From contig NZ_AP022577.1 in NCBI RefSeq assembly GCF_010730955.1, positions 5,084,001-5,148,000 of the forward strand: 64,000 bases of DNA, read 5' to 3'. The stretch's first letter is position 1, and the number at the start of each line of letters is the position of its first letter. This stretch comes from Mycolicibacterium aubagnense (GTDB taxonomy: Bacteria; Actinomycetota; Actinomycetes; Mycobacteriales; Mycobacteriaceae). Shown in pieces: positions 1-64,000 of the stretch. The position numbers were made by a program, and so were the translations under genes. Under the pieces are notes generated by a model that was not told the origin of the DNA, did not search any database, and saw nothing but the letters and a program-made list of their open reading frames with translations.

Positions 1-45
1 CAGTCCGATCAGCATCGCGCCGCCGGCGAGCTGAAGCTCAACTAG
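1..45 (+). CDS. C-terminal end of an upstream gene, probably MoxR-family AAA+ ATPase (partial)
   Basis: The first 14 codons read QSDQHRAAGELKLN and end in TAG eight bases before the VWA gene. The remainder lies outside the window. MoxR-type AAA+ ATPases usually sit directly upstream of VWA/CoxE-like genes, and this is the case in M. tuberculosis (Rv2426c-Rv2425c). The assignment is therefore by synteny; these few residues show no domain. Confidence 0.5.
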   Translation, partial: QSDQHRAAGELKLN

Positions 46-53
46 GGGACGTC

Positions 54-1499
54 ATGACTGTCGGACGAACCCCCGCGCAACCGCTTGCCCCGCAAGGCAT
101 TCCGGGCCACCTGGTGGGCTTCGTCGAAGCCTTGCGCAAGGTGGGTATCAACGTCGGGCCGTCCGAGACCGTCGACGCCGGACGGGTGATGGCCACCCTG
201 GGACTAGGTGACCGCATGGTGCTGCGCGAGGGCCTGGCGTGCGCGGTGCTGCGCCGGCCCGACCACCGGGAGACCTACAACGCGTTGTTCGACCTGTGGT
301 TCCCGGCGGCCATGGGGGATCGGGCGGTGCTCGAACTCGATGAGGATGCGGACCCGGAGAACCGGCCCGACCGGATACCGCCCGACGATGTCGAGGCCAT
401 GCGATCGGCGCTCCTCGATCTGCTCTCCGACGCCGACATGGCCAACCTCGACGATCGCCTGATGGCGATGATCGCGCAGATCGTCGATGCCTACGGCAAG
501 TACAACTCGAGCCGCGGTCCGTCGTACTCGTCGTACCAGGCGCTCAAGGCCATGGGGCTCGACCAGCTGGAGGGCAAACTGCTGGCCGGCCTGCTTGCGC
601 CGTACGGTGACGAGCCCACACCCACTCAGGAACAGATCGCCAAAGCAATTGCCGCGAAGCGTATTTCGCAGCTGCGGCACATGGTCGAGTCGGAGACCAA
701 GCGGCGCACCGCCGAGCAGATCGGCCGCGACCACGTGCAGACCTACGGCATCCCGCAGCTGGCCGAGAACGTCGAATTCCTCAGGGCGTCAGGCGAACAA
801 CTGCGCCAGATGCGCAATGTCGTTGCGCCCCTGGCTCGTACGCTGGCCACCCGGCTCGCTGCCCGGCGGCGTCGTTCCCACGCCGGCCAGATCGACCTGC
901 GCAAGACGCTGCGCAAGTCGATGTCGACCGGCGGCGTTCCCATCGACGTCGTCCTCAAGAAACCGCATCCGGCCCGCCCCGAGCTCGTGGTGCTGTGCGA
1001 CGTGTCCGGCTCCGTCGCGGGCTTCAGCCACTTCACGCTGATGCTGGTGCACGCGCTGCGCCAGCAGTTCAGTCGGGTTCGCGTGTTCGCCTTCATCGAC
1101 ACCACCGACGAGGTCACCGAGCTGTTCGGGCCCGATGCCGACCTGGCCGTCGCGGTGCAGAAGATCACCCGCGAGGCGGCTGTCTACACGCGGGACGGGC
1201 ACTCGGACTACGGCCACGCGTTCGTCTCGTTCCTCGACAAGTGGCCGAATGCGCTCTCGCCGCGCACGGCGTTGCTGGTGCTCGGCGACGGCCGCAACAA
1301 CTACCGCAACCCGCAGGCCGATCTACTGGCCGGAATGGTCAACGCCAGCCGGCACGCGCACTGGCTCAACCCTGAGCCCAAGCACCTGTGGGGCAGCGGC
1401 GACTCGGCGACGGCCAAGTACCAGGACGTCATCACCATGCACGAATGCCGGTCCGCCAAGCAGCTCGCCGCGGTGATCGACAACCTGCTGCCCGTCTAG
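54..1499 (+). CDS. VWA domain-containing protein (CoxE-like), MoxR partner
   Basis: The 481-residue protein is a cytoplasmic von Willebrand factor A protein of the CoxE-like family. A metal-ion-dependent adhesion (MIDAS) motif DVSGS lies at residues 316-320, following the typical [12 protein letters not shown] strand. The N-terminal half is helical and charged, and no signal peptide is present. MoxR/VWA pairs act as chaperone-like systems that mature or activate a metalloenzyme or complex; the client here is unknown. It starts 8 bases after the preceding partial gene, so the two are probably co-transcribed. It matches the Rv2425c position. Confidence 0.85.
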
Positions 1500-1554
1500 C
1501 CCGCGAGGTCCTGCCCCGGAGTTGGCTCCGAACGCTGCCGTAAGCTGGCAAATC

Positions 1555-2184
1555 GTGACTCGACGCAGGCTGGGAGTGATGGGTGGGACGTTCGATCCCA
1601 TCCACCATGGACACCTCGTCGCGGCCAGCGAAGTGGCTGACCTGTTCGAGCTCGACGAAGTGGTGTTCGTGCCCACCGGGCAGCCCTGGCAGAAGCGGGA
1701 CCGGCACGTCACCGCCGCCGAGGACCGGTACCTGATGACGGTCATCGCGACGGCCGCCAACCCGCGGTTCTCGGTGAGCCGCGTCGACATCGACCGCGGT
1801 GGCCCCACCTACACCAAAGACACGCTGCGCGACCTGGCCAGGCAGAACCCCGACACCGACCTGTTCTTCATCACCGGCGCCGACGCGCTGGCCTCGATCC
1901 TGTCCTGGCAGAACTGGGAGGAGATGTTCTCCACCGCCCGGTTCGTCGGCGTCAGCCGGCCCGGCTACGAGCTGGACGGCAAGCACATCGAGCAAGCACA
2001 GAAAGAACTGCCACCCGACGCCCTGACCCTGGTCGAGGTGCCCGCACTGGCCATCTCATCGAGCGACTGCCGTCGCCGCGCCCAGGCCAACCGGCCCATC
2101 TGGTACCTGGTGCCCGACGGCGTCGTCCAATACGTATCCAAACGCAGGCTCTACCAGGCCGCGAACCAGCAGGAGAACACATGA
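1555..2184 (+). CDS. nadD: nicotinate-nucleotide adenylyltransferase
   Basis: NadD transfers AMP from ATP to nicotinate mononucleotide, forming deamido-NAD in the NAD biosynthesis pathway shared by the de novo and salvage routes. The N-terminus [14 protein letters not shown] carries the nucleotidyltransferase HxGH signature, and ISSSDCRRR near the C-terminus matches the family ISSTxxR motif with changes. The GTG start at 1555 gives 209 residues, the usual length. A -10-like TAAGCT ends 8 bases before it, consistent with a leaderless mRNA. The stop overlaps rsfS by ATGA. Confidence 0.93.
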
Positions 2185-2603
2185 CGGCCACCCCTGAAGC
2201 CCTCAGCATGGCGACGGTCGCCGCCCGTGCGGCTGCCGCCAAGCTCGGCGAGAACATCAGCGTCATCGACGTGTCGGACCAGTTGGTCATCACCGACTAC
2301 TTCGTCATCGCCTCCGCGTCCAACGACCGCCAGGTCAACGCCATCGTCGACGAGGTCGAGGAGAAGATGCGCTGGGCAGGCCACAAGCCGGCCCGCCGCG
2401 AAGGCGCCCGCGAGGGCCGCTGGGTGCTGCTCGACTACGTCGACATCGTCGTGCACATCCAGCACCAGGAGGAGCGCGAGTACTACGCGCTCGACCGGCT
2501 GTGGCGGGATTGCCCGGCCATCGAGGTGGACTTGAACGGAGACCTGCCGGCGAGGCCTGCTGATCCCGACGGTGACGACGCGCCCGACGAGGACGGCGAG
2601 TGA
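2181..2603 (+). CDS. rsfS: ribosomal silencing factor RsfS
   Basis: This 140-residue protein of the RsfS/Iojap family binds ribosomal protein uL14 and blocks joining of the ribosomal subunits during slow growth. Family hallmarks are seen: an N-terminal helix, the segment [21 protein letters not shown], and [13 protein letters not shown]. The acidic tail ([13 protein letters not shown]) is typical of actinobacterial versions. It overlaps nadD at the 5' end (ATGA) and gpgP at the 3' end, so it is translationally coupled to both. Confidence 0.94.
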
Positions 2604-3268
2604 GGAACCGGCGGCTTCTGCTGCTGCGTCACGGCCAGACGGAGTACAACGCCACCAGCCGGATGCAGGGCCAGCTCGACACCGACCTCAGCGACCTGGG
2701 CCGGGCCCAGGCCGTCGCCGCTGCCGAGGTGCTGGCCAAGCGTCAGCCGCTGGTGATCGTGTCATCCGATCTGCGCCGTGCCCTCGATACCGCGACGACG
2801 CTCGGGGACCAGGCCGGCATGACGGTGTCCGTCGACGAGCGGCTGCGCGAGACGCACCTGGGCGACTGGCAGGGTCTGACGCATCAGGAGGTCGACGCCG
2901 TGGCTCCCGGTGCCCGGCTGGCCTGGCGGGAGGATGCCCGTTGGGCGCCGCACAACGGCGAGAGCCGGGTGGACGTCGCGAATCGCAGTCTGCCGGTGGT
3001 GATCGAGCAGTTGCGCAAGCTGCCCGAGTGGGGTGTCGACGAGGTCGACCGCCCGGTGGTGCTCGTGGCGCACGGCGGCCTGATCGCGGCGCTGACCGCG
3101 GCCCTGCTGGACCTGCCGGTGGACAACTGGCCGGTGCTCGGCGGCATGGGCAATGCCAGCTGGGTGCAGCTGTCGGGACACAGCGCCGGGCTTGCCGACG
3201 ACGATCCGGTCAAGTGGCGTCTGGACGTGTGGAACGCCTCGGCTCAGGTGGCCAACGATGTCCTCTGA
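2600..3268 (+). CDS. gpgP: glucosyl-3-phosphoglycerate phosphatase (histidine phosphatase family)
   Basis: The N-terminal RHGQTEYN carries the phosphoacceptor histidine of the phosphoglycerate mutase-like superfamily, with [11 protein letters not shown] and VAHGG completing the active site. At 222 residues and in the same neighbourhood as Rv2419c, it is assigned as GpgP. That enzyme dephosphorylates glucosyl-3-phosphoglycerate to glucosylglycerate in methylglucose lipopolysaccharide synthesis. A GTG start overlaps the rsfS stop (GTGA). A generic phosphoglycerate mutase-like role is the alternative; synteny favours GpgP. Confidence 0.86.
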
Positions 3269-3992
3269 CCGTCCCGTTCTCCTCGTCTTCTGCGACTCGC
3301 TGTCCTACTACGGCCCCGGCGGCGGACTGCCGTCCGATGATCCGCGTATCTGGCCGAATATCGTTGCTTCCCAACTTGGTTGGGACTTGGAGCTGATCGG
3401 CCGCATCGGCTGGACCTGCCGCGACGTGTGGTGGGCCGCAACCCAGGATCCGCGCTCCTGGGCGGCGCTGCCGAAGGCCGGCGCGGTGATCTTCGCGACC
3501 TGCGGCATGGACTCATTGCCGTCGCCGTTGCCGACGGCGCTGCGGGAGCTCATCCGCTACGTGCGTCCGCCGTGGCTGCGCCGCATGGTGCGGGACGGCT
3601 ACGGCTGGCTGCAACCGCGGCTGTCGCCGATCGCCCGGCCCGCGCTGCCGGCGCACCTGACCGTCGAATATCTCGAAGAGACCCGCGGGGCAATCGATTT
3701 CAACCGGCCCGGTATTCCGTTCGTCGCGACGATTCCGTCGGTGCACATCGCGGAGACCTACGGCAGCTCGCACCGGTGGCGTGACGCCACGGTGGCGGCG
3801 ATCACCGATTGGGCTGACGCGAAGCAGATTCCGGTCGTTGACCTCAAGGCCGCCGTCGGGGACGAGGTGATGTCGGGCCGGGCGAATCCGGACGGCATCC
3901 ACTGGAACTTCGAGGCGCACCGCGCGGTCGCCGAACTCATGCTCAAGGGGCTGGCCGAGGCCGGTGTGGTGTCGCAGCGGACTGACGACTAG
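3258..3992 (+). CDS. octT: diglucosylglycerate octanoyltransferase (SGNH family)
   Basis: This 244-residue SGNH/GDSL-type protein has the nucleophile block [10 protein letters not shown] at the N-terminus (Ser in CDSL) and the catalytic Asp/His block NPDGIHWN near the C-terminus. The position after gpgP matches Rv2418c, OctT, which adds octanoate to diglucosylglycerate, the primer of methylglucose lipopolysaccharides. The ATG at 3258 was chosen because it overlaps gpgP by 11 bases and immediately precedes the SGNH core. The name rests on synteny as well as motifs. Confidence 0.8.
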
Positions 3993-4008
3993 TCATGGCA
4001 GGCCCGTC

Positions 4009-4845
4009 ATGACTGTGGTGGTGGTGACCGACTCGTCGGCCCGGCTAGACCCAGATGAGTTGAAGCGTTGGGACATTCGGGTGGTCCCGCTGCATGTGCT
4101 GCAGGATGGTGTCGATTACCAGGACGGGGTCGACCCGATCCCGCAGGACATCCAGGACCGGTCGCACGTGTCCACCTCGGGCGCGGCGCCCGCGGATCTG
4201 ACCGACGTTTACCAACAGGCCCTGGCTGACAGTGGTGGAGACGGCGTGGTGGCAGTGCATCTGTCGGCCGGCCTGTCGAGCACGTTCAGTTCCGCCGCGG
4301 CCGTCGGCCGGGAATTGGGTTCCGCTGTGCGCGTCGTGAATTCACGGTCCGCGGCCATGGGGGTGGGGTTCGTCGCTCTCGCCGCGGCCCGGGCTGCGGC
4401 TGCCGGCGCGAACCTGGATGCCGTTGAGGCGCAGGCCCGTTCGGAGTCCGGCAAGCAACACGGCTTCATCGTCGTGCATCGGTTGGACAACCTGCGCCGC
4501 AGCGGCCGCATCGGCACCGCGGCCTCCTGGCTCGGTACCGCGTTGTCGCTGAAGCCGTTGCTGCAGTTGGACATCGACGGCCGGCTGGTCCTGGATCAGC
4601 GGATTCGGACCGTGGCCAAGGCGCATGCCGCGATGATCGAACGGGTGGTCGCGCTGGTCGGTGACCGCCCCGCGTCCATCGCCGTGCACCACGTCGACAA
4701 TCACGACGATGCCGCGTCGATCGGTGCCGCCCTGACTTCCCGTCTGCCCCAGGTCGAATCACTCGTGGTGACCGACATGGGGCCCGTGTTGGCGGTACAC
4801 GTCGGGTCCGGCGCCGTCGGCGTGATCGTCAGCACGCAGGAGTAG
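4009..4845 (+). CDS. DegV family fatty-acid-binding protein
   Basis: The 278-residue protein opens with VVVVTDSSARLDPDELKRW, the DegV N-terminal signature, followed by VVPLHVLQDGVDYQDG and a STSGAAPADL region. DegV proteins bind a single fatty acid and in Firmicutes act as FakB partners of a fatty-acid kinase. No kinase gene is adjacent here. The ATG at 4009 lies 16 bases after octT, so it is probably the last gene of the nadD operon, as in the Rv2417c region. No lipid partner can be named. Confidence 0.85.
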   Translation: MTVVVVTDSSARLDPDELKRWDIRVVPLHVLQDGVDYQDGVDPIPQDIQDRSHVSTSGAAPADLTDVYQQALADSGGDGVVAVHLSAGLSSTFSSAAAVGRELGSAVRVVNSRSAAMGVGFVALAAARAAAAGANLDAVEAQARSESGKQHGFIVVHRLDNLRRSGRIGTAASWLGTALSLKPLLQLDIDGRLVLDQRIRTVAKAHAAMIERVVALVGDRPASIAVHHVDNHDDAASIGAALTSRLPQVESLVVTDMGPVLAVHVGSGAVGVIVSTQE

Positions 4846-5022
4846 CGCTCCCGGTCGGTGGCGAGTTGGCGGTGCGTGCCGCGCGCAGGCCGCACTACGC
4901 AGCTGGTGGATGACCCCGGGTGTCAGATTTCGAGTACCCGTCTACTCGCGCTCAGGGCTCGTCGTCACCGCACCCTGAAATCCTGCGCGGCACCCCTCGC
5001 CGCTGCCCCCTGAAAGGTGACG

Positions 5023-5229
5023 ATGATGAGCAACACCCTGAACCTCGGCTGGACACACGCGCTGACCGTGCACGCACCGACCGTGCCGCGGTGGTTGACC
5101 AGCGCGGAGCGGGTCATCAGCCGGGCGGTGCATTGGCTGGCCGAAGAGCGCCCCGCAGGCCCTGTGTACGAGACGCACGCCGACTATCTCGAGGACGCGC
5201 TGATGGCGCGCGAAATGTACCGGCTGTGA
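5023..5229 (+). CDS. small hypothetical protein
   Basis: A 68-residue basic-to-acidic protein with no recognised domain. It contains a Trp-rich N-terminal part (LGWTHALTVHAPTVPRWL) and an acidic C-terminal helix (ETHADYLEDALMAREMYRL). A GAAAGG ribosome-binding site lies just before ATGATG at 5023/5026. It converges with the downstream minus-strand dehydrogenase, with only 11 bases between them. Codon use fits the genome, so it is probably real. No function is proposed. Confidence 0.6.
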   Translation: MMSNTLNLGWTHALTVHAPTVPRWLTSAERVISRAVHWLAEERPAGPVYETHADYLEDALMAREMYRL

Positions 5230-5240
5230 ACGCTTTTGGG

Positions 5241-6290
5241 CTATCCGGTGAATCGGCCGGTGACCGGCGGCAGATCTTTGAGCGTCAGGATGCCCGGCGC
5301 GGCGGCCACTACCGCGGGTACTGCGTTGGTCACCGGAAGCGCGGTATAGATCATGCCGAGGCCGTTGAGGCTGACCTCGCTCCAGTCCGTCGACGGCAGG
5401 CAGTACACGACGGTCCGCATGTTGGGCACGCCGAACACCTGGATGACATGACCATGCGCCACCGGCTTCGGCGGCGTGACGTGTTCGCCCATGATCCAGT
5501 TGAAGCCGACGCTGACAACGTTCTTGCCACCGACCCAGCCGCGGTGATACCCGTAGACGCTGGCGACGGTGCCCTTCGGGATCTGCATGAACCCCAGGTC
5601 GGAGTCTTCGGTGGCGGGGGTGAAGGTGACGTCGAAGGTGATCCGGTCGAGTTTGGCGCCGATGGCGTCGGCCGTCATCGCGGCCGACTCGGCGAACACT
5701 TCGCTCTCCAGCCGGACGCTCTCGGCCAGCCCGGGGGTCTCCGGGTCCTTGCCGAATCCCATCGCGGCCATGGTTCCCGCCGACTCGTAGACGCCGCAGT
5801 CGACCGACTCGGTGATGCGGATTTCGTCGACGCTCTCGCACGCGCTGGACAGCACCATGCCCATCATGTTCGTCAGGCCAGGGTGGGCGCCGCTGCCGAA
5901 GATCGTGGAATTGCCTGCCTCGCAGGCCTTCTGGATGCGGGCCAGATCTTCGGGGGACTGCTTGCCGCCGGTGATCCACGCCGCGCTCGAACAGACGTTG
6001 ATGCCCGACTCGAGCAGGCGGACCAGTTCATCGATGCTGGGCCAGATCGGGTTGTAGCAGCAGGCGTCGGGCTTGAGTGCCACGAGTTCTTCGATGTCAT
6101 TCGTGGCCTTGATGCCCGTCGGTTCGGGCCAGCCGGCCAGCTCGGCGGCGTCGACCCCGACCTTGTCGGCGCCGTACGCGTACACGCCCACCAGTTCCAT
6201 GTCGTCACGAGCGATGATCGCGTGCAGGGACCGCTTGCCGATGTTGCCGGTGGTCCACTGGATGACGCGGAGTGGTCGATCGGTGGTCAT
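5241..6290 (-). CDS. NAD(P)H-dependent dehydrogenase, dihydrodipicolinate reductase/diaminopentanoate dehydrogenase-like
   Basis: This 349-residue protein begins with RVIQWTTGNIGKRSLHAI, a Rossmann dinucleotide-binding motif of the type found in dihydrodipicolinate reductase-like proteins and 2,4-diaminopentanoate dehydrogenase. It continues with a second domain containing FGSGAHPGLTNMM. Many mycobacterial paralogues exist and their substrates are mostly unknown. It is transcribed divergently from comEA across a 179-base gap and is probably monocistronic. The family call is firm and the substrate is not. Confidence 0.78.
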   Translation of the reverse strand: MTTDRPLRVIQWTTGNIGKRSLHAIIARDDMELVGVYAYGADKVGVDAAELAGWPEPTGIKATNDIEELVALKPDACCYNPIWPSIDELVRLLESGINVCSSAAWITGGKQSPEDLARIQKACEAGNSTIFGSGAHPGLTNMMGMVLSSACESVDEIRITESVDCGVYESAGTMAAMGFGKDPETPGLAESVRLESEVFAESAAMTADAIGAKLDRITFDVTFTPATEDSDLGFMQIPKGTVASVYGYHRGWVGGKNVVSVGFNWIMGEHVTPPKPVAHGHVIQVFGVPNMRTVVYCLPSTDWSEVSLNGLGMIYTALPVTNAVPAVVAAAPGILTLKDLPPVTGRFTG

Positions 6291-6469
6291 GGAGGCCTCC
6301 TCGCTGGGGCTGTGCGCTTTCGCTAGACACTATGCCGCAGGTGTCTACCCGACGTCGGGGGTCCCGGTGGCCGGACGATTCATCCACAGATCGCGATTGA
6401 TCCACAGGGGGCTCGCACGGCGGCACTTTTGCAGCGTTCCGGTCGGTGGCAGTGCCTAACGTCGCGGAC

Positions 6470-7288
6470 ATGGTCACTCAGACACCGGCCGACCGCGCGC
6501 AGCGGCGCCTGACCGCACAGCCAGGAGATGCGACGGATCCCGACGACGAACCAGACCCGAACGACGACACCTCGCTGTCGCGATGGTTGCCCGACGCGGT
6601 GTCCGGCAGTCCGGGGTGGCTGGCGTCGGTGCGGGCCGACCCCGGCCGCGCCGGGGTGATCGCACTTGCCGTGGTCGGCGTGGTCGCGGTCCTGGTGACC
6701 GTGATCGCGGTGCTCGGTGATGACAAGCCGCCCGTGACGGCGGCGAAACTGCCTCCGGTGCAGATGGTTTCGTCCAGCGCACCTGGAGCGCCCGCGCCCC
6801 CGGCGAAGGCCGAGGATGTCGTGGTCAGCGTCGCCGGCCTTGTCCACAAGCCGGGACTGGTGACGCTCCCGGCCGGTGCGCGCATCGCCGACGCGGTCAC
6901 CGCCGCCGGGGGAGCGCTGGCCGGCGCCGACCTCGTCGGCCTGAACATGGCCCGCAAGGTGGCCGATGGCGAGCAGATCCTGGTCGGCATCACCGCTCCA
7001 GTCGGTGCGCCGGCGGTGATGCGCAGTTCGGCAGGCGCGACGTCCGCCCCGCCGGAGAAGGGGCCGTCCGGTGATGGAACGGGCGCTGGTTCACAAGGGC
7101 CGGTCGATCTCAACACCGCTACCGAGGACCAACTCGACGCGTTGCCCGGCATCGGTCCGGTCATGGCGAAAGCGATCGTGGCGTGGCGTGCGGCCAACGG
7201 CCGGTTCACGAGCGTTGATCAGCTGGGCGAGGTCGACGGTATCGGCCCGAGCCGGCTGGAGAAACTGCGTGACTTGGTCAAGGTGTGA
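6470..7288 (+). CDS. comEA: ComEA-like DNA-binding membrane protein (SLBB and helix-hairpin-helix)
   Basis: The 272-residue protein has a cytoplasmic N-terminal tail, one membrane helix at about residues 61-82, a proline-rich linker, an SLBB-like domain (VSVAGLVHKPGLVTLPAGARI) and a C-terminal double helix-hairpin-helix (VDLNTATEDQLDALPGIGP ... VDGIGPSRL) that binds double-stranded DNA. The ATG at 6470 was chosen over the in-frame GTG at 6446 because TAACGT ends exactly 7 bases before it, a leaderless promoter arrangement. Its stop overlaps comEC. The pair resembles the competence DNA-uptake channel, though natural competence is not established in most mycobacteria. Confidence 0.85.
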   Translation: MVTQTPADRAQRRLTAQPGDATDPDDEPDPNDDTSLSRWLPDAVSGSPGWLASVRADPGRAGVIALAVVGVVAVLVTVIAVLGDDKPPVTAAKLPPVQMVSSSAPGAPAPPAKAEDVVVSVAGLVHKPGLVTLPAGARIADAVTAAGGALAGADLVGLNMARKVADGEQILVGITAPVGAPAVMRSSAGATSAPPEKGPSGDGTGAGSQGPVDLNTATEDQLDALPGIGPVMAKAIVAWRAANGRFTSVDQLGEVDGIGPSRLEKLRDLVKV

Positions 7289-8781
7289 CGGACCGTCCCG
7301 CGCCGGACGTCCCCGGCATCGACCTGCGGTTGGTGCCGGCCGCCCTGACGTGCTGGACGGTGACCGCGGTCGGGGTGTGGTGGGGGCCGTGGGCGGCGCT
7401 GACGGCGGTGGTGGTTGCGGTGGCGGGCGTCGTCGGAGTCGGACTGCGAATGGGCGACGTGCGCTGGCGCGCGGTGCTCGCTGTGGCGGCGGTGGGGGCG
7501 GCGTTCGCGATCGTCGCGACGGTGCGCGTGCACGCGGTCGACACCCATCCGCTGGCGTCCCGGTTCGGCACCACCGTGACGGTCACGGTCACTCCGTCCG
7601 AGTCCCCGAAGACCATCCAGAGCAGCCGCCTGATGTTCATGGCCTCGTTGCAGCGGCTTCAGGACATCGAATCATCAGGGCGGGTCCTGGTTTTCGCGCC
7701 CGCTCTCGGATATTCGGAGGTCGGCGTCGGCCGCCCGATGGCGTTCCGGGCCAGGGTCACCCGGCCCAAGAGGCGTGACCTGTCAGTGGCTGTGCTGGCC
7801 GCGGTGGGCACGCCGCGGTTCGGGACTGCCTCGACGGGGCAGCGCGCGGCGGCGCACGTGCGGGCGGAGTTCGGCGAGGCCGCTCGCCTGGCCCTGCCGC
7901 CGGATCAGGCCGCGATGTTGCCGGGGTTGGTCCTGGGTGACGTGTCGGCGGTCGAGTCGGACACCACAGCGGACTTTCGGCGGGCCGGACTGACGCACTT
8001 GACCGCGGTGTCAGGCGCGAACGTGACGATCGTATGCGGTGCGGTTCTGCTGAGCGCGGCGCTGGTCGGGCCGCGGATCGCCGTGGCGTTGGCGGCGCTG
8101 ACGCTGTTCGCGTTCGTCGTGATCGTGCAGCCGTCCCCGAGCGTATTGCGAGCTGCGGCAATGGGTTCGGTGATGCTGATGGGCCTGCTGGTGCATCGGC
8201 GCCGGCAGGCCATCCCCGCGTTGTCGGCCAGCGTGCTGGTGCTGATGGTGATCTCGCCGGCGCTCGCCGTGGACGCGGGATTCGCGCTGTCGGTGGTGGC
8301 GACGGCGGGACTCGTGGTGATCGCGCCGGGGTGGTCGCGCCGCCTGGTGGGCCGCGGGTGGCCGAAACCGATCGCTGATGCCGTGTGTGTCGCCGTTGCC
8401 GCGCAGCTCGTGACGGCGCCATTGGTGGCGGCGATATCGGGAAGTCTGAGTCTGGTCGCGGTGGCGGCCAATCTCCTTGTGGCACCGATCATTCCGCCCA
8501 TCACCATTCTCGGTACCGCGGCCGCCGCGGTGGGCTGGTTCTGGCCCGCCGCAGCGCAACTGCTCATCCGGTTCACCGGGCCGGAACTGTGGTGGCTCCT
8601 GCATGTCGCGCGGTGGAGTGCCGCGGTGCCCGGGGCGGCGGTGAGTGTCCCGTCGGGTTGGGGCGGCGCGCTCCTGCTCGGTACGACGACGGTGGGGGTG
8701 GCCCTGGTGCTGGCCGCGTGGCGTCGGCGACGAGGCGGTGATCCCCTGGCCGCCGAAGGCGGACGCGCGATACGCCCGTGA
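7285..8781 (+). CDS. comEC: ComEC/Rec2-family membrane channel
   Basis: This 498-residue polytopic membrane protein has the ComEC competence core (LPGLVLGDVSAVES, then LTHLTAVSGANVTIV) and about ten hydrophobic segments. In competent bacteria ComEC passes single-stranded DNA into the cytoplasm. The C-terminal metallo-beta-lactamase-like nuclease domain of many ComECs is absent, and the protein ends soon after the last membrane segment, as in other mycobacteria. The GTG start overlaps the comEA stop (GTGA), showing a coupled operon. Confidence 0.87.
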   Translation: MTDRPAPDVPGIDLRLVPAALTCWTVTAVGVWWGPWAALTAVVVAVAGVVGVGLRMGDVRWRAVLAVAAVGAAFAIVATVRVHAVDTHPLASRFGTTVTVTVTPSESPKTIQSSRLMFMASLQRLQDIESSGRVLVFAPALGYSEVGVGRPMAFRARVTRPKRRDLSVAVLAAVGTPRFGTASTGQRAAAHVRAEFGEAARLALPPDQAAMLPGLVLGDVSAVESDTTADFRRAGLTHLTAVSGANVTIVCGAVLLSAALVGPRIAVALAALTLFAFVVIVQPSPSVLRAAAMGSVMLMGLLVHRRRQAIPALSASVLVLMVISPALAVDAGFALSVVATAGLVVIAPGWSRRLVGRGWPKPIADAVCVAVAAQLVTAPLVAAISGSLSLVAVAANLLVAPIIPPITILGTAAAAVGWFWPAAAQLLIRFTGPELWWLLHVARWSAAVPGAAVSVPSGWGGALLLGTTTVGVALVLAAWRRRRGGDPLAAEGGRAIRP

Positions 8782-8811
8782 ATTCAGGCTTCACGTTGCA
8801 GAATTATTGAC

Positions 8812-10167
8812 GTGAATGACCGTTCGGCTGAATCCGCGGCGGCGGTTGCGGCGCTCGCAGCGGCCGGCGTCAGAACGCTGATCGGCACCGTGGTCAATGC
8901 CGCGGGCCTGACGCAAGTGAAGGTGGTTCCACGCAGCCGGGTAGCGGTGTTCGCCGACCACGGGCTGGGCACCAGCCCGACGTGGCATGTGTTCGCCATC
9001 GACCAGACCGGCATCGTGTTCGGCGACCAGACCGGTGTGGTCGGGGACCGGCGGGTGCGTGTCGACTTGGCGGGTCTACGCGTCCTCGGTGACGGACTCG
9101 CCTGGGCGCCCGGGGCGTTCTTCACCCAGGATGGCAAGCAAGACCCGCACTGCGGTCGCGGTGTGCTGCAACGGGTTACGCAGCGATTGGCGGCGGCCGG
9201 GTTGACGGCCTCCGTCGGACATGAGGTCGAGTTCGTGGTGGTCGGCCCCGACGGCGCGCAGCTGCCGTCCGCGCTGTGGGCGCAGTACGGACTGGCCGGC
9301 GTGCTCGAATTCGAAGCGTTCGTCCGCGACGTGATGGACGCGACCGGCGCCGCGGGGGTGTCCATCGAACAGTTCCATCCTGAATATGGCGCCAACCAAT
9401 TCGAGTTCTCGCTGGCACCGCGCGATCCGGTGGCCGCCGCCGATCAGCTGGTGCTCGCGCGGATCATCATCGGACGGGTGGCCCGCCGCCACGGTCTGCG
9501 GATCAGTCTGTCGCCGGTGCCTTTCGCCGGCAGCGTGGGTTCTGGCGCACATCAGCACTTTTCGCTGAATCGTGATGGAGTGCCGGTGTTCTCCGGCGGT
9601 TCGGGGATGCGCGGGATGACGGCGGCGGGCGAGTGCGCGGTGGCGGGGCTGCTGGCCGGTCTGCCCGGCGCGCAGGGGGTCTTGTGCGGCTCCATCGTGT
9701 CCGGGCTGCGCATCCAGCCGGGGAGCTGGTCCGGTGCCAACGTCTGCTGGGGCACCGAGAACAGGGAGGCCGCGGTGCGGTTCGTCAGCGCCGCATCCGG
9801 TAATCCGTACGGCGCCAATGTCGAGGTGAAGATCGTCGACCCGTCGGCCAATCCGTACCTTGCGTCGGCCACCATCCTCGGGTTGGCGCTGGACGGCATC
9901 ACCCGGGAGCTGCCGCTGCCGCCCGAGGTCACCGTCGACCCGGGTTCCCTGACCGAAGCCCAACGTGAGCACGCGCGGGTGGTGACACTGCCCGCGAAGC
10001 AGGCCGAGGTTCTCGATGCGCTGCGGGGCAGCACCGTGGTCCGCGACATTCTCGGCGACGCGGCGGTGGACGCCGTCTTGGCTGTGCGCGGCTACGAGCA
10101 ACAGAACTACGGCGGACTTTCCGATACCGAACTGACGGAGAAGTTCCGGCTGTCGTGGAGCGTGTGA
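8812..10167 (+). CDS. glutamine synthetase-family protein
   Basis: A 451-residue member of the glutamine synthetase superfamily, with the metal-binding VGHEVEFVVVG region, the SGAHQHFSLN nucleotide/glutamate site and NPYLASATILGLAL near the C-terminus. It diverges from biosynthetic GlnA and resembles gamma-glutamylpolyamine or gamma-glutamylamide synthetase-type paralogues (GlnA3/GlnA4-like). The substrate is unknown. The GTG start lies 30 bases after comEC. The gene sits between comEC and holA and is not needed by either. Confidence 0.8.
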   Translation: MNDRSAESAAAVAALAAAGVRTLIGTVVNAAGLTQVKVVPRSRVAVFADHGLGTSPTWHVFAIDQTGIVFGDQTGVVGDRRVRVDLAGLRVLGDGLAWAPGAFFTQDGKQDPHCGRGVLQRVTQRLAAAGLTASVGHEVEFVVVGPDGAQLPSALWAQYGLAGVLEFEAFVRDVMDATGAAGVSIEQFHPEYGANQFEFSLAPRDPVAAADQLVLARIIIGRVARRHGLRISLSPVPFAGSVGSGAHQHFSLNRDGVPVFSGGSGMRGMTAAGECAVAGLLAGLPGAQGVLCGSIVSGLRIQPGSWSGANVCWGTENREAAVRFVSAASGNPYGANVEVKIVDPSANPYLASATILGLALDGITRELPLPPEVTVDPGSLTEAQREHARVVTLPAKQAEVLDALRGSTVVRDILGDAAVDAVLAVRGYEQQNYGGLSDTELTEKFRLSWSV

Positions 10168-10200
10168 GTGCCTGTCGGCCCGCCATGAAACGATCAACGG

Positions 10201-11163
10201 GTGAGTGGATCGACCGAGGCGTTGCATCTGGTGCTGGGCGACGAGGAATTGCTGGTCGAGCGTGCGGTGGCCGATGTACTGCGGGCCGCACGCAAGCTCG
10301 CCGGCAACGACAACGTGCCAGTCGACCGGCTGCGCGCCGGCGACGTGTCTACCAGCGAGCTCGCCGAACTGCTGAGCCCGTCGCTGTTCGCCGAGGAACG
10401 CGTGGTGGTCCTGGAGTCTGCGGCCGAAGCCGGTAAGGACGCTGTCGCCCTCATCGCGGACGCCGCGGCCGACCTGCCGGGCGGCACCATGCTCGTCGTC
10501 GTGCACTCCGGTGGCGGCCGTGCCAAGGCGCTGGCGGATCAGCTCAAAAAGCTGGGCGCCGACGTGCATCTGTGCGCCAAGATCACCAAGGCCGCCGAGC
10601 GTGCCGACTTCGTCCGCAAGGAATTCCGGTCGCTGAAGGTCAAGGTCAGCGACGACGCCATCAATGCCGTGCTCGACTCGGTCGGCTCGGACATCCGCGA
10701 ACTGGCCGCGGCGTGCTCACAGCTGGTGGCCGACACCGGGGGGCAGATCGATGTTGCGGCCGTGCGCCGCTATCACTCCGGCAAGGCGGAGGTGAACGGC
10801 TTCGACATCGCCGACAAGGCCGTTTCGGGTGATGTCAGCGGTGTCGCCGAAGCATTGCGCTGGGCGATGGCGGGCGGCGTACCGCATGTGGTGCTGGCCG
10901 ATGCGCTGGCCGAGGCGGTGCATTCGATCGCGCGCGTCGGTGGCTTGTCGGGTGACCCGTACCGGTTGGCGGGGGAGTTGGGTATGCCGCCGTGGCGCGT
11001 CCAGAAGGCCCAGAAGCAGGCCCGGCGCTGGTCCCGGGACACTGTGGCCGAGGCGCTGCGAGTCGTCGCGTCGTTGAACGCGGATGTCAAGGGCGCCGCG
11101 GCCAGTGCCGACTACGCGCTGGAGTCGGCGGTGCGTCGCGTCGCCGAGTTGGCCGACCGCTGA
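10201..11163 (+). CDS. holA: DNA polymerase III subunit delta
   Basis: The 320-residue protein matches the delta subunit of the clamp loader, which opens the sliding clamp for loading onto DNA. Visible features are the N-terminal [14 protein letters not shown] segment, the middle [14 protein letters not shown] region, and the C-terminal collar helices ([14 protein letters not shown]). The GTG start at 10201 lies 33 bases after the previous gene. A strong bidirectional hairpin follows at 11187-11221. Position and length match Rv2413c. Confidence 0.92.
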
Positions 11164-11186
11164 GACGGGTCAGTCTCTGAACACAA

Positions 11187-11221
11187 CAAAACCGCGGCTC
11201 TATCAACGGGCCGCGGTTTTG
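11187..11221. terminator. bidirectional hairpin terminator between holA and rpsT
   Basis: A 12-base perfect stem, CAAAACCGCGGC paired with GCCGCGGTTTTG, encloses an 11-base loop. It lies between the converging ends of holA and rpsT, with T/A tracts on both sides, so it can serve both strands. Confidence 0.8.
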
Positions 11222-11240
11222 CGAAGACTACAGGCTCAGC

Positions 11241-11501
11241 TCAGAGCTTGTTGAAGGCCAGGGTCAGCGCCGACTTCTTGTTGGCGGCCTGGTTCTTGTG
11301 GATGACACCCTTGGTGGCGGCCTTGTCCAGCTTGCGGTTGGTGGCAACGAGCAGCTCGCCGGCCTTGTCCTTCTCGCCCGCCTCGACGGCCTCACGGAAG
11401 CCGCGGATAGCCGTACGCAGCGCCGACTTCACCGACTGGTTGCGCAGCCGGGCACGCTCGTTGGTGCGGATGCGCTTTTCCTGCGACTTGATGTTGGCCA
11501 C
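11241..11501 (-). CDS. rpsT: 30S ribosomal protein S20
   Basis: An 86-residue basic protein beginning [22 protein letters not shown] and ending [13 protein letters not shown], the classic bS20 sequence. It binds 16S rRNA early in small-subunit assembly. A ribosome-binding GAAGGAAC lies just upstream of the ATG. It is monocistronic and divergent from the ATP-grasp operon across a 218-base gap. Confidence 0.97.
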
Positions 11502-11719
11502 GCGTGTCGTTCCTTCTAAATCTCAATTTGGGCATGCTCTGGGACGGGCATGCTCGGTCTTAAGTCTGTGCTCTTCGCCCATCGACGGGCAGCGACTGTT
11601 CAGGTTACCAGCGTCCACGTGAAATCCCCAAAGCGCGGCATACGCGCACTGGCTGGCGACGACCCCAGCATATCGATGAATGCCAAGTTGCCCTGCCGAA
11701 ACTGCCAGGTTGATGCAGC

Positions 11720-13378
11720 ATGTCTGCCATGAGCCCACGGACATCGCGCAGTGCTCCCGCTCGGACGCGGCGCACCACCCCAGGGAATCGCTACGACGGT
11801 GTGTTCGACGGGTACGACGACGTCGACAGCTACACCGAGGCGTACGACGAGATGTTCGACGCCGACGGCGCCGTGCGCGGTCTCTACAAGGGCGTGTTCG
11901 CCGAGCTGGCGCCTTCCGACGCGTCCGAGCTGGCAGCCCGGTCCGAAGCGCTCGGCCGGGCGTTCACCGACCAGGGCATCACGTTCTCGCTTTCGGGTCA
12001 GGAGCGGCCGTTCCCGCTGGATCTGGTGCCCAGGGTCATCTCGGCGGCCGAGTGGTCGAAGCTGGAAAAGGGCATCAAGCAGCGGGTTAAGGCGCTCGAG
12101 ATGTACCTCGACGACGTCTACGGCGATCAGGAGATCCTGCGTGACGGCGTGATCCCGCGCCGGCTGGTGACCTCGTGCGAGCATTTCCACCGGGAGGCCG
12201 CCGGCATCGTCCCGCCCAATGGCGTCCGGATCCACGTCGCGGGCATCGACCTCGTCCGCGACGACAAGGGCGACTTCCGGGTGCTCGAGGACAACCTGCG
12301 CTCGCCGTCCGGCGTGTCATACGTCATGGAGAACCGGCGCACCATGGCCCGGGTGTTCCCCAACCTCTTCGCCACGCACCGGGTCCGGGCGGTCGGTGAC
12401 TATTCGTCGCACCTGCTGCGGGCCCTGCGCAATGCGGCGGCAGCGAACGAGGCGGACCCGACCGTGGTGGTTCTCACTCCGGGCGTCTACAACTCGGCCT
12501 ACTTCGAGCACTCCCTGCTGGCCCGGCAGATGGGCGTCGAACTGGTCGAGGGCCGTGATCTGTTCTGCCGCGACAACGTCGTCTACATGCGCACCACCGA
12601 AGGCGAGCGCCAGGTGGACGTCATCTACCGCCGGATCGACGACATGTACCTCGACCCCATGCAGTTCCGGCCCGACACGGTGCTCGGTGTCGCCGGCCTG
12701 CTCAACGCGGCGCGGGCGGGCAACGTCGTCATCTCCAGCGCGGTGGGCAACGGGGTCGGCGACGACAAGCTGGTCTACACGTACGTGCCGACGATCATCG
12801 AGTACTACCTGGGCGAGAAGCCGCTGCTGGCGAACGTGGACACCTACCGCTGTTGGCTCGACGACGAGTGCGAGGAAGTGCTCGACCGGATCCGCGAACT
12901 GGTCATCAAGCCCGTCGAAGGCTCTGGCGGCTACGGCATCGTCTTCGGGCCGGACGCCTCGGAGAAGGAGATCGCCGCGATCTCGAAAAAGGTTCGCGCC
13001 GACCCGCGTGGCTGGATCGCTCAGCCGGTGGTGCAGCTGTCGACGGTGCCGACGCGGATCGGCGACAAGCTCGCCCCGCGGCACGTCGACCTGCGGCCCT
13101 TCGCCGTCAACGACGGCGACGACGTGTGGGTGTTGCCGGGCGGGCTGACTCGCGTGGCGCTCCCGGAGGGCTCGCTGGTGGTCAACTCCAGCCAGGGTGG
13201 GGGATCGAAGGACACGTGGGTGCTGGCGTCACGGGCGTCGACCGCCGACCGCGAGCTCGCCGCTGCCGAAGTCGTCCGCTCGTTGCCGTCTGCCGGTCAG
13301 GCGGCCGCTGACGGACCCCCGCAACAAACCGTGCAAACCGCACAGCAACAGCAACAGCAACAGGCGGTGATGCACTGA
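11720..13378 (+). CDS. circularly permuted ATP-grasp protein
   Basis: A 552-residue member of the circularly permuted ATP-grasp family (Rv2411c type), with [30 protein letters not shown] and the glycine-rich nucleotide loop [17 protein letters not shown]. In many bacteria it is encoded with an alpha-E protein and a transglutaminase-like protein, as here, and is thought to be part of a peptide-ligating or modifying system of unknown product. The C-terminal tail is glutamine-rich (QQQQQQQ), low-complexity and likely disordered. Alternative start: ATG at 11729. Confidence 0.88.
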
Positions 13379-14349
13379 TGTTGGCCCGTAATGCCGAATC
13401 GCTGTACTGGATCGGCCGCTACGTCGAGCGCGCCGACGACACCGCCCGCATCTTGGACGTCACCGTGCATCAGTTGCTGGAGGACTCGAGCGTCGACCCC
13501 GACGTGGCATCGCGAACGTTGCTGCGGGTCTTGGGGATCGCGCCACCCGCGGCCCCACTGAACATGTGGTCCTTGACCGACCTGGTCGCCTTCGGTCGTG
13601 GTGACGGACAGAATTCGATCGTCGAGTCGATCTCGGCCGCCCGGGAAAATGCCCGCGGTGCACGGGAAGTCACGTCCACCGAAATGTGGGAGTGCCTCAA
13701 CACCACCTACAACGCCCTGGCAGACCGCGAGCGGGCGGCCAGAAAGCTTGGACCGCACGAATTTCTGAGCTTCGTGGAAGGACGCGCGGCGATGTTCGCC
13801 GGCCTGGCCGACTCGACGCTGTCGCGTGACGACGGCTACCGCTTCATGATGCTGGGCCGGTCGATCGAGCGCGTCGACATGACGGTGCGCCTGCTGCTGG
13901 CCCGCGTCGGTGACAGTGCGTCGTCGCCGGCATGGGTGACGGTGCTGCGCTCGGCCGGTGCCCACGACACCTATCTGCGCACCTACCGCGGCGTGCTGGA
14001 CGCCGGCCGCGTTGTCGAATTCATGTTGCTGGACAGGCTGTTTCCGCGGTCGGTGTTCTACTCGCTCCGGGTGGCCGAGCGGCATCTGGACGAACTGCAC
14101 CACCGGCCGCATGATCGGGTCGGTGCCACCGGGGAGGCGCAGCGCCTGCTCGGCCGGGCCCGCAGCGAGTTGGAGTTCCTGCGGCCGGGTCTGCTGCTGG
14201 ACTCCCTGGAGGCGCGCCTGGCCGGTCTGCAACGCAGCTGCCGGGAAATCGGAGAAGCGTTGGCGCTGGAGTACTTTCACGCGGCGCCGTGGGTCGCGTG
14301 GACCGACGCGGGCCACCCGGTGGCGGTCATCGAGGAAGGTGAGATCTGA
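13378..14349 (+). CDS. alpha-E domain-containing protein
   Basis: This 323-residue, largely alpha-helical protein begins [24 protein letters not shown], the alpha-E (DUF403) signature. Its ATG overlaps the stop of the ATP-grasp gene (TGATG). The family has no proven activity; the strict linkage with the ATP-grasp and transglutaminase-like genes suggests one complex or pathway. It is homologous by position to Rv2410c. Confidence 0.88.
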   Translation: MLARNAESLYWIGRYVERADDTARILDVTVHQLLEDSSVDPDVASRTLLRVLGIAPPAAPLNMWSLTDLVAFGRGDGQNSIVESISAARENARGAREVTSTEMWECLNTTYNALADRERAARKLGPHEFLSFVEGRAAMFAGLADSTLSRDDGYRFMMLGRSIERVDMTVRLLLARVGDSASSPAWVTVLRSAGAHDTYLRTYRGVLDAGRVVEFMLLDRLFPRSVFYSLRVAERHLDELHHRPHDRVGATGEAQRLLGRARSELEFLRPGLLLDSLEARLAGLQRSCREIGEALALEYFHAAPWVAWTDAGHPVAVIEEGEI

Positions 14350-14350
14350 T

Positions 14351-15190
14351 ATGTGGCGGCTCAGAGTTGTCCATGCCACGGGGTATGCCTACAAGTCAGC
14401 GGTGACGGCGTCGTTCAACGAAGCTCGCTTGACGCCGCGCTCGGACTCGCGACAGAACGTCATCCTCAACCGGGTCGAGACCACGCCGGCCACCCGCTCG
14501 TACCGGTACATCGACTACTGGGGCACGGCGGTGACAGCCTTCGATCTGCACGCGCCGCACACCGAACTGGAGGTGACGTCGTCGTCGGTCGTCGAGACCG
14601 ACAAGGGTGAGATGCCTGCGGAACTGGTCACGTGGGACGACCTGGCCGGCGGCGGCGTGCGTGACCGATTTGACGAACTGCTCGTGCCGACGGCGTACAC
14701 GCCGGTCAGCAAGCGCCTGCAGCGGGTCGGCCAGCGGATCATGAAGTACTACGACCCGCAGGAAGCGGTGGTCGCCGCGGCGAACTGGATCAACACCGAA
14801 CTGGACTATGTCCCGGGCACCACCGGCGTGCATTCGTCCGGGCTGGACGCGCTGCGTGAAGGCAAGGGGGTGTGCCAGGACTTCGCGCACCTGACGCTGA
14901 TTTTGTTGCGCAGCATGGGGATTCCGGCGCGTTACGTGTCCGGCTACCTGCATCCGCAGCGCAGGGCCGAGGTCGGCGACACCATCGAGGGGCAGAGCCA
15001 CGCCTGGGTGCAGGCCTGGACCGGCGGCTGGTGGGACTACGACCCGACCAACGACGTCGAGATCAGCGAGCAGTACGTGACCGTCGCAGTGGGACGGGAC
15101 TACGCGGACGTCACGCCGCTCAAGGGCATCTACTCGGGCGAGGGGTCCACCGATCTGGACGTCGTCGTGGAAATCACCCGGCTCGCTTGA
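14351..15190 (+). CDS. transglutaminase-like cysteine peptidase family protein
   Basis: The 279-residue protein has an N-terminal bacterial transglutaminase-like beta domain (LRVVHATGYAYKSAVTASFNEARL) and a papain-like core with catalytic Cys in GVCQDFAHL, His in SHAWVQAW and Asp in DYDPTND. No signal peptide is seen. It starts 1 base after the alpha-E gene stop, so the three genes form one coupled operon. It may cleave or form amide bonds in whatever the ATP-grasp partner makes. It is homologous by position to Rv2409c. Confidence 0.9.
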   Translation: MWRLRVVHATGYAYKSAVTASFNEARLTPRSDSRQNVILNRVETTPATRSYRYIDYWGTAVTAFDLHAPHTELEVTSSSVVETDKGEMPAELVTWDDLAGGGVRDRFDELLVPTAYTPVSKRLQRVGQRIMKYYDPQEAVVAAANWINTELDYVPGTTGVHSSGLDALREGKGVCQDFAHLTLILLRSMGIPARYVSGYLHPQRRAEVGDTIEGQSHAWVQAWTGGWWDYDPTNDVEISEQYVTVAVGRDYADVTPLKGIYSGEGSTDLDVVVEITRLA

Positions 15191-15257
15191 CTTTCCCGTC
15201 TAACCGCCGGGCGCCGACTACCATAGATGTGAGGTAGATCACGATCGGAGGTGGGCG

Positions 15258-15689
15258 ATGCGGATCGCGGACGTACTGAGCAACAAGGGTGCCGCGGTAG
15301 CGACCATAGCTCCAACGACCACGGTGTCCCAGCTGCTGGCCAGCCTGGCAGCCCTGAACATCGGCGCGATGGTGGTGGTCGGACCCGAAGGCCTGGCCGG
15401 CATCGTGTCCGAACGCGACGTGGTGCGCGAGCTGCACAAGCGTGGCGGGGGTCTACTGGGCCAGCCGGTTTCGGAGATCATGACGACCGTCCTGGCCACC
15501 TGCACTCCGCGCGACACCGTCGACCACCTCGTGGTCCTGATGACCCAGAACCGGGTGCGGCACGTGCCCGTCCTCGACGACGGTCGGCTGGCCGGCATCG
15601 TCAGCATCGGCGACATCGTCAAGACCCGGATGGAAGAGCTCGAGACCGAGCAGCAACACCTACAGGACTACATCAACCAAGGCGGTTAG
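15258..15689 (+). CDS. tandem CBS-domain protein
   Basis: A 143-residue protein consisting of two CBS domains (IGAMVVVGPEGLAGIVSERD and RVRHVPVLDDGRLAGIVSIGD), which bind adenosine nucleotides such as AMP, ATP or S-adenosylmethionine. No catalytic domain is fused, so it is probably a stand-alone sensor. A strong GGAGGTG ribosome-binding site precedes the ATG. It corresponds in position to Rv2406c. Confidence 0.87.
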   Translation: MRIADVLSNKGAAVATIAPTTTVSQLLASLAALNIGAMVVVGPEGLAGIVSERDVVRELHKRGGGLLGQPVSEIMTTVLATCTPRDTVDHLVVLMTQNRVRHVPVLDDGRLAGIVSIGDIVKTRMEELETEQQHLQDYINQGG

Positions 15690-15731
15690 CTCCTCGCCTT
15701 CTCCCGCGAGCTGGGGGCACCTCCCGCTCGC

Positions 15732-15760
15732 GAGCGCGCGTGTTTGTCCGGCGACGCGCC
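15732..15760 (+). repeat. left arm of inverted repeat flanking the GNAT gene
   Basis: The core GTTTGTCCGGCGAC reads outwards towards the matching inverted copy at 16534-16562. The whole 29-base arm differs from the reverse complement of the other arm at about three positions. It lies in the 179-base gap between the CBS gene and the acetyltransferase. Confidence 0.7.
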
Positions 15761-15868
15761 GGTTTCGGCGTGCAATGTGCGCCCACTCACGGGCCGCGAA
15801 CGGGCACGGACTGTCCGAAGATCGGGCGACGCGTGCATCAGCGTGACGGTTCGCGGCAAGCTGGCGGC

Positions 15869-16477
15869 ATGCGTGAAATTCAGACCCGTGCGGCCACTCG
15901 TTCCGACACCGGTGCTTTGTCGCACACCCTCGCCCGCGCTTTCGCCGACGATCCGGTCATGAAGTGGATGATTCCCGACGACGGAGCGCGTCGGCGCCGA
16001 CTGCCGCGCCTGTTCGCGGCGCTCGCCAAGTACCAGCATCTGGACCACGGCGGCGTCGAGGTCGCTTCGTCGGGGGACGGCATCGGCGCGGCGGCATTGT
16101 GGGATCCGCCGGGGACGTGGCGGCAGACGCGCGGCGACGAGCTGCGGATCGCGCCCATCATGCTGCTGACGTTGGGCACGGCCGTGCTGCGCGGGCAGGC
16201 GGCTTCCGAACTGATGAAGAAGCATCATCCTGAGGAGCCGCACTGGTATCTGGCGGTAATCGGTAGTGACCCTCTGGTTCGCGGCGGCGGGTTCGGTCAG
16301 GCGCTGATGAAGTCCCGGTTGGACCGCGTCGACGCCGAACATGCACCGGCCTATCTGGAGTCGAGCAACCCCGTGAACGTGCCGTATTACGAGCGGTTCG
16401 GATTCGAGGTCACCGGCGAGATGGTGCTGCCGAACGGCGGACCCAGCCTGATTCCGATGTGGCGGCAGCCTCGGTAG
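15869..16477 (+). CDS. GNAT-family N-acetyltransferase
   Basis: This 202-residue protein has the GNAT acetyl-CoA loop LVRGGGFGQALMKSRLDRVDAE and the C-terminal PYYERFGFEVTGEM motif. The substrate is unknown. The ATG at 15869 was taken because the GNAT fold starts immediately after it (EIQTRAATRSDTGAL). The gene stands alone between two inverted repeats of about 29 bases and has no counterpart that I recall at this point in M. tuberculosis, which suggests lineage-specific insertion. Confidence 0.83.
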   Translation: MREIQTRAATRSDTGALSHTLARAFADDPVMKWMIPDDGARRRRLPRLFAALAKYQHLDHGGVEVASSGDGIGAAALWDPPGTWRQTRGDELRIAPIMLLTLGTAVLRGQAASELMKKHHPEEPHWYLAVIGSDPLVRGGGFGQALMKSRLDRVDAEHAPAYLESSNPVNVPYYERFGFEVTGEMVLPNGGPSLIPMWRQPR

Positions 16478-16533
16478 GTGCGCTCATTGCACTCTCGTCG
16501 GGCGCGAGCGGTCGCTGAGTGCACGGGGAAAGC

Positions 16534-16562
16534 GGCGTGTCGCCGGACAAACCCGCACGCTC
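16534..16562 (-). repeat. right arm of inverted repeat flanking the GNAT gene
   Basis: The inverted copy of 15732-15760 has the core GTCGCCGGACAAAC. It lies between the acetyltransferase stop and the converging PemK/MazF-like gene. It could act as part of a terminator or be a remnant of a mobile or repetitive element. Confidence 0.7.
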
Positions 16563-16583
16563 GCGGGAGCGAGGGGCGGGGGA

Positions 16584-17186
16584 CTAGCTCCAGGAATAGC
16601 CGGCCCGGAGGCGGGCGGCGATGATCTCGAACTTGTCGCGTTCGAGGATCGCGCCTTCGCGGCGGATGCCTTCCTCGGGCACATCGAGCACCCGGTCGAG
16701 TCGCACCCAGCTGGCGCGTCCCTCGTAGTCCCAGCTGCCGGAGCCGATGCCCACCCAGTCGGGGTCGCCCTGGTACCGGTCCTGGCTGGACACCATCAGG
16801 CCCAGCAGCGTCGTGCGGTCGCGACCCACCACCAGCACGGGGCGGTCCTTGCCGCGGGTCGGGTCGTCTTCGTAGACGACCCAGGTCCAGACGATCTCGC
16901 CGGGGTCGGCCTTGCCGTCCAGGTCGGGCGAGTAGACGATGCGCCGGGCGCGGTGCGCGGTGGGGACGATGTTCTCGGTGACCGGCCGTCCCGCGGTGAT
17001 GGCCGCCTGCGGCTCCGCCGGAACCGCGCCGAGCGCGGTCAGTCCCACTTCGATGCCGAACCGGATCCCCTGCTGGATGGTCCGAGACAGCCCGTCAGGC
17101 TGCTGCAGATTGCGGATGAGCTTGGGCGCCTCGTTGAACACCAGTTGTTCCGCGAAACGCTGGAACGTCCTCCACTGCGACGCCAT
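16584..17186 (-). CDS. PemK/MazF-like toxin-fold protein (Rv2405 type)
   Basis: The 200-residue protein carries a MazF/PemK-like SH3 barrel in its C-terminal two-thirds: GEIVWTWVVYEDDPTRGKDRPVLVVGRD, then LLGLMVSSQ and SWVRLDRVLDV. A helical N-terminal extension of about 85 residues precedes it. Classic MazF is an endoribonuclease of about 110 residues; no antitoxin gene is adjacent, so toxicity is doubtful. The ATG at 17186 is preferred because TATGCT (17194-17199) ends 7 bases before it, a leaderless arrangement. Confidence 0.75.
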   Translation of the reverse strand: MASQWRTFQRFAEQLVFNEAPKLIRNLQQPDGLSRTIQQGIRFGIEVGLTALGAVPAEPQAAITAGRPVTENIVPTAHRARRIVYSPDLDGKADPGEIVWTWVVYEDDPTRGKDRPVLVVGRDRTTLLGLMVSSQDRYQGDPDWVGIGSGSWDYEGRASWVRLDRVLDVPEEGIRREGAILERDKFEIIAARLRAGYSWS

Positions 17187-17298
17187 GACTTCGAGCATAG
17201 GGGAGTTTCCGGCCCGCGATTTAGCCGCCGGGGTCCTCGCTAGATACCCTGGTAGTCGCGCGTGATACGCGCGGACCCATCGTCACCAGGAGATTCCC

Positions 17299-19140
17299 AT
17301 CAGCAGTTTCGCCGACAAGACGTTCACTGCGCCGGCGCAGATTCGGAACTTCTGCATCATCGCCCATATTGACCACGGCAAGTCCACCCTGGCCGACCGC
17401 ATGCTGGGAATCACCGGTGTGGTTGCCGACCGGGACATGCGAGCCCAGTACCTCGACCGCATGGACATCGAGCGGGAACGCGGTATCACCATCAAGGCGC
17501 AGAACGTGCGGCTGCCGTGGGAGGTCAACGGCGAGCAGTTCGTGCTGCATCTCATCGACACCCCGGGCCACGTCGACTTCACCTACGAGGTGTCGCGCGC
17601 ACTGGAGGCCTGTGAGGGCGCGGTGCTGCTGGTCGACGCCGCTCAGGGCATCGAGGCGCAGACGCTGGCCAACCTGTACCTGGCGCTGGACCGCGATCTG
17701 ACGATCATCCCGGTGCTCAACAAGATCGACCTGCCCGCCGCCGACCCCGATCGGTATGCCGGTGAGATCGCCCACATCATCGGCTGCGAACCCAGCGATG
17801 TGCTGCGCGTCTCCGGCAAGACCGGCGAGGGCGTGCGCGAACTCCTCGACGAGGTGGTGCGACTGATCCCCGCCCCCGTCGGCGACGCCGACGCACCCGC
17901 GCGGGCGATGATCTTCGACTCCGTCTACGACATCTACCGCGGTGTGGTCACCTACGTCCGCGTGGTGGACGGCAAGCTGAACCCGCGCGAGAAGATCAAG
18001 ATGATGTCCACCGGGGCGACACACGAGCTGCTCGAGGTCGGCATCGTCTCGCCGGAGCCCAAGGCTTCCGACGGGCTGGGCGTGGGCGAGGTCGGCTACC
18101 TGATCACCGGCGTGAAGGACGTCCGCCAGTCGAAGGTGGGTGACACGGTGACCTCGGCCCGTAACGGGGCGACTGAGGCGCTGACGGGCTACCGCGAACC
18201 CCGGCCGATGGTGTACTCGGGGCTTTACCCGGTGGACGGCTCGGACTATCCGGTACTGCGAGAGGCGCTGGACAAGCTGCAGCTCAACGATGCCGCGCTG
18301 ACCTACGAGCCGGAAACCTCCGTGGCCCTTGGCTTCGGCTTCCGCTGCGGCTTCCTGGGCCTGCTTCACATGGAGATCACGCGCGAGCGCCTGGAGCGCG
18401 AGTTCAACCTGGACCTGATCTCCACCTCGCCCAACGTGGTCTACCGGGTGATCAAGGACGACAACACCGAGATGGTCGTCACGAACCCGTCGGACTGGCC
18501 AGAAGGCAAGGTGCGCAGCGTCTTTGAGCCCGTCGTGAAGACGACGGTGATCGCGCCCAGCGAGTTCATCGGCACCATCATGGAGCTGTGCCAGCAGCGT
18601 CGCGGCGAGCTGGGCGGGATGGACTACCTGTCCCCGGAACGCGTCGAGCTGCGCTACACCATGCCGCTCGGCGAGATCATCTTCGACTTCTTCGACTCGC
18701 TGAAGTCCCGCACCCGTGGCTACGCCAGCCTCGACTACGAAGAGGCCGGCGAGCAGGAAGCCGACCTGGTGAAGGTCGATATCCTGCTGCAGGGCGAGGC
18801 CGTCGACGCGTTCAGCGCCATCGTGCACAAGGATTCGGCGTCGGCCTATGGCAACAAGATGACGAGCAAGCTCAAGGAACTGATTCCCCGCCAGCAGTTC
18901 GAGGTCCCGGTGCAGGCGGCCATCGGCTCGAGAATCATTGCCCGCGAGAACATCCGGGCCATCCGCAAGGACGTGCTCTCCAAGTGCTACGGCGGTGACA
19001 TCACCCGTAAGCGCAAGCTGCTCGAGAAGCAGAAGGAGGGCAAGAAGCGGATGAAAACCATTGGGCGCGTAGAAGTTCCGCAGGAGGCCTTCGTCGCCGC
19101 GCTGTCGACCGACGCGGCGAGCGACAAGCCCAAGAAGTAG
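17299..19140 (+). CDS. lepA: elongation factor 4 (LepA), apparent ATC start
   Basis: LepA is a GTPase that acts on translating ribosomes. G1 [10 protein letters not shown]2 region RGITIKAQ, G3 DTPGH and G4 NKID are all present, followed by EF-G-like domains and the C-terminal [17 protein letters not shown] tail. The first in-frame ATG (17401) lies after the P-loop and would remove it. Upstream, an in-frame TGA at 17263 closes the frame and no ATG, GTG or TTG occurs between. AGGAG at 17288-17292 sits 6 bases before ATC at 17299, giving 613 residues; ATT at 17293 is the alternative. Confidence 0.9.
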
Positions 19141-19151
19141 CTGCGACAGCA

Positions 19152-19185
19152 AAACTGCCCCAAATCAACGGATTTGGGGCAGTTT
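19152..19185. terminator. bidirectional hairpin terminator after lepA
   Basis: A 15-base perfect stem (AAACTGCCCCAAATC with its complement) and a 4-base loop lie 11 bases after the lepA stop and just before the end of the converging methyltransferase gene. Confidence 0.85.
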
Positions 19186-19198
19186 GTGTTTGTGCGAG

Positions 19199-19960
19199 CT
19201 ACGCAGCGTGGTGCGGGCCCGCTGAGTGGTGGTGCGGGTGCAAGCCGGGGATCATCATCGGCACGTCGTCGCGGTAGTGCCGGTAGGAATCGCCGAGGCT
19301 CGCCACCAGATCGTGCTCCTCGAGCTGTACCGCGATCAGGATGTATCCGGTGGTCGCCAGCGAGAACATCAAGTGCCCCGCCGTCATCGTCGGGGTGGCC
19401 CAGAACGCCACGATGAAGCCGACCATGATCGGGTGCCGAACCACCCGGTAGAACAGCGTGGTCCGGAAAGCCAAGTCGCGGTAGGGCTCTCCACGCCAGG
19501 CCAGATACACCTGCCGCAGCCCGAAGAGATCGAAGTGGTTGATCATGAACGTCGACGTCAGCACGATCGCCCAGCCCGCCCAGAACAGGGTCAGCAGCAC
19601 GTAGCGCCCGGCCGGTGCGCTGACGTGCCAGATGACCTGGGGCATGGTCCGCCACTGCCAGTAGAGCAGGCCCAGCAGCAGGCTCGACATCAGGACGTAG
19701 GTGCTGCGTTCGATGGACTGCGGCACGATGCGCGTCCACATCCGTTTGAACGCCGGCCGCGCCATCACGCTGTGTTGCACCGCGAACAGGCCGAGCAGGA
19801 TCAGGTTGACCACCACCGCCTCGCCGATCGATGCGGTGATCCCATGATCGACCGTGCGGGGCACCACCACGTTGCCCACGAAGCCGATGGCATAGAGGAA
19901 CGAGACCAGGAACACCGCGTAACACAGCGCGCCGTAGCCAAGTGTCAGATAGCGCTTCAT
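19199..19960 (-). CDS. mddA: MddA-like methanethiol S-methyltransferase (NnrU/isoprenylcysteine methyltransferase-like membrane protein)
   Basis: This 253-residue membrane protein has six or so hydrophobic helices and a C-terminal YRVVRHPIMVGFIVAFWATPTMTAGHLMFS motif followed by EEHDLVASLGDSYRHYRDDVPMM, the pattern of MddA-type methyltransferases. MddA makes dimethyl sulfide from methanethiol and S-adenosylmethionine; M. tuberculosis has a proven member. GGAGG 5 bases before ATG 19960 fixes the start. It lies next to the encapsulin/desulfurase genes, so a sulfur role is likely. A related membrane methyltransferase specificity is the alternative. Confidence 0.75.
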   Translation of the reverse strand: MKRYLTLGYGALCYAVFLVSFLYAIGFVGNVVVPRTVDHGITASIGEAVVVNLILLGLFAVQHSVMARPAFKRMWTRIVPQSIERSTYVLMSSLLLGLLYWQWRTMPQVIWHVSAPAGRYVLLTLFWAGWAIVLTSTFMINHFDLFGLRQVYLAWRGEPYRDLAFRTTLFYRVVRHPIMVGFIVAFWATPTMTAGHLMFSLATTGYILIAVQLEEHDLVASLGDSYRHYRDDVPMMIPGLHPHHHSAGPHHAA

Positions 19961-20217
19961 CCTGTCCTCCGATTCTCGGAAATGTTCCGGTGACGCCGTC
20001 CGCACCGGTCGACTTGCACGCAGTGTCGGGGCAGGCCCTAGATGCGGCCTGGATGGCGGAAACGAATGATGTGCGGCAGCCCGACCGCAGCGTGGGAGGA
20101 GGGGCCGGCAGACTGCCGGTCCGTGAAGCCATACCTGGTGCCGCAGCCCCTGGTCACATGCTCAATGTATGCCTAAATCGGCCGGGTGGGAATGGCCCGA
20201 GCCGGCGCCGAGCAGAC
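19961..20217. other. intergenic region with no gene seen
   Basis: Together with the hairpin at 20218-20257 and 44 more bases, this is a gap of about 340 bases between two minus-strand genes. It must hold the mddA promoter. No conserved ORF, RNA gene or repeat was recognised. Confidence 0.5.
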
Positions 20218-20257
20218 GTGAAGACCCTCAAATTCTGATGAATTTGAGGGTCTTCAC
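20218..20257. terminator. hairpin terminator of the encapsulin-desulfurase operon
   Basis: A perfect 18-base stem (GTGAAGACCCTCAAATTC with its complement) and a TGAT loop lie 45 bases downstream of the desulfurase stop on the minus strand. Confidence 0.85.
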
Positions 20258-20301
20258 TGGGGGTACCGCCCGCTTGCGGGGGACTGCTCGCGCAGTAGGG
20301 G

Positions 20302-22164
20302 TTACGGGCTGCCCTCGGCGATCCGGCGGACCGCGTCGATGAACACGTCGATCTCCTCGAACGTGTTGTAGAACGCGAACGACGGACGCACCGTCGCTTC
20401 GAGTCCCAGACGCCGCAGGATGGGCTGGGCACAGTGATGCCCGGCCCGCACCGCGATGCCCTCGGCGTTCAGCGCCTTGCCGACCTCGAGTGGTTCGTGC
20501 CCGGCCAACACGAAGGACAGCACGCTGGCCTTCTCGTCGGCCGTGCCCACGAGCCGCACCCCCGGAATGGCCGCCAACCGCGGGGTGGCGTACTCCAGCA
20601 GGGCGTGCTCGTACGCCGCAATTCGTTCGATGCCAATGCGTTCCACATACCGGATCGCCTCGCCGAGCCCGACCGCGTCGGCGATGTTGCCGGTGCCGGC
20701 CTCGAACTTGTTCGGCGGTCCCTGGAACACCGAACGCTCCAGCGTCACGTCGGCGATCATGTTGCCGCCGCCCTGCCAGGGCGGTGTTTCGGCCAGCACG
20801 TCCTCGCGTCCGTACAGCACCCCGATGCCCGTCGGCCCGAATATCTTGTGCCCGGAGAACACGAAGAAATCCGCACCGAGTTCGGCGACATCGATCGGGA
20901 TGTGCGGGACGGACTGCGCACCGTCGATCAGCACGCGGGCCCCGTAGCGGTGGCCCAGTTCGACGATGGTCTTGACCGGCGTCACCGTGCCCAACGCATT
21001 CGAAACCTGCGTGGCCGCAACCAGTTTCGTCCGCGGACCCAGTAGGTCCTCGAACTCGCCGAGCAGCAGGTTGCCCGCGTCGTCGACCGGCGCGACTTTG
21101 ATCACCGCGCCCGTCTGCTGTGCAATCAGCTGCCACGGAACGATATTGGCGTGGTGCTCCAGGTGGGTGATGACGATCTCGTCACCCGGGCCCAGGTGCT
21201 TGCCACCCCACGAGTACGCCACCAGGTTGATGGCCTCGGTGGTGCCGCGAACGAAGATGATCTCTTCGGTCTTCGACGCCCCGATGAACCGGCGAACCGC
21301 CTCGCGGGCGTCCTCGTAGGCATCCGTGGCCCGCGCCGCCAACTCATGCGCCGCGCGGTGGATGTTGGAGTTCTCGTGGGCGTAGAAGTACGCCAACCGG
21401 TCGATGACCGACTGCGGCTTCTGCGTGGTCGCCGCGTTGTCGAACCAGATCAGCGGCTTGCCGTTGACCGTCTCCTTCAGGATCGGGAAATCGGCGCGGA
21501 TCGCGTGGACGTCGAAGACCTCGTGATCATCCCGAATGGACGGCACCGGTTCGACGGGCTCAGCAGCCACGGCCGGGGACTGCAGGAAGTAGTAATTCCC
21601 GGCATCCTCGGACGGTTCCGGGGAATCGGTCCAGTTGAGCTGCGGCACCGAAGGGACGGCACCCGACCAGGTCGGTGCGGAGCCGCGCTGGGGCGAGCGA
21701 AGCGACGGGGAAGGGCTCAGTGCGGGGGGAGCCGACGGTGGAGCCGACGCCAGCACGCCCGGCACCGTCGGGACCAGACGCGTCAGGGGCGAGCGAAGCG
21801 ACGGGGAGAGGTCTGGCACGGCGAACGCCTCCAGCCCACCGAACGGCGCGACCGGGCTCACCGCATTACCGCGCGGTGCGACCGGCGCCGTGCCTGGCGG
21901 ATTCCCTTCCGGCCCAGGCGAAGTCGGGGCCGGCGCGAACAGCTCCGGCACCGAAACGAACTCGGCCGGCGTGCCCGGGTGTGCCAGACCGGCGGCAGTG
22001 GCGCCCGCCGACGTCCCGGTGGTCGCATCCGGGGCCACCCCACGCGGTGCCACCTGGGTGGTCACCGGCGGGCTGTCCGGACCGGGCCGGAAGCTGGTGG
22101 CGAACAACTGGCTGGCCAGTGTCGACAGTTCCGCGTCGCTCAGTGGCTGGTCACTTGTACTCAT
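20302..22164 (-). CDS. cysteine desulfurase with long disordered N-terminal cargo-loading region
   Basis: The 620-residue protein combines a SufS-like (group II) cysteine desulfurase core from about residue 217 with an N-terminal extension of about 215 residues rich in Pro, Ala and Ser. PLP is held by Lys440 (VFSGHKIFGP), and Cys578 (GHHCAQP) is the persulfide nucleophile; it is the only Cys in the protein. It abstracts sulfur from cysteine, giving alanine. The ATG at 22164 overlaps the shell gene by 14 bases. Extensions of this kind target desulfurases into family 2A encapsulins; the helix at residues 8-25 (LSDAELSTLASQLFATSF) is a candidate docking element. Two copies of a genomic repeat encode SPSLRSP in the extension. 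Confidence 0.93.
   Translation of the reverse strand: MSTSDQPLSDAELSTLASQLFATSFRPGPDSPPVTTQVAPRGVAPDATTGTSAGATAAGLAHPGTPAEFVSVPELFAPAPTSPGPEGNPPGTAPVAPRGNAVSPVAPFGGLEAFAVPDLSPSLRSPLTRLVPTVPGVLASAPPSAPPALSPSPSLRSPQRGSAPTWSGAVPSVPQLNWTDSPEPSEDAGNYYFLQSPAVAAEPVEPVPSIRDDHEVFDVHAIRADFPILKETVNGKPLIWFDNAATTQKPQSVIDRLAYFYAHENSNIHRAAHELAARATDAYEDAREAVRRFIGASKTEEIIFVRGTTEAINLVAYSWGGKHLGPGDEIVITHLEHHANIVPWQLIAQQTGAVIKVAPVDDAGNLLLGEFEDLLGPRTKLVAATQVSNALGTVTPVKTIVELGHRYGARVLIDGAQSVPHIPIDVAELGADFFVFSGHKIFGPTGIGVLYGREDVLAETPPWQGGGNMIADVTLERSVFQGPPNKFEAGTGNIADAVGLGEAIRYVERIGIERIAAYEHALLEYATPRLAAIPGVRLVGTADEKASVLSFVLAGHEPLEVGKALNAEGIAVRAGHHCAQPILRRLGLEATVRPSFAFYNTFEEIDVFIDAVRRIAEGSP
21691..21710 (+). repeat. 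dispersed 20-base repeat, copy 1
   Basis: GGGCGAGCGAAGCGACGGGG lies within the desulfurase N-terminal extension and is read on the minus strand as part of SPSLRSP. An identical copy lies at 21787-21806 and close copies at 31811-31830 and 47899-47918. Confidence 0.85.
21787..21806 (+). repeat. dispersed 20-base repeat, copy 2
   Basis: The 20 bases are identical to 21691-21710 and in the same reading frame of the desulfurase extension, 96 bases (32 codons) apart. Confidence 0.85.
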
Positions 22165-23074
22165 GGAAGTGGTCCACTCCGACGTCCTCGAGGACTGCCA
22201 GCGCATCGTCGGTGAGCACCGCCAGCGACGAGTACAGCGTGACCAGGTAGGACGCGATGGCCGACCGGTTGATGCCGGTGAAGCGGACCGACAGGCCCGG
22301 GGCCTGCTCGCCGACCAGGCCGGGCTGGAACAGGCCGACCACGCCCTGGCGCTCCTCGCCGGTGCGGACCAGGATGAACTTCGTCTTCCCGTCCACGACC
22401 GGCACCTTGTCCGACGGGATGATCGGGATTCCGCGCCAGGTGATGAACTGGGCGCCGAACAGGCTGACCACTGGTGGCGGCACGCCACGACGGGTGGCTT
22501 CCCGGCCGAATGCCGCCACCCCGAGCGGGTTGGTCAGGAAGAACGCGGGGGTCTTCCACACCTTGGTGATCAGCGAGTCGAGATCATCGGGGGTCGGCGT
22601 GCCGCGCAGCGTCTGGATGGTCTGCTCGGGAGTGACCTGCGACAGCAACCCGTACTCCGGGTTGTTGATCAGCTCGGACTCCTGGCGTTCCTTGATGGTC
22701 TCGATGGTCAGGCGCAGCTGCTGGGCGACCTGGTCGTGCGGGCTGGAGTACAGGTCGGACACCCGGGTGTGCACGTCGAGCAGCGTCGAGATGGACCGCA
22801 GCGTGTACTCGCGCGGGCTCGTCTCGTAGTCGACGTAGGTCTCCGGCAGCGGATCCTCGTTGCCGGAACCCTGCTCGGCGTGGATGGCGACCTGCTCGGG
22901 GTTCACCACGCGGTTGACGCGGTAGATACCGGCCTCGACGGGGACCCAGCTCAGCAGGTGCAGCAGGAATCGCGGCGTGATGGTCGACAGTTGCGGAACT
23001 GTCTTGGTGGCATTGGCGAGCTGCCTTGCGGCGAGATCGCCGAGGGCCTGCGATTCGTTCTGCGCAGACGTCAT
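22151..23074 (-). CDS. family 2A encapsulin nanocompartment shell protein
   Basis: The 307-residue protein belongs to the SrpI / MMP-I / EshA-like family, HK97-fold proteins that self-assemble into icosahedral protein nanocompartments. Recognisable segments are LSTITPRFLLHLLSWVPVEAGIYRVNRV near the N-terminus, VDYETSPREYTLRSISTLLDVHTRVSDLYS, and the C-terminal GLSVRFTGINRSAIASYLVTLYSS. It contains no Cys and only the initiator Met. GGAGGTAG precedes the ATG, and a -10-like TATCGT lies at 23117-23122 on the minus strand. It is the first gene of a two-gene operon with the desulfurase cargo. The shell could sequester persulfide or store sulfur. Confidence 0.93.
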   Translation of the reverse strand: MTSAQNESQALGDLAARQLANATKTVPQLSTITPRFLLHLLSWVPVEAGIYRVNRVVNPEQVAIHAEQGSGNEDPLPETYVDYETSPREYTLRSISTLLDVHTRVSDLYSSPHDQVAQQLRLTIETIKERQESELINNPEYGLLSQVTPEQTIQTLRGTPTPDDLDSLITKVWKTPAFFLTNPLGVAAFGREATRRGVPPPVVSLFGAQFITWRGIPIIPSDKVPVVDGKTKFILVRTGEERQGVVGLFQPGLVGEQAPGLSVRFTGINRSAIASYLVTLYSSLAVLTDDALAVLEDVGVDHFHEYK

Positions 23075-23218
23075 GGGGGGCTACCTCCGACGGGTCGTGG
23101 TGGGGATGCGGCGGCCACGATACGGCTTTACGGGGGTCCCCACAGGGTTAGCGCGCACCGCGGTTAAAACCCGGTTTGCTGTGACGAATCCGGCCGTGGC
23201 TTTTCTGCGCGAGTGCCG

Positions 23219-23224
23219 TATGGT
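23219..23224 (+). promoter_or_regulatory. -10 box of the polycysteine leader transcript
   Basis: TATGGT (TANNNT) ends 7 bases before the ATG at 23232, placing the predicted transcription start at the ATG itself, i.e. a leaderless leader peptide. Confidence 0.65.
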
Positions 23225-23231
23225 AGGCGGC

Positions 23232-23309
23232 ATGACCCACGACGGATCGCTGCGCATGCCCATGCGGCGCTGCTTCGTCGTGCCGTGTTGTTGTTGTTGT
23301 TGTTGTTGA
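23232..23309 (+). CDS. polycysteine leader peptide (25 aa), putative cysteine sensor
   Basis: The ORF encodes 25 residues: MTHDGSLRMPMRRCFVVP followed by seven consecutive Cys codons (all TGT) and TGA. The -10 box TATGGT ends 7 bases before the ATG, so it should be translated from a leaderless mRNA. In mycobacteria, leaderless polycysteine small proteins are known to attenuate translation of downstream sulfur genes according to cysteine supply. The downstream gene is the cysteine-free TQXA protein, 93 bases further on. A possible sequestering stem pairs TTCTGG (23348-23353) with CCAGAA (23385-23390) at the ribosome-binding region. Confidence 0.88.
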   Translation: MTHDGSLRMPMRRCFVVPCCCCCCC

Positions 23310-23402
23310 TTTTCTGACGCCGGCCCTCTGCGTTCTGCCCGCCCATCTTCTGGCGGAGCACGTATACGCGCTGTTCACGCACCTCCAGAAAGCAACACAG
23401 CA

Positions 23403-24641
23403 ATGTCCTCATCTTTGCTCGCACCCACCCGCACCTCCGTCGCGGTCCGCCGTACCGTGCGCCGGGACGCCGAGATCACCCGGATGACCCGCTACCGCGG
23501 CGGCACCTATTCGCCGACGGTCGACACCGTCGTGTTCACCGACGGGACGACGGCGCGCACCGACCTGATCCGGCTCAACCCAAACATCGATGCGTACTCG
23601 CTCGACTTCCAGGGCGTGGCCCCGACCCGGCCCTCCCAGTACCGGCCGGCGAACTGGTCAGCGGTCCCCAACGTGGCGGCGCGTGCCTTCGAGGCCGAGG
23701 TGGACTGGATCATCCGCAACTCGTATCCCACCCTGGGGACGGTCGAGTTGAGTCGCCGGGTCCGGGCGGCCGGTCACCTGTTCGGTGACGCGCATCTGGC
23801 CGAGCATGAGGCCATCGCCGCGACGCAGGCCGCGATCTGGCATTTCACCAACGGCCTGCGCTTGGACAACCGCCCCCTCAACGTGCCGGTCGCGGTCACT
23901 CCGGAACCGGGCGCCATCACCTTCGAGTTCGATGGTGAACCTCAATTGGGCAGCTACACCGTCGAATTGACGAGCGACACGGCCGTCTCGCTGGTGCTCC
24001 AGAAGTCGGTCGACGGGACGTCGTGGCGCGAGGTCGCCGCGTCGGGACTCAACGTCGCTGCCGGCTACGGGCGCCACCGCCGGGGCCTCGGCGTCGGGGC
24101 CACCGCCTCGGACAGCCGCCCGGGCCGCCAGCACCGCGGGTACCGCTTCTACCGGCTCCAGGTCCTCGCCGACAGCGGGGCATTCGTCGACATCGAAGAC
24201 GTGACCTTCACGCTCCACGGATCCGGCCATTACCGGAACGCCGAACGTGTTGTCGCGCTGTACAACTACCTCGTCGCCGGTGCCGAGACGGCGCGCCGGC
24301 TGACGGTGGTGCCGCGGCTGGTCACCGACCGCGCGGTGGCAGGCGACGTCGTCGGCCCGTTCCGGTTCGAGGCCACCGATGCCGCGACGCTCACGGCGGT
24401 GGGTGGCACGCTCGTCGACACGGCAGGGGAGCCGATCACCACACCGGTGGTCCCCGGTAGCGACATCTACCTGCATCCGGCATCGGGGGTTCGACAGGTG
24501 ACCGTCACCGCGAGTGTGCCTGCGGCACAGAACGGTTTCGGCGGCCGAGTCATCACCGGCGTGGCGCATGACAGCCGCCTGACGCCGGTTGCCCTCGCCG
24601 TGCCGACCCCGACCGTCATCGATTTCGAGCTCACCTTCTAG
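23403..24641 (+). CDS. TQXA-domain protein lacking cysteine
   Basis: The 412-residue protein has a TQXA domain: TYSPTVDTVVFTDG, then DAYSLDF (residues 64-70) and TQAAIWHFTNG with Gln142. A beta-rich region with a discoidin/galactose-binding look (LVLQKSVDGTSWREV ... YRFYRLQVLADSGAFVDIEDVTF) follows, and then a Val/Thr-rich C-terminal domain. In canonical TQXA proteins a Cys in a YCID-like motif forms a thioester with the Gln and is used for adhesion; here that position is Ser66 and the whole protein has no Cys and two Met. No obvious signal peptide, LPXTG motif or membrane anchor is seen. It lies behind the polycysteine leader. Confidence 0.8.
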   Translation: MSSSLLAPTRTSVAVRRTVRRDAEITRMTRYRGGTYSPTVDTVVFTDGTTARTDLIRLNPNIDAYSLDFQGVAPTRPSQYRPANWSAVPNVAARAFEAEVDWIIRNSYPTLGTVELSRRVRAAGHLFGDAHLAEHEAIAATQAAIWHFTNGLRLDNRPLNVPVAVTPEPGAITFEFDGEPQLGSYTVELTSDTAVSLVLQKSVDGTSWREVAASGLNVAAGYGRHRRGLGVGATASDSRPGRQHRGYRFYRLQVLADSGAFVDIEDVTFTLHGSGHYRNAERVVALYNYLVAGAETARRLTVVPRLVTDRAVAGDVVGPFRFEATDAATLTAVGGTLVDTAGEPITTPVVPGSDIYLHPASGVRQVTVTASVPAAQNGFGGRVITGVAHDSRLTPVALAVPTPTVIDFELTF

Positions 24642-24654
24642 CCGAAAGCGCCTG

Positions 24655-26691
24655 TCACATCGGCGCGTTCGCGGGCTGGAACACCCCGCTGCTGTCGGCT
24701 TCCTCCTCTGCGCGGATCACGTGCACGACGGCGTTGATCAACGCCAGGTGTGTGAAGGCCTGCGGGAAGTTGCCGAGGTGCCGGCCGGTACGCGGCTCGA
24801 TCTCCTCGGCGTACAGATGCAGCGGGCTGGCGAACGACAGCAGTTTCTCGCAGAGGTGCCGGGCCCGGCTGACCTCGCCGATCTCGACGAGTGCCGACAC
24901 CAGCCAGAACGAGCAGATGGTGAAAGTGCCTTCCTCGCCGGACAATCCGTCGTCGGTCTCCTCGGTTCGGTAGCGCAGCACCAGGCCCTCTTCGGTGAGC
25001 TCTTCGGCGATCGCCAGCACCGTCGCGCGCACCCGTGGGTCGTCCGCGGGCAGGAACCGGGTGAGGATCGCCAGCAGCAGGGACGCGTCCAATGCGTCGT
25101 CGCCGTAGCGCTGGGTGAGCACGCCGCGCTTGTCGACGCCGTGCGCCAGTACGTCTGCCTTGATCTCGTCGGCGATGGCGCGCCATTGCTGCGCGTACGA
25201 CTTTTCCCCTTGCAGCTCAGCCAGTTTCGAGCCGCGGTCCAGCGCGACCCAGCACATGATCTTGCTCGAGGTGAAGTGCTGCGGTTCGCCGCGCACCTCC
25301 CAGATGCCGCGGTCGGGTTCCTTCCAGTGCTTGATCGCCTCTTCCACTTGGTTTTTCAGCACCGGCCAGAGCATCTCGGGAATCTGCTCGCGGGATTTGG
25401 CGTGCAGATACACCGAGTCGAGCATGGTGCCCCAGATGTCGTGCTGCATCTGGTTGTACGCGCCGTTGCCGATCCGCACCGGCCGCGCGTAGTCGTAGCC
25501 GGACAGGTGGTGCAGTTCCTCCTCGACCAGGCTGCGTTCACCCCCGACCCCGTACATCACCTGAAGGGGATGGCGCTCACCGTTGTTCGCGCCGGACACG
25601 TCGGCGATGAACGAGAAGAAGTCGTCGGCCTCGCGGTCCAGGCCCAGGGTGTACAGGCCCCACAGCGCGAAGGTGGAGTCCCGGATCCACGAGTACCGGT
25701 AGTCCCAGTTCCGTTCGCCGTGCGGCGTTTCCGGCAACGACGTGGTGCTGGCCGCCAGCAGGGCGCCGGTCGGGGAGTAGGTCAGGCCCTTGAGGGTCAG
25801 CGCGCTGCGTTGCAGATAGGACCGCCACGGGTGGTCCGGGAAGTCGCCGACGTTGATCCATTGGCGCCACGCCTCGCTGGTCTTCCACATCTTGTCGGAG
25901 GCCTCGTCGAAGGTCTGCGGCGCCGGGTGCTTCGACCATGACAGCGCGACGAACACCTTGTCGCCCTCGGTCAGCCGGGTCCGGGCGCGGGCCTCGTGGC
26001 CTTCGAGGCCGATCCGCAGATTGGTGGTCAGACGCAGCGTCGGATGTGCTTCGGGGTTCTTGTTGGCCCGGGCGATCGCCTCGCCGTACGCGGCGGCCGA
26101 GTACTCCCACGACGCGCTCTCGCGGTGGTAGTCGAACGACGGCTCGCAGCTCATGACGAACTCGACGGTGCCGCTGACGCAACGCACCGTCCGCAGCAGG
26201 ATGTGCTCGGCGTCCCAGTCCATCGGAGTACGGCGATGCGTGCGGGAGCGGGTCTCGATGTCATGCCACGGACCCATCACGAGGGCGTCGCGCACGATGG
26301 CCCAGCCGGTGTGCGTCTGCCATGTGGTCTCCAGGATCAGCGAGCCCGGGAGGTACCGCCGCGCCGAAGGCACCGTCACCCCGTACGGGGCCAGCCGGAA
26401 GTGACCGGCGCTGCGGTCCAGGATCGAGCCGAACACGCTGGGGGAGTCGGGTCGCGGCACGCACATCCACTCCACCGATCCCGCCGAGGAGATCAGGCAG
26501 GTGTTCTCGCAGTCGGAGAGGAAGGCATAGTCCGCGATCGGCGGAAAGGGCGTGCGCACCGCCGTCGAGATCGCACCGCCGGTCAACGAATCGTCGCCCG
26601 CCGCGGCGAGGTGAGGAACCCCGTGACCGTTCGCCGAGATGTGGCCCGGGTCGCTGGACTGTCCCGACTTGTCCGTTTGTGGCAGCACCAT
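24655..26691 (-). CDS. trehalase (glycoside hydrolase family 15 type)
   Basis: The 678-residue protein matches the mycobacterial GH15 trehalase (Rv2402; the M. smegmatis enzyme is characterised), which splits trehalose into two glucoses. Family motifs are ADYAFLSDCENTCLISSAGSVEWMCVPR near the N-terminus, GERNWDYRYSWIRDS in the catalytic (alpha/alpha)6 barrel, and GEEGTFTICSFW with the catalytic Glu. Start choice is uncertain: ATG 26691 gives MVLPQTDKSG; longer frames to 26787 exist. It converges on the TQXA gene with 13 bases between, and diverges from a small membrane protein gene. Confidence 0.88.
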   Translation of the reverse strand: MVLPQTDKSGQSSDPGHISANGHGVPHLAAAGDDSLTGGAISTAVRTPFPPIADYAFLSDCENTCLISSAGSVEWMCVPRPDSPSVFGSILDRSAGHFRLAPYGVTVPSARRYLPGSLILETTWQTHTGWAIVRDALVMGPWHDIETRSRTHRRTPMDWDAEHILLRTVRCVSGTVEFVMSCEPSFDYHRESASWEYSAAAYGEAIARANKNPEAHPTLRLTTNLRIGLEGHEARARTRLTEGDKVFVALSWSKHPAPQTFDEASDKMWKTSEAWRQWINVGDFPDHPWRSYLQRSALTLKGLTYSPTGALLAASTTSLPETPHGERNWDYRYSWIRDSTFALWGLYTLGLDREADDFFSFIADVSGANNGERHPLQVMYGVGGERSLVEEELHHLSGYDYARPVRIGNGAYNQMQHDIWGTMLDSVYLHAKSREQIPEMLWPVLKNQVEEAIKHWKEPDRGIWEVRGEPQHFTSSKIMCWVALDRGSKLAELQGEKSYAQQWRAIADEIKADVLAHGVDKRGVLTQRYGDDALDASLLLAILTRFLPADDPRVRATVLAIAEELTEEGLVLRYRTEETDDGLSGEEGTFTICSFWLVSALVEIGEVSRARHLCEKLLSFASPLHLYAEEIEPRTGRHLGNFPQAFTHLALINAVVHVIRAEEEADSSGVFQPANAPM

Positions 26692-26802
26692 GTCGCACAT
26701 CATCGACTGCATTTGCGGTTGCCGTCCACCCAAAGCTCGGACCAGGCCTGCCGGATTCCACCCATCGCGATCCGAAAGGGCGCACACCGTAGGCTGGAAT
26801 CG

Positions 26803-26997
26803 ATGAGCGGCATTCTGAATTGGTGGGACGGCGTTGAGCTGTGGCTGTCCGGCCTGTCCTTCGTGCTGCAGACGATCATCGTGATGCCCGTTGTGCTGGC
26901 ACTGGCATATGGCCTGGCAGTGCTACTTGACGTGGCTCTGGGCTACACCATCACCCTGCTGCACCGGGCTCGCCACGTCGAGGAGGAAGCGCTGTGA
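26803..26997 (+). CDS. small membrane protein (Rv2401A-like)
   Basis: A 64-residue protein with one long hydrophobic stretch (VLQTIIVMPVVLALAYGLAVLL, then LGYTITLL) and a basic/acidic C-terminal tail (HRARHVEEEAL). TAGGCT (26790-26795) ends 7 bases before the ATG, giving a leaderless start. A similarly placed small membrane protein, Rv2401A, lies between the trehalase and subI in M. tuberculosis. The function is unknown. Confidence 0.7.
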   Translation: MSGILNWWDGVELWLSGLSFVLQTIIVMPVVLALAYGLAVLLDVALGYTITLLHRARHVEEEAL

Positions 26998-27080
26998 ACG
27001 GACTGCCGCAGTCACGGGTGACGTTGATCCTGGTGCTGCTGGTGGTGCTGGTAATCGTCACCTGGCTGCTGACTCGCTGA
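26994..27080 (+). CDS. 28-residue single-span membrane microprotein
   Basis: A GTG start overlaps the previous stop (GTGA), and the product is MNGLPQSRV followed by a hydrophobic helix (TLILVLLVVLVIVTWLL) and TR. The overlap and the clean transmembrane segment argue for a translated microprotein partnered with the 64-residue protein. No family is recognised. Confidence 0.55.
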   Translation: MNGLPQSRVTLILVLLVVLVIVTWLLTR

Positions 27081-27105
27081 GCAGTAGCTGCCAAGCAACC
27101 TCTGA

Positions 27106-27111
27106 TATTCT
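27106..27111 (+). promoter_or_regulatory. -10 box of the subI leader transcript
   Basis: TATTCT (TANNNT) ends 7 bases before the ATG at 27119, the same geometry as the polycysteine leader at 23232. Confidence 0.65.
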
Positions 27112-27118
27112 TCCCGCC

Positions 27119-27211
27119 ATGCACGCAGCGTCCGGCACTACCGAGGGCCACATCCTGGCTCTCATTGCCGTGGGTACCCGCGCTGTTGCTGACGTCGCCT
27201 GTTGTCGCTGA
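27119..27211 (+). CDS. Cys-Cys-ending leader peptide (30 aa) upstream of subI
   Basis: The ORF encodes 30 residues beginning MHAASGTTEGHILALI and ending ADVACCR-stop, with two adjacent Cys codons close to the stop. A -10 box with 7-base spacing predicts a leaderless mRNA. The subI start is 120 bases downstream. Between them CCTTGC (27279-27284) can pair with GCAAGG (27314-27319), which contains part of the AAGGAAGG ribosome-binding site, with ACGG/CCGT nested inside. This arrangement fits cysteine-dependent attenuation of sulfate uptake. Confidence 0.72.
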   Translation: MHAASGTTEGHILALIAVGTRAVADVACCR

Positions 27212-27278
27212 CCCGTTTCCGTCCACGGTTACTGGGGTCGGCGCCGGCTGCTGCTATGCCCACGTGTTGATTCATCAC

Positions 27279-27319
27279 CCTTGCCGTGTGACGGGTAGCT
27301 CATCCGTAATCCCGCAAGG
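27279..27319 (+). promoter_or_regulatory. predicted ribosome-binding-site-sequestering hairpin of subI
   Basis: CCTTGC at 27279-27284 pairs with GCAAGG at 27314-27319, overlapping the subI Shine-Dalgarno sequence. An inner ACGG (27291-27294) / CCGT (27304-27307) stem stacks within. The pairing is seen directly; the regulatory role is inferred. Confidence 0.45.
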
Positions 27320-27331
27320 AAGGTCCACCCA

Positions 27332-28369
27332 ATGCACAAGATCATCAAGAACTGGCGGCCCGTCACAGCTGTGACAGCCGTTGTGTCCGCCACCATGGTG
27401 CTCGCCGCCTGCGGTGGCGGTGCGAGCGACACCGCCGGCGGAGGTGGACAGTCTGGCGCCGATACCACCCTGACCCTGGTGGCCTATGCCGTGCCGGAGC
27501 CCGGCTGGAGCAAGATCATCCCGGCCTTCGCCGCCACCCCCGAAGGCAAGGGCGTCGCTGTCACGACGTCCTACGGCGCCTCCGGCGACCAGTCGCGCAA
27601 GGTCGAGTCGGGAGCGCCCGCCGACATCGTCAACTTCTCGGTGGAGCCGGACGTCACCCGCCTGGTGAAGGCGGGCAAGGTCAGCAAGGACTGGAACGCC
27701 GATGCCACCAAGGGCATCCCGTTCGGTTCGGTGGTGTCGCTGGTTGTGCGCAAGGGCAACCCCAAGGGCATCAAGGACTGGGACGACCTGCTCAAGCCGG
27801 GCATCGAGGTCGTCACCCCGAGCCCGCTGAGCTCGGGTTCGGCCAAGTGGAACCTGCTGGCGCCATACGCCGCGAAGAGCAACGGGGGCAAGGACGCTCA
27901 GGCCGGCCTCGACTACATCCTGCAGCTGGTCACCGAGCACATCAAGACCCGTCCGGGTTCGGGCCGCGAAGCCACCGATCTGTTCCTGCACGGGACCGGT
28001 GACGTGTTGATCAGCTACGAGAACGAGGCGATCAACGTCGAGCGTCAGGGCAAGGACGTTCAGCACCTCAACCCGCCGCAGACGTTCAAGATCGAGAACC
28101 CGGTGGCGGTCGTGACCTCCGGTCCGCACCAGGACAAGGCCAACGCGCTGAAGAACTTCCTCTACACCGCTGAGGGACAGAAGGCGTGGGCGCAGGCCGG
28201 GTTCCGTCCGGTCGATCCCGCGGTGAGTGCCGAGTTCGCCAAGGACTTCCCGACCCCGGAGAAGCTGTGGACCATCGCTGATCTCGGTGGATGGAAGACC
28301 GTCGATCCGGCGTTGTTCGACAAGGACAATGGCAGCATTACCAAGATCTATAAGCAGGCCACTGGATGA
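27332..28369 (+). CDS. subI: sulfate ABC transporter substrate-binding lipoprotein
   Basis: The 345-residue protein carries a lipoprotein signal with lipobox LAAC (Cys27), then a type 2 periplasmic-binding fold typical of sulfate/thiosulfate-binding proteins (LVAYAVPEPGWSKIIPAF, TTSYGASGDQSRKVESGAPADIVNFS, GSAKWNLLAPYAA). It captures sulfate outside the membrane for CysTWA. The mature protein has no Met, and its only Cys is the lipidated one. AAGGAAGG precedes the ATG. Its stop overlaps cysT (ATGA). It matches Rv2400c. Confidence 0.95.
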   Translation: MHKIIKNWRPVTAVTAVVSATMVLAACGGGASDTAGGGGQSGADTTLTLVAYAVPEPGWSKIIPAFAATPEGKGVAVTTSYGASGDQSRKVESGAPADIVNFSVEPDVTRLVKAGKVSKDWNADATKGIPFGSVVSLVVRKGNPKGIKDWDDLLKPGIEVVTPSPLSSGSAKWNLLAPYAAKSNGGKDAQAGLDYILQLVTEHIKTRPGSGREATDLFLHGTGDVLISYENEAINVERQGKDVQHLNPPQTFKIENPVAVVTSGPHQDKANALKNFLYTAEGQKAWAQAGFRPVDPAVSAEFAKDFPTPEKLWTIADLGGWKTVDPALFDKDNGSITKIYKQATG

Positions 28370-29250
28370 CAACCTCGGTTGAGTTCGACGACGCCCCGGC
28401 CCGGCCAGAGACCACCAGCAATGGTGGCTCGGCCGGGCCGGGGTCCGGCGTGCGGCAGGCGTTCGGCACCACGTCGTTGCGGGTAGGAGCGGCGAGTATC
28501 TGGCTGTCCGTGATCGTGCTCCTGCCGCTGGCCGCCATCCTGGTGCAGTCCGCCCGCGGTGGCTGGGGGTACTTCTGGACCGCGATCACGTCGAACTCGG
28601 CTCTGGCGTCATTTCGGGTGACGCTGGAGGTCTCGGCGGCTGTCGCGCTCATCAACCTGGTTTTCGGCCTGCTGGTGGCGTGGGTGCTGACCCGGGACGA
28701 CTTCGTGGGCAAGCGTTTGGTCGACGCGGTCATCGACCTGCCGTTCGCGCTGCCGACCATCGTGGCCAGCCTCGTGATGCTGGCGCTGTACGGTCCGGCC
28801 AGTCCGGTGAATCTGCATCTGCAGCACACCAAGTGGGGCATCGGAATCGCGCTGCTGTTCGTGACACTGCCGTTCGTGGTGCGGTCGGTGCAGCCGGTGC
28901 TGCTCGAACTGGACCACGAGACCGAAGAGGCGGCCGCGTCGCTGGGCGCCAACAACTTCGTGATCTTCACCAAGGTGGTGCTGCCGGCACTGCTGCCGTC
29001 ACTGCTGTCGGGCGCCGGTCTGGCCTTTTCCCGGGCCATCGGTGAGTTCGGTTCGGTGGTGCTCATCGGCGGCGCGGTGCCCGGCGAGACCGAGGTGTCG
29101 TCGCAGTGGATCCGCACCCTGATCGAGAACGACGACCCCACCGGTGCGGCCGCGATCTCGATTGTGCTGCTGGTGATTTCGTTCGTGGTGCTGTTCGTGT
29201 TGCGAATCATCGGATCGCGTGCGGCCAAACGTCAGGAGCTGGCCTCATGA
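28366..29250 (+). CDS. cysT: sulfate ABC transporter permease CysT
   Basis: A 294-residue inner-membrane permease with six membrane helices after a soluble N-terminal tail rich in Gly and Pro. The EAA loop (EEAAASLGANNFVIFTKVVLPALLP) that contacts the ATPase is clear. It forms the sulfate/thiosulfate channel with CysW. The ORF overlaps both subI and cysW by ATGA, so the four genes are translated in series. No Cys residue is present. Confidence 0.95.
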   Translation: MTTSVEFDDAPARPETTSNGGSAGPGSGVRQAFGTTSLRVGAASIWLSVIVLLPLAAILVQSARGGWGYFWTAITSNSALASFRVTLEVSAAVALINLVFGLLVAWVLTRDDFVGKRLVDAVIDLPFALPTIVASLVMLALYGPASPVNLHLQHTKWGIGIALLFVTLPFVVRSVQPVLLELDHETEEAAASLGANNFVIFTKVVLPALLPSLLSGAGLAFSRAIGEFGSVVLIGGAVPGETEVSSQWIRTLIENDDPTGAAAISIVLLVISFVVLFVLRIIGSRAAKRQELAS

Positions 29251-30059
29251 CCCTCTCGCCGGTGGTTCGCTACCTGACCCGGTACCTGGCGCTGGCCTAC
29301 ATCACGGTGCTCGTCATCGTGCCCGTCGGCCTGATCCTGTGGCGGACGTTCCAGCCTGGTCTGGGCGAGTTCTTCGCCCAGATCACCACGCCGGCAGCCG
29401 TTTCCGCGCTGCAGCTGACGTTGCTGGTCGTCGCCATCGTGGTGCCGCTGAACGTGCTGTTCGGGGTGCCGACCGCATTGGTGTTGGCCCGCAACCGGTT
29501 CCGCGGCAAGAGTGTGCTGCAAGCCGTGATCGACCTGCCGTTCGCGGTGTCGCCCGTCGTCGTCGGTGTCGCCCTGATCCTCTTGTGGGGGTCGGCCGGC
29601 CTGCTCGGCTTCGTCGAGCACAGTTGGGGTTTCAAGATCATCTTCGGTTTCCCCGGCATCGTGCTGGCCAGCATCTTCGTGACGGTGCCGTTCGTGATCC
29701 GCGAGGTCGAACCGGTGTTGCACGAACTGGGCACCGACCAGGAGGAAGCGGCTGCGACCCTCGGTGCGCAGTGGTGGCAGACGTTCTGGCGGATCACGCT
29801 GCCGTCCATCCGCTGGGGCCTGACGTACGGCATCGTGCTGACCGTCGCGCGCACACTGGGCGAGTACGGCGCCGTCATCATGGTGTCTTCCAATCTGCCC
29901 GGCAAATCTCAGACCCTCACCCTGCTGGTCTCCGATCGGTACAACCGCGGCGCCGAATACGGCGCGTACGCCATGTCGACAGTGCTCATGGCGGTCGCGG
30001 TGATCGTGCTGGTCGTGCAGGTGATCCTCGACGCCCGGCGTGCCCGGGCGGCACAATAG
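29247..30059 (+). CDS. cysW: sulfate ABC transporter permease CysW
   Basis: A 270-residue permease with six predicted helices and the EAA loop EEAAATLGAQWWQTFWRITLPSI. ATG 29247 overlaps the cysT stop (ATGA) and gives the normal family length. It partners CysT and CysA in sulfate import. No Cys residue is present. Confidence 0.95.
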   Translation: MTLSPVVRYLTRYLALAYITVLVIVPVGLILWRTFQPGLGEFFAQITTPAAVSALQLTLLVVAIVVPLNVLFGVPTALVLARNRFRGKSVLQAVIDLPFAVSPVVVGVALILLWGSAGLLGFVEHSWGFKIIFGFPGIVLASIFVTVPFVIREVEPVLHELGTDQEEAAATLGAQWWQTFWRITLPSIRWGLTYGIVLTVARTLGEYGAVIMVSSNLPGKSQTLTLLVSDRYNRGAEYGAYAMSTVLMAVAVIVLVVQVILDARRARAAQ

Positions 30060-30081
30060 CTTTCGATAGGAAGAACCGAAC

Positions 30082-31143
<1,062 letters not shown>

Positions 31144-31161
31144 CCCGGGCGGTAAACCGGA

Positions 31162-31193
31162 AAGTGCCCCGAATCGATTGATTCGGGGCACTT
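31162..31193. terminator. bidirectional hairpin terminator between cysA and cysE
   Basis: A perfect 14-base stem, AAGTGCCCCGAATC with its complement, and a GATT loop lie between the converging ends of the sulfate transporter operon and the cysK-cysE operon. Confidence 0.87.
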
Positions 31194-31213
31194 CTCGTTG
31201 TTCTGGCTGAGCG

Positions 31214-31798
31214 TCAGATGTACATCGCCGGGTCGATGTAGGTCGTCGGGTCGACGGCGGGCTCGCGTTGCTTCTCCGTGCGTGGACGCACGATCGCCGG
31301 AATGCCGGTCGCGATCGAGTCAGCCGGAACATCGTGTGTCACAACGGCATTCGCACCGATGGCAGAGTCGTCGCCGACGACGATGGGGCCCAGCACCTTG
31401 GCGCCGGCGCCGACCGTCACACGGTTGCCGATGGTGGGGTGGCGCTTGCCCTTGTTGAGACTGCGGCCGCCCAGCGTCACGCCGTGGTAGAGCATGACGT
31501 CGTCGCCGATCTCGGTGGTCTCGCCGATCACGACGCCCATGCCGTGGTCGATGAAGAACCGCCGGCCGATGGTCGCCCCCGGGTGAATCTCGATGCCGGT
31601 GAGGAAGCGGGTCACCTGAGCCAGCACGCGGGCCGGTCCGCGCCATGCCGGGCGGGCCCACAGCCGGTGGGCCAGGCGGTGCGACCAGATGGCATGCAGG
31701 CCCGAATACACCAGGGCGTTCTCGACGTCTCCGCGCCCGGCCGGGTCGTGGCTGCGTGCGTTGTCCAGGTCCTCGCGGAGCCTGGCGAACAGCGTCAT
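31214..31798 (-). CDS. cysE: serine O-acetyltransferase
   Basis: The 194-residue protein acetylates L-serine with acetyl-CoA to O-acetylserine, the carbon skeleton for cysteine. It has the left-handed beta-helix hexapeptide repeats ([22 protein letters not shown] ... [17 protein letters not shown]) and catalytic His in DHGMG. It is the short form without the long N-terminal domain of E. coli CysE. It follows cysK by 36 bases and both are minus strand. In M. tuberculosis this pair lies elsewhere (Rv2334-Rv2335). Confidence 0.94.
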
Positions 31799-31810
31799 GA
31801 TTTGTCTATT

Positions 31811-31830
31811 TCCCGTCGCTTCGCTCGCCC
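31811..31830 (-). repeat. dispersed 20-base repeat, copy 3
   Basis: On the minus strand this reads GGGCGAGCGAAGCGACGGGA, differing from the desulfurase copies only at the last base. It occupies most of the 36-base gap between cysK and cysE. Confidence 0.8.
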
Positions 31831-31834
31831 GGTA

Positions 31835-32770
31835 TCAGTCCCGAATGTGCTCGTACAGCGCTGTGGAGACGTACCGCTCGCCGAAGTCAGGGACGATCAC
31901 CACGATGAGCTTGCCGGCGTTCTCGGGACGCTTGGCCAGCTCCAGCGCCGCCCACACGTTGGCGCCCGCCGAGATGCCACCCAGAATGCCCTCTTCGGTG
32001 CCCAGCGCGCGCGCCACCTCGATGGCGTCAGGGAACGCGACATCGATGATCTCGTCGTACACAGAGCGGTCCAGCACCTCGGGGACGAAGTTTGCACCGA
32101 GGCCCTGAATCTTGTGCGGTCCGGCCTGGCCGCCGGTGAGGATGGGGGAGTCGACGGGCTCGACGCCGACGATCTTCACGTCCGGCTTGCGGCGCTTGAG
32201 AACGTGCCCGACGCCGGTGAGGGTGCCGCCGGTGCCGATGCCGGCGACGAAGATGTCGACCCGGCCGTCCGTGTCGGCCCAGACCTCTTCGGCGGTCGTC
32301 TGCTCGTGGATCGCGGGGTTGGCCGGGTTGGCGAACTGGTCAGCGGCCACGGAGTTCGGGGTCTCGGACAGGATCTGCTTGGCCTTGGCGACCGCGCCGG
32401 CCATGCCCTCGGCGCCCGGCGTCAGCACGATCTCGGCGCCGTATGCGCGCAACATCACCCGGCGTTCGAGGGACATGGTCTCCGGCATGGTCAGGATGAC
32501 CTTGTAGCCGCGGGCCGCGCCGACGAGGGCCAGTGCGATGCCGGTGTTGCCGCTGGTGGCCTCGACGATGGTGCCACCGGGCTTGAGCTCGCCGGACTTC
32601 TCCGCGGCATCGACGATCGCCACGCCGATGCGGTCCTTCACGCTGTTGGCGGGGTTGTAGAACTCCAGCTTGGCGACGACCTCGGCACCAGCGTCCTCGG
32701 TCAACCGGTTGAGCCGGACCAGCGGGGTGCGCCCGACCAACTCCGTGACATTGGCGTAGATCTTGCCCAT
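31835..32770 (-). CDS. cysK: cysteine synthase (O-acetylserine sulfhydrylase)
   Basis: The 311-residue PLP enzyme condenses O-acetylserine with sulfide to give cysteine. PLP Lys lies in [11 protein letters not shown], the TSGNTG loop binds substrate, and GTGGTLTG binds the PLP phosphate. The ATG at 32770 is preceded by GAGAGG; the open frame continues to 32881 but the extension is low-complexity and not conserved. It is the first gene of a cysK-cysE operon and no polycysteine leader is visible upstream. Close to M. tuberculosis CysK1. Confidence 0.95.
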
Positions 32771-32991
32771 CGACAACCTCTCGTCATACGCAAGCTCGCC
32801 GCGTGGGCGGGCTCGCTGGCGGTCCTGCTGGTGAAATTGTGGGTGCCCACGCGGCACCGTGGTGCCACGCACGACCGTCACGCCGCGACAGGCACCTGCC
32901 GAATCTGCTGAATAGCAGGTGCTCAGTCAAGGGTTTCGATCATCACAAAATCTATCTGCTTGGGACAACGCGTTACCTACGGGTGGGTATT

Positions 32992-34908
32992 TCACACCTC
33001 GATGCGGGAGCCCAGAACGACTGTGCGGTCGAGCGGCAGCTGGAAGTAGGCTGCGGCGTCCGACGTGATGTACGACGTACCGATGAAAAGCCTTGTCCGC
33101 CATGGCGCCATTGACGGTTTCTTGCCCATCACCAGATCGACCTTGGACAGGAAGTAGGTCGCGCCCGCCAGATCGAGCGGCCCCTCGGTCTGAGCCGCAT
33201 CGATGAGGGCCAGAGCGGCCGGGACGTCAGGCCGGTCCATGTAGCCGTAGGTGGCGGTGACGTGGATGATCCCGTCGTCGCTGTAGCCCAGGTCGTCGAT
33301 GCTCAGTCGATCGGCGTCGGAGACACGCGGCACCGTCGCTGTCACCAGGGAGAGCACCACCACGTGCTCATGAAGCATGCGGTTGTACCTGACATTGGCG
33401 CGCATGGCCAGTGGCGCCGTCTCGATACCGCGGTTGAGGAACACCGCGGTGCCGGGCACCCGGGTCAGCGGCGGGTCACTGGAGACAATGGAGTCGACGA
33501 ACTGGCGCAGTGGCCCTTCGACCTCGTCACGTGCCCGGGTGACCACCGCGCGGCCTTCCTGCCACGTGGTCATCACCGTGAACGCGATCAGCCCGATCAG
33601 CAACGGCAGCCAGGCACCGTGTACGAGCTTGGTCAGGTTGGCTGCCAGGAACATCAGGTCCACGGTGAGTAGCGGGGCCCCGATCGCGATCACCGACCAC
33701 AGCGGCCAGTTCCACCTGGCGCGTGCGATGTTGAGGAACAGCAGGGTGGTGATGGTGATGGTCCCCGTGACTGCCATGCCGAACGCATATGCCAGGGACG
33801 CCGAGCTGCGGAACGCGAACACCAGGGTCAATACCGCGACCATGAGGATGGTGTTGATCCAGGGCACGTAGATCTGGCCCATGGTCGATGCCGACGTGTG
33901 CAGGATCCGCAGGCGCGGCAGGTAGCCGAGGTGGGCGGCCTGTGCAGCGACGGAGAACGCTCCGGTGATCACCGCCTGCGACGCGATCACGGTGGCCGCC
34001 GTGGCCAGGAGCACCATCGGCAGCCGGCCCCAGTCGGGCGTCAGGAGAAAGAACGGGGCGTCGTGCACTGTCGGGTTCTGCAGCAGGAGCGCGCCCTGCC
34101 CGAAGTAGCTCAGCGTGCAGGCGGGGAATACCAGCAGCAGCCAGGCCAAGGTGATCGGCTTGCGGCCGAAATGGCCCATGTCGGCGTACAGCGCCTCGGC
34201 ACCCGTCACCGACAGCACGACGGCGGCCAGGGCGAAGAACGCGATGCCGAAGTGCCCGGCCATGAAGCTCAGCGCATACATCGGGTTGAGTGCACGCAGA
34301 ATCGCGGGTTCCTGGGTGATACCCATGACGCCGCAGGCGCCGATCGCACCGAACCACAGGACCATCACCGGGCCGAAGAACCTGCCGACGACCGCAGTGC
34401 CGTGCCGCTGCACGCTGAACAATGCCATGATGATCACCGCGGTGATCGGCACCACCCAGTCGGCCAGGCGGGCGTCGATGGTCTTCGCGCCTTCGACGGC
34501 CGACAGCACCGAGATTGCCGGGGTGATCATCGAGTCACCGAAAAACAGTGCGGCGCCGAGGATTCCGAGCCCAGCCAGAATGGTCGCGGTGCGCTTGCCG
34601 AGCTTGTTCGACGACCGCTTCACGAGGGTGATCAGCGCCATGACGCCGCCTTCACCATCGTTGTTGGCGCGCATCACCAGCATGACGTAGGTGACGGTGA
34701 CGATCAGCATGACCGACCAGAAGATCAGGGAGACCACACCGTAGATGTGGTCCCGGCTGATCGGCACCGGATGCGGGTCTCCCGGATCGAACACCGTCTG
34801 CATCGTGTAGATCGGGCTCGTCCCGATGTCGCCGAAGACGACGCCCAGCGCGCTGACGGCCAGGCCCGCTCCAAGCCCCTTCCGACCGGTGTCGGGGTGT
34901 GTGCCCAC
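32992..34908 (-). CDS. kup: potassium uptake protein Kup
   Basis: The 638-residue KUP/HAK-family proton-coupled potassium transporter shows the typical LGVVFGDIGTSPIYTMQTVF first helix, about twelve membrane helices to residue 430, and a C-terminal cytoplasmic domain. The GTG start at 34908 has GAAGGAGAC 8 bases upstream. It is not part of the M. tuberculosis order here. Its stop lies 221 bases upstream of the cysK start, with both on the minus strand. Confidence 0.94.
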   Translation of the reverse strand: MGTHPDTGRKGLGAGLAVSALGVVFGDIGTSPIYTMQTVFDPGDPHPVPISRDHIYGVVSLIFWSVMLIVTVTYVMLVMRANNDGEGGVMALITLVKRSSNKLGKRTATILAGLGILGAALFFGDSMITPAISVLSAVEGAKTIDARLADWVVPITAVIIMALFSVQRHGTAVVGRFFGPVMVLWFGAIGACGVMGITQEPAILRALNPMYALSFMAGHFGIAFFALAAVVLSVTGAEALYADMGHFGRKPITLAWLLLVFPACTLSYFGQGALLLQNPTVHDAPFFLLTPDWGRLPMVLLATAATVIASQAVITGAFSVAAQAAHLGYLPRLRILHTSASTMGQIYVPWINTILMVAVLTLVFAFRSSASLAYAFGMAVTGTITITTLLFLNIARARWNWPLWSVIAIGAPLLTVDLMFLAANLTKLVHGAWLPLLIGLIAFTVMTTWQEGRAVVTRARDEVEGPLRQFVDSIVSSDPPLTRVPGTAVFLNRGIETAPLAMRANVRYNRMLHEHVVVLSLVTATVPRVSDADRLSIDDLGYSDDGIIHVTATYGYMDRPDVPAALALIDAAQTEGPLDLAGATYFLSKVDLVMGKKPSMAPWRTRLFIGTSYITSDAAAYFQLPLDRTVVLGSRIEV

Positions 34909-34981
34909 GCGCGGTGTCTCCTTCGTCCGGATCGTCGATTGTCGACGTCCGGATGTTAGGCGACGTGGACCGGATGCGCGA

Positions 34982-35092
34982 TCAGCGTCGTAGCGCGGAG
35001 GACGGCAGGTCGCGCCGGTTGGCGCGTCGGCACAGCAGCAGGACCGATGCCGGCAGTGCCAACATGGACAGCAGTTGCAGCAGGTCAGACAT
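34982..35092 (-). CDS. candidate 36-residue membrane microprotein upstream of kup
   Basis: The ORF starts MSDLLQLLSMLALPASVLLL and continues CRRANRRDLPSSALRR, i.e. one hydrophobic helix followed by an Arg-rich tail. It lies 73 bases before kup on the same strand, in a gap of about 317 bases otherwise lacking genes. The compact topology resembles helper microproteins of transporters such as KdpF, but no ribosome-binding site is strong. This is a hypothesis only. Confidence 0.35.
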   Translation of the reverse strand: MSDLLQLLSMLALPASVLLLCRRANRRDLPSSALRR

Positions 35093-35225
35093 CGGCGGTC
35101 CCAGATATTCGCATGAGCCGAGTCAACCGGCGACGACGTTCCGTCGCCACGGTCTATACGAGATCCATACGGCGACGGCCGCGGTCTTGCCGGGATTCCG
35201 ACGGCTTCGGGCTTCGGGCTATGGG

Positions 35226-35927
35226 CTATGCGGCGTGCCGAGCGGCCACGACGTCGTCGAAGCGGTCCAGCACGGTTTCGGCGACCAGTCGGTGCGAACG
35301 CAGTGGCTGCGCCATGGCAATCCGGTGTGCCGCAGCGAATTCGGCAACCCGGTCGGTGATGCGACCATGGGCCAGGAACCAGGGCGCGATGACCAACCGC
35401 GTCGCACCTTGGTCCAGGAGCAGTTCAGTGGCTTCGGCCAGGTTGGCCTGTGGTCCCGTCGCGAATGCCGTCGTCGCCTGCCAGTGGGTACCGGCGACCA
35501 GTCCGGTGGCCACGGTGCCGGTCCGGGCGTTGGCGGTGGCCGAGGACGAGCCGACAGCAGTCACCAGGACACCGACGGTCGAGTCGAGCCGGGACACCCC
35601 GGAATGCGTCAGCCGTTGGCTCAGCACGTGAATCAGGCGGTCGTCCTCACCGAGTACGTTGGCTTGCCGGACCGCGGGATTGACGTCGGCGATCATCTCG
35701 GGGATGTCGATGCGGGCGTGATAGGCGTCGGCCAGCAGCAGCGGCACGACCACACCGCCGGCGGGGGAGTCGGCGAGCACATCGCGCAGATTCGGCGAAT
35801 TCTGTTCGCAGAATGCCACTTTGACGTCGACGTCGCGCCGCGAGGTGGCCACGGTACGGGCCACCTCGCGGGCGTTCGCCGCCGACCGCGGATCGGCACT
35901 GCCGTGCGCGGTGAGGATCAGTTGCAT
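35226..35927 (-). CDS. che1: sirohydrochlorin ferrochelatase-like (CbiX domain)
   Basis: The 233-residue protein starts QLILTAHGSADPRSAANA, the CbiX/SirB signature with the metal-binding His, and contains a second half-domain (RLVIAPWFLAHGRITDRVAE). It most likely inserts iron into sirohydrochlorin to make siroheme for SirA; cobalt chelation is the alternative. The ATG at 35927 lies 7 bases after the cysH stop. In-frame starts further upstream overlap cysH and were rejected. Third gene of the sirA-cysH-che1 operon (Rv2391-Rv2393). Confidence 0.88.
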   Translation of the reverse strand: MQLILTAHGSADPRSAANAREVARTVATSRRDVDVKVAFCEQNSPNLRDVLADSPAGGVVVPLLLADAYHARIDIPEMIADVNPAVRQANVLGEDDRLIHVLSQRLTHSGVSRLDSTVGVLVTAVGSSSATANARTGTVATGLVAGTHWQATTAFATGPQANLAEATELLLDQGATRLVIAPWFLAHGRITDRVAEFAAAHRIAMAQPLRSHRLVAETVLDRFDDVVAARHAA

Positions 35928-35934
35928 CGAAAGC

Positions 35935-36636
35935 CTAGGACGCGTGCAGACCGCATTCGGTCTTGGCCAGACCGGCCCAGCGGCCACTGCGGGGGTCAGC
36001 GCCCTCGACCGGCTTCTGGGTGCACGGTGCGCAGCCGATGGACGGATAGCCTTCGTCGACAAGCGGATTCACCAGAATGCCGTTGGCTTCGATGTACTCC
36101 TGCATCTGCTCGTCGCTCCACGCGGCGATCGGGTTGATCTTCACCAGACCGAACGCCTCATCGAAACTGACGAGCGGAGCGTTGGCGCGCGTCGGCGCCT
36201 CAACCCGGCGGATGCCCGTGACCCATGCCGAGTAGCCCTTGAGCGCCTTGGACAGCGGCTGCACCTTGCGCAGGCTGCAGCACCGGGCGGCGTCGCTGGC
36301 GAACAGGTCCTTGCCCAGCAGCTCGTCCTGCTCGGTGACGGTGTGCTCGGGGGTCACGTTCACCACGTTCACGCCGTACACGGCCTCGACCGCGTCACGG
36401 GTGCCGATGGTCTCGGCGAAGTGGTAGCCGGTGTCCAGGAACAGCACGTCGACGCCGGGCCGCACCTTGGCAGCCATCTCGACCAGCACCGCGTCCTGCA
36501 TGTTGGAGGCGACGACGTAGTGGCCGGAGAAGTTCTCGTCCACCCAGCGCAGCAGTTCCTCGGCGCTGGCGTCGGCCAGCTCGACGGCACCGCGCTCGGC
36601 GAGCGCCCTCAGATCGGTCTCGGATACGGCAGTCAT
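35935..36636 (-). CDS. cysH: adenylylsulfate (APS) reductase
   Basis: The 233-residue protein reduces APS to sulfite. Iron-sulfur ligands appear as CCSLRKVQPL and GCAPCTQ, marking it as the APS-type [4Fe-4S] enzyme rather than the PAPS type, and the C-terminal ECGLHAS holds the catalytic Cys. ATG 36636 is chosen because GAGGTGA lies upstream overlapping the sirA stop; the GTG at 36648 is possible. It is translationally linked to sirA. Confidence 0.94.
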   Translation of the reverse strand: MTAVSETDLRALAERGAVELADASAEELLRWVDENFSGHYVVASNMQDAVLVEMAAKVRPGVDVLFLDTGYHFAETIGTRDAVEAVYGVNVVNVTPEHTVTEQDELLGKDLFASDAARCCSLRKVQPLSKALKGYSAWVTGIRRVEAPTRANAPLVSFDEAFGLVKINPIAAWSDEQMQEYIEANGILVNPLVDEGYPSIGCAPCTQKPVEGADPRSGRWAGLAKTECGLHAS

Positions 36637-36644
36637 GTCTGCGA

Positions 36645-38309
36645 TCACCTCAAGTCAGCTTCGTCGGCCCGAATGGCCCACTGGGCGAAACGCTCGCCGG
36701 TCTCGCGTTGTTTCACGAAGTTGCGCACAACACGGTCGATGTAGTCGCCGAGCTCGGTGGCCAGCACCTTGTGCTGACGCAGCTTGCGGCCGAAACCGCT
36801 GTCCAGGCCCAGGCTGCCGCCCAGGTGCACCTGGAACCCCTCCTCGGGGCCGTTGCCGTCGTCGATCATCTGGCCCTTGAAACCGATGTCGGCGATCTGG
36901 ATGCGGGCGCACGAGTTCGGGCAGCCGTTGAGGTTGATGGTGACGGGCACGTCCAGCTGGGAGTTCAGGTCGGCAAGCCGCTGCTCCAGCTCCGGCACCA
37001 GTGTTTGGGCCCGGACCCGGGTCTCGGCGAACGAGAGCTTGCAGTACTCGATGCCGGTGCAGGCCATCAGGTTCTTGCGCCAGTGTGACGGCCGGGTCTG
37101 CAGGCCCAGCGCGTCCAGGCCGGCGATCAGTTCCTCGACCTTGTCGTCGGCGACGTCGAGGATGATCAGCTTCTGGTACGGGGTCAGCCGGATCCGGTCC
37201 GAGCCGGCGGCTTCGGCCAGGTCGGCAACCTTGGTCAGGATGGTGCCCGAGGAGCGGCCCGCGATTGCCGCGACGCCCACGGCGTTGAGGCCGTTCTTGA
37301 GTTTCTGCACGCCGACGTGGTCGATGGTGTGCGGAACCTGCTCGGGCGCCGGGCCGTCGATCAGCTTGCGGCCGAGGTATTCGGTTTCGAGAACTTCCCG
37401 GAATTTTTCGACGCCCCAGTCCTTGATCAGGAACTTCAGGCGGGCCTTGGAGCGCAGGCGGCGGTAGCCGTAGTCCCGGAAGACCTTGGTGATGCCTTCC
37501 CAGACGTCGGGCACCTCGGCCAGCGGCACCCAGGCGCCGAGGCGCTGGGCGAGCATCGGGTTGGTGGACAGGCCACCGCCGACCCAGATGTCGAGGCCGG
37601 GGCCGTGCTCGGGGTGGTTGACGCCGATGAAGGCGATGTCGTTGATCTCGTGGGCGACGTCCTGCAGACCCGAGATGGCGGTCTTGTACTTGCGGGGCAG
37701 GTTGGAGAACTCCGGGTTTCCGATGTAGCGGCGCACGATCTCGTCGACGGCCCAGCTCGGGTCGAGCACCTCGGTGAGGGATTCACCCGACAGCGGGCCG
37801 CCGAGCACGACGCGGGGGCAGTCGCCGCACGCCTCGGTGGTCTGCAGACCGACGGATTCGAGACGACGCCAGATCTCCGGCACGTCCTCGATGCGGATCC
37901 AGTGGTACTGGATGTTCTCGCGGTCGGTGATGTCGGCGCTGTCGCGAGCGAACTCGACCGAGATATCGCCGATGGTCCGCAGCGCGGCGCTGGTCAGCGC
38001 GCCGCCGTCGCAGCGCACCCGCATCATGAAGTACGGGGCTTCCAGCATGTCGGCGTTGTCGTCGCCGGTGTAGGTGCCGTCGTAGCCCTGCTCGCGCTGC
38101 GTGTAGAGGCCCATCCAGCGGTAGCGGCCGCGCAGGTCGTCTTTGTCGATGCTGCTGAAGCCCTGCTTGGAGTGGACGTCGATGATGCGTTGCCGCACGT
38201 TCAGCGCGTCGTCCTCCAGCTTGAACACCTCGTTGGCGTTCAGCGGCTCGCGATTGCCGAGGGCCCACTGGCCTTCATCGCGGGTCTTGGCGGGTTTAGC
38301 TGTTGTCAC
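36645..38309 (-). CDS. sirA: ferredoxin-dependent sulfite reductase
   Basis: The 554-residue protein reduces sulfite to sulfide with electrons from ferredoxin. Siroheme/[4Fe-4S] ligands are ACTGIEYCKLSF (C-x5-C) and NGCPNSCARIQ (C-x3-C), and GDCPRVVLG is the conserved Cys region near the active site. The GTG at 38309 was chosen because GAAGGAAA lies 9 bases upstream and the product (MTTAKPAKTRDEGQWALG) aligns with M. tuberculosis SirA. First structural gene of the sirA-cysH-che1 operon, preceded by a Cys-rich leader ORF 122 bases upstream. Confidence 0.95.
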   Translation of the reverse strand: MTTAKPAKTRDEGQWALGNREPLNANEVFKLEDDALNVRQRIIDVHSKQGFSSIDKDDLRGRYRWMGLYTQREQGYDGTYTGDDNADMLEAPYFMMRVRCDGGALTSAALRTIGDISVEFARDSADITDRENIQYHWIRIEDVPEIWRRLESVGLQTTEACGDCPRVVLGGPLSGESLTEVLDPSWAVDEIVRRYIGNPEFSNLPRKYKTAISGLQDVAHEINDIAFIGVNHPEHGPGLDIWVGGGLSTNPMLAQRLGAWVPLAEVPDVWEGITKVFRDYGYRRLRSKARLKFLIKDWGVEKFREVLETEYLGRKLIDGPAPEQVPHTIDHVGVQKLKNGLNAVGVAAIAGRSSGTILTKVADLAEAAGSDRIRLTPYQKLIILDVADDKVEELIAGLDALGLQTRPSHWRKNLMACTGIEYCKLSFAETRVRAQTLVPELEQRLADLNSQLDVPVTINLNGCPNSCARIQIADIGFKGQMIDDGNGPEEGFQVHLGGSLGLDSGFGRKLRQHKVLATELGDYIDRVVRNFVKQRETGERFAQWAIRADEADLR

Positions 38310-38366
38310 GGGGTGGTTTCCTTCGCACAAGAGCAGGCGTTGGATCACGCGTTCACCGGGGGCTGT

Positions 38367-38390
38367 CCGGCACTGCCGATCCTGTGCCGG
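38367..38390 (-). promoter_or_regulatory. hairpin in the sirA leader
   Basis: CCGGCAC and GTGCCGG form a 7-base stem with a 10-base loop in the 122-base untranslated stretch between the Cys-rich leader ORF and sirA. It is a candidate part of an attenuator; its role is inferred. Confidence 0.4.
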
Positions 38391-38431
38391 CTGAAGATTC
38401 TGAGGTCAGATCTGAGGCATCAAGGCAGGTA

Positions 38432-38485
38432 TCAAGACAGACAGCAACAGCTGCATACGCGCTTGAAGTCGACATGCCGCCGCAT
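38432..38485 (-). CDS. Cys-rich leader peptide (17 aa) upstream of sirA
   Basis: The ORF encodes MRRHVDFKRVCSCCCLS and a stop, with Cys-Ser-Cys-Cys-Cys near the end. Placement 122 bases before sirA and resemblance to other mycobacterial polycysteine leaders support a role in cysteine-dependent attenuation of sulfite/APS reduction. Unlike the other two leaders, no clear TANNNT box is seen 7 bases before the ATG, so the exact start is less sure. The frame is open upstream. Confidence 0.72.
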   Translation of the reverse strand: MRRHVDFKRVCSCCCLS

Positions 38486-38653
38486 TACCAATGCGGAACC
38501 GAGGGCGCGGTTGAGGCTGGCGGACACCCCGCCATTCTGCCACGAGCAGTGCATTCGGCCTAACCGGGCCAGGTTGGCGATCAGCGTGAGCAAAAAGGTG
38601 TCTGCCGCGCTGCCGACATGGCCCGCTGATCGCCCGGTGGGACACTGGTGCCC

Positions 38654-39805
38654 ATGACCTCCGATGAATCGCGCGACGCCTCCGCCGGTGGTCCGTTCGG
38701 CATCTATGTCCACGTGCCGTTCTGCGCCACCCGGTGCGGGTACTGCGATTTCAACACCTATACCGCTGGTGAGCTGGGGGGAGCTAATCCCGACGGCTGG
38801 CTGCGGGCGCTGCGCACCGAGTTGTCGATGGCCGGTGCCCAGGTCGAGCTACCGGTCGACACGGTGTTCGTCGGCGGCGGCACTCCGTCGCTGCTGGGCG
38901 GCTCCGGGCTGGCGGCGGTGCTTGACGCGGTGCGGGAGAATTTCCGCCTCAATCCCGGCGCCGAGGTCACTACCGAGGCCAATCCGGAGTCGACGTCGCC
39001 CCAGTTCTTCACCGAGCTGTTGGAGGCGGGCTACACCCGGGTTTCGCTGGGCATGCAGTCCACGGCGCCGCACGTGCTGGCGGCACTGGACCGGACGCAT
39101 TCGGCGGGCCGCGCCCCGGCAGCGGCGCGGGAAGCCCTGGCGGCTGGGTTCGCGCACGTCAACCTCGACCTCATCTACGGCACGCCGGGGGAGTCCGACG
39201 ACGATCTGCGCCGTTCCGCGGACGCGGCCATCGATGCCGGTGTCGACCACGTCTCGGCCTATGCGCTGATCGTGGAGGACGGCACCGCGCTGGCCCGGCG
39301 GGTGCGGCGCGGCGAGATCCTCGTGCCCGACGACGACGTGCTCGCCGCCCGCTACGAGCTGCTGGATGCGCACCTCGGCCAAGCCGGGCTGGACTGGTAC
39401 GAGGTGTCGAACTGGAGCCGCCCCGGCGGCGAATGCCGGCACAACCTGGGCTACTGGGACGGCGGCCAGTGGTGGGGCGCCGGACCCGGCGCGCACGGTT
39501 TCGTCGGGAGTCGGCGGTGGTGGAATGTCAAGCACCCCAACGCTTATGCCGAGGCGCTGGCCGGCGGCCGACTGCCGGTCGCGGACTTCGAGGAATTGGA
39601 CGACGCCACCCGGCACGTCGAGGACGTCATGTTGCGGTTGCGGCTGCGTTCCGGTTTGCCGGTCGCGGTGCTCACCGCAGCCGAGCGGGATCGGGCGCAT
39701 GGGGCGGTGGCCGACGGTCTCGTGGCGGTCACCGACGACCGTCTGGTGTTGACCGATCCGGGCCGCTTATTGGCCGACGCCGTGGTGCGCACCGTCCTGG
39801 ACTGA
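38654..39805 (+). CDS. hemW: radical SAM heme chaperone HemW
   Basis: The 383-residue protein (often annotated hemN) has the radical-SAM motif CATRCGYC (Cys24, Cys28, Cys31), the VGGGTPSLL glycine motif and a HemW-type C-terminal domain. HemW binds heme and delivers it to apoproteins rather than acting as coproporphyrinogen oxidase. GTG at 38648 is an alternative start. It precedes mbtI with an 88-base gap that contains the iron box. Confidence 0.92.
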   Translation: MTSDESRDASAGGPFGIYVHVPFCATRCGYCDFNTYTAGELGGANPDGWLRALRTELSMAGAQVELPVDTVFVGGGTPSLLGGSGLAAVLDAVRENFRLNPGAEVTTEANPESTSPQFFTELLEAGYTRVSLGMQSTAPHVLAALDRTHSAGRAPAAAREALAAGFAHVNLDLIYGTPGESDDDLRRSADAAIDAGVDHVSAYALIVEDGTALARRVRRGEILVPDDDVLAARYELLDAHLGQAGLDWYEVSNWSRPGGECRHNLGYWDGGQWWGAGPGAHGFVGSRRWWNVKHPNAYAEALAGGRLPVADFEELDDATRHVEDVMLRLRLRSGLPVAVLTAAERDRAHGAVADGLVAVTDDRLVLTDPGRLLADAVVRTVLD

Positions 39806-39869
39806 GCTGTCGCGAAGGCGGAAGCAGACGCTGGGGCCTGAATCACAGGGGCGGGCGATGTATTTCTGG

Positions 39870-41237
<1,368 letters not shown>

Positions 41238-41385
41238 CCTGGAAGTCCAGGCCGGCAGGAGCGTCGGCGGGCGGTTCGCCGCCGGCCCCGGCGACAGTTC
41301 CTCCTCGTGATGTGTACGGCGAATTTACCAGCGGCGCTGATCCGAAGCCGTTACCGAACGGTGACCTGCGGGGTATGGTGCACCG

Positions 41386-42099
41386 GTGGACAAGCCCGGA
41401 TTAGCTGCCGCGACGCGCGCCCGGCGCCGCTGGTCGGTGGCGCTGGCGGCGCTGGTGATGCCGGGTGCGGCGGTTCTTGCCGCGGGCACCGCGACCCAGC
41501 CGACCACCATGGCTGCGGAGGTGGATGTCTGCTGTGCGCAGGTGGTGCCGGCCGAGCCGACCGCGCCGCACTCGGGTTCGTTGGTCATCGCCGAGGCGGC
41601 CGAGGGTTCGCGCGCCATGGTGCGCAGCATTGCGCTGCCGGTGGGCGTCGCCGCCGAGCGTGGGCTGCAGGTGGACACGATCCTCGCGGAACGGGCCGTG
41701 AGCGCCGCGTTCCCGGAGATCCACACGATGATCGGGGTGCGCCCGGATTCGCTGCGCTGGCATCCCGAAGGACTGGCGCTGGACGTGATGGTGCCCGACT
41801 ACGGGTCGTCCGCCGGCAAGGCGCTCGGGGACCGCATCCTGTCGTACGTGCTGGCCAACGCGCAGCGGTTCGATCTGAACCATGTGATCTGGCGTCAGGC
41901 GATCTATTTCCCGGATGGCACCGCCCACCGGATGCCCGACTACGGCGGGCCCGACGCCAATCACTACACCCACGTTCACATCTCGACCAACGGCGGCGGC
42001 TATCCGACGGGTGACGAGGCCTACGTCATCTCCGCGTCAGGCCCCACGCTCCTCAAGGGTGCACCGACACCGACCGTGACGTTCGTCAGCGCGCACTGA
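41386..42099 (+). CDS. secreted protein with LAS/M15-like metal-binding motifs
   Basis: The 237-residue protein has an N-terminal signal-like segment (RRRWSVALAALVMPGAAVLA). A C-terminal domain follows with WHPEGLALDVMVPD and ANHYTHVHIS, whose His/Asp/His pattern recalls zinc-binding LAS-type peptidase or VldE-like domains. Activity is unproven. TATGGT (41374-41379) ends 6 bases before the GTG start, suggesting a leaderless mRNA. Its 3' end overlaps the converging acyltransferase by 14 bases. Confidence 0.72.
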   Translation: MDKPGLAAATRARRRWSVALAALVMPGAAVLAAGTATQPTTMAAEVDVCCAQVVPAEPTAPHSGSLVIAEAAEGSRAMVRSIALPVGVAAERGLQVDTILAERAVSAAFPEIHTMIGVRPDSLRWHPEGLALDVMVPDYGSSAGKALGDRILSYVLANAQRFDLNHVIWRQAIYFPDGTAHRMPDYGGPDANHYTHVHISTNGGGYPTGDEAYVISASGPTLLKGAPTPTVTFVSAH

Positions 42100-43426
42100 G
42101 TCCGGGAGCGGAGCCGTTCTCGGCCGCTTCATGGCGTGCTGCCGGTCGCCCCGCGCTGATCCGGGCACCGACGAGGGTAGCGGTGAAGAGCGCCAACAGC
42201 ATCCAGCCCGACCCCGTCCCCAGCCCGTACTTGGCCATCAGCAGTAGCGCGGCCCCGGCAGCGCAGACCAGCACACCGGCCAGGGTCGACGCGCGTCCCG
42301 TCGCCCGGACCCGGGCATCCCACCACCACAACGGGTTGTGCTCGAGCGGGGACAGCAGCAGGAACATGGCCGTCATCACCACCGCGAAGACCAGGGCCCG
42401 GATCGCGATGTTGCGCCAGAAATACGGGGCTGCCGGGTCGTAGGCATCCAGGCCGGCAGCATGCAGGCCGAACGTCGCGATCGCGATGGCCACGATGTGC
42501 CACAGGTACAACGTCATGGCCCCGCTGTTGCCCACCACGATCAGGTACCAGACCCGGGGACGCTGGGCCCACCGGCGGACCGCGCCGGTGCAGGCGATGA
42601 ACAGGCTCGGCATCCAGATGCACTGTAGGGCAAGCAAAAGCGTGGGGGGCGTCACGTTGGACATGCGTTCGTTGCCGGTGACGACCAATGACACGTCGTA
42701 CGGGCCGAACTTGGCGAGCGCCACCTGAACGGCCAGCGTGCCTGCGGCCACGATCAGCGCGGTACGGGGAGCGGCGAATCGGTGCGCGTAGACCGCACCG
42801 ATGACCATCGGGATCAACCAGACCACAATCAGGTTCGCCGCGCCGGCCGCCAAGGTGTGCGTGCTGATCCGGGCCCAGTCACCGAGCGCCGCGACCGCCA
42901 GGAGGGCAGCGACCACCAGCGCGGCAGATCGTCCCGACCGCAACTGGGCCAATGCGGGGACGAATGCCAGCACGATCAGGTAGGTACCGAGGAACCAGAG
43001 CAGTGCCACCGCCTCATTGCCCAGCGCGGCCGCGGATTCCGCGCCCATGGTGAACCGCACCACGATCAAGGCGGCGGTCCATGCGCCCAGGTACCACAGC
43101 GCGGGTCGGCACAAGCGTTGCGCACGGGTGAAAAGCCACGTGCCCCAGGGCGTCCCGTCCCGCCAACTGTGTATGCCGGCGGCGCCCCCGGCGAAGAAGA
43201 ACAACGGCATGACCTGCAGTACCCAGGTGGCCGGCTGCAAGCTGGGGACGGCGCCCAAGGTGTTGCCGATCTGGACACCGGCAGCGGTGATGGTGGCGAG
43301 CAGCAGTGCGCAGTGGCCGAACATCACCACGAGCAGCGCACCGAGCCGTGCCACATCGATGCTGCGGTCGCGGTCGGGCGCGGTGCGGTCGATCACGGTC
43401 CGGAAGTCGGGCAGGAGTCTTGCCAT
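42086..43426 (-). CDS. acyltransferase family 3 membrane protein
   Basis: The 446-residue protein has about ten membrane helices and the acyltransferase-3 signature RDRSIDVARLGALLVVMFGHCALL with PLFFFAGGAAGIHSWRDG. Such enzymes acylate cell-surface sugars or lipids. The ATG at 43426 directly precedes the family start; a longer open frame upstream is non-conserved. It lies 48 bases after the VC0807-like gene and may share its mRNA. The substrate is unknown. Confidence 0.82.
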   Translation of the reverse strand: MARLLPDFRTVIDRTAPDRDRSIDVARLGALLVVMFGHCALLLATITAAGVQIGNTLGAVPSLQPATWVLQVMPLFFFAGGAAGIHSWRDGTPWGTWLFTRAQRLCRPALWYLGAWTAALIVVRFTMGAESAAALGNEAVALLWFLGTYLIVLAFVPALAQLRSGRSAALVVAALLAVAALGDWARISTHTLAAGAANLIVVWLIPMVIGAVYAHRFAAPRTALIVAAGTLAVQVALAKFGPYDVSLVVTGNERMSNVTPPTLLLALQCIWMPSLFIACTGAVRRWAQRPRVWYLIVVGNSGAMTLYLWHIVAIAIATFGLHAAGLDAYDPAAPYFWRNIAIRALVFAVVMTAMFLLLSPLEHNPLWWWDARVRATGRASTLAGVLVCAAGAALLLMAKYGLGTGSGWMLLALFTATLVGARISAGRPAARHEAAENGSAPGLSAR

Positions 43427-43473
43427 GAGCTGATGATGCCCGAGCGCCGGGCGGCGCGGATGAGTGTGACTAC

Positions 43474-44145
43474 TCAGCGCCGTGATTCTCGATCGCCGCA
43501 GGCCGAGGCGGACGCGAGAGCGTCGTGCTGCCCGACGAACCGGCGAATGCGGGCCACCGCGAACACGATGCTGAGGACCACGAGGGTGGGGCCGGTTGCG
43601 ACGATGACGAACTGTGAGAGGTCCACCGGGTAGTTGACGATCAGGTACAGCGCGAACACGGGATAGACACCGCAGAGCAGCCCGAGTCCGACGCACAGCT
43701 GCGTGTGCAGCCGGTGCCAGTCCTGGATGCTCTGCTCGGTCCAGCCGCGGTCGGGCAGGGCCGGCTCGGCGAGCATGGGGGAGACGACGCCGGCGACCTT
43801 CTTCGAATTCGGCTTGCGCAGCAGGCCGCTGATCGCGAAGGACCAGACCAGCAGGGACATCGGGACGAGCTCGAGGGCTTGCACGATGCGCGGGTTCTTG
43901 GTGGTGAGTGCGATGGTGAGCGAGCACGCGGCGCCGACGATCACCACGACGTTCGCGGGCTCGACCTTCCGCTTGCGCACCATGGTCAGCGCGCCCTGCG
44001 CGGCAGCGGTGACGATCGCACCGACCAGCGCCAGGTACGGCTCGACGTCGAACATGCGCAGCACGTAGTACGCGACCAGCGGCGGCACGGTGTTGATCGC
44101 CGTGTTGGTGACGTATTCGCGCAGGGTCTTCGGAGTATCGGACAT
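43474..44145 (-). CDS. VC0807-like membrane protein downstream of mbtA
   Basis: The 223-residue protein has five to six hydrophobic segments (PPLVAYYVLRMFDVEPYLALVGAIVTAAAQG and others) and resembles VC0807/septation-like membrane proteins. AAGGAG lies about 10 bases before ATG 44145. A longer start at 44175 (MNQPHKEPAS) would overlap the mbtA stop by ATGA. Co-transcription with mbtA suggests iron-regulated expression, but function is unknown. Confidence 0.62.
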   Translation of the reverse strand: MSDTPKTLREYVTNTAINTVPPLVAYYVLRMFDVEPYLALVGAIVTAAAQGALTMVRKRKVEPANVVVIVGAACSLTIALTTKNPRIVQALELVPMSLLVWSFAISGLLRKPNSKKVAGVVSPMLAEPALPDRGWTEQSIQDWHRLHTQLCVGLGLLCGVYPVFALYLIVNYPVDLSQFVIVATGPTLVVLSIVFAVARIRRFVGQHDALASASACGDRESRR

Positions 44146-44171
44146 CGAAGCTGGCTCCTTGTGGGGTTGGT

Positions 44172-45827
44172 TCATCCGCGAGGGTTGTGGGTGGCGGCGA
44201 TGGCGCGCGTGATGGCTTTCTTGTCGACCTTCCCGACCGCGGTGACCGGCAGTGACGTCTGCGCGATCAGGGTGTCAGGGCGGCTGTGTACCGCGACGCC
44301 GCGGCCGTCGAGATAGCTGTTGAGATCGCTGAGGCTGACGGCCGGGCCGTTGAAAACGAGCACGGCACAAATCTTTTCGCCCAGATATGGGTCGGGTAGC
44401 GGGACCGCGGCGGCGGCCCGGATCGCCGGGTGCGTGAGCAGGTGCTCCTCGAGATCGAGCGCCGAGATGGTCTCGCCGCCACGGTGGATGACGTCCTTGA
44501 TGCGTCCGGTGACCTCGAGATAGCCGTCGGCCCGGCGCCGCACCCGGTCGCCGGTCCGGTAGAAGCCGTCGGGGCTGAACGACCGCTCGTTGTCGGATGG
44601 CGCGCGGTAGTAGCCGCCCAGGGTGTACGGCCCGCGCACCAGGAGCTCGCCTTCGCCGCCCGGTGGCACGTCGGCACCGTCGTCGTCGACGACGCGCAGT
44701 TCATCGTCGGGGCACAGCGGGGCCCCTTGGGTGTGGTCGAGCAGATCCGGGTCGTCGCCGGGGCGGGTGTAGTTGATCAGCCCCTCCGCCATGCCGAAGA
44801 CCTGCTGCAGGCCGGGGGTCAGGGCGGCGCGGACGGCTGCCGCATCGGGCGCGGAGAGCTTGGCGCCGCCGACCTGGAGCAACCGCAACGTCGTGGGGCG
44901 CTGCGGTTCCCAATCGCAGGCCTGCGTCCAGAGGCCGGCCAGCGCGGGCACCAGCGCGCAGACGGTGACGCGGTGCCGGGCGATGGTGGCGAACGCGGAC
45001 TCTGGGCTGGGGTCGGTGGTGAACACGGTGGCTGCGCCGACGGACAGCGCGCCGAGCATTCCCGGGCAGGACAGCGGGAAGTTGTGCGCCGCCGGCAGCA
45101 CTGTCAGATACACATCCGCACTGGTCATTTCGCAGAGTGCGGCGCTGGCGGTGGCGTTGTAGTAGTAGTCGTCGTGGGTGCGGGGGATGAGCTTCGGTGC
45201 GCCCGTCGTGCCGCCCGACACCAGCAGCAGCGCGGGTTCGGCAGTGTCGACTACCGGCGCCGGTATCGGCGCGTGACCGAAAAGTGAGGTCCAACTGGTG
45301 AATTCGCCGGCCGCGCCGTCGACGACGACCTGCCGGAGGGTCGGGTGCTCGGCGACCAGCTCGCGCGCCATGTCGCGATAGTCGAAGCCGCCGAACCGGT
45401 CGGCGATGACGAGGGCGACCGCGCCGCTGACGGCCGCGAAATGGCTGAGTTCGGCGCGGCGGTGGGCGGGCAGGCACATGACGGGTACGGCGCCTGTGCG
45501 CAGCAGCCCGAACAGGGCGATGGGGAAGTTGGCGGTGTTGGGTAATTGGAGCAGCACCCGGTCGCCGGCTCCGAGGCCAAGAGCGGCGAATCCGGCGGCT
45601 GCCTCTGAGGCCAGTCGATCGATTTGGGCAAACGTGTATGACACGGATGGATCGATGACGGCGACGCGATCCGGCCACTGCTGTGCGCCGTCAGTCAGCA
45701 AGCTGTCCAGAGATTTTCCGGCCCAGTAGCCCGCTCGACGGTAGCGCTCGGCGCGCTCGTCCGGAAACGGTACGAAACCGTCCAGCAAATGCGGGGCAGC
45801 CTCGGTGGAGGCAGTGGTGCGCGTCAC
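44172..45827 (-). CDS. mbtA: salicyl-AMP ligase (2,3-dihydroxybenzoate-AMP ligase family)
   Basis: The 551-residue adenylation enzyme activates salicylate with ATP and loads it onto the aryl carrier domain of MbtB. Core motifs: LLLVSGGTTGAPKLIPRTH (P-loop), GFYRTGDRVRR and the C-terminal GKVDKKAI Lys. It is divergent from mbtB across a 95-base gap holding two iron boxes. It matches Rv2384 in length and order. Confidence 0.96.
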   Translation of the reverse strand: MTRTTASTEAAPHLLDGFVPFPDERAERYRRAGYWAGKSLDSLLTDGAQQWPDRVAVIDPSVSYTFAQIDRLASEAAAGFAALGLGAGDRVLLQLPNTANFPIALFGLLRTGAVPVMCLPAHRRAELSHFAAVSGAVALVIADRFGGFDYRDMARELVAEHPTLRQVVVDGAAGEFTSWTSLFGHAPIPAPVVDTAEPALLLVSGGTTGAPKLIPRTHDDYYYNATASAALCEMTSADVYLTVLPAAHNFPLSCPGMLGALSVGAATVFTTDPSPESAFATIARHRVTVCALVPALAGLWTQACDWEPQRPTTLRLLQVGGAKLSAPDAAAVRAALTPGLQQVFGMAEGLINYTRPGDDPDLLDHTQGAPLCPDDELRVVDDDGADVPPGGEGELLVRGPYTLGGYYRAPSDNERSFSPDGFYRTGDRVRRRADGYLEVTGRIKDVIHRGGETISALDLEEHLLTHPAIRAAAAVPLPDPYLGEKICAVLVFNGPAVSLSDLNSYLDGRGVAVHSRPDTLIAQTSLPVTAVGKVDKKAITRAIAATHNPRG

Positions 45828-45865
45828 GGCAGGTCCCTCGGGGTAGGCATGGAGGCAGTGGCAAT

Positions 45866-45884
45866 ATAGGGTAGCCTAATCAAA
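45866..45884. promoter_or_regulatory. IdeR iron box 1 between mbtA and mbtB
   Basis: ATAGGGTAGCCTAATCAAA matches about 15 of 19 consensus positions. Its centre is exactly 20 bases from that of the second box. Confidence 0.78.
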
Positions 45885-45885
45885 A

Positions 45886-45904
45886 TTAGGGCAGCCTGCC
45901 TTTA
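45886..45904. promoter_or_regulatory. IdeR iron box 2 between mbtA and mbtB
   Basis: TTAGGGCAGCCTGCCTTTA matches about 14 of 19 consensus positions and lies 18 bases before the mbtB GTG. Tandem boxes allow repression in both directions when iron is sufficient. Confidence 0.72.
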
Positions 45905-45922
45905 GGTAATCAGGAGGGTTTT

Positions 45923-48900
45923 GTGGGCGTCGTGGCAGTGAATTCGCAGGCCATCCGCGAGGAAGTTGCCGAACTGCTCGGTGCCCGTGCTGACTCCCTG
46001 GACCCGGGTGCCGACCTGATCGGCCAGGGGCTGGACTCGATCCGCATGATGTCGTTGGCCGGGCGCTGGCGTAAGCAGGGCATCGACATCGACTTCGCCG
46101 CCCTGGCCGCCGAGCCGACCATTACGGCCTGGTCGGCACTGCTGTCTGCGGCGGGGGGTCTGCAGCGCACGGATTCGGCAGTAGCGCAAGCTGATTCAGC
46201 GAGTGCGGCCGAACCCGACCAGCCGTTCGGCCTGGCTCCGATGCAGCACGCCATGTGGATCGGCCGGGAAGACGACCAGCAACTGGGTGGCGTCGCCGGA
46301 CACCTCTATGTCGAGTTTGACGGCCGCGGGGTCGACGCGCACCGATTGACCGCTGCCGCAACGGCATTGGCGGCACGGCATCCCATGCTGCGGGTCGAGT
46401 TCCGGCCCGACGGCACCCAGCGCATCGCTGCGCTTGACGGCGACTTCCCGGTGACCGTCACCGACCTGCGGGACCTGCCTGCCGACGAGATCGCAGCGCA
46501 GTTGGCGCAGACCCAACGCCGTAAGGCGCACCAGCAATTGACCGGCCAGGTTTTTGAACTGACGCTGACTCTGCTTCCGGACGGAGCCACCCGTCTGCAC
46601 GTCGACCTGGATATGCAGGCGGCCGACGCCATGAGCTACCGGACCCTGATGGCCGATCTTGCGGCGTTGTACCGCGGTGTCGAACTGGCTTCACTGTCCT
46701 ACACGTACCGCGAATACCGCTTGGCCGTGGCACAGTCGGCGGCGCAGCCCCATCCCAAGGCCGAAGCGGATCGGCAGTGGTGGCGCGACCGGCTCCCGGA
46801 GCTGCCTGATCCGCCGCGCCTGCCGTTGGTACCGACCGCCGAGCAGAACGACCCGCGGCACACGACCCGGCGCTGGCATTGGCTGGCCCCCGAGGTTCGG
46901 GACGCGCTGTACGCGGCCGCACGCCGGCGCGGTATCACCCCTGCGATGGCCCTGGCCGCGTCGTTCTCCGACGCCCTGGCCTGCTGGTCGGCCGGGCAAC
47001 GCTTCCTGTTGAACGTGCCGCTGTTCGGGCGCGATCAACGTCATGCTGATGTCGACCGTCTGGTGGGTGACTTCACGTCGTCGCTGCTGCTCGACGTCGA
47101 CCTGACCGACGCGGCGACCGCAACGAGGCGATGCAGTGTCCTGCAGGACGCATTCCGCAGCGCCGCAGCACATTCCGAGTACTCCGGGCTCGAAGTCCTC
47201 CGGGACCTCAGCCGGCACCGGGGGACGCAGGTATTGGCGCCGGTGGTGTTCACCAGTGCCCTCGGCCTCGGCGAACTGTTCGGCGCGGCAGTGATCGAGA
47301 CCTTCGGCACCCCGGGATGGATCAACTCCCAAGGGCCACAGGTCATGCTGGACGCCCAGGTGACCGAGTTCAACGGCGGCGTCCTGGTCAACTGGGACGT
47401 GCGGGAAGAGGCGTTCCCCGAGGGCGTCATCGACGCCATGTTCGCGCGGCACATCGCCGAGTTGGAGCTGCTGGCCACCGACGACACCGCGTGGGAGGCG
47501 CCCACCCCGGAGCCGATGTCGGCGGCGCAGCGCGCGGTCCGCGACGCGGTCAACAGCCGCACCGCGGCGCCCAGCGGCGCGGCACTGCACACCGGATTCT
47601 TCGCCTCGGCTGCCGCCCGGCCGGCCGCGACGGCGATGATCAGCGAGGCCCGTCGGTGGACGTATGCCGAACTGGCCGAAGAAGTTTCGGCTGTCGCATC
47701 GGCACTGCAGATCGCCGGCATCACCCCGGGGGACACCGTCGCGGTGCTCGGACCCAAGGGCGCAGAGCAGATCATCGCCCTGCTCGCCATCCTCGCTGCG
47801 GGCGGCGTCTACCTGCCGATCGGGGTCGACCAGCCGGCCGACCGTACCGAGAAGATTCTGGCCACCGGCGGCGTCCGGATGGCCTTGTACTGCAGCGGGG
47901 GCGAGCGCAGCGACGGGAAGACGGATGATCTGGCGCCGTCGTGGAAGCCGTCGCTCACCGTGACCGAGGCGCTGCGCATCGGGCGTCGCGCGCCCGGGCC
48001 GTTCGTCCCGGCCGCCACCGATCCGCACGACCTCGCGTATGTCCTGTTCACCTCCGGCTCCACCGGTGAGCCCAAGGGTGTCGAGGTCACCCACGATGCG
48101 GCGATGAACACTGCCGAATTCCTCTACGGGCACTTCGACATCGGGCCCGCCGACCGTTGCCTGGCGCTCGCCACCCTGGAATGTGACCTGTCGGTGCTCG
48201 ACATGTTCGCCACCCTGGCCACGGGCGGCAGCATCGTCGTGGTCGACGAGCCATACCGCCGCGATCCCGACCGCTGGGCCGCCCTCATCGCCGAGCATGG
48301 CGTGACGGTGCTCAACTTCCTGCCGGGCTGGCTGGAGATGCTGGTTTCCGTCAACGAAGACGCCGGTACCGGCCGTCTGAAATCGGTGCGGGTGGTGCTC
48401 ACCGGAGGTGACTGGGTCCGGACCGCCATGGTCCGGCACCTGCAGGCGCAGGCCCCCGGGGTTCGCGTCGCCGGACTTGGTGGCGCCACCGAAACCGCCA
48501 TCCACGCCACCATTTTTGAGGCCGGTGAGCTGCCGGACGCCTGGTCGGCGGTGCCCTACGGCGTGCCGTTCACCAACAACGCCTGCCGAGTGGTCAACGA
48601 GGCCGGTCAGGACTGCCCCGACTGGGTGGCCGGCGAACTGTGGTTCACCGGCCGGGGCATCGCCTCGGGTTACCGAGGCCGGCCGGACCTGACCGCCGAC
48701 CGCTTCGTGCGCTATGCGGGCCGAACCTGGTACCGCTCAGGAGATTTGGCGCGCTATCGGCCGAACGGGATCCTCGAGTTCGTCGGACGTGCCGATCACC
48801 GCGTGAAGATCAGCGGCTATCGCATCGAACTCGGTGACGTCGAAGCCGCGCTGCAGCGAGTGCCCGGTGTCCGGGCCGCGGTGGCCGGTGTGGTCTCTGG

Positions 48901-49471
48901 GCACCATCGCGGCCACGACGTGCTGGCAGCGTTGGTCTCGGTTGACGATCCGGACCTCACCGTGGCGCGGATCGGCGCGGCGGTGGCCGAACTCGTACCG
49001 CCGCACATGATTCCGCGGCAGATGCAGGTGGTTACGGCGATTCCGTTCACCGTGGGCGGCAAGACCGATCGTCGGGCCGCGGCCGGTCAACTCGCGGCAC
49101 TGGTCGAGGCCTCTGAAGGCGCCGGACGGGCGCTCCCGGAAACGACGCTCGAGCGGGCGCTGGCGGCGATGGTCTCGGAGAGCCTGGCGGTTGCCGGTGA
49201 CATCGGTGTCCATGACGACTTCTTCGAGCTCGGTGGTGACTCGGTGCTGGCGACCGCCACCGTGGCGCGCATCCGGAAGTGGCTGGACACCCCGAGCGTC
49301 GGCGTACCGGACATCTTCGCCGCCCGCACCGTGCGGGCGCTGGCCGAGCGACTCATCGGCCGCGAAGCCGGCGGCGGGCGACTGGAATTGGTCGCCGAGC
49401 TCTACCTGGAGATCGCAGAGATGGACCACGACGACGTGCTCACCGCGCTGGACCCGGCGGCCGTTTCATGA
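45923..49471 (+). CDS. mbtB: mycobactin NRPS MbtB (ArCP-Cy-A-PCP, without thioesterase)
   Basis: The 1182-residue protein begins with an aryl carrier domain (Ser39 in GQGLDSIRMM, loaded with salicylate by MbtA). A cyclisation domain follows with DMQAADAMS (DxxxxDxxS), then an adenylation domain with LAYVLFTSGSTGEPKG expected to activate Ser/Thr, and a PCP (Ser1107 in LGGDSVLA). It forms the phenyloxazoline. M. tuberculosis MbtB (1414 residues) ends with a thioesterase; here that part is the separate mbtT gene, overlapping by ATGA. The start is GTG with AGGAGG upstream. Confidence 0.95.
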   Translation: MGVVAVNSQAIREEVAELLGARADSLDPGADLIGQGLDSIRMMSLAGRWRKQGIDIDFAALAAEPTITAWSALLSAAGGLQRTDSAVAQADSASAAEPDQPFGLAPMQHAMWIGREDDQQLGGVAGHLYVEFDGRGVDAHRLTAAATALAARHPMLRVEFRPDGTQRIAALDGDFPVTVTDLRDLPADEIAAQLAQTQRRKAHQQLTGQVFELTLTLLPDGATRLHVDLDMQAADAMSYRTLMADLAALYRGVELASLSYTYREYRLAVAQSAAQPHPKAEADRQWWRDRLPELPDPPRLPLVPTAEQNDPRHTTRRWHWLAPEVRDALYAAARRRGITPAMALAASFSDALACWSAGQRFLLNVPLFGRDQRHADVDRLVGDFTSSLLLDVDLTDAATATRRCSVLQDAFRSAAAHSEYSGLEVLRDLSRHRGTQVLAPVVFTSALGLGELFGAAVIETFGTPGWINSQGPQVMLDAQVTEFNGGVLVNWDVREEAFPEGVIDAMFARHIAELELLATDDTAWEAPTPEPMSAAQRAVRDAVNSRTAAPSGAALHTGFFASAAARPAATAMISEARRWTYAELAEEVSAVASALQIAGITPGDTVAVLGPKGAEQIIALLAILAAGGVYLPIGVDQPADRTEKILATGGVRMALYCSGGERSDGKTDDLAPSWKPSLTVTEALRIGRRAPGPFVPAATDPHDLAYVLFTSGSTGEPKGVEVTHDAAMNTAEFLYGHFDIGPADRCLALATLECDLSVLDMFATLATGGSIVVVDEPYRRDPDRWAALIAEHGVTVLNFLPGWLEMLVSVNEDAGTGRLKSVRVVLTGGDWVRTAMVRHLQAQAPGVRVAGLGGATETAIHATIFEAGELPDAWSAVPYGVPFTNNACRVVNEAGQDCPDWVAGELWFTGRGIASGYRGRPDLTADRFVRYAGRTWYRSGDLARYRPNGILEFVGRADHRVKISGYRIELGDVEAALQRVPGVRAAVAGVVSGHHRGHDVLAALVSVDDPDLTVARIGAAVAELVPPHMIPRQMQVVTAIPFTVGGKTDRRAAAGQLAALVEASEGAGRALPETTLERALAAMVSESLAVAGDIGVHDDFFELGGDSVLATATVARIRKWLDTPSVGVPDIFAARTVRALAERLIGREAGGGRLELVAELYLEIAEMDHDDVLTALDPAAVS
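47899..47918 (+). repeat. dispersed 20-base repeat, copy 4 (diverged)
   Basis: GGGCGAGCGCAGCGACGGGA lies inside the mbtB adenylation domain (encoding GERSDG). It differs from the desulfurase copies at two positions. It may be chance similarity or an old insertion in a loop. Confidence 0.5.
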
Positions 49472-50202
49472 CCGAGGTGAAAGCAGCCTTCGCGAGCTGG
49501 ATCAAGCACTACCCGAGCTCCGCCGACGACGGGGCGGTCGTGGTCTTCCCGCACGCGGGCGGTGCCGCCGTGGCCTACCGGGAACTCGCAACCACCCTGT
49601 CGGACAAGGGGATCGACACGTACGTCGTGCAGTACCCGCGGCGGGCCGATCGGCTGGCGCATCCGGCGCACCCGACGGTCGAACAGCTGGCCGCCGACCT
49701 CTTCTCCGCGGGTCACTGGGCGGGCGCGGGCCCGCTCCGGCTCGTCGGGCACTGCATGGGTGCGGTGGTCGCGTTCGAGTTCGCCCGGGTCGCCGAACGC
49801 AGCGGCGCTCCGGTGCACAGCCTGTGGGCATCCGCCGGGCAGGCGCCGTGCGATGTGGTCGACGCGCCGCCGCTGCCGACGGGTCCTCGCGAAATGCTCG
49901 CCGAGATGGTCGATCTCGGCGGTACCGATCCCCGGCTGCTGGCTGACGAGGACTTCGTCGAGCTGCTGCTGATGGCAGTGGGCGCCGACTACGCAGCCCT
50001 CAACCGGTACGTGGGTGGTGGCCGCATCACCGCCGACATCCACGTCCTCGGTGGACGCGACGATCACCGCATCGACCAGGACATGCTGCGCCGCTGGGAG
50101 AACCACACGTCGGGCGTCTTCACCCTGACCGAGTTCGACGGCGGCCACTTCTACCTCACCGACCACCTGGACGCGCTCGCGGACGTGATCAGTGCGCGCT
50201 GA
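49468..50202 (+). CDS. mbtT: stand-alone mycobactin thioesterase with Cys nucleophile
   Basis: The 244-residue alpha/beta-hydrolase begins VVVFPHAGGAAVAYRELA, the type II NRPS thioesterase signature. The nucleophile elbow is LVGHCMGAV, i.e. Cys96 in place of the usual Ser, and FDGGHFYLT supplies the His. Type II thioesterases remove misprimed units. The ATG overlaps the mbtB stop and the stop overlaps mbtC by 11 bases. It corresponds to the C-terminal domain of M. tuberculosis MbtB. Confidence 0.9.
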   Translation: MTEVKAAFASWIKHYPSSADDGAVVVFPHAGGAAVAYRELATTLSDKGIDTYVVQYPRRADRLAHPAHPTVEQLAADLFSAGHWAGAGPLRLVGHCMGAVVAFEFARVAERSGAPVHSLWASAGQAPCDVVDAPPLPTGPREMLAEMVDLGGTDPRLLADEDFVELLLMAVGADYAALNRYVGGGRITADIHVLGGRDDHRIDQDMLRRWENHTSGVFTLTEFDGGHFYLTDHLDALADVISAR

Positions 50203-51520
50203 CTCGACGGGCGCCGACGATCCGGTGGTCATCGTGGGGATGGCGGTTGAAGCCCCCGGAGACGTGAACGACGCCGAAAGCTATTGGCAACTGCTGTCTT
50301 CCGGGCGGGAGGCGCTGGGCGCATTCCCGGCAGACCGCGGCTGGCCGGTGCGTGACCTGCTCGCCGGCTCGCGCCGCGACGGGTTCAAACGCATCCACAA
50401 CCGCGGCGGATTCCTCTCCGGCGCAGCGTTGTTCGATCCTTCGTTCTTCGGTATCTCGCCGCGCGAGGCCGTGGCGATGGACCCGCAGCAGCGGGTCGCG
50501 CTGCGGGTGACGTGGCGGGCTTTGGAGGATGCCGGAATCAATCCGGACGATCTGGCCGGCCACGACGTGGGGTGTTACATCGGCGCCTCCGGCACCGGGT
50601 ACGGTCCCGACCTTGCCGAATATTCTGATCTGAGTGGGCATCTGATCACCGGGACGTCACTGGGCGTGATCTCCGGACGGATCGGCTACCTGCTGGGCCT
50701 CGATGGGCCTGCGCTCACCATCGACACGTCGTGTTCGTCGGCGTTGACGGCATTCCACACCGCCGTGCAGGCCTTGCGGGCGGGGGACTGCGGCATGGCA
50801 CTGGCCGGCGGGGTGTGTGTGATGGGGTCGCCGGGCTACTTCGTCGAATTCGCGAAGCAGCACGCACTCTCGGACGACGGGTACTGCCGCCCCTACAGCG
50901 CGCAGGCCAGCGGCACCGTGTGGGCCGAAGGTGCCGGGATGTTCGTCCTCGAACGAAAGTCGGTGGCGCAGCGCAACGGCCACCGCATGCTCGCGGAGGT
51001 ACGGGCCAGCTGCCTCAACCAGGACGGGCGAAGTACCGGCCTGACCGCGCCCAGCGGGTCCGCCCAGGCCCGGCTGTTCGGCCGCGCGCTCGACCTGTCC
51101 GGCGCCCGGCCGGAACAGATCGGAATGATCGAAGGGCACGGCACCGGAACCAGACTCGGCGACCGGACCGAGCTGAACTCGCTGGCCCAGACCTACGGGG
51201 CCACCGCACCCGGGCAAGGCGCGGTCCTCGGTTCGGTGAAATCCAACGTGGGACACAGCCAGGCCGCCGCCGGCGCGCTCGGCCTGGCCAAGGTCCTGGT
51301 CGCGGCCGAGCACGCCACCATTCCGGCCAGCCTGCACACCGCGCAGGCGAGCGCTGAAATCGACTGGAGTGCGCAGGGACTGACGCTCGCCACCGACCAC
51401 ACGCCGTGGCCGGCGTTGCACGGCGAGCGGCTCGCCGCGGTCTCGGCCTTCGGGATGAGCGGCACCAACGCGCACGTCATCGTCGCGATGCCCGACGACA
51501 ACGGCGGGCGGGCCGCATGA
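50192..51520 (+). CDS. mbtC: mycobactin polyketide synthase MbtC (ketosynthase)
   Basis: The 442-residue protein is a single beta-ketoacyl synthase domain with Cys181 in DTSCSSALTAFH, His in EGHGTGTRLGD and His in NVGHSQAAAG. It condenses the malonyl unit that becomes the beta-hydroxybutyrate part of mycobactin, working with MbtD. The GTG start overlaps mbtT; the stop overlaps mbtD. Confidence 0.95.
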   Translation: MRADSTGADDPVVIVGMAVEAPGDVNDAESYWQLLSSGREALGAFPADRGWPVRDLLAGSRRDGFKRIHNRGGFLSGAALFDPSFFGISPREAVAMDPQQRVALRVTWRALEDAGINPDDLAGHDVGCYIGASGTGYGPDLAEYSDLSGHLITGTSLGVISGRIGYLLGLDGPALTIDTSCSSALTAFHTAVQALRAGDCGMALAGGVCVMGSPGYFVEFAKQHALSDDGYCRPYSAQASGTVWAEGAGMFVLERKSVAQRNGHRMLAEVRASCLNQDGRSTGLTAPSGSAQARLFGRALDLSGARPEQIGMIEGHGTGTRLGDRTELNSLAQTYGATAPGQGAVLGSVKSNVGHSQAAAGALGLAKVLVAAEHATIPASLHTAQASAEIDWSAQGLTLATDHTPWPALHGERLAAVSAFGMSGTNAHVIVAMPDDNGGRAA

Positions 51521-54441
51521 TGAGCCTGTCGCATTTTCCCGACGGCCGCGTGCCCGTCCTGCTCAGCGCCCACACCGAGGAACTGCTGGCGGCCGAGGCG
51601 AGCGGTGTCGCCGACTACCTCGATCAGATCGGCGCTGTGAGTATCGGCGCGGTGGCGGCGATGCTGCTCCGGCTGCGTCGTCGTCGCCGGTCCCGGGCTG
51701 TGGTCCGGGCCCATGATGCCGCCGAATTGGCCGCTGCACTGCGGGCGCTGGCCGCGGGAGAGGAGCACCCGCTGGTGGCGGTCTCGTCGCGGACCGCAGC
51801 ACCCCGGACGGCCTTCGTGTTCCCGGGCAACGGCGGCCAGTGGCCGTCGATGGGTACCGACGCATATCGGCAGCTTCCGGTGTACCGGGCGGCGGCCGAC
51901 CGCTGCGCCGAGGCGTTCGCAGCCGCGGGGATCGACTCTCCGCTGACGTTCCTGGTCGATCCCGTCGACCGCGAGTGGACCCAAATCCACAGCCAGAGCG
52001 CACAGTTCACACATGCAGTCGGGCTGGCCTCGGTCTGGCAGGCACTGGGCATCGAGCCCGATGTCACCCTGGGCCACAGTCTCGGTGAACTCGCCGCGGC
52101 ATACGTCGCCGGTGCCATGACGCTGGGTGATGCGGTCGCCGTGGTCATCGCCCGGGCCCGGGCATTGGACAGCCTGGACGGGGACTTCGGCGCCGCGAGC
52201 CTGGGCATGAGTGTCGACGAAGCGCAGCAAGCGGTTTCGGACGCCGCCGGCTGGATGGAGTTGTCCGTGGTCAACTCGTCGGCCTCGGTCGTGGTGTCCG
52301 GGGACCGGACCGCCGTCGCAGACCTGGTGTCCGACCTGCGATCCCGCGGCCGGTTCGCGCGCGTCATCGCCATGAGCTTTCCCGCCCACACCAGTGCGCT
52401 GGACCCGCTGCGGACCCAACTGCTGGCCAGCCTGTCGACCCGGGTGCCGGAGGCCGAGTTCCGTTCGGGGACGGTGCCGTTCATCGGGTCGGTGACCGGG
52501 CAGGCCGTCGACGCGGGGACGGAGTTCGGTGACTACTGGTACCGCAATCTGCGGAACACCGTGCGGTTCGACCGGGCCGCCGCGGCGACGCGGGACAGCG
52601 GCGCCGAGGCATTCATCGAGATGTCGGCACATCCCGCGTTGCTGCACGCGCTCGCCGACACCGATGCACCGTTGATCGTCGGCTCGGGACGCCGCGACGA
52701 GGCGCTGGCCGACGTGCTCTCCGACAACATCGCCACGGTGGCGGTGGCCGACCCGGACTACGACTGGGGCGGGCACATCGAGCCGAATCAACCTGTGTTG
52801 CGGGGGTTTCCGCATGCGCCCATGGCGGCGATGCACCTCTGGGCCGCCCCGGTACCACTGCCGCCGGTGACTGCCCTGACCGTCGGTGCCGAACACTGGC
52901 AGCCGCAGCCGCAAGAGACCGTGCCCCTGACGATCCGGCGCGCCGCGGTGCTGGAGCTCGTGGGACCACGCGGTGAGCTCGGCGACCGCCTCCGCGACGG
53001 GGTGCGAGCCAACCTCGGCACGCTCTTGGTGGAGCCGGACGAGGCTGATCTGCTGATCGTGGTTGCACCGATGCTCGATCACCCCGATACCGAGGCGGCG
53101 ATCACGGACCTGGCCGAGCTGATCCGCGGTGGGCTGTGCGACTACCCGAATGCCATGGGGCCGCAGTGCAACGACGTATGGCTGGTGACCGTCGGGGGCG
53201 AGCACGTGCGCGACGACGAGCCGGTGGCGCTGCCGGCCCAGGCGGCGCTGGCCGCCATGCACCGCAGCATCGGTTTCGACCATCCGGAGCAGTCGTTCCG
53301 GCACGTGGACCTGGCTTCGTGGGAGCTCGACACTCCGACGGCGACGACCGTCATCGAAACGATGTTAGGTACTGGAACCGAAGTCGCGCTGCGTGATTCG
53401 CGGCAGTATCGGCGCCATCTCGAAGCCCTGCCGGATGGCGCCGTACCGGCGGCCGGGCTGCTCGAGAACGTGGTGGTCACCGGCGGCAACGGCGCGGTCG
53501 GCCGCCATTTCGCACGGACCCTCGCCGCCGCCGGCGCGCGCCGCATCGTGCTGGTGAGCCGCAGCGGTACCGATGCGAAGCAACTGGCCGAGTTCGCGCA
53601 TGGCACCGAAGTGGTGTCGGTGCAATGCGACATCACGTCGTCCGAACAGATTTCGGCCGCGGCGGCCGCCCACGCCGGTGACGGTGCGACGCTCGTTGTC
53701 CATGCCGCCGGCGCGGCGACGTTCGGCTCGACGGTCGGCGCTGACGAATTCATCGACACCGCGGCCGCGAAGGTGGTCGGGCTGGCCCGGCTGGCCGAGG
53801 GCTGGCCGTTGCGTCCCGAGGCCCGAATTCTGGTGTGCTCATCGGTGTCCGGACTGTGGGGCGGGCGCGGCCATGTCGCGTATGCGGCCATGAACCGCAT
53901 GCAGGACGTGATGGCCGGGCAGTTCCGGGCCGAGGGCCTCGACTGTGTGGCCGTGCGGTGGGGGCTGTGGCCGGGCGCCGGCATCGTCGACGCCGAGGAG
54001 GTGGCGCGGATCGAGCGCGCCGGGCTGCGCGAAATGGACCCCGAGCTCGCCATCGAAGCGGCCCTGGGAACCAGCGCGCCCGCCCCGCTGATCTTCAGCG
54101 CCGATGCCGAGCGATTGGCGACGCTGCTCGGTGAGGCTCCCGTTGCCACGGATGCGGCTGTACCGCAGCAGGTTCCAGTCGCCGTCAGTGACGGTGCCGA
54201 CGTCGAAGACGTCGTCCGTCACGAGCTCTCGGCGGTGCTCAAACTGGGCGACCCGACCGGCATAGACCTGACCGCGGCCCTGTTCGACCTGGGCCTTGAT
54301 TCGCTGCTGGCACTGGACCTGCGCAAGCGACTGCGCCGGGGCACCGGCCGGTCCGTGCCGCTGGCCGGACTGCTCAGCGGCATCACCGGTATCGAACTGG
54401 TGGATTTGCTAACCGATAAATCAGAAAAGGTGGAGAGCTAG
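51517..54441 (+). CDS. mbtD: mycobactin polyketide synthase MbtD (AT-KR-ACP)
   Basis: The 974-residue protein has an acyltransferase domain (Ser188 in TLGHSLGELAAAYVAG), a ketoreductase with NVVVTGGNGAVGRHFARTL near residue 650 and the YAAMNRMQDVMAGQ active-site region, and a C-terminal acyl carrier (Ser929 in FDLGLDSLLA). Together with MbtC it forms a split type I PKS module. ATGA overlap with mbtC fixes the start. Confidence 0.94.
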   Translation: MMSLSHFPDGRVPVLLSAHTEELLAAEASGVADYLDQIGAVSIGAVAAMLLRLRRRRRSRAVVRAHDAAELAAALRALAAGEEHPLVAVSSRTAAPRTAFVFPGNGGQWPSMGTDAYRQLPVYRAAADRCAEAFAAAGIDSPLTFLVDPVDREWTQIHSQSAQFTHAVGLASVWQALGIEPDVTLGHSLGELAAAYVAGAMTLGDAVAVVIARARALDSLDGDFGAASLGMSVDEAQQAVSDAAGWMELSVVNSSASVVVSGDRTAVADLVSDLRSRGRFARVIAMSFPAHTSALDPLRTQLLASLSTRVPEAEFRSGTVPFIGSVTGQAVDAGTEFGDYWYRNLRNTVRFDRAAAATRDSGAEAFIEMSAHPALLHALADTDAPLIVGSGRRDEALADVLSDNIATVAVADPDYDWGGHIEPNQPVLRGFPHAPMAAMHLWAAPVPLPPVTALTVGAEHWQPQPQETVPLTIRRAAVLELVGPRGELGDRLRDGVRANLGTLLVEPDEADLLIVVAPMLDHPDTEAAITDLAELIRGGLCDYPNAMGPQCNDVWLVTVGGEHVRDDEPVALPAQAALAAMHRSIGFDHPEQSFRHVDLASWELDTPTATTVIETMLGTGTEVALRDSRQYRRHLEALPDGAVPAAGLLENVVVTGGNGAVGRHFARTLAAAGARRIVLVSRSGTDAKQLAEFAHGTEVVSVQCDITSSEQISAAAAAHAGDGATLVVHAAGAATFGSTVGADEFIDTAAAKVVGLARLAEGWPLRPEARILVCSSVSGLWGGRGHVAYAAMNRMQDVMAGQFRAEGLDCVAVRWGLWPGAGIVDAEEVARIERAGLREMDPELAIEAALGTSAPAPLIFSADAERLATLLGEAPVATDAAVPQQVPVAVSDGADVEDVVRHELSAVLKLGDPTGIDLTAALFDLGLDSLLALDLRKRLRRGTGRSVPLAGLLSGITGIELVDLLTDKSEKVES

Positions 54442-54442
54442 C

Positions 54443-57400
54443 GTGACCGAGACCGACATCCGGGCGCTGCGCACGCGAGGAGCAGATGTGGCGGAAGAGG
54501 CGCGCCTGGAACTGTTGCGGCGCAAGCTGGCCGAGCGCGGCCTGCAGTCCCAGGACCACACGCAGCCGCCCGACGGGACGCCCGTCGCGCCGGTGTTGTC
54601 CGACGGCCAGCGCCGGATGTGGTTCGTGCAGAACGCCGAACCCTCGGGTGCACTGCTCAATGTCTGTGTGTCCTTTGCCCTCACCGGCAACCTGGACCAC
54701 CAGCGCCTGCAGGATGCGGTGAATGCCGTTGCCGTCCGCCATCCGGTGCTGCGCACCACCTACCGGGCAGATGCGACCGGCGAACCCGGCCTGACGGTGC
54801 ATGACCAGTTGGCTCCCGGCTGGAGCACCCATGACCTGAGCGAGCTCTCCGAAGCATCGCGCGCCCTGCGGCTCGAGGTACTGGCGCAGCGGGAGTTCGG
54901 CACGCCCTTCCAGCTCGACACCGAATCACCCCTGCGGATCAGCCTGATTCGCACCGCGGCGGACCAGCACATCATGCTGCTCACCGCACACCACATCGCC
55001 TGGGACGACGCCTCCTGGCAGGTGTTCTTCAGCGACCTCACGCGGGCTTATGAGGGCGAGCAGTTGGCCGCGGTGATTCCGGCCCCGGTGCCGGCTGACG
55101 ACCACACCGAGGCGTTGGAGTACTGGCGCTGCGTGCTCGCCGATCCGCCTGAGCCGCTGGAGCTTCCGGGCCCGCACGGCTCGCAGGTGCCCACCGTGTA
55201 CCGCGCGCAGCGCGTCAGCCGCCGTCTCGATGCAGAGACCGTGGCCCGCGTTTCCGAGCTGGCCCGCCAGACCGGTGCCACGCCGTACACCGTGCTGCTG
55301 GCGGCCTTCGGCACCTTGCTGCACCGCTACACCCACGCCGACGACGTTCTCGTCGCGACCCCGGTCCTCAACCGCAGCGGCGGCACCGAAGACGCGTTGG
55401 GCTACTACGGCAACACCGTGGCGTTGCGGTTGCGCCCCGAATCGCGTGGGAGTTTCCGCGACTTCGTCACACAGGCCAAGGACACCACCCACGGCGCCTT
55501 CGCGCATCAGCAGATCAACCTCGACCGGGTGGTGCGCGAGCTCAACCCGGACCGCCGCCACGGCGTCGAGCGGCTGGCGCGGGTCTCGTTCGGCGCCCGC
55601 GAAGCTGACGGCCGAGGCTTCTGCCCGTCCGGCATCACCTGCCGCCGGGCTGAGTACCGCGGCCACCAGACGCAGCTGCCGCTGGGCTTCATGATCGAAT
55701 TCGACGACGACGGTGCACTGGTCGAGGCCGAGTACCTGACCGAAATCCTCGACGCCACAGTGGCGGACCAGCTGTTGCGGCACTACGTGGTACTGCTGGA
55801 ATCCGCGTTGGCCGATCCCAGCATGGCGCTGGCCGAGCTGAAACTGATGGATGACCGCGACGCAGATTGGCTGCGCCAGATGGCCACGGGCGAGCAGCTC
55901 AGCACACCGGACACGACCCTGGCCGCATTGATCGAGGCCCAGGCCGAGCGCACCCCGGACTCGGTCGCCGTGGCTTACGAGGGCCGGTACTACACCTACC
56001 GCGAACTCAACGCCGGGGCGAACCGGCTGGCGCACTGGCTGATCGGCCACGGCATCGGCACCGAGGACCGGGTCGCCGTACTGCTCGACAAGTCGCCTGA
56101 GCTCGTGATCACGGCGCTGGCCGTCGTCAAGGCCGGTGGCGTGTACCTGCCGGTCGATCCGACCTACCCGGAGGACCGGTTGGCCTTCATCCTGGGCGAC
56201 TGCGACCCGAAACTCGTGATCCGCGAACCGATCACCGACCTGGCCGGCCAGCGGGACGACAACCCCACCGACGCCGACCGCGTGCGGCCGCTCACCGCGG
56301 GCAACACCGCCTACCTGATCTACACCTCGGGTTCGACCGGTCTGCCCAAGGGTGTTCCGGTGCCGCACCGACCGGTTGCCGAATACTTCGTGTGGTTCGT
56401 CGACGAGTACCAGATCGACGCCGACGAGCGGCTGCTACAGGTGGCGTCGCCCAGCTTCGACGTGTCCATCGCCGAGGTGTTCGGAATGCTCGCCTGCGGT
56501 GCGCGCCTGGTCATTCCGCGCCCGGGCGGTCTGAACGACATCGGGTATCTGACCGAGCTGCTGCGCACCGAGGGCATCACGTCCATGCACTTCGTGCCGT
56601 CACTGCTGGGCCTGTTCCTTTCGCTGCCCGGCGTCAACGAATGGCGCAGCCTCAAGCGGGTGCCGATCGGTGGTGAAGCACTGCCGGGTGAGATCGCCGA
56701 CAAGTTCCACGCCACCTTCGACGCGCTGCTGCACAACTTCTACGGGCCGACCGAGACGGTCATCAACGCCAGCCGGTACCGCGTCGAGGGCAAGCAGGGC
56801 ACGCGCATCGTGCCGATCGGCAAGCCGAAGATCAACACGCAGATGCATCTGCTCGACAATGTGTTGCGTCCGGTTCCGGTCGGCGTCATCGGCGAGATCT
56901 ACATCGGCGGAACCCATGTCGCGCACGGCTACCACCAGCGTCCCGGCCTGACCGCCGAGCGCTTCGTCGCCGACCCGAACGCTGCGGGCGGTCGGCTCTA
57001 CCGCTCTGGTGACCTGGCCCGCCTCAACACGGAAGGCGACATCGAGTTCGTCGGCCGCGCCGACGAGCAGGTCAAGATCCGTGGTTTCCGCATCGAACTC
57101 GGCGAGATCGCCGCAGCCATCGCGGTGGACCCGAGCGTCGGCCAGGCCGTCGTCGTGGCCAGCGACCTGCCCGGGCTCGGCAAAAGCCTCGTCGGCTACC
57201 TCACCCCGGCTGAGCGCGGAGACCTGGAATCGGTTGACGTGCAGCGGATCAAGGCCCGCGTGGCGGCCGCGCTGCCCGAGTACATGGTGCCGGCCGGCTA
57301 CGTCGTACTCGACGAAATCCCGATCACCGCACACGGCAAGATCGACCGCCGCGCGCTACCCGATCCGGACATCCAGTCCCGCAACGCATTCCGGGAGCCG

Positions 57401-59554
57401 ACCAGCGACACCGAGCGCAAGGTCGCCGGACTGTTCGCCGACCTGCTCGGCATCGATCAGGTCGGGGCCGACGACTCGTTCTTCCAACTCGGTGGGCACT
57501 CCCTGTTGGCCACCAAGCTGGTTGCCGCGATCCGGGCGCGCTGCGATGCCGAGATCGGTGTTCGTGAGGTGTTCGAGCTGGGCACCGTCGCGGAGATCGC
57601 CGCGCGCGTCGACACCGGCGCACCGCGCAACCGGCCGCCGCTGCTCGCCCTCGACCACACCGGTCCGCGCCAGATGTCGGCATCGCAACTGCGCCAATGG
57701 TTCCAGTACCGGATCGACGGCCCGGGGCCGGTCAACAACATCCCGTTCGCGGCCCGGATCACGGGCCCGTGCGACGTCGACGCCTTCGTCGCGGCACTCG
57801 GCGATCTGGTCGAGCGGCACGAGGTGCTGCGCACCACCTACACCGAAATCGACGGTGTGCCCTACCAGGTGGTGGGCGATCCGGCTCCGTTGCCGGTCCG
57901 CCGCGCCCGCGGCGCCGACGAAGAATGGCTGCAGGCCGAACTCGACAGGGAACGGCGCTACGTGTTCGATCTGGAAGCGCAGTGGCCGATCCGGGCCGCG
58001 GTGCTGTCCCTCCCCGGGCAGCATGTGCTGTCGATCATGGTGCACCACATCGCCGCCGACCACTGGTCCGCCGGCGTGCTGTTCACCGACCTCGTCACCG
58101 CGTACCGGGCGCGCCTCCAACAGCGTGCGCCCGAGTTCGCGCCGCTGCCGATCCAGTACTCGGACTACGCGGCCTGGCAGGCCACTCTGCTGTCCGACGG
58201 GTCGGGAATGCTTGCCGCACAACGCGACTACTGGCGTGGCCAGTTGTCTGAGCCGCCCGCCGATCCGGGGCTGCGGCCCGACTTCACCCGGCCGCCGGTG
58301 CTCTCCGGTGCGGGCGCGTCGGTGCCGTTCGGCATCGACTCCGACGTGCGCGCCAAACTGACCGCGCTGACCAGCGAACTCGGCATCACCGACTTCATGC
58401 TGCTGCAGTCCGCGGTCGCGGTCGCGCTCGCGAAATCGGGGGAGGGGCTCGACATTCCGCTCGGCACTCCGGTGGCCGGCCGCACCGAGGCCGAACTCGA
58501 CGCTCTGGTGGGCTTTTTCATCAACATTCTGGTGCTGCGCAACGACCTGACCGGGGATCCCACCCTGCGCGAGATTCTGGTCCGCGCGCGGGACACCGCC
58601 CTGGCGGCCTACGCACACCAGGACCTGCCGTTCGACCATGTTGTCGACGCGGTCAGCCCGGCCCGGTCGTTGTCGCGCAACCCGCTGTTCGGTGTCGTGG
58701 TGCACGTGCGCGAGGACCTGCCGACGGACCACGTCATCGATTCGCGTCCGGAGGGCGACACCACATTCACCGCGTTGGAGCCGACGTTCGATGTGGCGCA
58801 CGCCGACCTGTCGGTGAATTTCTTTGCCACCCAGGACAGTTACCGCGGACACCTGATCTACCGCACCGACCTGTACACGCCGGAGACCGCCCGGCGTCTC
58901 GCGGACCGCCTGGTCCGGGTGATTACCGGAATCGCCGAGAACGCCGATCAGCGGCTGCGGGAGCTGCGGGTCGACGAGGCCTTCGAAGGGCCGGCGGGCA
59001 CCGACGGGGTGCTGGTGCTCGACGAGTGGCGCCAGCCCGTGGGCATCGGCGTCGTCGGCGACATCTACCAGGCGTCGGCGCCCACCGGCGAACGCGGCAG
59101 GTGGTTGGCCACCGGACAGCTCGAGCGCATCGAGGCCGTCCAGCTGCGCGCGGAACGGACGAGGACCACCGTCACCGAGTTGTCGGAGCCCGCCCGGACC
59201 GACACCGAACGGGCATTGATCGCGCTGCTGGCCGAGGTCCTCGACGCCGACGCCGAGATCGGCAGAGGCGACGACTACTTCAGCCTGGGCGGCGACAGCA
59301 TCAAGGCAGTACAGCTCGCGGCCCGCGGCCGTGACGCCGGTATGAAGCTGACCGCTCGCATGGTGTTCGAATATCCGGCGGTCCACGAACTGGCTGCCGC
59401 GATCGACGCTCGGTCGTCGGCCGAAATCCACGGGGCGCAGGGTGAGGACCGCGAGCATGCGCCGATGACGGTGTCGGGCCTGTCCGCCGAAGAACTGGCC
59501 GAGCTGACCGCATCGTTCGCGACGTCGTGGACCGCATCGCAGGAGCCGCAGTGA
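54443..59554 (+). CDS. mbtE: mycobactin NRPS MbtE (C-A-PCP-C-PCP)
   Basis: The 1703-residue protein has a condensation domain (HHIAWDDAS), an adenylation domain ([16 protein letters not shown]) expected to activate lysine, a PCP (Ser1020 in LGGHSLLA), a second condensation domain (HHIAADHWS) and a second PCP (Ser1619 in LGGDSIKA). There is no second A domain, so that PCP must be loaded in trans or be a relay. The GTG start lies 1 base after the mbtD stop with GGTGGAGAG upstream. Confidence 0.94.
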
Positions 59555-62500
59555 CGACACTGCAACCGGCGCCGGTCATCGAAGACGTCCTGGCCCTCAG
59601 CCCGCTGCAGCAGGGGCTGTACTCGATGGCCCAGCTCGATCAGGCGGACGACCCGTACCTGATCGCGATGTCGGCCGATATCGAGGGCGACGTCGATGCG
59701 TCGCTCCTGCGGGAGTGCGCGGCGGCGCTGTTGGGGCGCCACCCGAATCTGCGGGCCAGCTTCGTGCAGGCCGGAACGCGCACGGTACAGGTGATTCCGA
59801 ATGCCGTCGACCTGCCGTGGGGGCAGCTGACGGCCGAGTCGGCCGCGCACGCCGACGACCTGGAAGCACGCGAACGGCGCCGGCCGTTCGCCCTGGAGCG
59901 TGGCCCGGCCATCCGCTTCCTGCTCATCGAAATGCCGCACCAGCGCTGGCGTTTCGCGGTCGTCGCACATCACATCGTGATCGACGGGTGGTCACTGCCG
60001 TTGCTCGTCGGCGAACTGCTCGCCCTGTACGCCGCCGGCGGTGACATCGCGGTGCTGCCCGCCGCGCCGCGCCCGTACCGCGACTACATCGGCTGGCTCG
60101 CGGCCCGCGACCCCGAGGTCAGTCGCCGGCTGTGGCGGCGACACCTGACGGGGCTCGACGGCCCGACCATGCTGGCACCGGCCCTCGGGTCCGGTGAACT
60201 CGGCGACGATCTGCCCCACACCACCGAGGTCACGGCGCCCCGAGACGAGACGCATCATCTGGTCGAGGCGGCGCGGGCCCGCGGGGTCACGGTCAACACC
60301 CTCACCCAGATGGCCTGGGCGGCAATACTTTCAGTGCTCACCGACCGGCGTGACGTCGTTTTCGGAGTCACGGTCTCGGGCCGGCCGGGCGAATTGGCCG
60401 GCGTCGAGTCGATGGTCGGATTGTTCATCAACACCGTGCCGCTGCGGATCCGGTTGGACCCGCTGCGGCGGGTCGGCGAGCAGTGCCTGGCGGTGCAGCG
60501 GGACGCCGCCGAATTGCGGGAGCACAGCTACCTGTCGCACACCGAACTCCGGTCCCTCGGCGGTGTCGGCGAACTGTTCGACAGCCTCCTCGTGTACGAG
60601 AACTTCCCGCCGGGCGGCCTGGTCGGCAGCGACGAACTCGATATCCGCGGGGCCACGTTCCGTCCCCGAGCACTACAGAGCCTGGCGCATTTCCCCATCA
60701 CCGTCGCGGCGCACCTGACCGACGGCGCGCTGACCATTCTGGTCGAGACGAAAGACGGTGCCACCGGGCTGCTCTCACCAGACAGTCTCGGATGGCAGGT
60801 GCTCGAGGTGATGCAACGCCTCGTCGACTGCTGGGACCGGCCGTTGCGCGACGTCGGAATCCAGTTGGCGGCACCTGAGTTGGCGGGCTCGCCCGCGGCC
60901 GTGGAAACCGGTGGTATCCATGAGAAGTTCACCGCCACCGCGCGCCGCAAACCGGGCTCGGTGGCGCTGACGTATGACGGCGGCGCGCTGACCTTCCGCG
61001 GTCTCGACGAGGCGTCCGACCACGTTGCCGCGGAACTGAGGCGCCGCGGGGTCGAGACCGAGACGCCGGTGCCGGTGCTGCTTCGCCGGGGCCCCGACTA
61101 TGTCGTCGCGATGCTTGGCGTGCTCAAGGCCGGTGGCATGATCGTGCCGCTGGATCCGTCGATGCCCGCCGACCGGATCGAGGAGATCCTGGGCCAGACC
61201 AATGCATCGATCGTTGTGGACGACGCCCTCGTGACCGCCGCGAGCAACACCGCGGTCGGCGGATTCATGCCGGAGCCAACACATCCCGGCCAGGGCGCCT
61301 ACATCGTGTTCACGTCGGGTACCACCGGCAAGCCCAAGGGCGTGATCGGCACGCATGCCGCGGTGCTGTCGTACGCCGCCGACCACGCTGCTCGGGTGCT
61401 GCACCCGGCGGTGGCGAAAGCCGGTCGGCCACTTCGGGTTGCGCACGCCTGGTCGTTCACCTTCGACGCGGCGTGGCAGCCGCTGGTGGCGCTGCTGGAC
61501 GGCCACGGGCTGCACATCGTCAGCGACGAGGTGCAGCGTGATGCCGAGGCCCTGGTGGCGACCATCGGCCAGTACGGCGTCGACCTGATCGACACCACTC
61601 CGTCGATGTTCACGCAGTTGCAAGCCGAAGGGCTGCTGACCACGGTGCCGCTGACCGCGCTGGCGCTGGGCGGCGAAGCTGTCGACCCGAACGCGTGGGC
61701 GGCCATCCGCGACGAATGCGATCGCACCGGCATGTCGGCCTACAACTGTTACGGCCCAACGGAAACCACGGTGGAAGCGGTCGTAGCAGCGCTCACCGAA
61801 CACCGCATGCCATCCATCGGGCACCCGACCACCGCGACTCGTGCTTATGTCCTGGATGCGTGGCTGCGGCCGGTGCCCGACGGCGTCACCGGCGAGTTGT
61901 ACCTGTCCGGTGGCCAGCTCACCCGGGGCTATCTGGGCCGTGCCGGTGAGACCGCCGCACGGTTTGTCGCCGACCCGTACGCGCCCGGCGCGCGGATGTA
62001 CCGCACCGGCGACGTGGTGCGCCGCGATCCCGCCACCGGTGGTCTGCAGTTCCAAGGGCGCTCCGACGATCAGGTGAAGATCCGCGGTTTCCGGGTGGAA
62101 CCCGGTGAGGTCGCCGCGGTGTTGCACGCTCATCCCGGGGTGCGGCATGCACATGTCACCGTCCGGCGGCATGGCAGCGGGCCGCGACTGGTCGCGTATG
62201 TCGCCGGGGTGGCATCTGCGACCGAGTTGCGGCGGATGCTGGCCTCGCGGCTGCCGAGATATCTGGTGCCGCACCACATCATCGCCGTCGACGAGATTCC
62301 GCTGACCGGCAACGGCAAGGTGGACGACGCGGCGTTGGCGGCCATCGACGCCGAATCCGGCACCGGACAGGCGGCGGGTCCGGCCACCGCCACCGAACGG
62401 GCGGTGGCGCAGTTGTTCGCCGATGTCCTCGAAGTGGCCGATCCGTCGGCACTCGACGTCGCCGCTGACTTCCTGGACCTAGGGCTGGACAGCATCGTCG

Positions 62501-63924
62501 CGCTGTCGGTGGTGCAGGCCGCCCGCCGTCGCGGACTCGCCGTGCGCGCCCGGATGATGCTGGACTGCGCCAGCATTCGCGAGCTGGCCGACGAGCTCGA
62601 TGCCGAGAACGAATCGGCCGCGGCGGCGGCCGAGGAATCCGGCCCGGTGCCGGTGCTGCCCAATGTGCATTGGCTGTACCAATTCGGCGATGCCCGGCGA
62701 CTGGCCCAGACCCAGGCTCTACGTGTGCCGGAAGCCATGACCGCCGCGCACCTGACCACGTTGTTGCACAACATCATCGCCGCGCACCCGGCCCTGCGCT
62801 GCCGCCTGGACCGGGCCACCATGACCCTGGTCGACCATCCGGTGGGGAACATCCTCACCGAGGTCACCGTGGCAGGGGACGTCGTTGCCGCGGTGGCCGA
62901 GCAGACCGATCTCGCGGTCGAGCGGCTCGACCCGGAGCAGGGACGCCTCCTGCAGGCGGTGCTGCTGCACCCGCAAGACAGTGCCGGGGAGTCCGGGGGC
63001 AAGGTGCTGGTGCTCAGTGCCCATGTGCTCGCCGTCGACCCGGCATCCTGGCGAATCATGCTCGGTGAGTTGGAAAACGGTTGGCACGCACTGACCGCCG
63101 GCGCCGAGCCGGCCGTGATCCGCGAACACACGAGCTATCGGACGTGGTCCCGGTTGGTTGCCGAGCGCGCGCAGCACCTCGACACCGTGGACTTCTGGGA
63201 GGCGCAGGTCGCCGGCCCCGACCCGCAGCTCGGCAATCGTCGGGTGAACGCCGAGATCGATTGTGCCGCAGACGTGGTGGTGTCCATGGGGTTGATCGAC
63301 CCGGAACTGACCGGGCGGGTGCTCTCGGCCGGCCGGCGGATCACCGATGTGCTGGCTGCCGCGACTGCCCGCACCGTCACTCGTTGGCGGCGGCGCCGTG
63401 GACAGGACACCCCGGCTCCGCTGCTGGCACTGGAGACCTACGGTCGCGCCGACACCGTGCTGTCGGATCAGGCTGATACCGGAGAAACCGTCGGTCTGTT
63501 CAGTGCCATTTACCCGCTGCGGCTCAGTTCCGAAGGGCCCCAACAGGTCAGCGCCGAGATCGCCGCGGTGCCTGGCCACGGCATCGACTTCGGGCTGCTG
63601 CGTTATCTGCGCACGGACACCGCGGCGCGGCTGGCCGCGTACCCGGAACCCCAGGTATTGCTGAACTACCTGGGCCGGGTGCACCTCGGCGCGAGCGGTG
63701 ATGCGCTGCAACTCGACGGGGCGCTACTGGCCGGCGCGTCACCGGTGCCCGAACCGAACTACGCGGTGCATCACGAGCTGACCTTGCTGGCCGGAATCAT
63801 CGACCATGGCGGCACCGCGGCGCTCGGTGTCCAATGGCGCACGGTGCCAGACATTCTCAGTGCAGACGATATTGCCGAATTGCAACAGCTGTGGGAATCG
63901 CAGCTCAGGGAAGTGGTGAAATGA
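59551..63924 (+). CDS. mbtF: mycobactin NRPS MbtF (C-A-PCP-terminal E/C-like domain)
   Basis: The 1457-residue protein has an N-terminal condensation domain (HHIVIDGWS), an adenylation domain ([16 protein letters not shown]) for the second lysine, and a PCP (Ser981 in LGLDSIVA). The final domain resembles epimerisation/condensation domains, with [12 protein letters not shown] in place of HHxxVDGVSWRI. The terminal domain is thought to take part in closing the azepinone ring and release. The GTG overlaps the mbtE stop (GTGA). Confidence 0.94.
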
Positions 63925-63959
63925 CGACCAGCGAGGAGCCGGAGGCGGATCGCGCATGA
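63921..63959 (+). CDS. 12-residue coupling mini-ORF between mbtF and mbtG
   Basis: [12 protein letters not shown] starts in an ATGA overlap with the mbtF stop and ends in an ATGA overlap with the mbtG start. It contains GAGGAG and GGAGG-like sequences that serve as the mbtG ribosome-binding site. It may carry ribosomes from mbtF to mbtG or simply be a chance frame. Confidence 0.4.
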
Positions 63960-64000
63960 CTGAGACGCGAAACACATTGGCCGTCATCGGCGCCGGTGCC
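63956..64000 (+). CDS. mbtG: lysine N6-monooxygenase MbtG (5' end only)
   Basis: The first 15 codons read [15 protein letters not shown], the FAD-binding N-terminus expected of MbtG, the flavoprotein that hydroxylates lysine side chains for mycobactin hydroxamates. The gene continues beyond the window. Assignment rests on this motif and on its position after mbtF. Confidence 0.8.
   Translation, partial: MTETRNTLAVIGAGA

Follow-up and report, generated by a model that had tools for sequence, protein, structure and literature searches.

Family 2A encapsulins package cysteine desulfurases through extensions of the cargo, as the preliminary description of the DNA analysed here noted; this is known from the SrpI shell and CyD desulfurase of Synechococcus elongatus (PMC8049743). 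In that system the N-terminal extension is reported to be needed for loading, encapsulation to lift the catalytic rate almost sevenfold, and co-enrichment of a shell and desulfurase from M. avium paratuberculosis is cited alongside (PMC8049743). Among 1281 family 2A desulfurase operons, 193 are assigned to Actinobacteria (PMC8346489), and membrane association has been described for the mycobacterial shell MMP-I (PMC6917596). A separate line of work from 2005 described leader peptides with cysteine runs before mycobacterial cysteine operons, in which MAP2122 and ML0840 were named as "additional hypothetical genes" for which there were no other reliable homologs. No conserved hairpin was reported at these leaders, and their mode of regulation was left open (PMC1262725).

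Here, we analysed a window of 64,000 nucleotides from Mycolicibacterium aubagnense (contig NZ_AP022577.1, positions 5,084,001 to 5,148,000). It contains a shell–desulfurase pair, a familiar type from a lineage where it has been described before, and a divergent gene for a thioester-domain (TED)-like protein, which is a new part.

The shell and its desulfurase cargo

The following features make up the pair:

22151–23074, minus strand: shell of a family 2A encapsulin, SrpI/MMP-I type, with 307 aa, identified by NF041162, PF19307, PDB matches and composition
20302–22164, minus strand: SufS-type cysteine desulfurase cargo, 620 aa, with a single cysteine (C578), identified by NF041166 and a match to 8kg1
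21520–22164, minus strand: N-terminal extension of the cargo, residues 1–215, with two short stretches like other family 2A cargo motifs
22151–22164, minus strand: overlap of the shell and cargo genes, exactly 14 bases, ATGAGTACAAGTGA, read directly
20218–20257, minus strand: hairpin with a perfect 18-bp stem, separated by 44 bases from the cargo stop codon

The preliminary description had named a SrpI/MMP-I-type shell and a desulfurase, and curated NCBI models agree: the shell scored 499 bits against NF041162 (cut-off 380), and the cargo, a member of the SufS subfamily, 865 bits against NF041166 (cut-off 800). The family 2B model NF041163 was also barely exceeded by the shell (400.5 bits against a cut-off of 400), in a match confined to the shared shell part of the model (positions 209–449 of 450). 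PF19307 was the sole Pfam match of the 307-residue protein, which carries no cNMP-binding domain and belongs to family 2A. A sequence search of the PDB returned 9ksl, 8wol, 8won, 8t6r, and 6x8m as relatives. Three of these bear the name Major membrane protein I: 8won, which scored 576 bits across 288 shell residues, and 9ksl and 8wol, each with about 615 bits across 307. With both proteins above the curated cut-offs and close relatives in the PDB, the pair is an ordinary one. Judging from the solved relatives, the shell would adopt the HK97 fold and assemble as a T=1 60-mer. It contains no cysteine, and its sole methionine is the initiator. No clear conserved element was found across the compared loci in the shell's own upstream region, where a promoter footprint was sought.

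The desulfurase chain of 8kg1 matched cargo residues 205–619 with 873 bits. C578 and K440, which we take to be the catalytic residues, are invariant in 13 aligned sequences. The catalytic domain begins near residue 216, thus leaving an N-terminal extension of about 215 residues, the length noted previously. The extension is rich in proline, alanine, and glycine (about 20%, 18%, and 11% of its middle part, respectively, across 77 sequences), a composition that fits disorder; the AlphaFold2 model of the cargo is poor throughout (mean pLDDT 43.5) and gives no reading on disorder either way. By eye, the stretches LSTLASQLF and DAGNYYFLQS correspond to the CyD motifs LARLANEFFS and AASPYYFLDG (PMC8049743). 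The exact pattern of the second motif is missing in 41 of the 77 cargo sequences, which retain a looser Y.FL. The protein therefore combines a desulfurase above the NF041166 cut-off with a long N-terminal extension and both family motifs as judged by eye, and by analogy with S. elongatus it is predicted to be packed inside the shell through this extension. The same genome encodes other SufS-like proteins: one close, at 47% identity, and three weaker matches.

Conservation of the pair was assessed at named loci, retrieved by their shell and comprising the best 80 out of 118 confirmed ones. Four of them (L030, L032, L040, and L072) end 72–280 bases past the shell, so that cargo counts use 76 loci; the cargo was found in all 76. 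The gene overlap of 14 bases that had been pointed out earlier is exact, and was kept in 75 of the 76 readable named relatives (best 80 of 118), the remaining one having an overlap of 4 bases. A strong terminator had also been proposed behind the pair. Its perfect 18-bp hairpin is present, and the 121-base stretch around it folds with z = -7.15, but inspection of the cargo strand found no U-tract after the hairpin, so that a terminator is plausible only.

A TED-like gene is a constant neighbour of the shell

On the other side of the shell gene, the plus strand carries the following features:

23403–24641, plus strand: TED-like protein, 412 aa, divergent from the shell (PF08341, TIGR03934)
23232–23309, plus strand: leader ORF upstream of the TED-like gene, predicted to be leaderless, MTHDGSLRMPMRRCFVVPCCCCCCC, with 8 cysteines
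23219–23224, plus strand: -10-like element TATGGT, seven bases ahead of the leader ATG, in a predicted leaderless arrangement
23295–23392, plus strand: predicted helix between the leader cysteine codons/stop region (23295–23323) and the AGAAAG ribosome-binding region (23387–23392)

The TED-like gene and its leader ORF fall just outside the coordinates of the shell/cargo pair. The preliminary description had missed this constant neighbour.

We examined 396 genomes of the same genus. A full-length TED-like gene was present in all 130 with a shell above the cut-off, and was adjacent and divergent at 131 of 133 shell loci. The two exceptions were a shell at a contig end (G765) and a second shell–cargo copy without TED (G098). 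Among the other 266 genomes, a full-length TED was found in six, and these coincide exactly with the six in which the shell is matched in part. In two of these (G641 and G741) the shell is interrupted by contig ends. In the other four the shell is truly broken: it is split into two in G076, is a fragment with a stop in G105 (where the TED is an unbroken frame of 435 residues), and is reduced to its first 35–36 codons beside a full TED in G558 and G613. The TED can thus outlast the shell. A full TED was absent from all 260 genomes that lack any match to the shell. Short relics were seen beside cargo bits (G057), beside a shell bit (G089), and ahead of cysK-cysE (G139). In a subset of 148 same-genus genomes, TED accompanied shell in 48 of 48. 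As the genomes are related, these counts do not represent independent events.

Similarly, a TED/TQXA-domain gene lies directly upstream of the shell, and divergent from it, at all 79 named loci whose sequence extends upstream (best 80 of 118; that of L067 does not). Within the genus, the TED-like gene is a constant neighbour of the shell. Outside it, TED was found at none of eight family 2A loci above the cut-off, where some flanks are short (about 460 bases upstream in L185); cysK-cysE lie next to the shell in two of these eight loci (L181 and L187). A search for the cassette on plasmids gave 32 records with shell-like matches, with no mycobacterial record among the 30 listed and no TED.

The TED-like protein has lost the thioester residues

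The protein carries the TED fold with its TQxxIW motif, but lacks the bond-forming cysteine and glutamine and has no evident secretion signal. The two thioester-forming residues are replaced by S66 and T394. Ser66 was present in all 56 aligned homologs and Thr394 was invariant in the same 56; of 950 homologs found, 120 were listed, and the 56 aligned were drawn from these and include the window's own. In an alignment of 14 of the 56 homologs with 17 ordinary TEDs, Thr394 falls in the column of the ordinary glutamine; these 17 were chosen for their cysteine motif, and only the glutamine column is an unbiased count. The bond-forming cysteine itself was found in 17 of 18 ordinary TEDs. An insert at about residues 158–276 is CBM32/discoidin-like. 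A VIA-align structural comparison ranked TED structures for the model of the protein; no TED structure was among the 50 Foldseek matches listed, and a PDB sequence search with the TED profile gave no match at E up to 1.

No hydrophobic N-terminal stretch or signal peptide was evident in 79 TED-like proteins, whose first 60 residues had a best 15-residue hydrophobic mean of -0.07 to 1.64 (median 0.67). By eye, the open frame upstream of the TED start in the window has no hydrophobic stretch either. Starts were assigned by similarity, and in the 21 of 80 loci with an ATG at most 34 bases ahead translation may in fact begin further upstream. By eye, an N-terminal hydrophobic stretch can be made out in many of the order's ordinary TEDs. 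The TED-like gene is under purifying selection; an adhesin fold without its chemistry, and apparently without export, is maintained by selection alongside a capsid-like shell.

A cysteine-rich leader precedes the TED-like gene

A cysteine-rich ORF of the leaderless type lies ahead of TED at all 80 loci (the window and 79 named loci, best 80 of 118). At one of them, L033, a first ORF rule chose an unexpected ORF; a stricter rule gives the leader at all 80. The leaders mostly terminate in a cysteine run, with a TANNNT box just ahead of the ORF. Runs of at least three cysteine codons were found in the TED sense in 75 of 80 intergenic regions, and in the shell sense in one of 80. In a scan of both strands of the whole window, just two such leader ORFs appeared, that of TED and that of a sulfate transporter. 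The TED-like gene is thereby predicted to lie downstream of a polycysteine leaderless ORF that ends in cysteine codons.

The cysteine-codon/stop segment is predicted to pair with the ribosome-binding region of TED. Its mean duplex with the 34 bases immediately ahead of the TED start was -16.2 kcal/mol, whereas shuffled sequences gave -10.9 and the segment in reverse gave -9.9; this test was picked after viewing the fold of the window and is exploratory, and the shuffles preserve single-base composition only. At least four of the six bases of an AGGAAG/AGAAAG-like motif were predicted to be paired in 64 of 80 loci, the other 16 being left out by the pattern. The third motif base across these 64 loci formed G-C in 34, A-U in 28, and G-U in one, and was unpaired in one. 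An independent pattern count, which leaves out 22 of the 80 loci, gave 55 of 58 matched, two of G-U type, and one mismatched (Fisher p 6e-13). As the pairing states follow two large groups or clades, few independent changes may underlie this variation. No conserved structure of the leader emerged from RNAalifold: 20 sequences of the window's clade gave -3.5, against -3.7 +/- 2.2 for shuffled columns, and the rest gave 0. Going by the leader and its predicted pairing, the TED-like gene is likely induced under cysteine shortage.

The encoded proteins are poor in sulfur

In the window, the three proteins (shell, cargo, and TED-like) add up to 1339 residues, among which there are one cysteine and five methionines, three of these being initiators. 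The shell is free of cysteine in 71 of 76 relatives and the cargo has a single one in 71 of 76 (best 80 of 118), and the TED-like protein has none in 39 of 79 and one to six in the others. The median internal content of cysteine plus methionine in mycobacteria is 0.0% for shells, 0.51% for cargo domains, and 0.72% for TEDs; comparable counts from other genera are 1.32–2.96% (seven shells) and 1.75–3.22% (eight cargo domains). Comparison proteins gave 2.26% (the genome's other SufS), 3.11% (LepA), 3.53% (a neighbouring glycosidase), and 4.49% (MddA), and the neighbouring sulfur genes 0.58% (subI), 0.85% (cysA), 1.44% (cysK), and 1.55% (cysE). A low content alone is not proof, as PemK, which is not a sulfur protein, also has 0.99%. 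The composition is what would be expected of proteins produced in bulk under sulfur shortage.

Genomic surroundings

Further features of the window relate to sulfur:

19199–20005, minus strand: methanethiol S-methyltransferase MddA (NF045656, 380 bits, cut-off 270)
27119–27211, plus strand: second leaderless, cysteine-ending leader ORF, ahead of the sulfate transporter, found in the whole-window scan
27332–31143, plus strand: sulfate-type ABC transporter genes (Pfam matches at either end of the set, in the first and the last gene), presumably subI-cysT-cysW-cysA
31214–32881, minus strand: serine acetyltransferase (epsC/cysE) and cysteine synthase (cysK) (NCBIfam)

The pair had been placed in a larger sulfur island. 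The surroundings are indeed sulfur-related, but the island is specific to a clade, the arrangement with gh15 and the sulfate transporter being found at 19 of 80 named loci (best 80 of 118). The other contexts among these loci were gh15 alone (three), cysK-cysE behind TED (37), cysK-cysE behind the cargo (seven), and other or too short (14). The shell–cargo–TED cassette is retained while these outer contexts vary.

Two candidate components were rejected as clade-specific: the sulfate cluster, with the 19 loci given above, and MddA, which lies behind the cargo in only six of the 80 named loci (best 80 of 118).

A proposed sulfur-limitation module and its alternatives

We consider it reasonably probable that the locus encodes a shell and a predicted encapsulated SufS desulfurase beside a TED-like gene that is likely controlled by its cysteine leader and probably serves the shell. 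The most economical account would be a sulfur-limitation module, in which an encapsulated desulfurase and a TED-like partner act under cysteine-codon control. The shell would hold the desulfurase by its N-terminal extension, by analogy with S. elongatus. Pairing of the leader cysteine codons/stop region with the TED ribosome-binding region would mask that site, and a ribosome stalled at the cysteine codons is predicted to open it. High-level production of shell, cargo, and TED under sulfur limitation would explain their sulfur-poor composition; leader and composition each predict, independently of one another, the conditions under which the system would operate. The TED-like protein would remain in the cytoplasm, where it would bind, tether, or stabilise the shell, using its fold rather than thioester chemistry.

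A role for TED apart from the shell is an unlikely alternative: TED would serve cysteine synthesis by CysK and CysE, and the encapsulin would merely adjoin it. The same-strand order leader-TED-cysK-cysE at 37 of 80 named loci (best 80 of 118), the 2005 description as an additional gene of cysteine operons (PMC1262725), and the cysteine leader itself all speak for this. However, in the window and in 22 of the 80 named loci (best 80 of 118) the gene mapped next behind TED is not cysK but gh15, in opposite orientation (two of the 22 have 2–3 kb unexamined in between), and L218 and L220 retain unbroken matches to cysK and cysE where the shell and full TED are gone.

Similarly improbable is an ordinary family 2A encapsulin and nothing more, with TED as a bystander whose shared upstream region is simply inherited. 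The shell–cargo pair is complete and typical on its own, TED was not seen in the flanks, some of them short, of eight family 2A loci outside the genus, the second shell–cargo copy of G098 has none, and in four genomes a full TED persists although the shell is broken. A mere bystander would nonetheless have to persist in all 130 genomes with a shell above the cut-off, and at 131 of their 133 shell loci, through several outer contexts, under purifying selection, and be retained in full by none of 260 genomes without a shell. It is very improbable that TED acts as an exported adhesin, its start having been mis-called, and has no part in the intracellular function of the shell: most described TEDs are surface proteins bearing secretion signals (PMC4450167), but here the first 60 residues of 79 proteins have no hydrophobic stretch, none is visible by eye upstream of the start in the window, and both thioester residues are lost.

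The module proposed above can be taken further, with less than an even chance of being right. MMP-I encapsulins may consist of three parts: shell, cargo, and a cytoplasmic, thioester-dead TED that decorates or tethers the shell by its TED fold and discoidin-like insert, on a cue of cysteine starvation. The tethering role is a guess, made attractive by the membrane association of MMP-I (PMC6917596), and could account for the original description of the shell as a "major membrane protein". If true, this would constitute a new class of encapsulin accessory protein and a novel role for the TED fold. MMP-I, a known encapsulin, has been studied as an antigen in leprosy and Johne's disease, and the third gene offers a handle on its role.

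Comparison with known systems

The closest described system, SrpI-CyD of Synechococcus elongatus PCC 7942, shares with the window the shell family, a desulfurase cargo, a disordered extension with two motifs, and a sulfur setting; a TED-like partner is absent from its description in the available text of PMC8049743. In contrast to it, cysteine and methionine are almost absent from the mycobacterial shells, and most of the desulfurases contain one cysteine. An encapsulin for elemental sulfur was reportedly the subject of a 2024 study. MMP-I, or 35-kDa antigen (MAP2121c with MAP2120c; 9ksl, 8wol, and 8won), belongs to the same shell and cargo families and has a very similar shell; relative to the available text of its descriptions, the third gene, the sulfur-sparing composition, and the leader pairing are added here. 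Among the papers listed from the open-licence literature, term counts and titles gave no link between an encapsulin and a thioester-domain protein.

By position and species, we infer that MAP2122 and ML0840 of the 2005 study (PMC1262725) are this TED-like protein. Their leader is of the same kind as that of TED in the window. Compared with the available part of that description, the present analysis covers 80 loci, and adds a thioester-dead TED fold, a link to the encapsulin, and a predicted pairing with the ribosome-binding region. In polycysteine leaderless ORFs of M. smegmatis, stalling of the ribosome is said to unmask the ribosome-binding site. This work (Canestrari 2020) is cited as translation attenuation in PMC13236596. 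The M. smegmatis attenuators have in common with the window a leaderless ORF ending in cysteine codons and a ribosome-binding region that is predicted to be masked, whereas the gene predicted to be controlled here encodes an encapsulin-linked TED-like protein.

Finally, the class II TEDs BaTIE (6fwv) and EfmTIE86 (6fwy) share with the modelled protein its fold, the helix with the TQxxIW motif, and a beta-sandwich insert (PMC6194298). Unlike these, as far as that source describes them, the TED-like protein has serine and threonine in place of cysteine and glutamine and no evident signal peptide, and its insert matches CBM32/discoidin domains.

A dispersed repeat within the cargo linker

The linker, which lies in the N-terminal extension of about 215 residues of the cysteine desulfurase cargo, carries a 21-mer that is also found elsewhere in the genome.

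21690-21710 and 21786-21806: two perfect copies of the 21-mer GGGGCGAGCGAAGCGACGGGG

This sequence is a dispersed repeat with 63 genomic copies when up to 2 mismatches are allowed, some of them in tandem at a spacing of about 30 bases; its reversed pattern gave 0 copies in the genome. Both linker copies are in-frame insertions encoding SPSLRSP, which the cargo of the closest relative compared (locus L009) does not have. The motif GERSDG near the cargo N-terminus of another relative (L026) may represent the same repeat in the other reading direction.

Neighboring genes and rearranged loci

19199-20005: MddA (methanethiol methyltransferase), behind the cargo gene
16584-17198: PemK/MazF-like domain gene, near lepA
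27119-27211: second leaderless-type leader ORF, with a C-terminal Cys-Cys-Arg, upstream of a sulfate transporter gene

MddA follows the cargo in 6 of the 80 named loci (the best 80 of 118 confirmed), all in the window's clade, and the protein encoded in the window is not sulfur-poor. The PemK/MazF-like gene is also present in some close relatives.

Two same-genus genomes, G613 and G558, combine a full thioester-domain-like gene (TED) with a broken encapsulin shell. At L222 5847-7430 (G613), the first 36 shell codons, adjoining TED, are joined in frame to a 527-residue ORF, which by eye looks like a permease. The G613 cargo lies 1.8 Mb from the TED locus, at L223, where it follows a further copy of this 36-codon shell fragment, and in G558, contig ends coincide with the point where the shell codons stop in G613. 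A third genome, G098, carries two shell-cargo copies (L190 and L191), with TED at only one of them.
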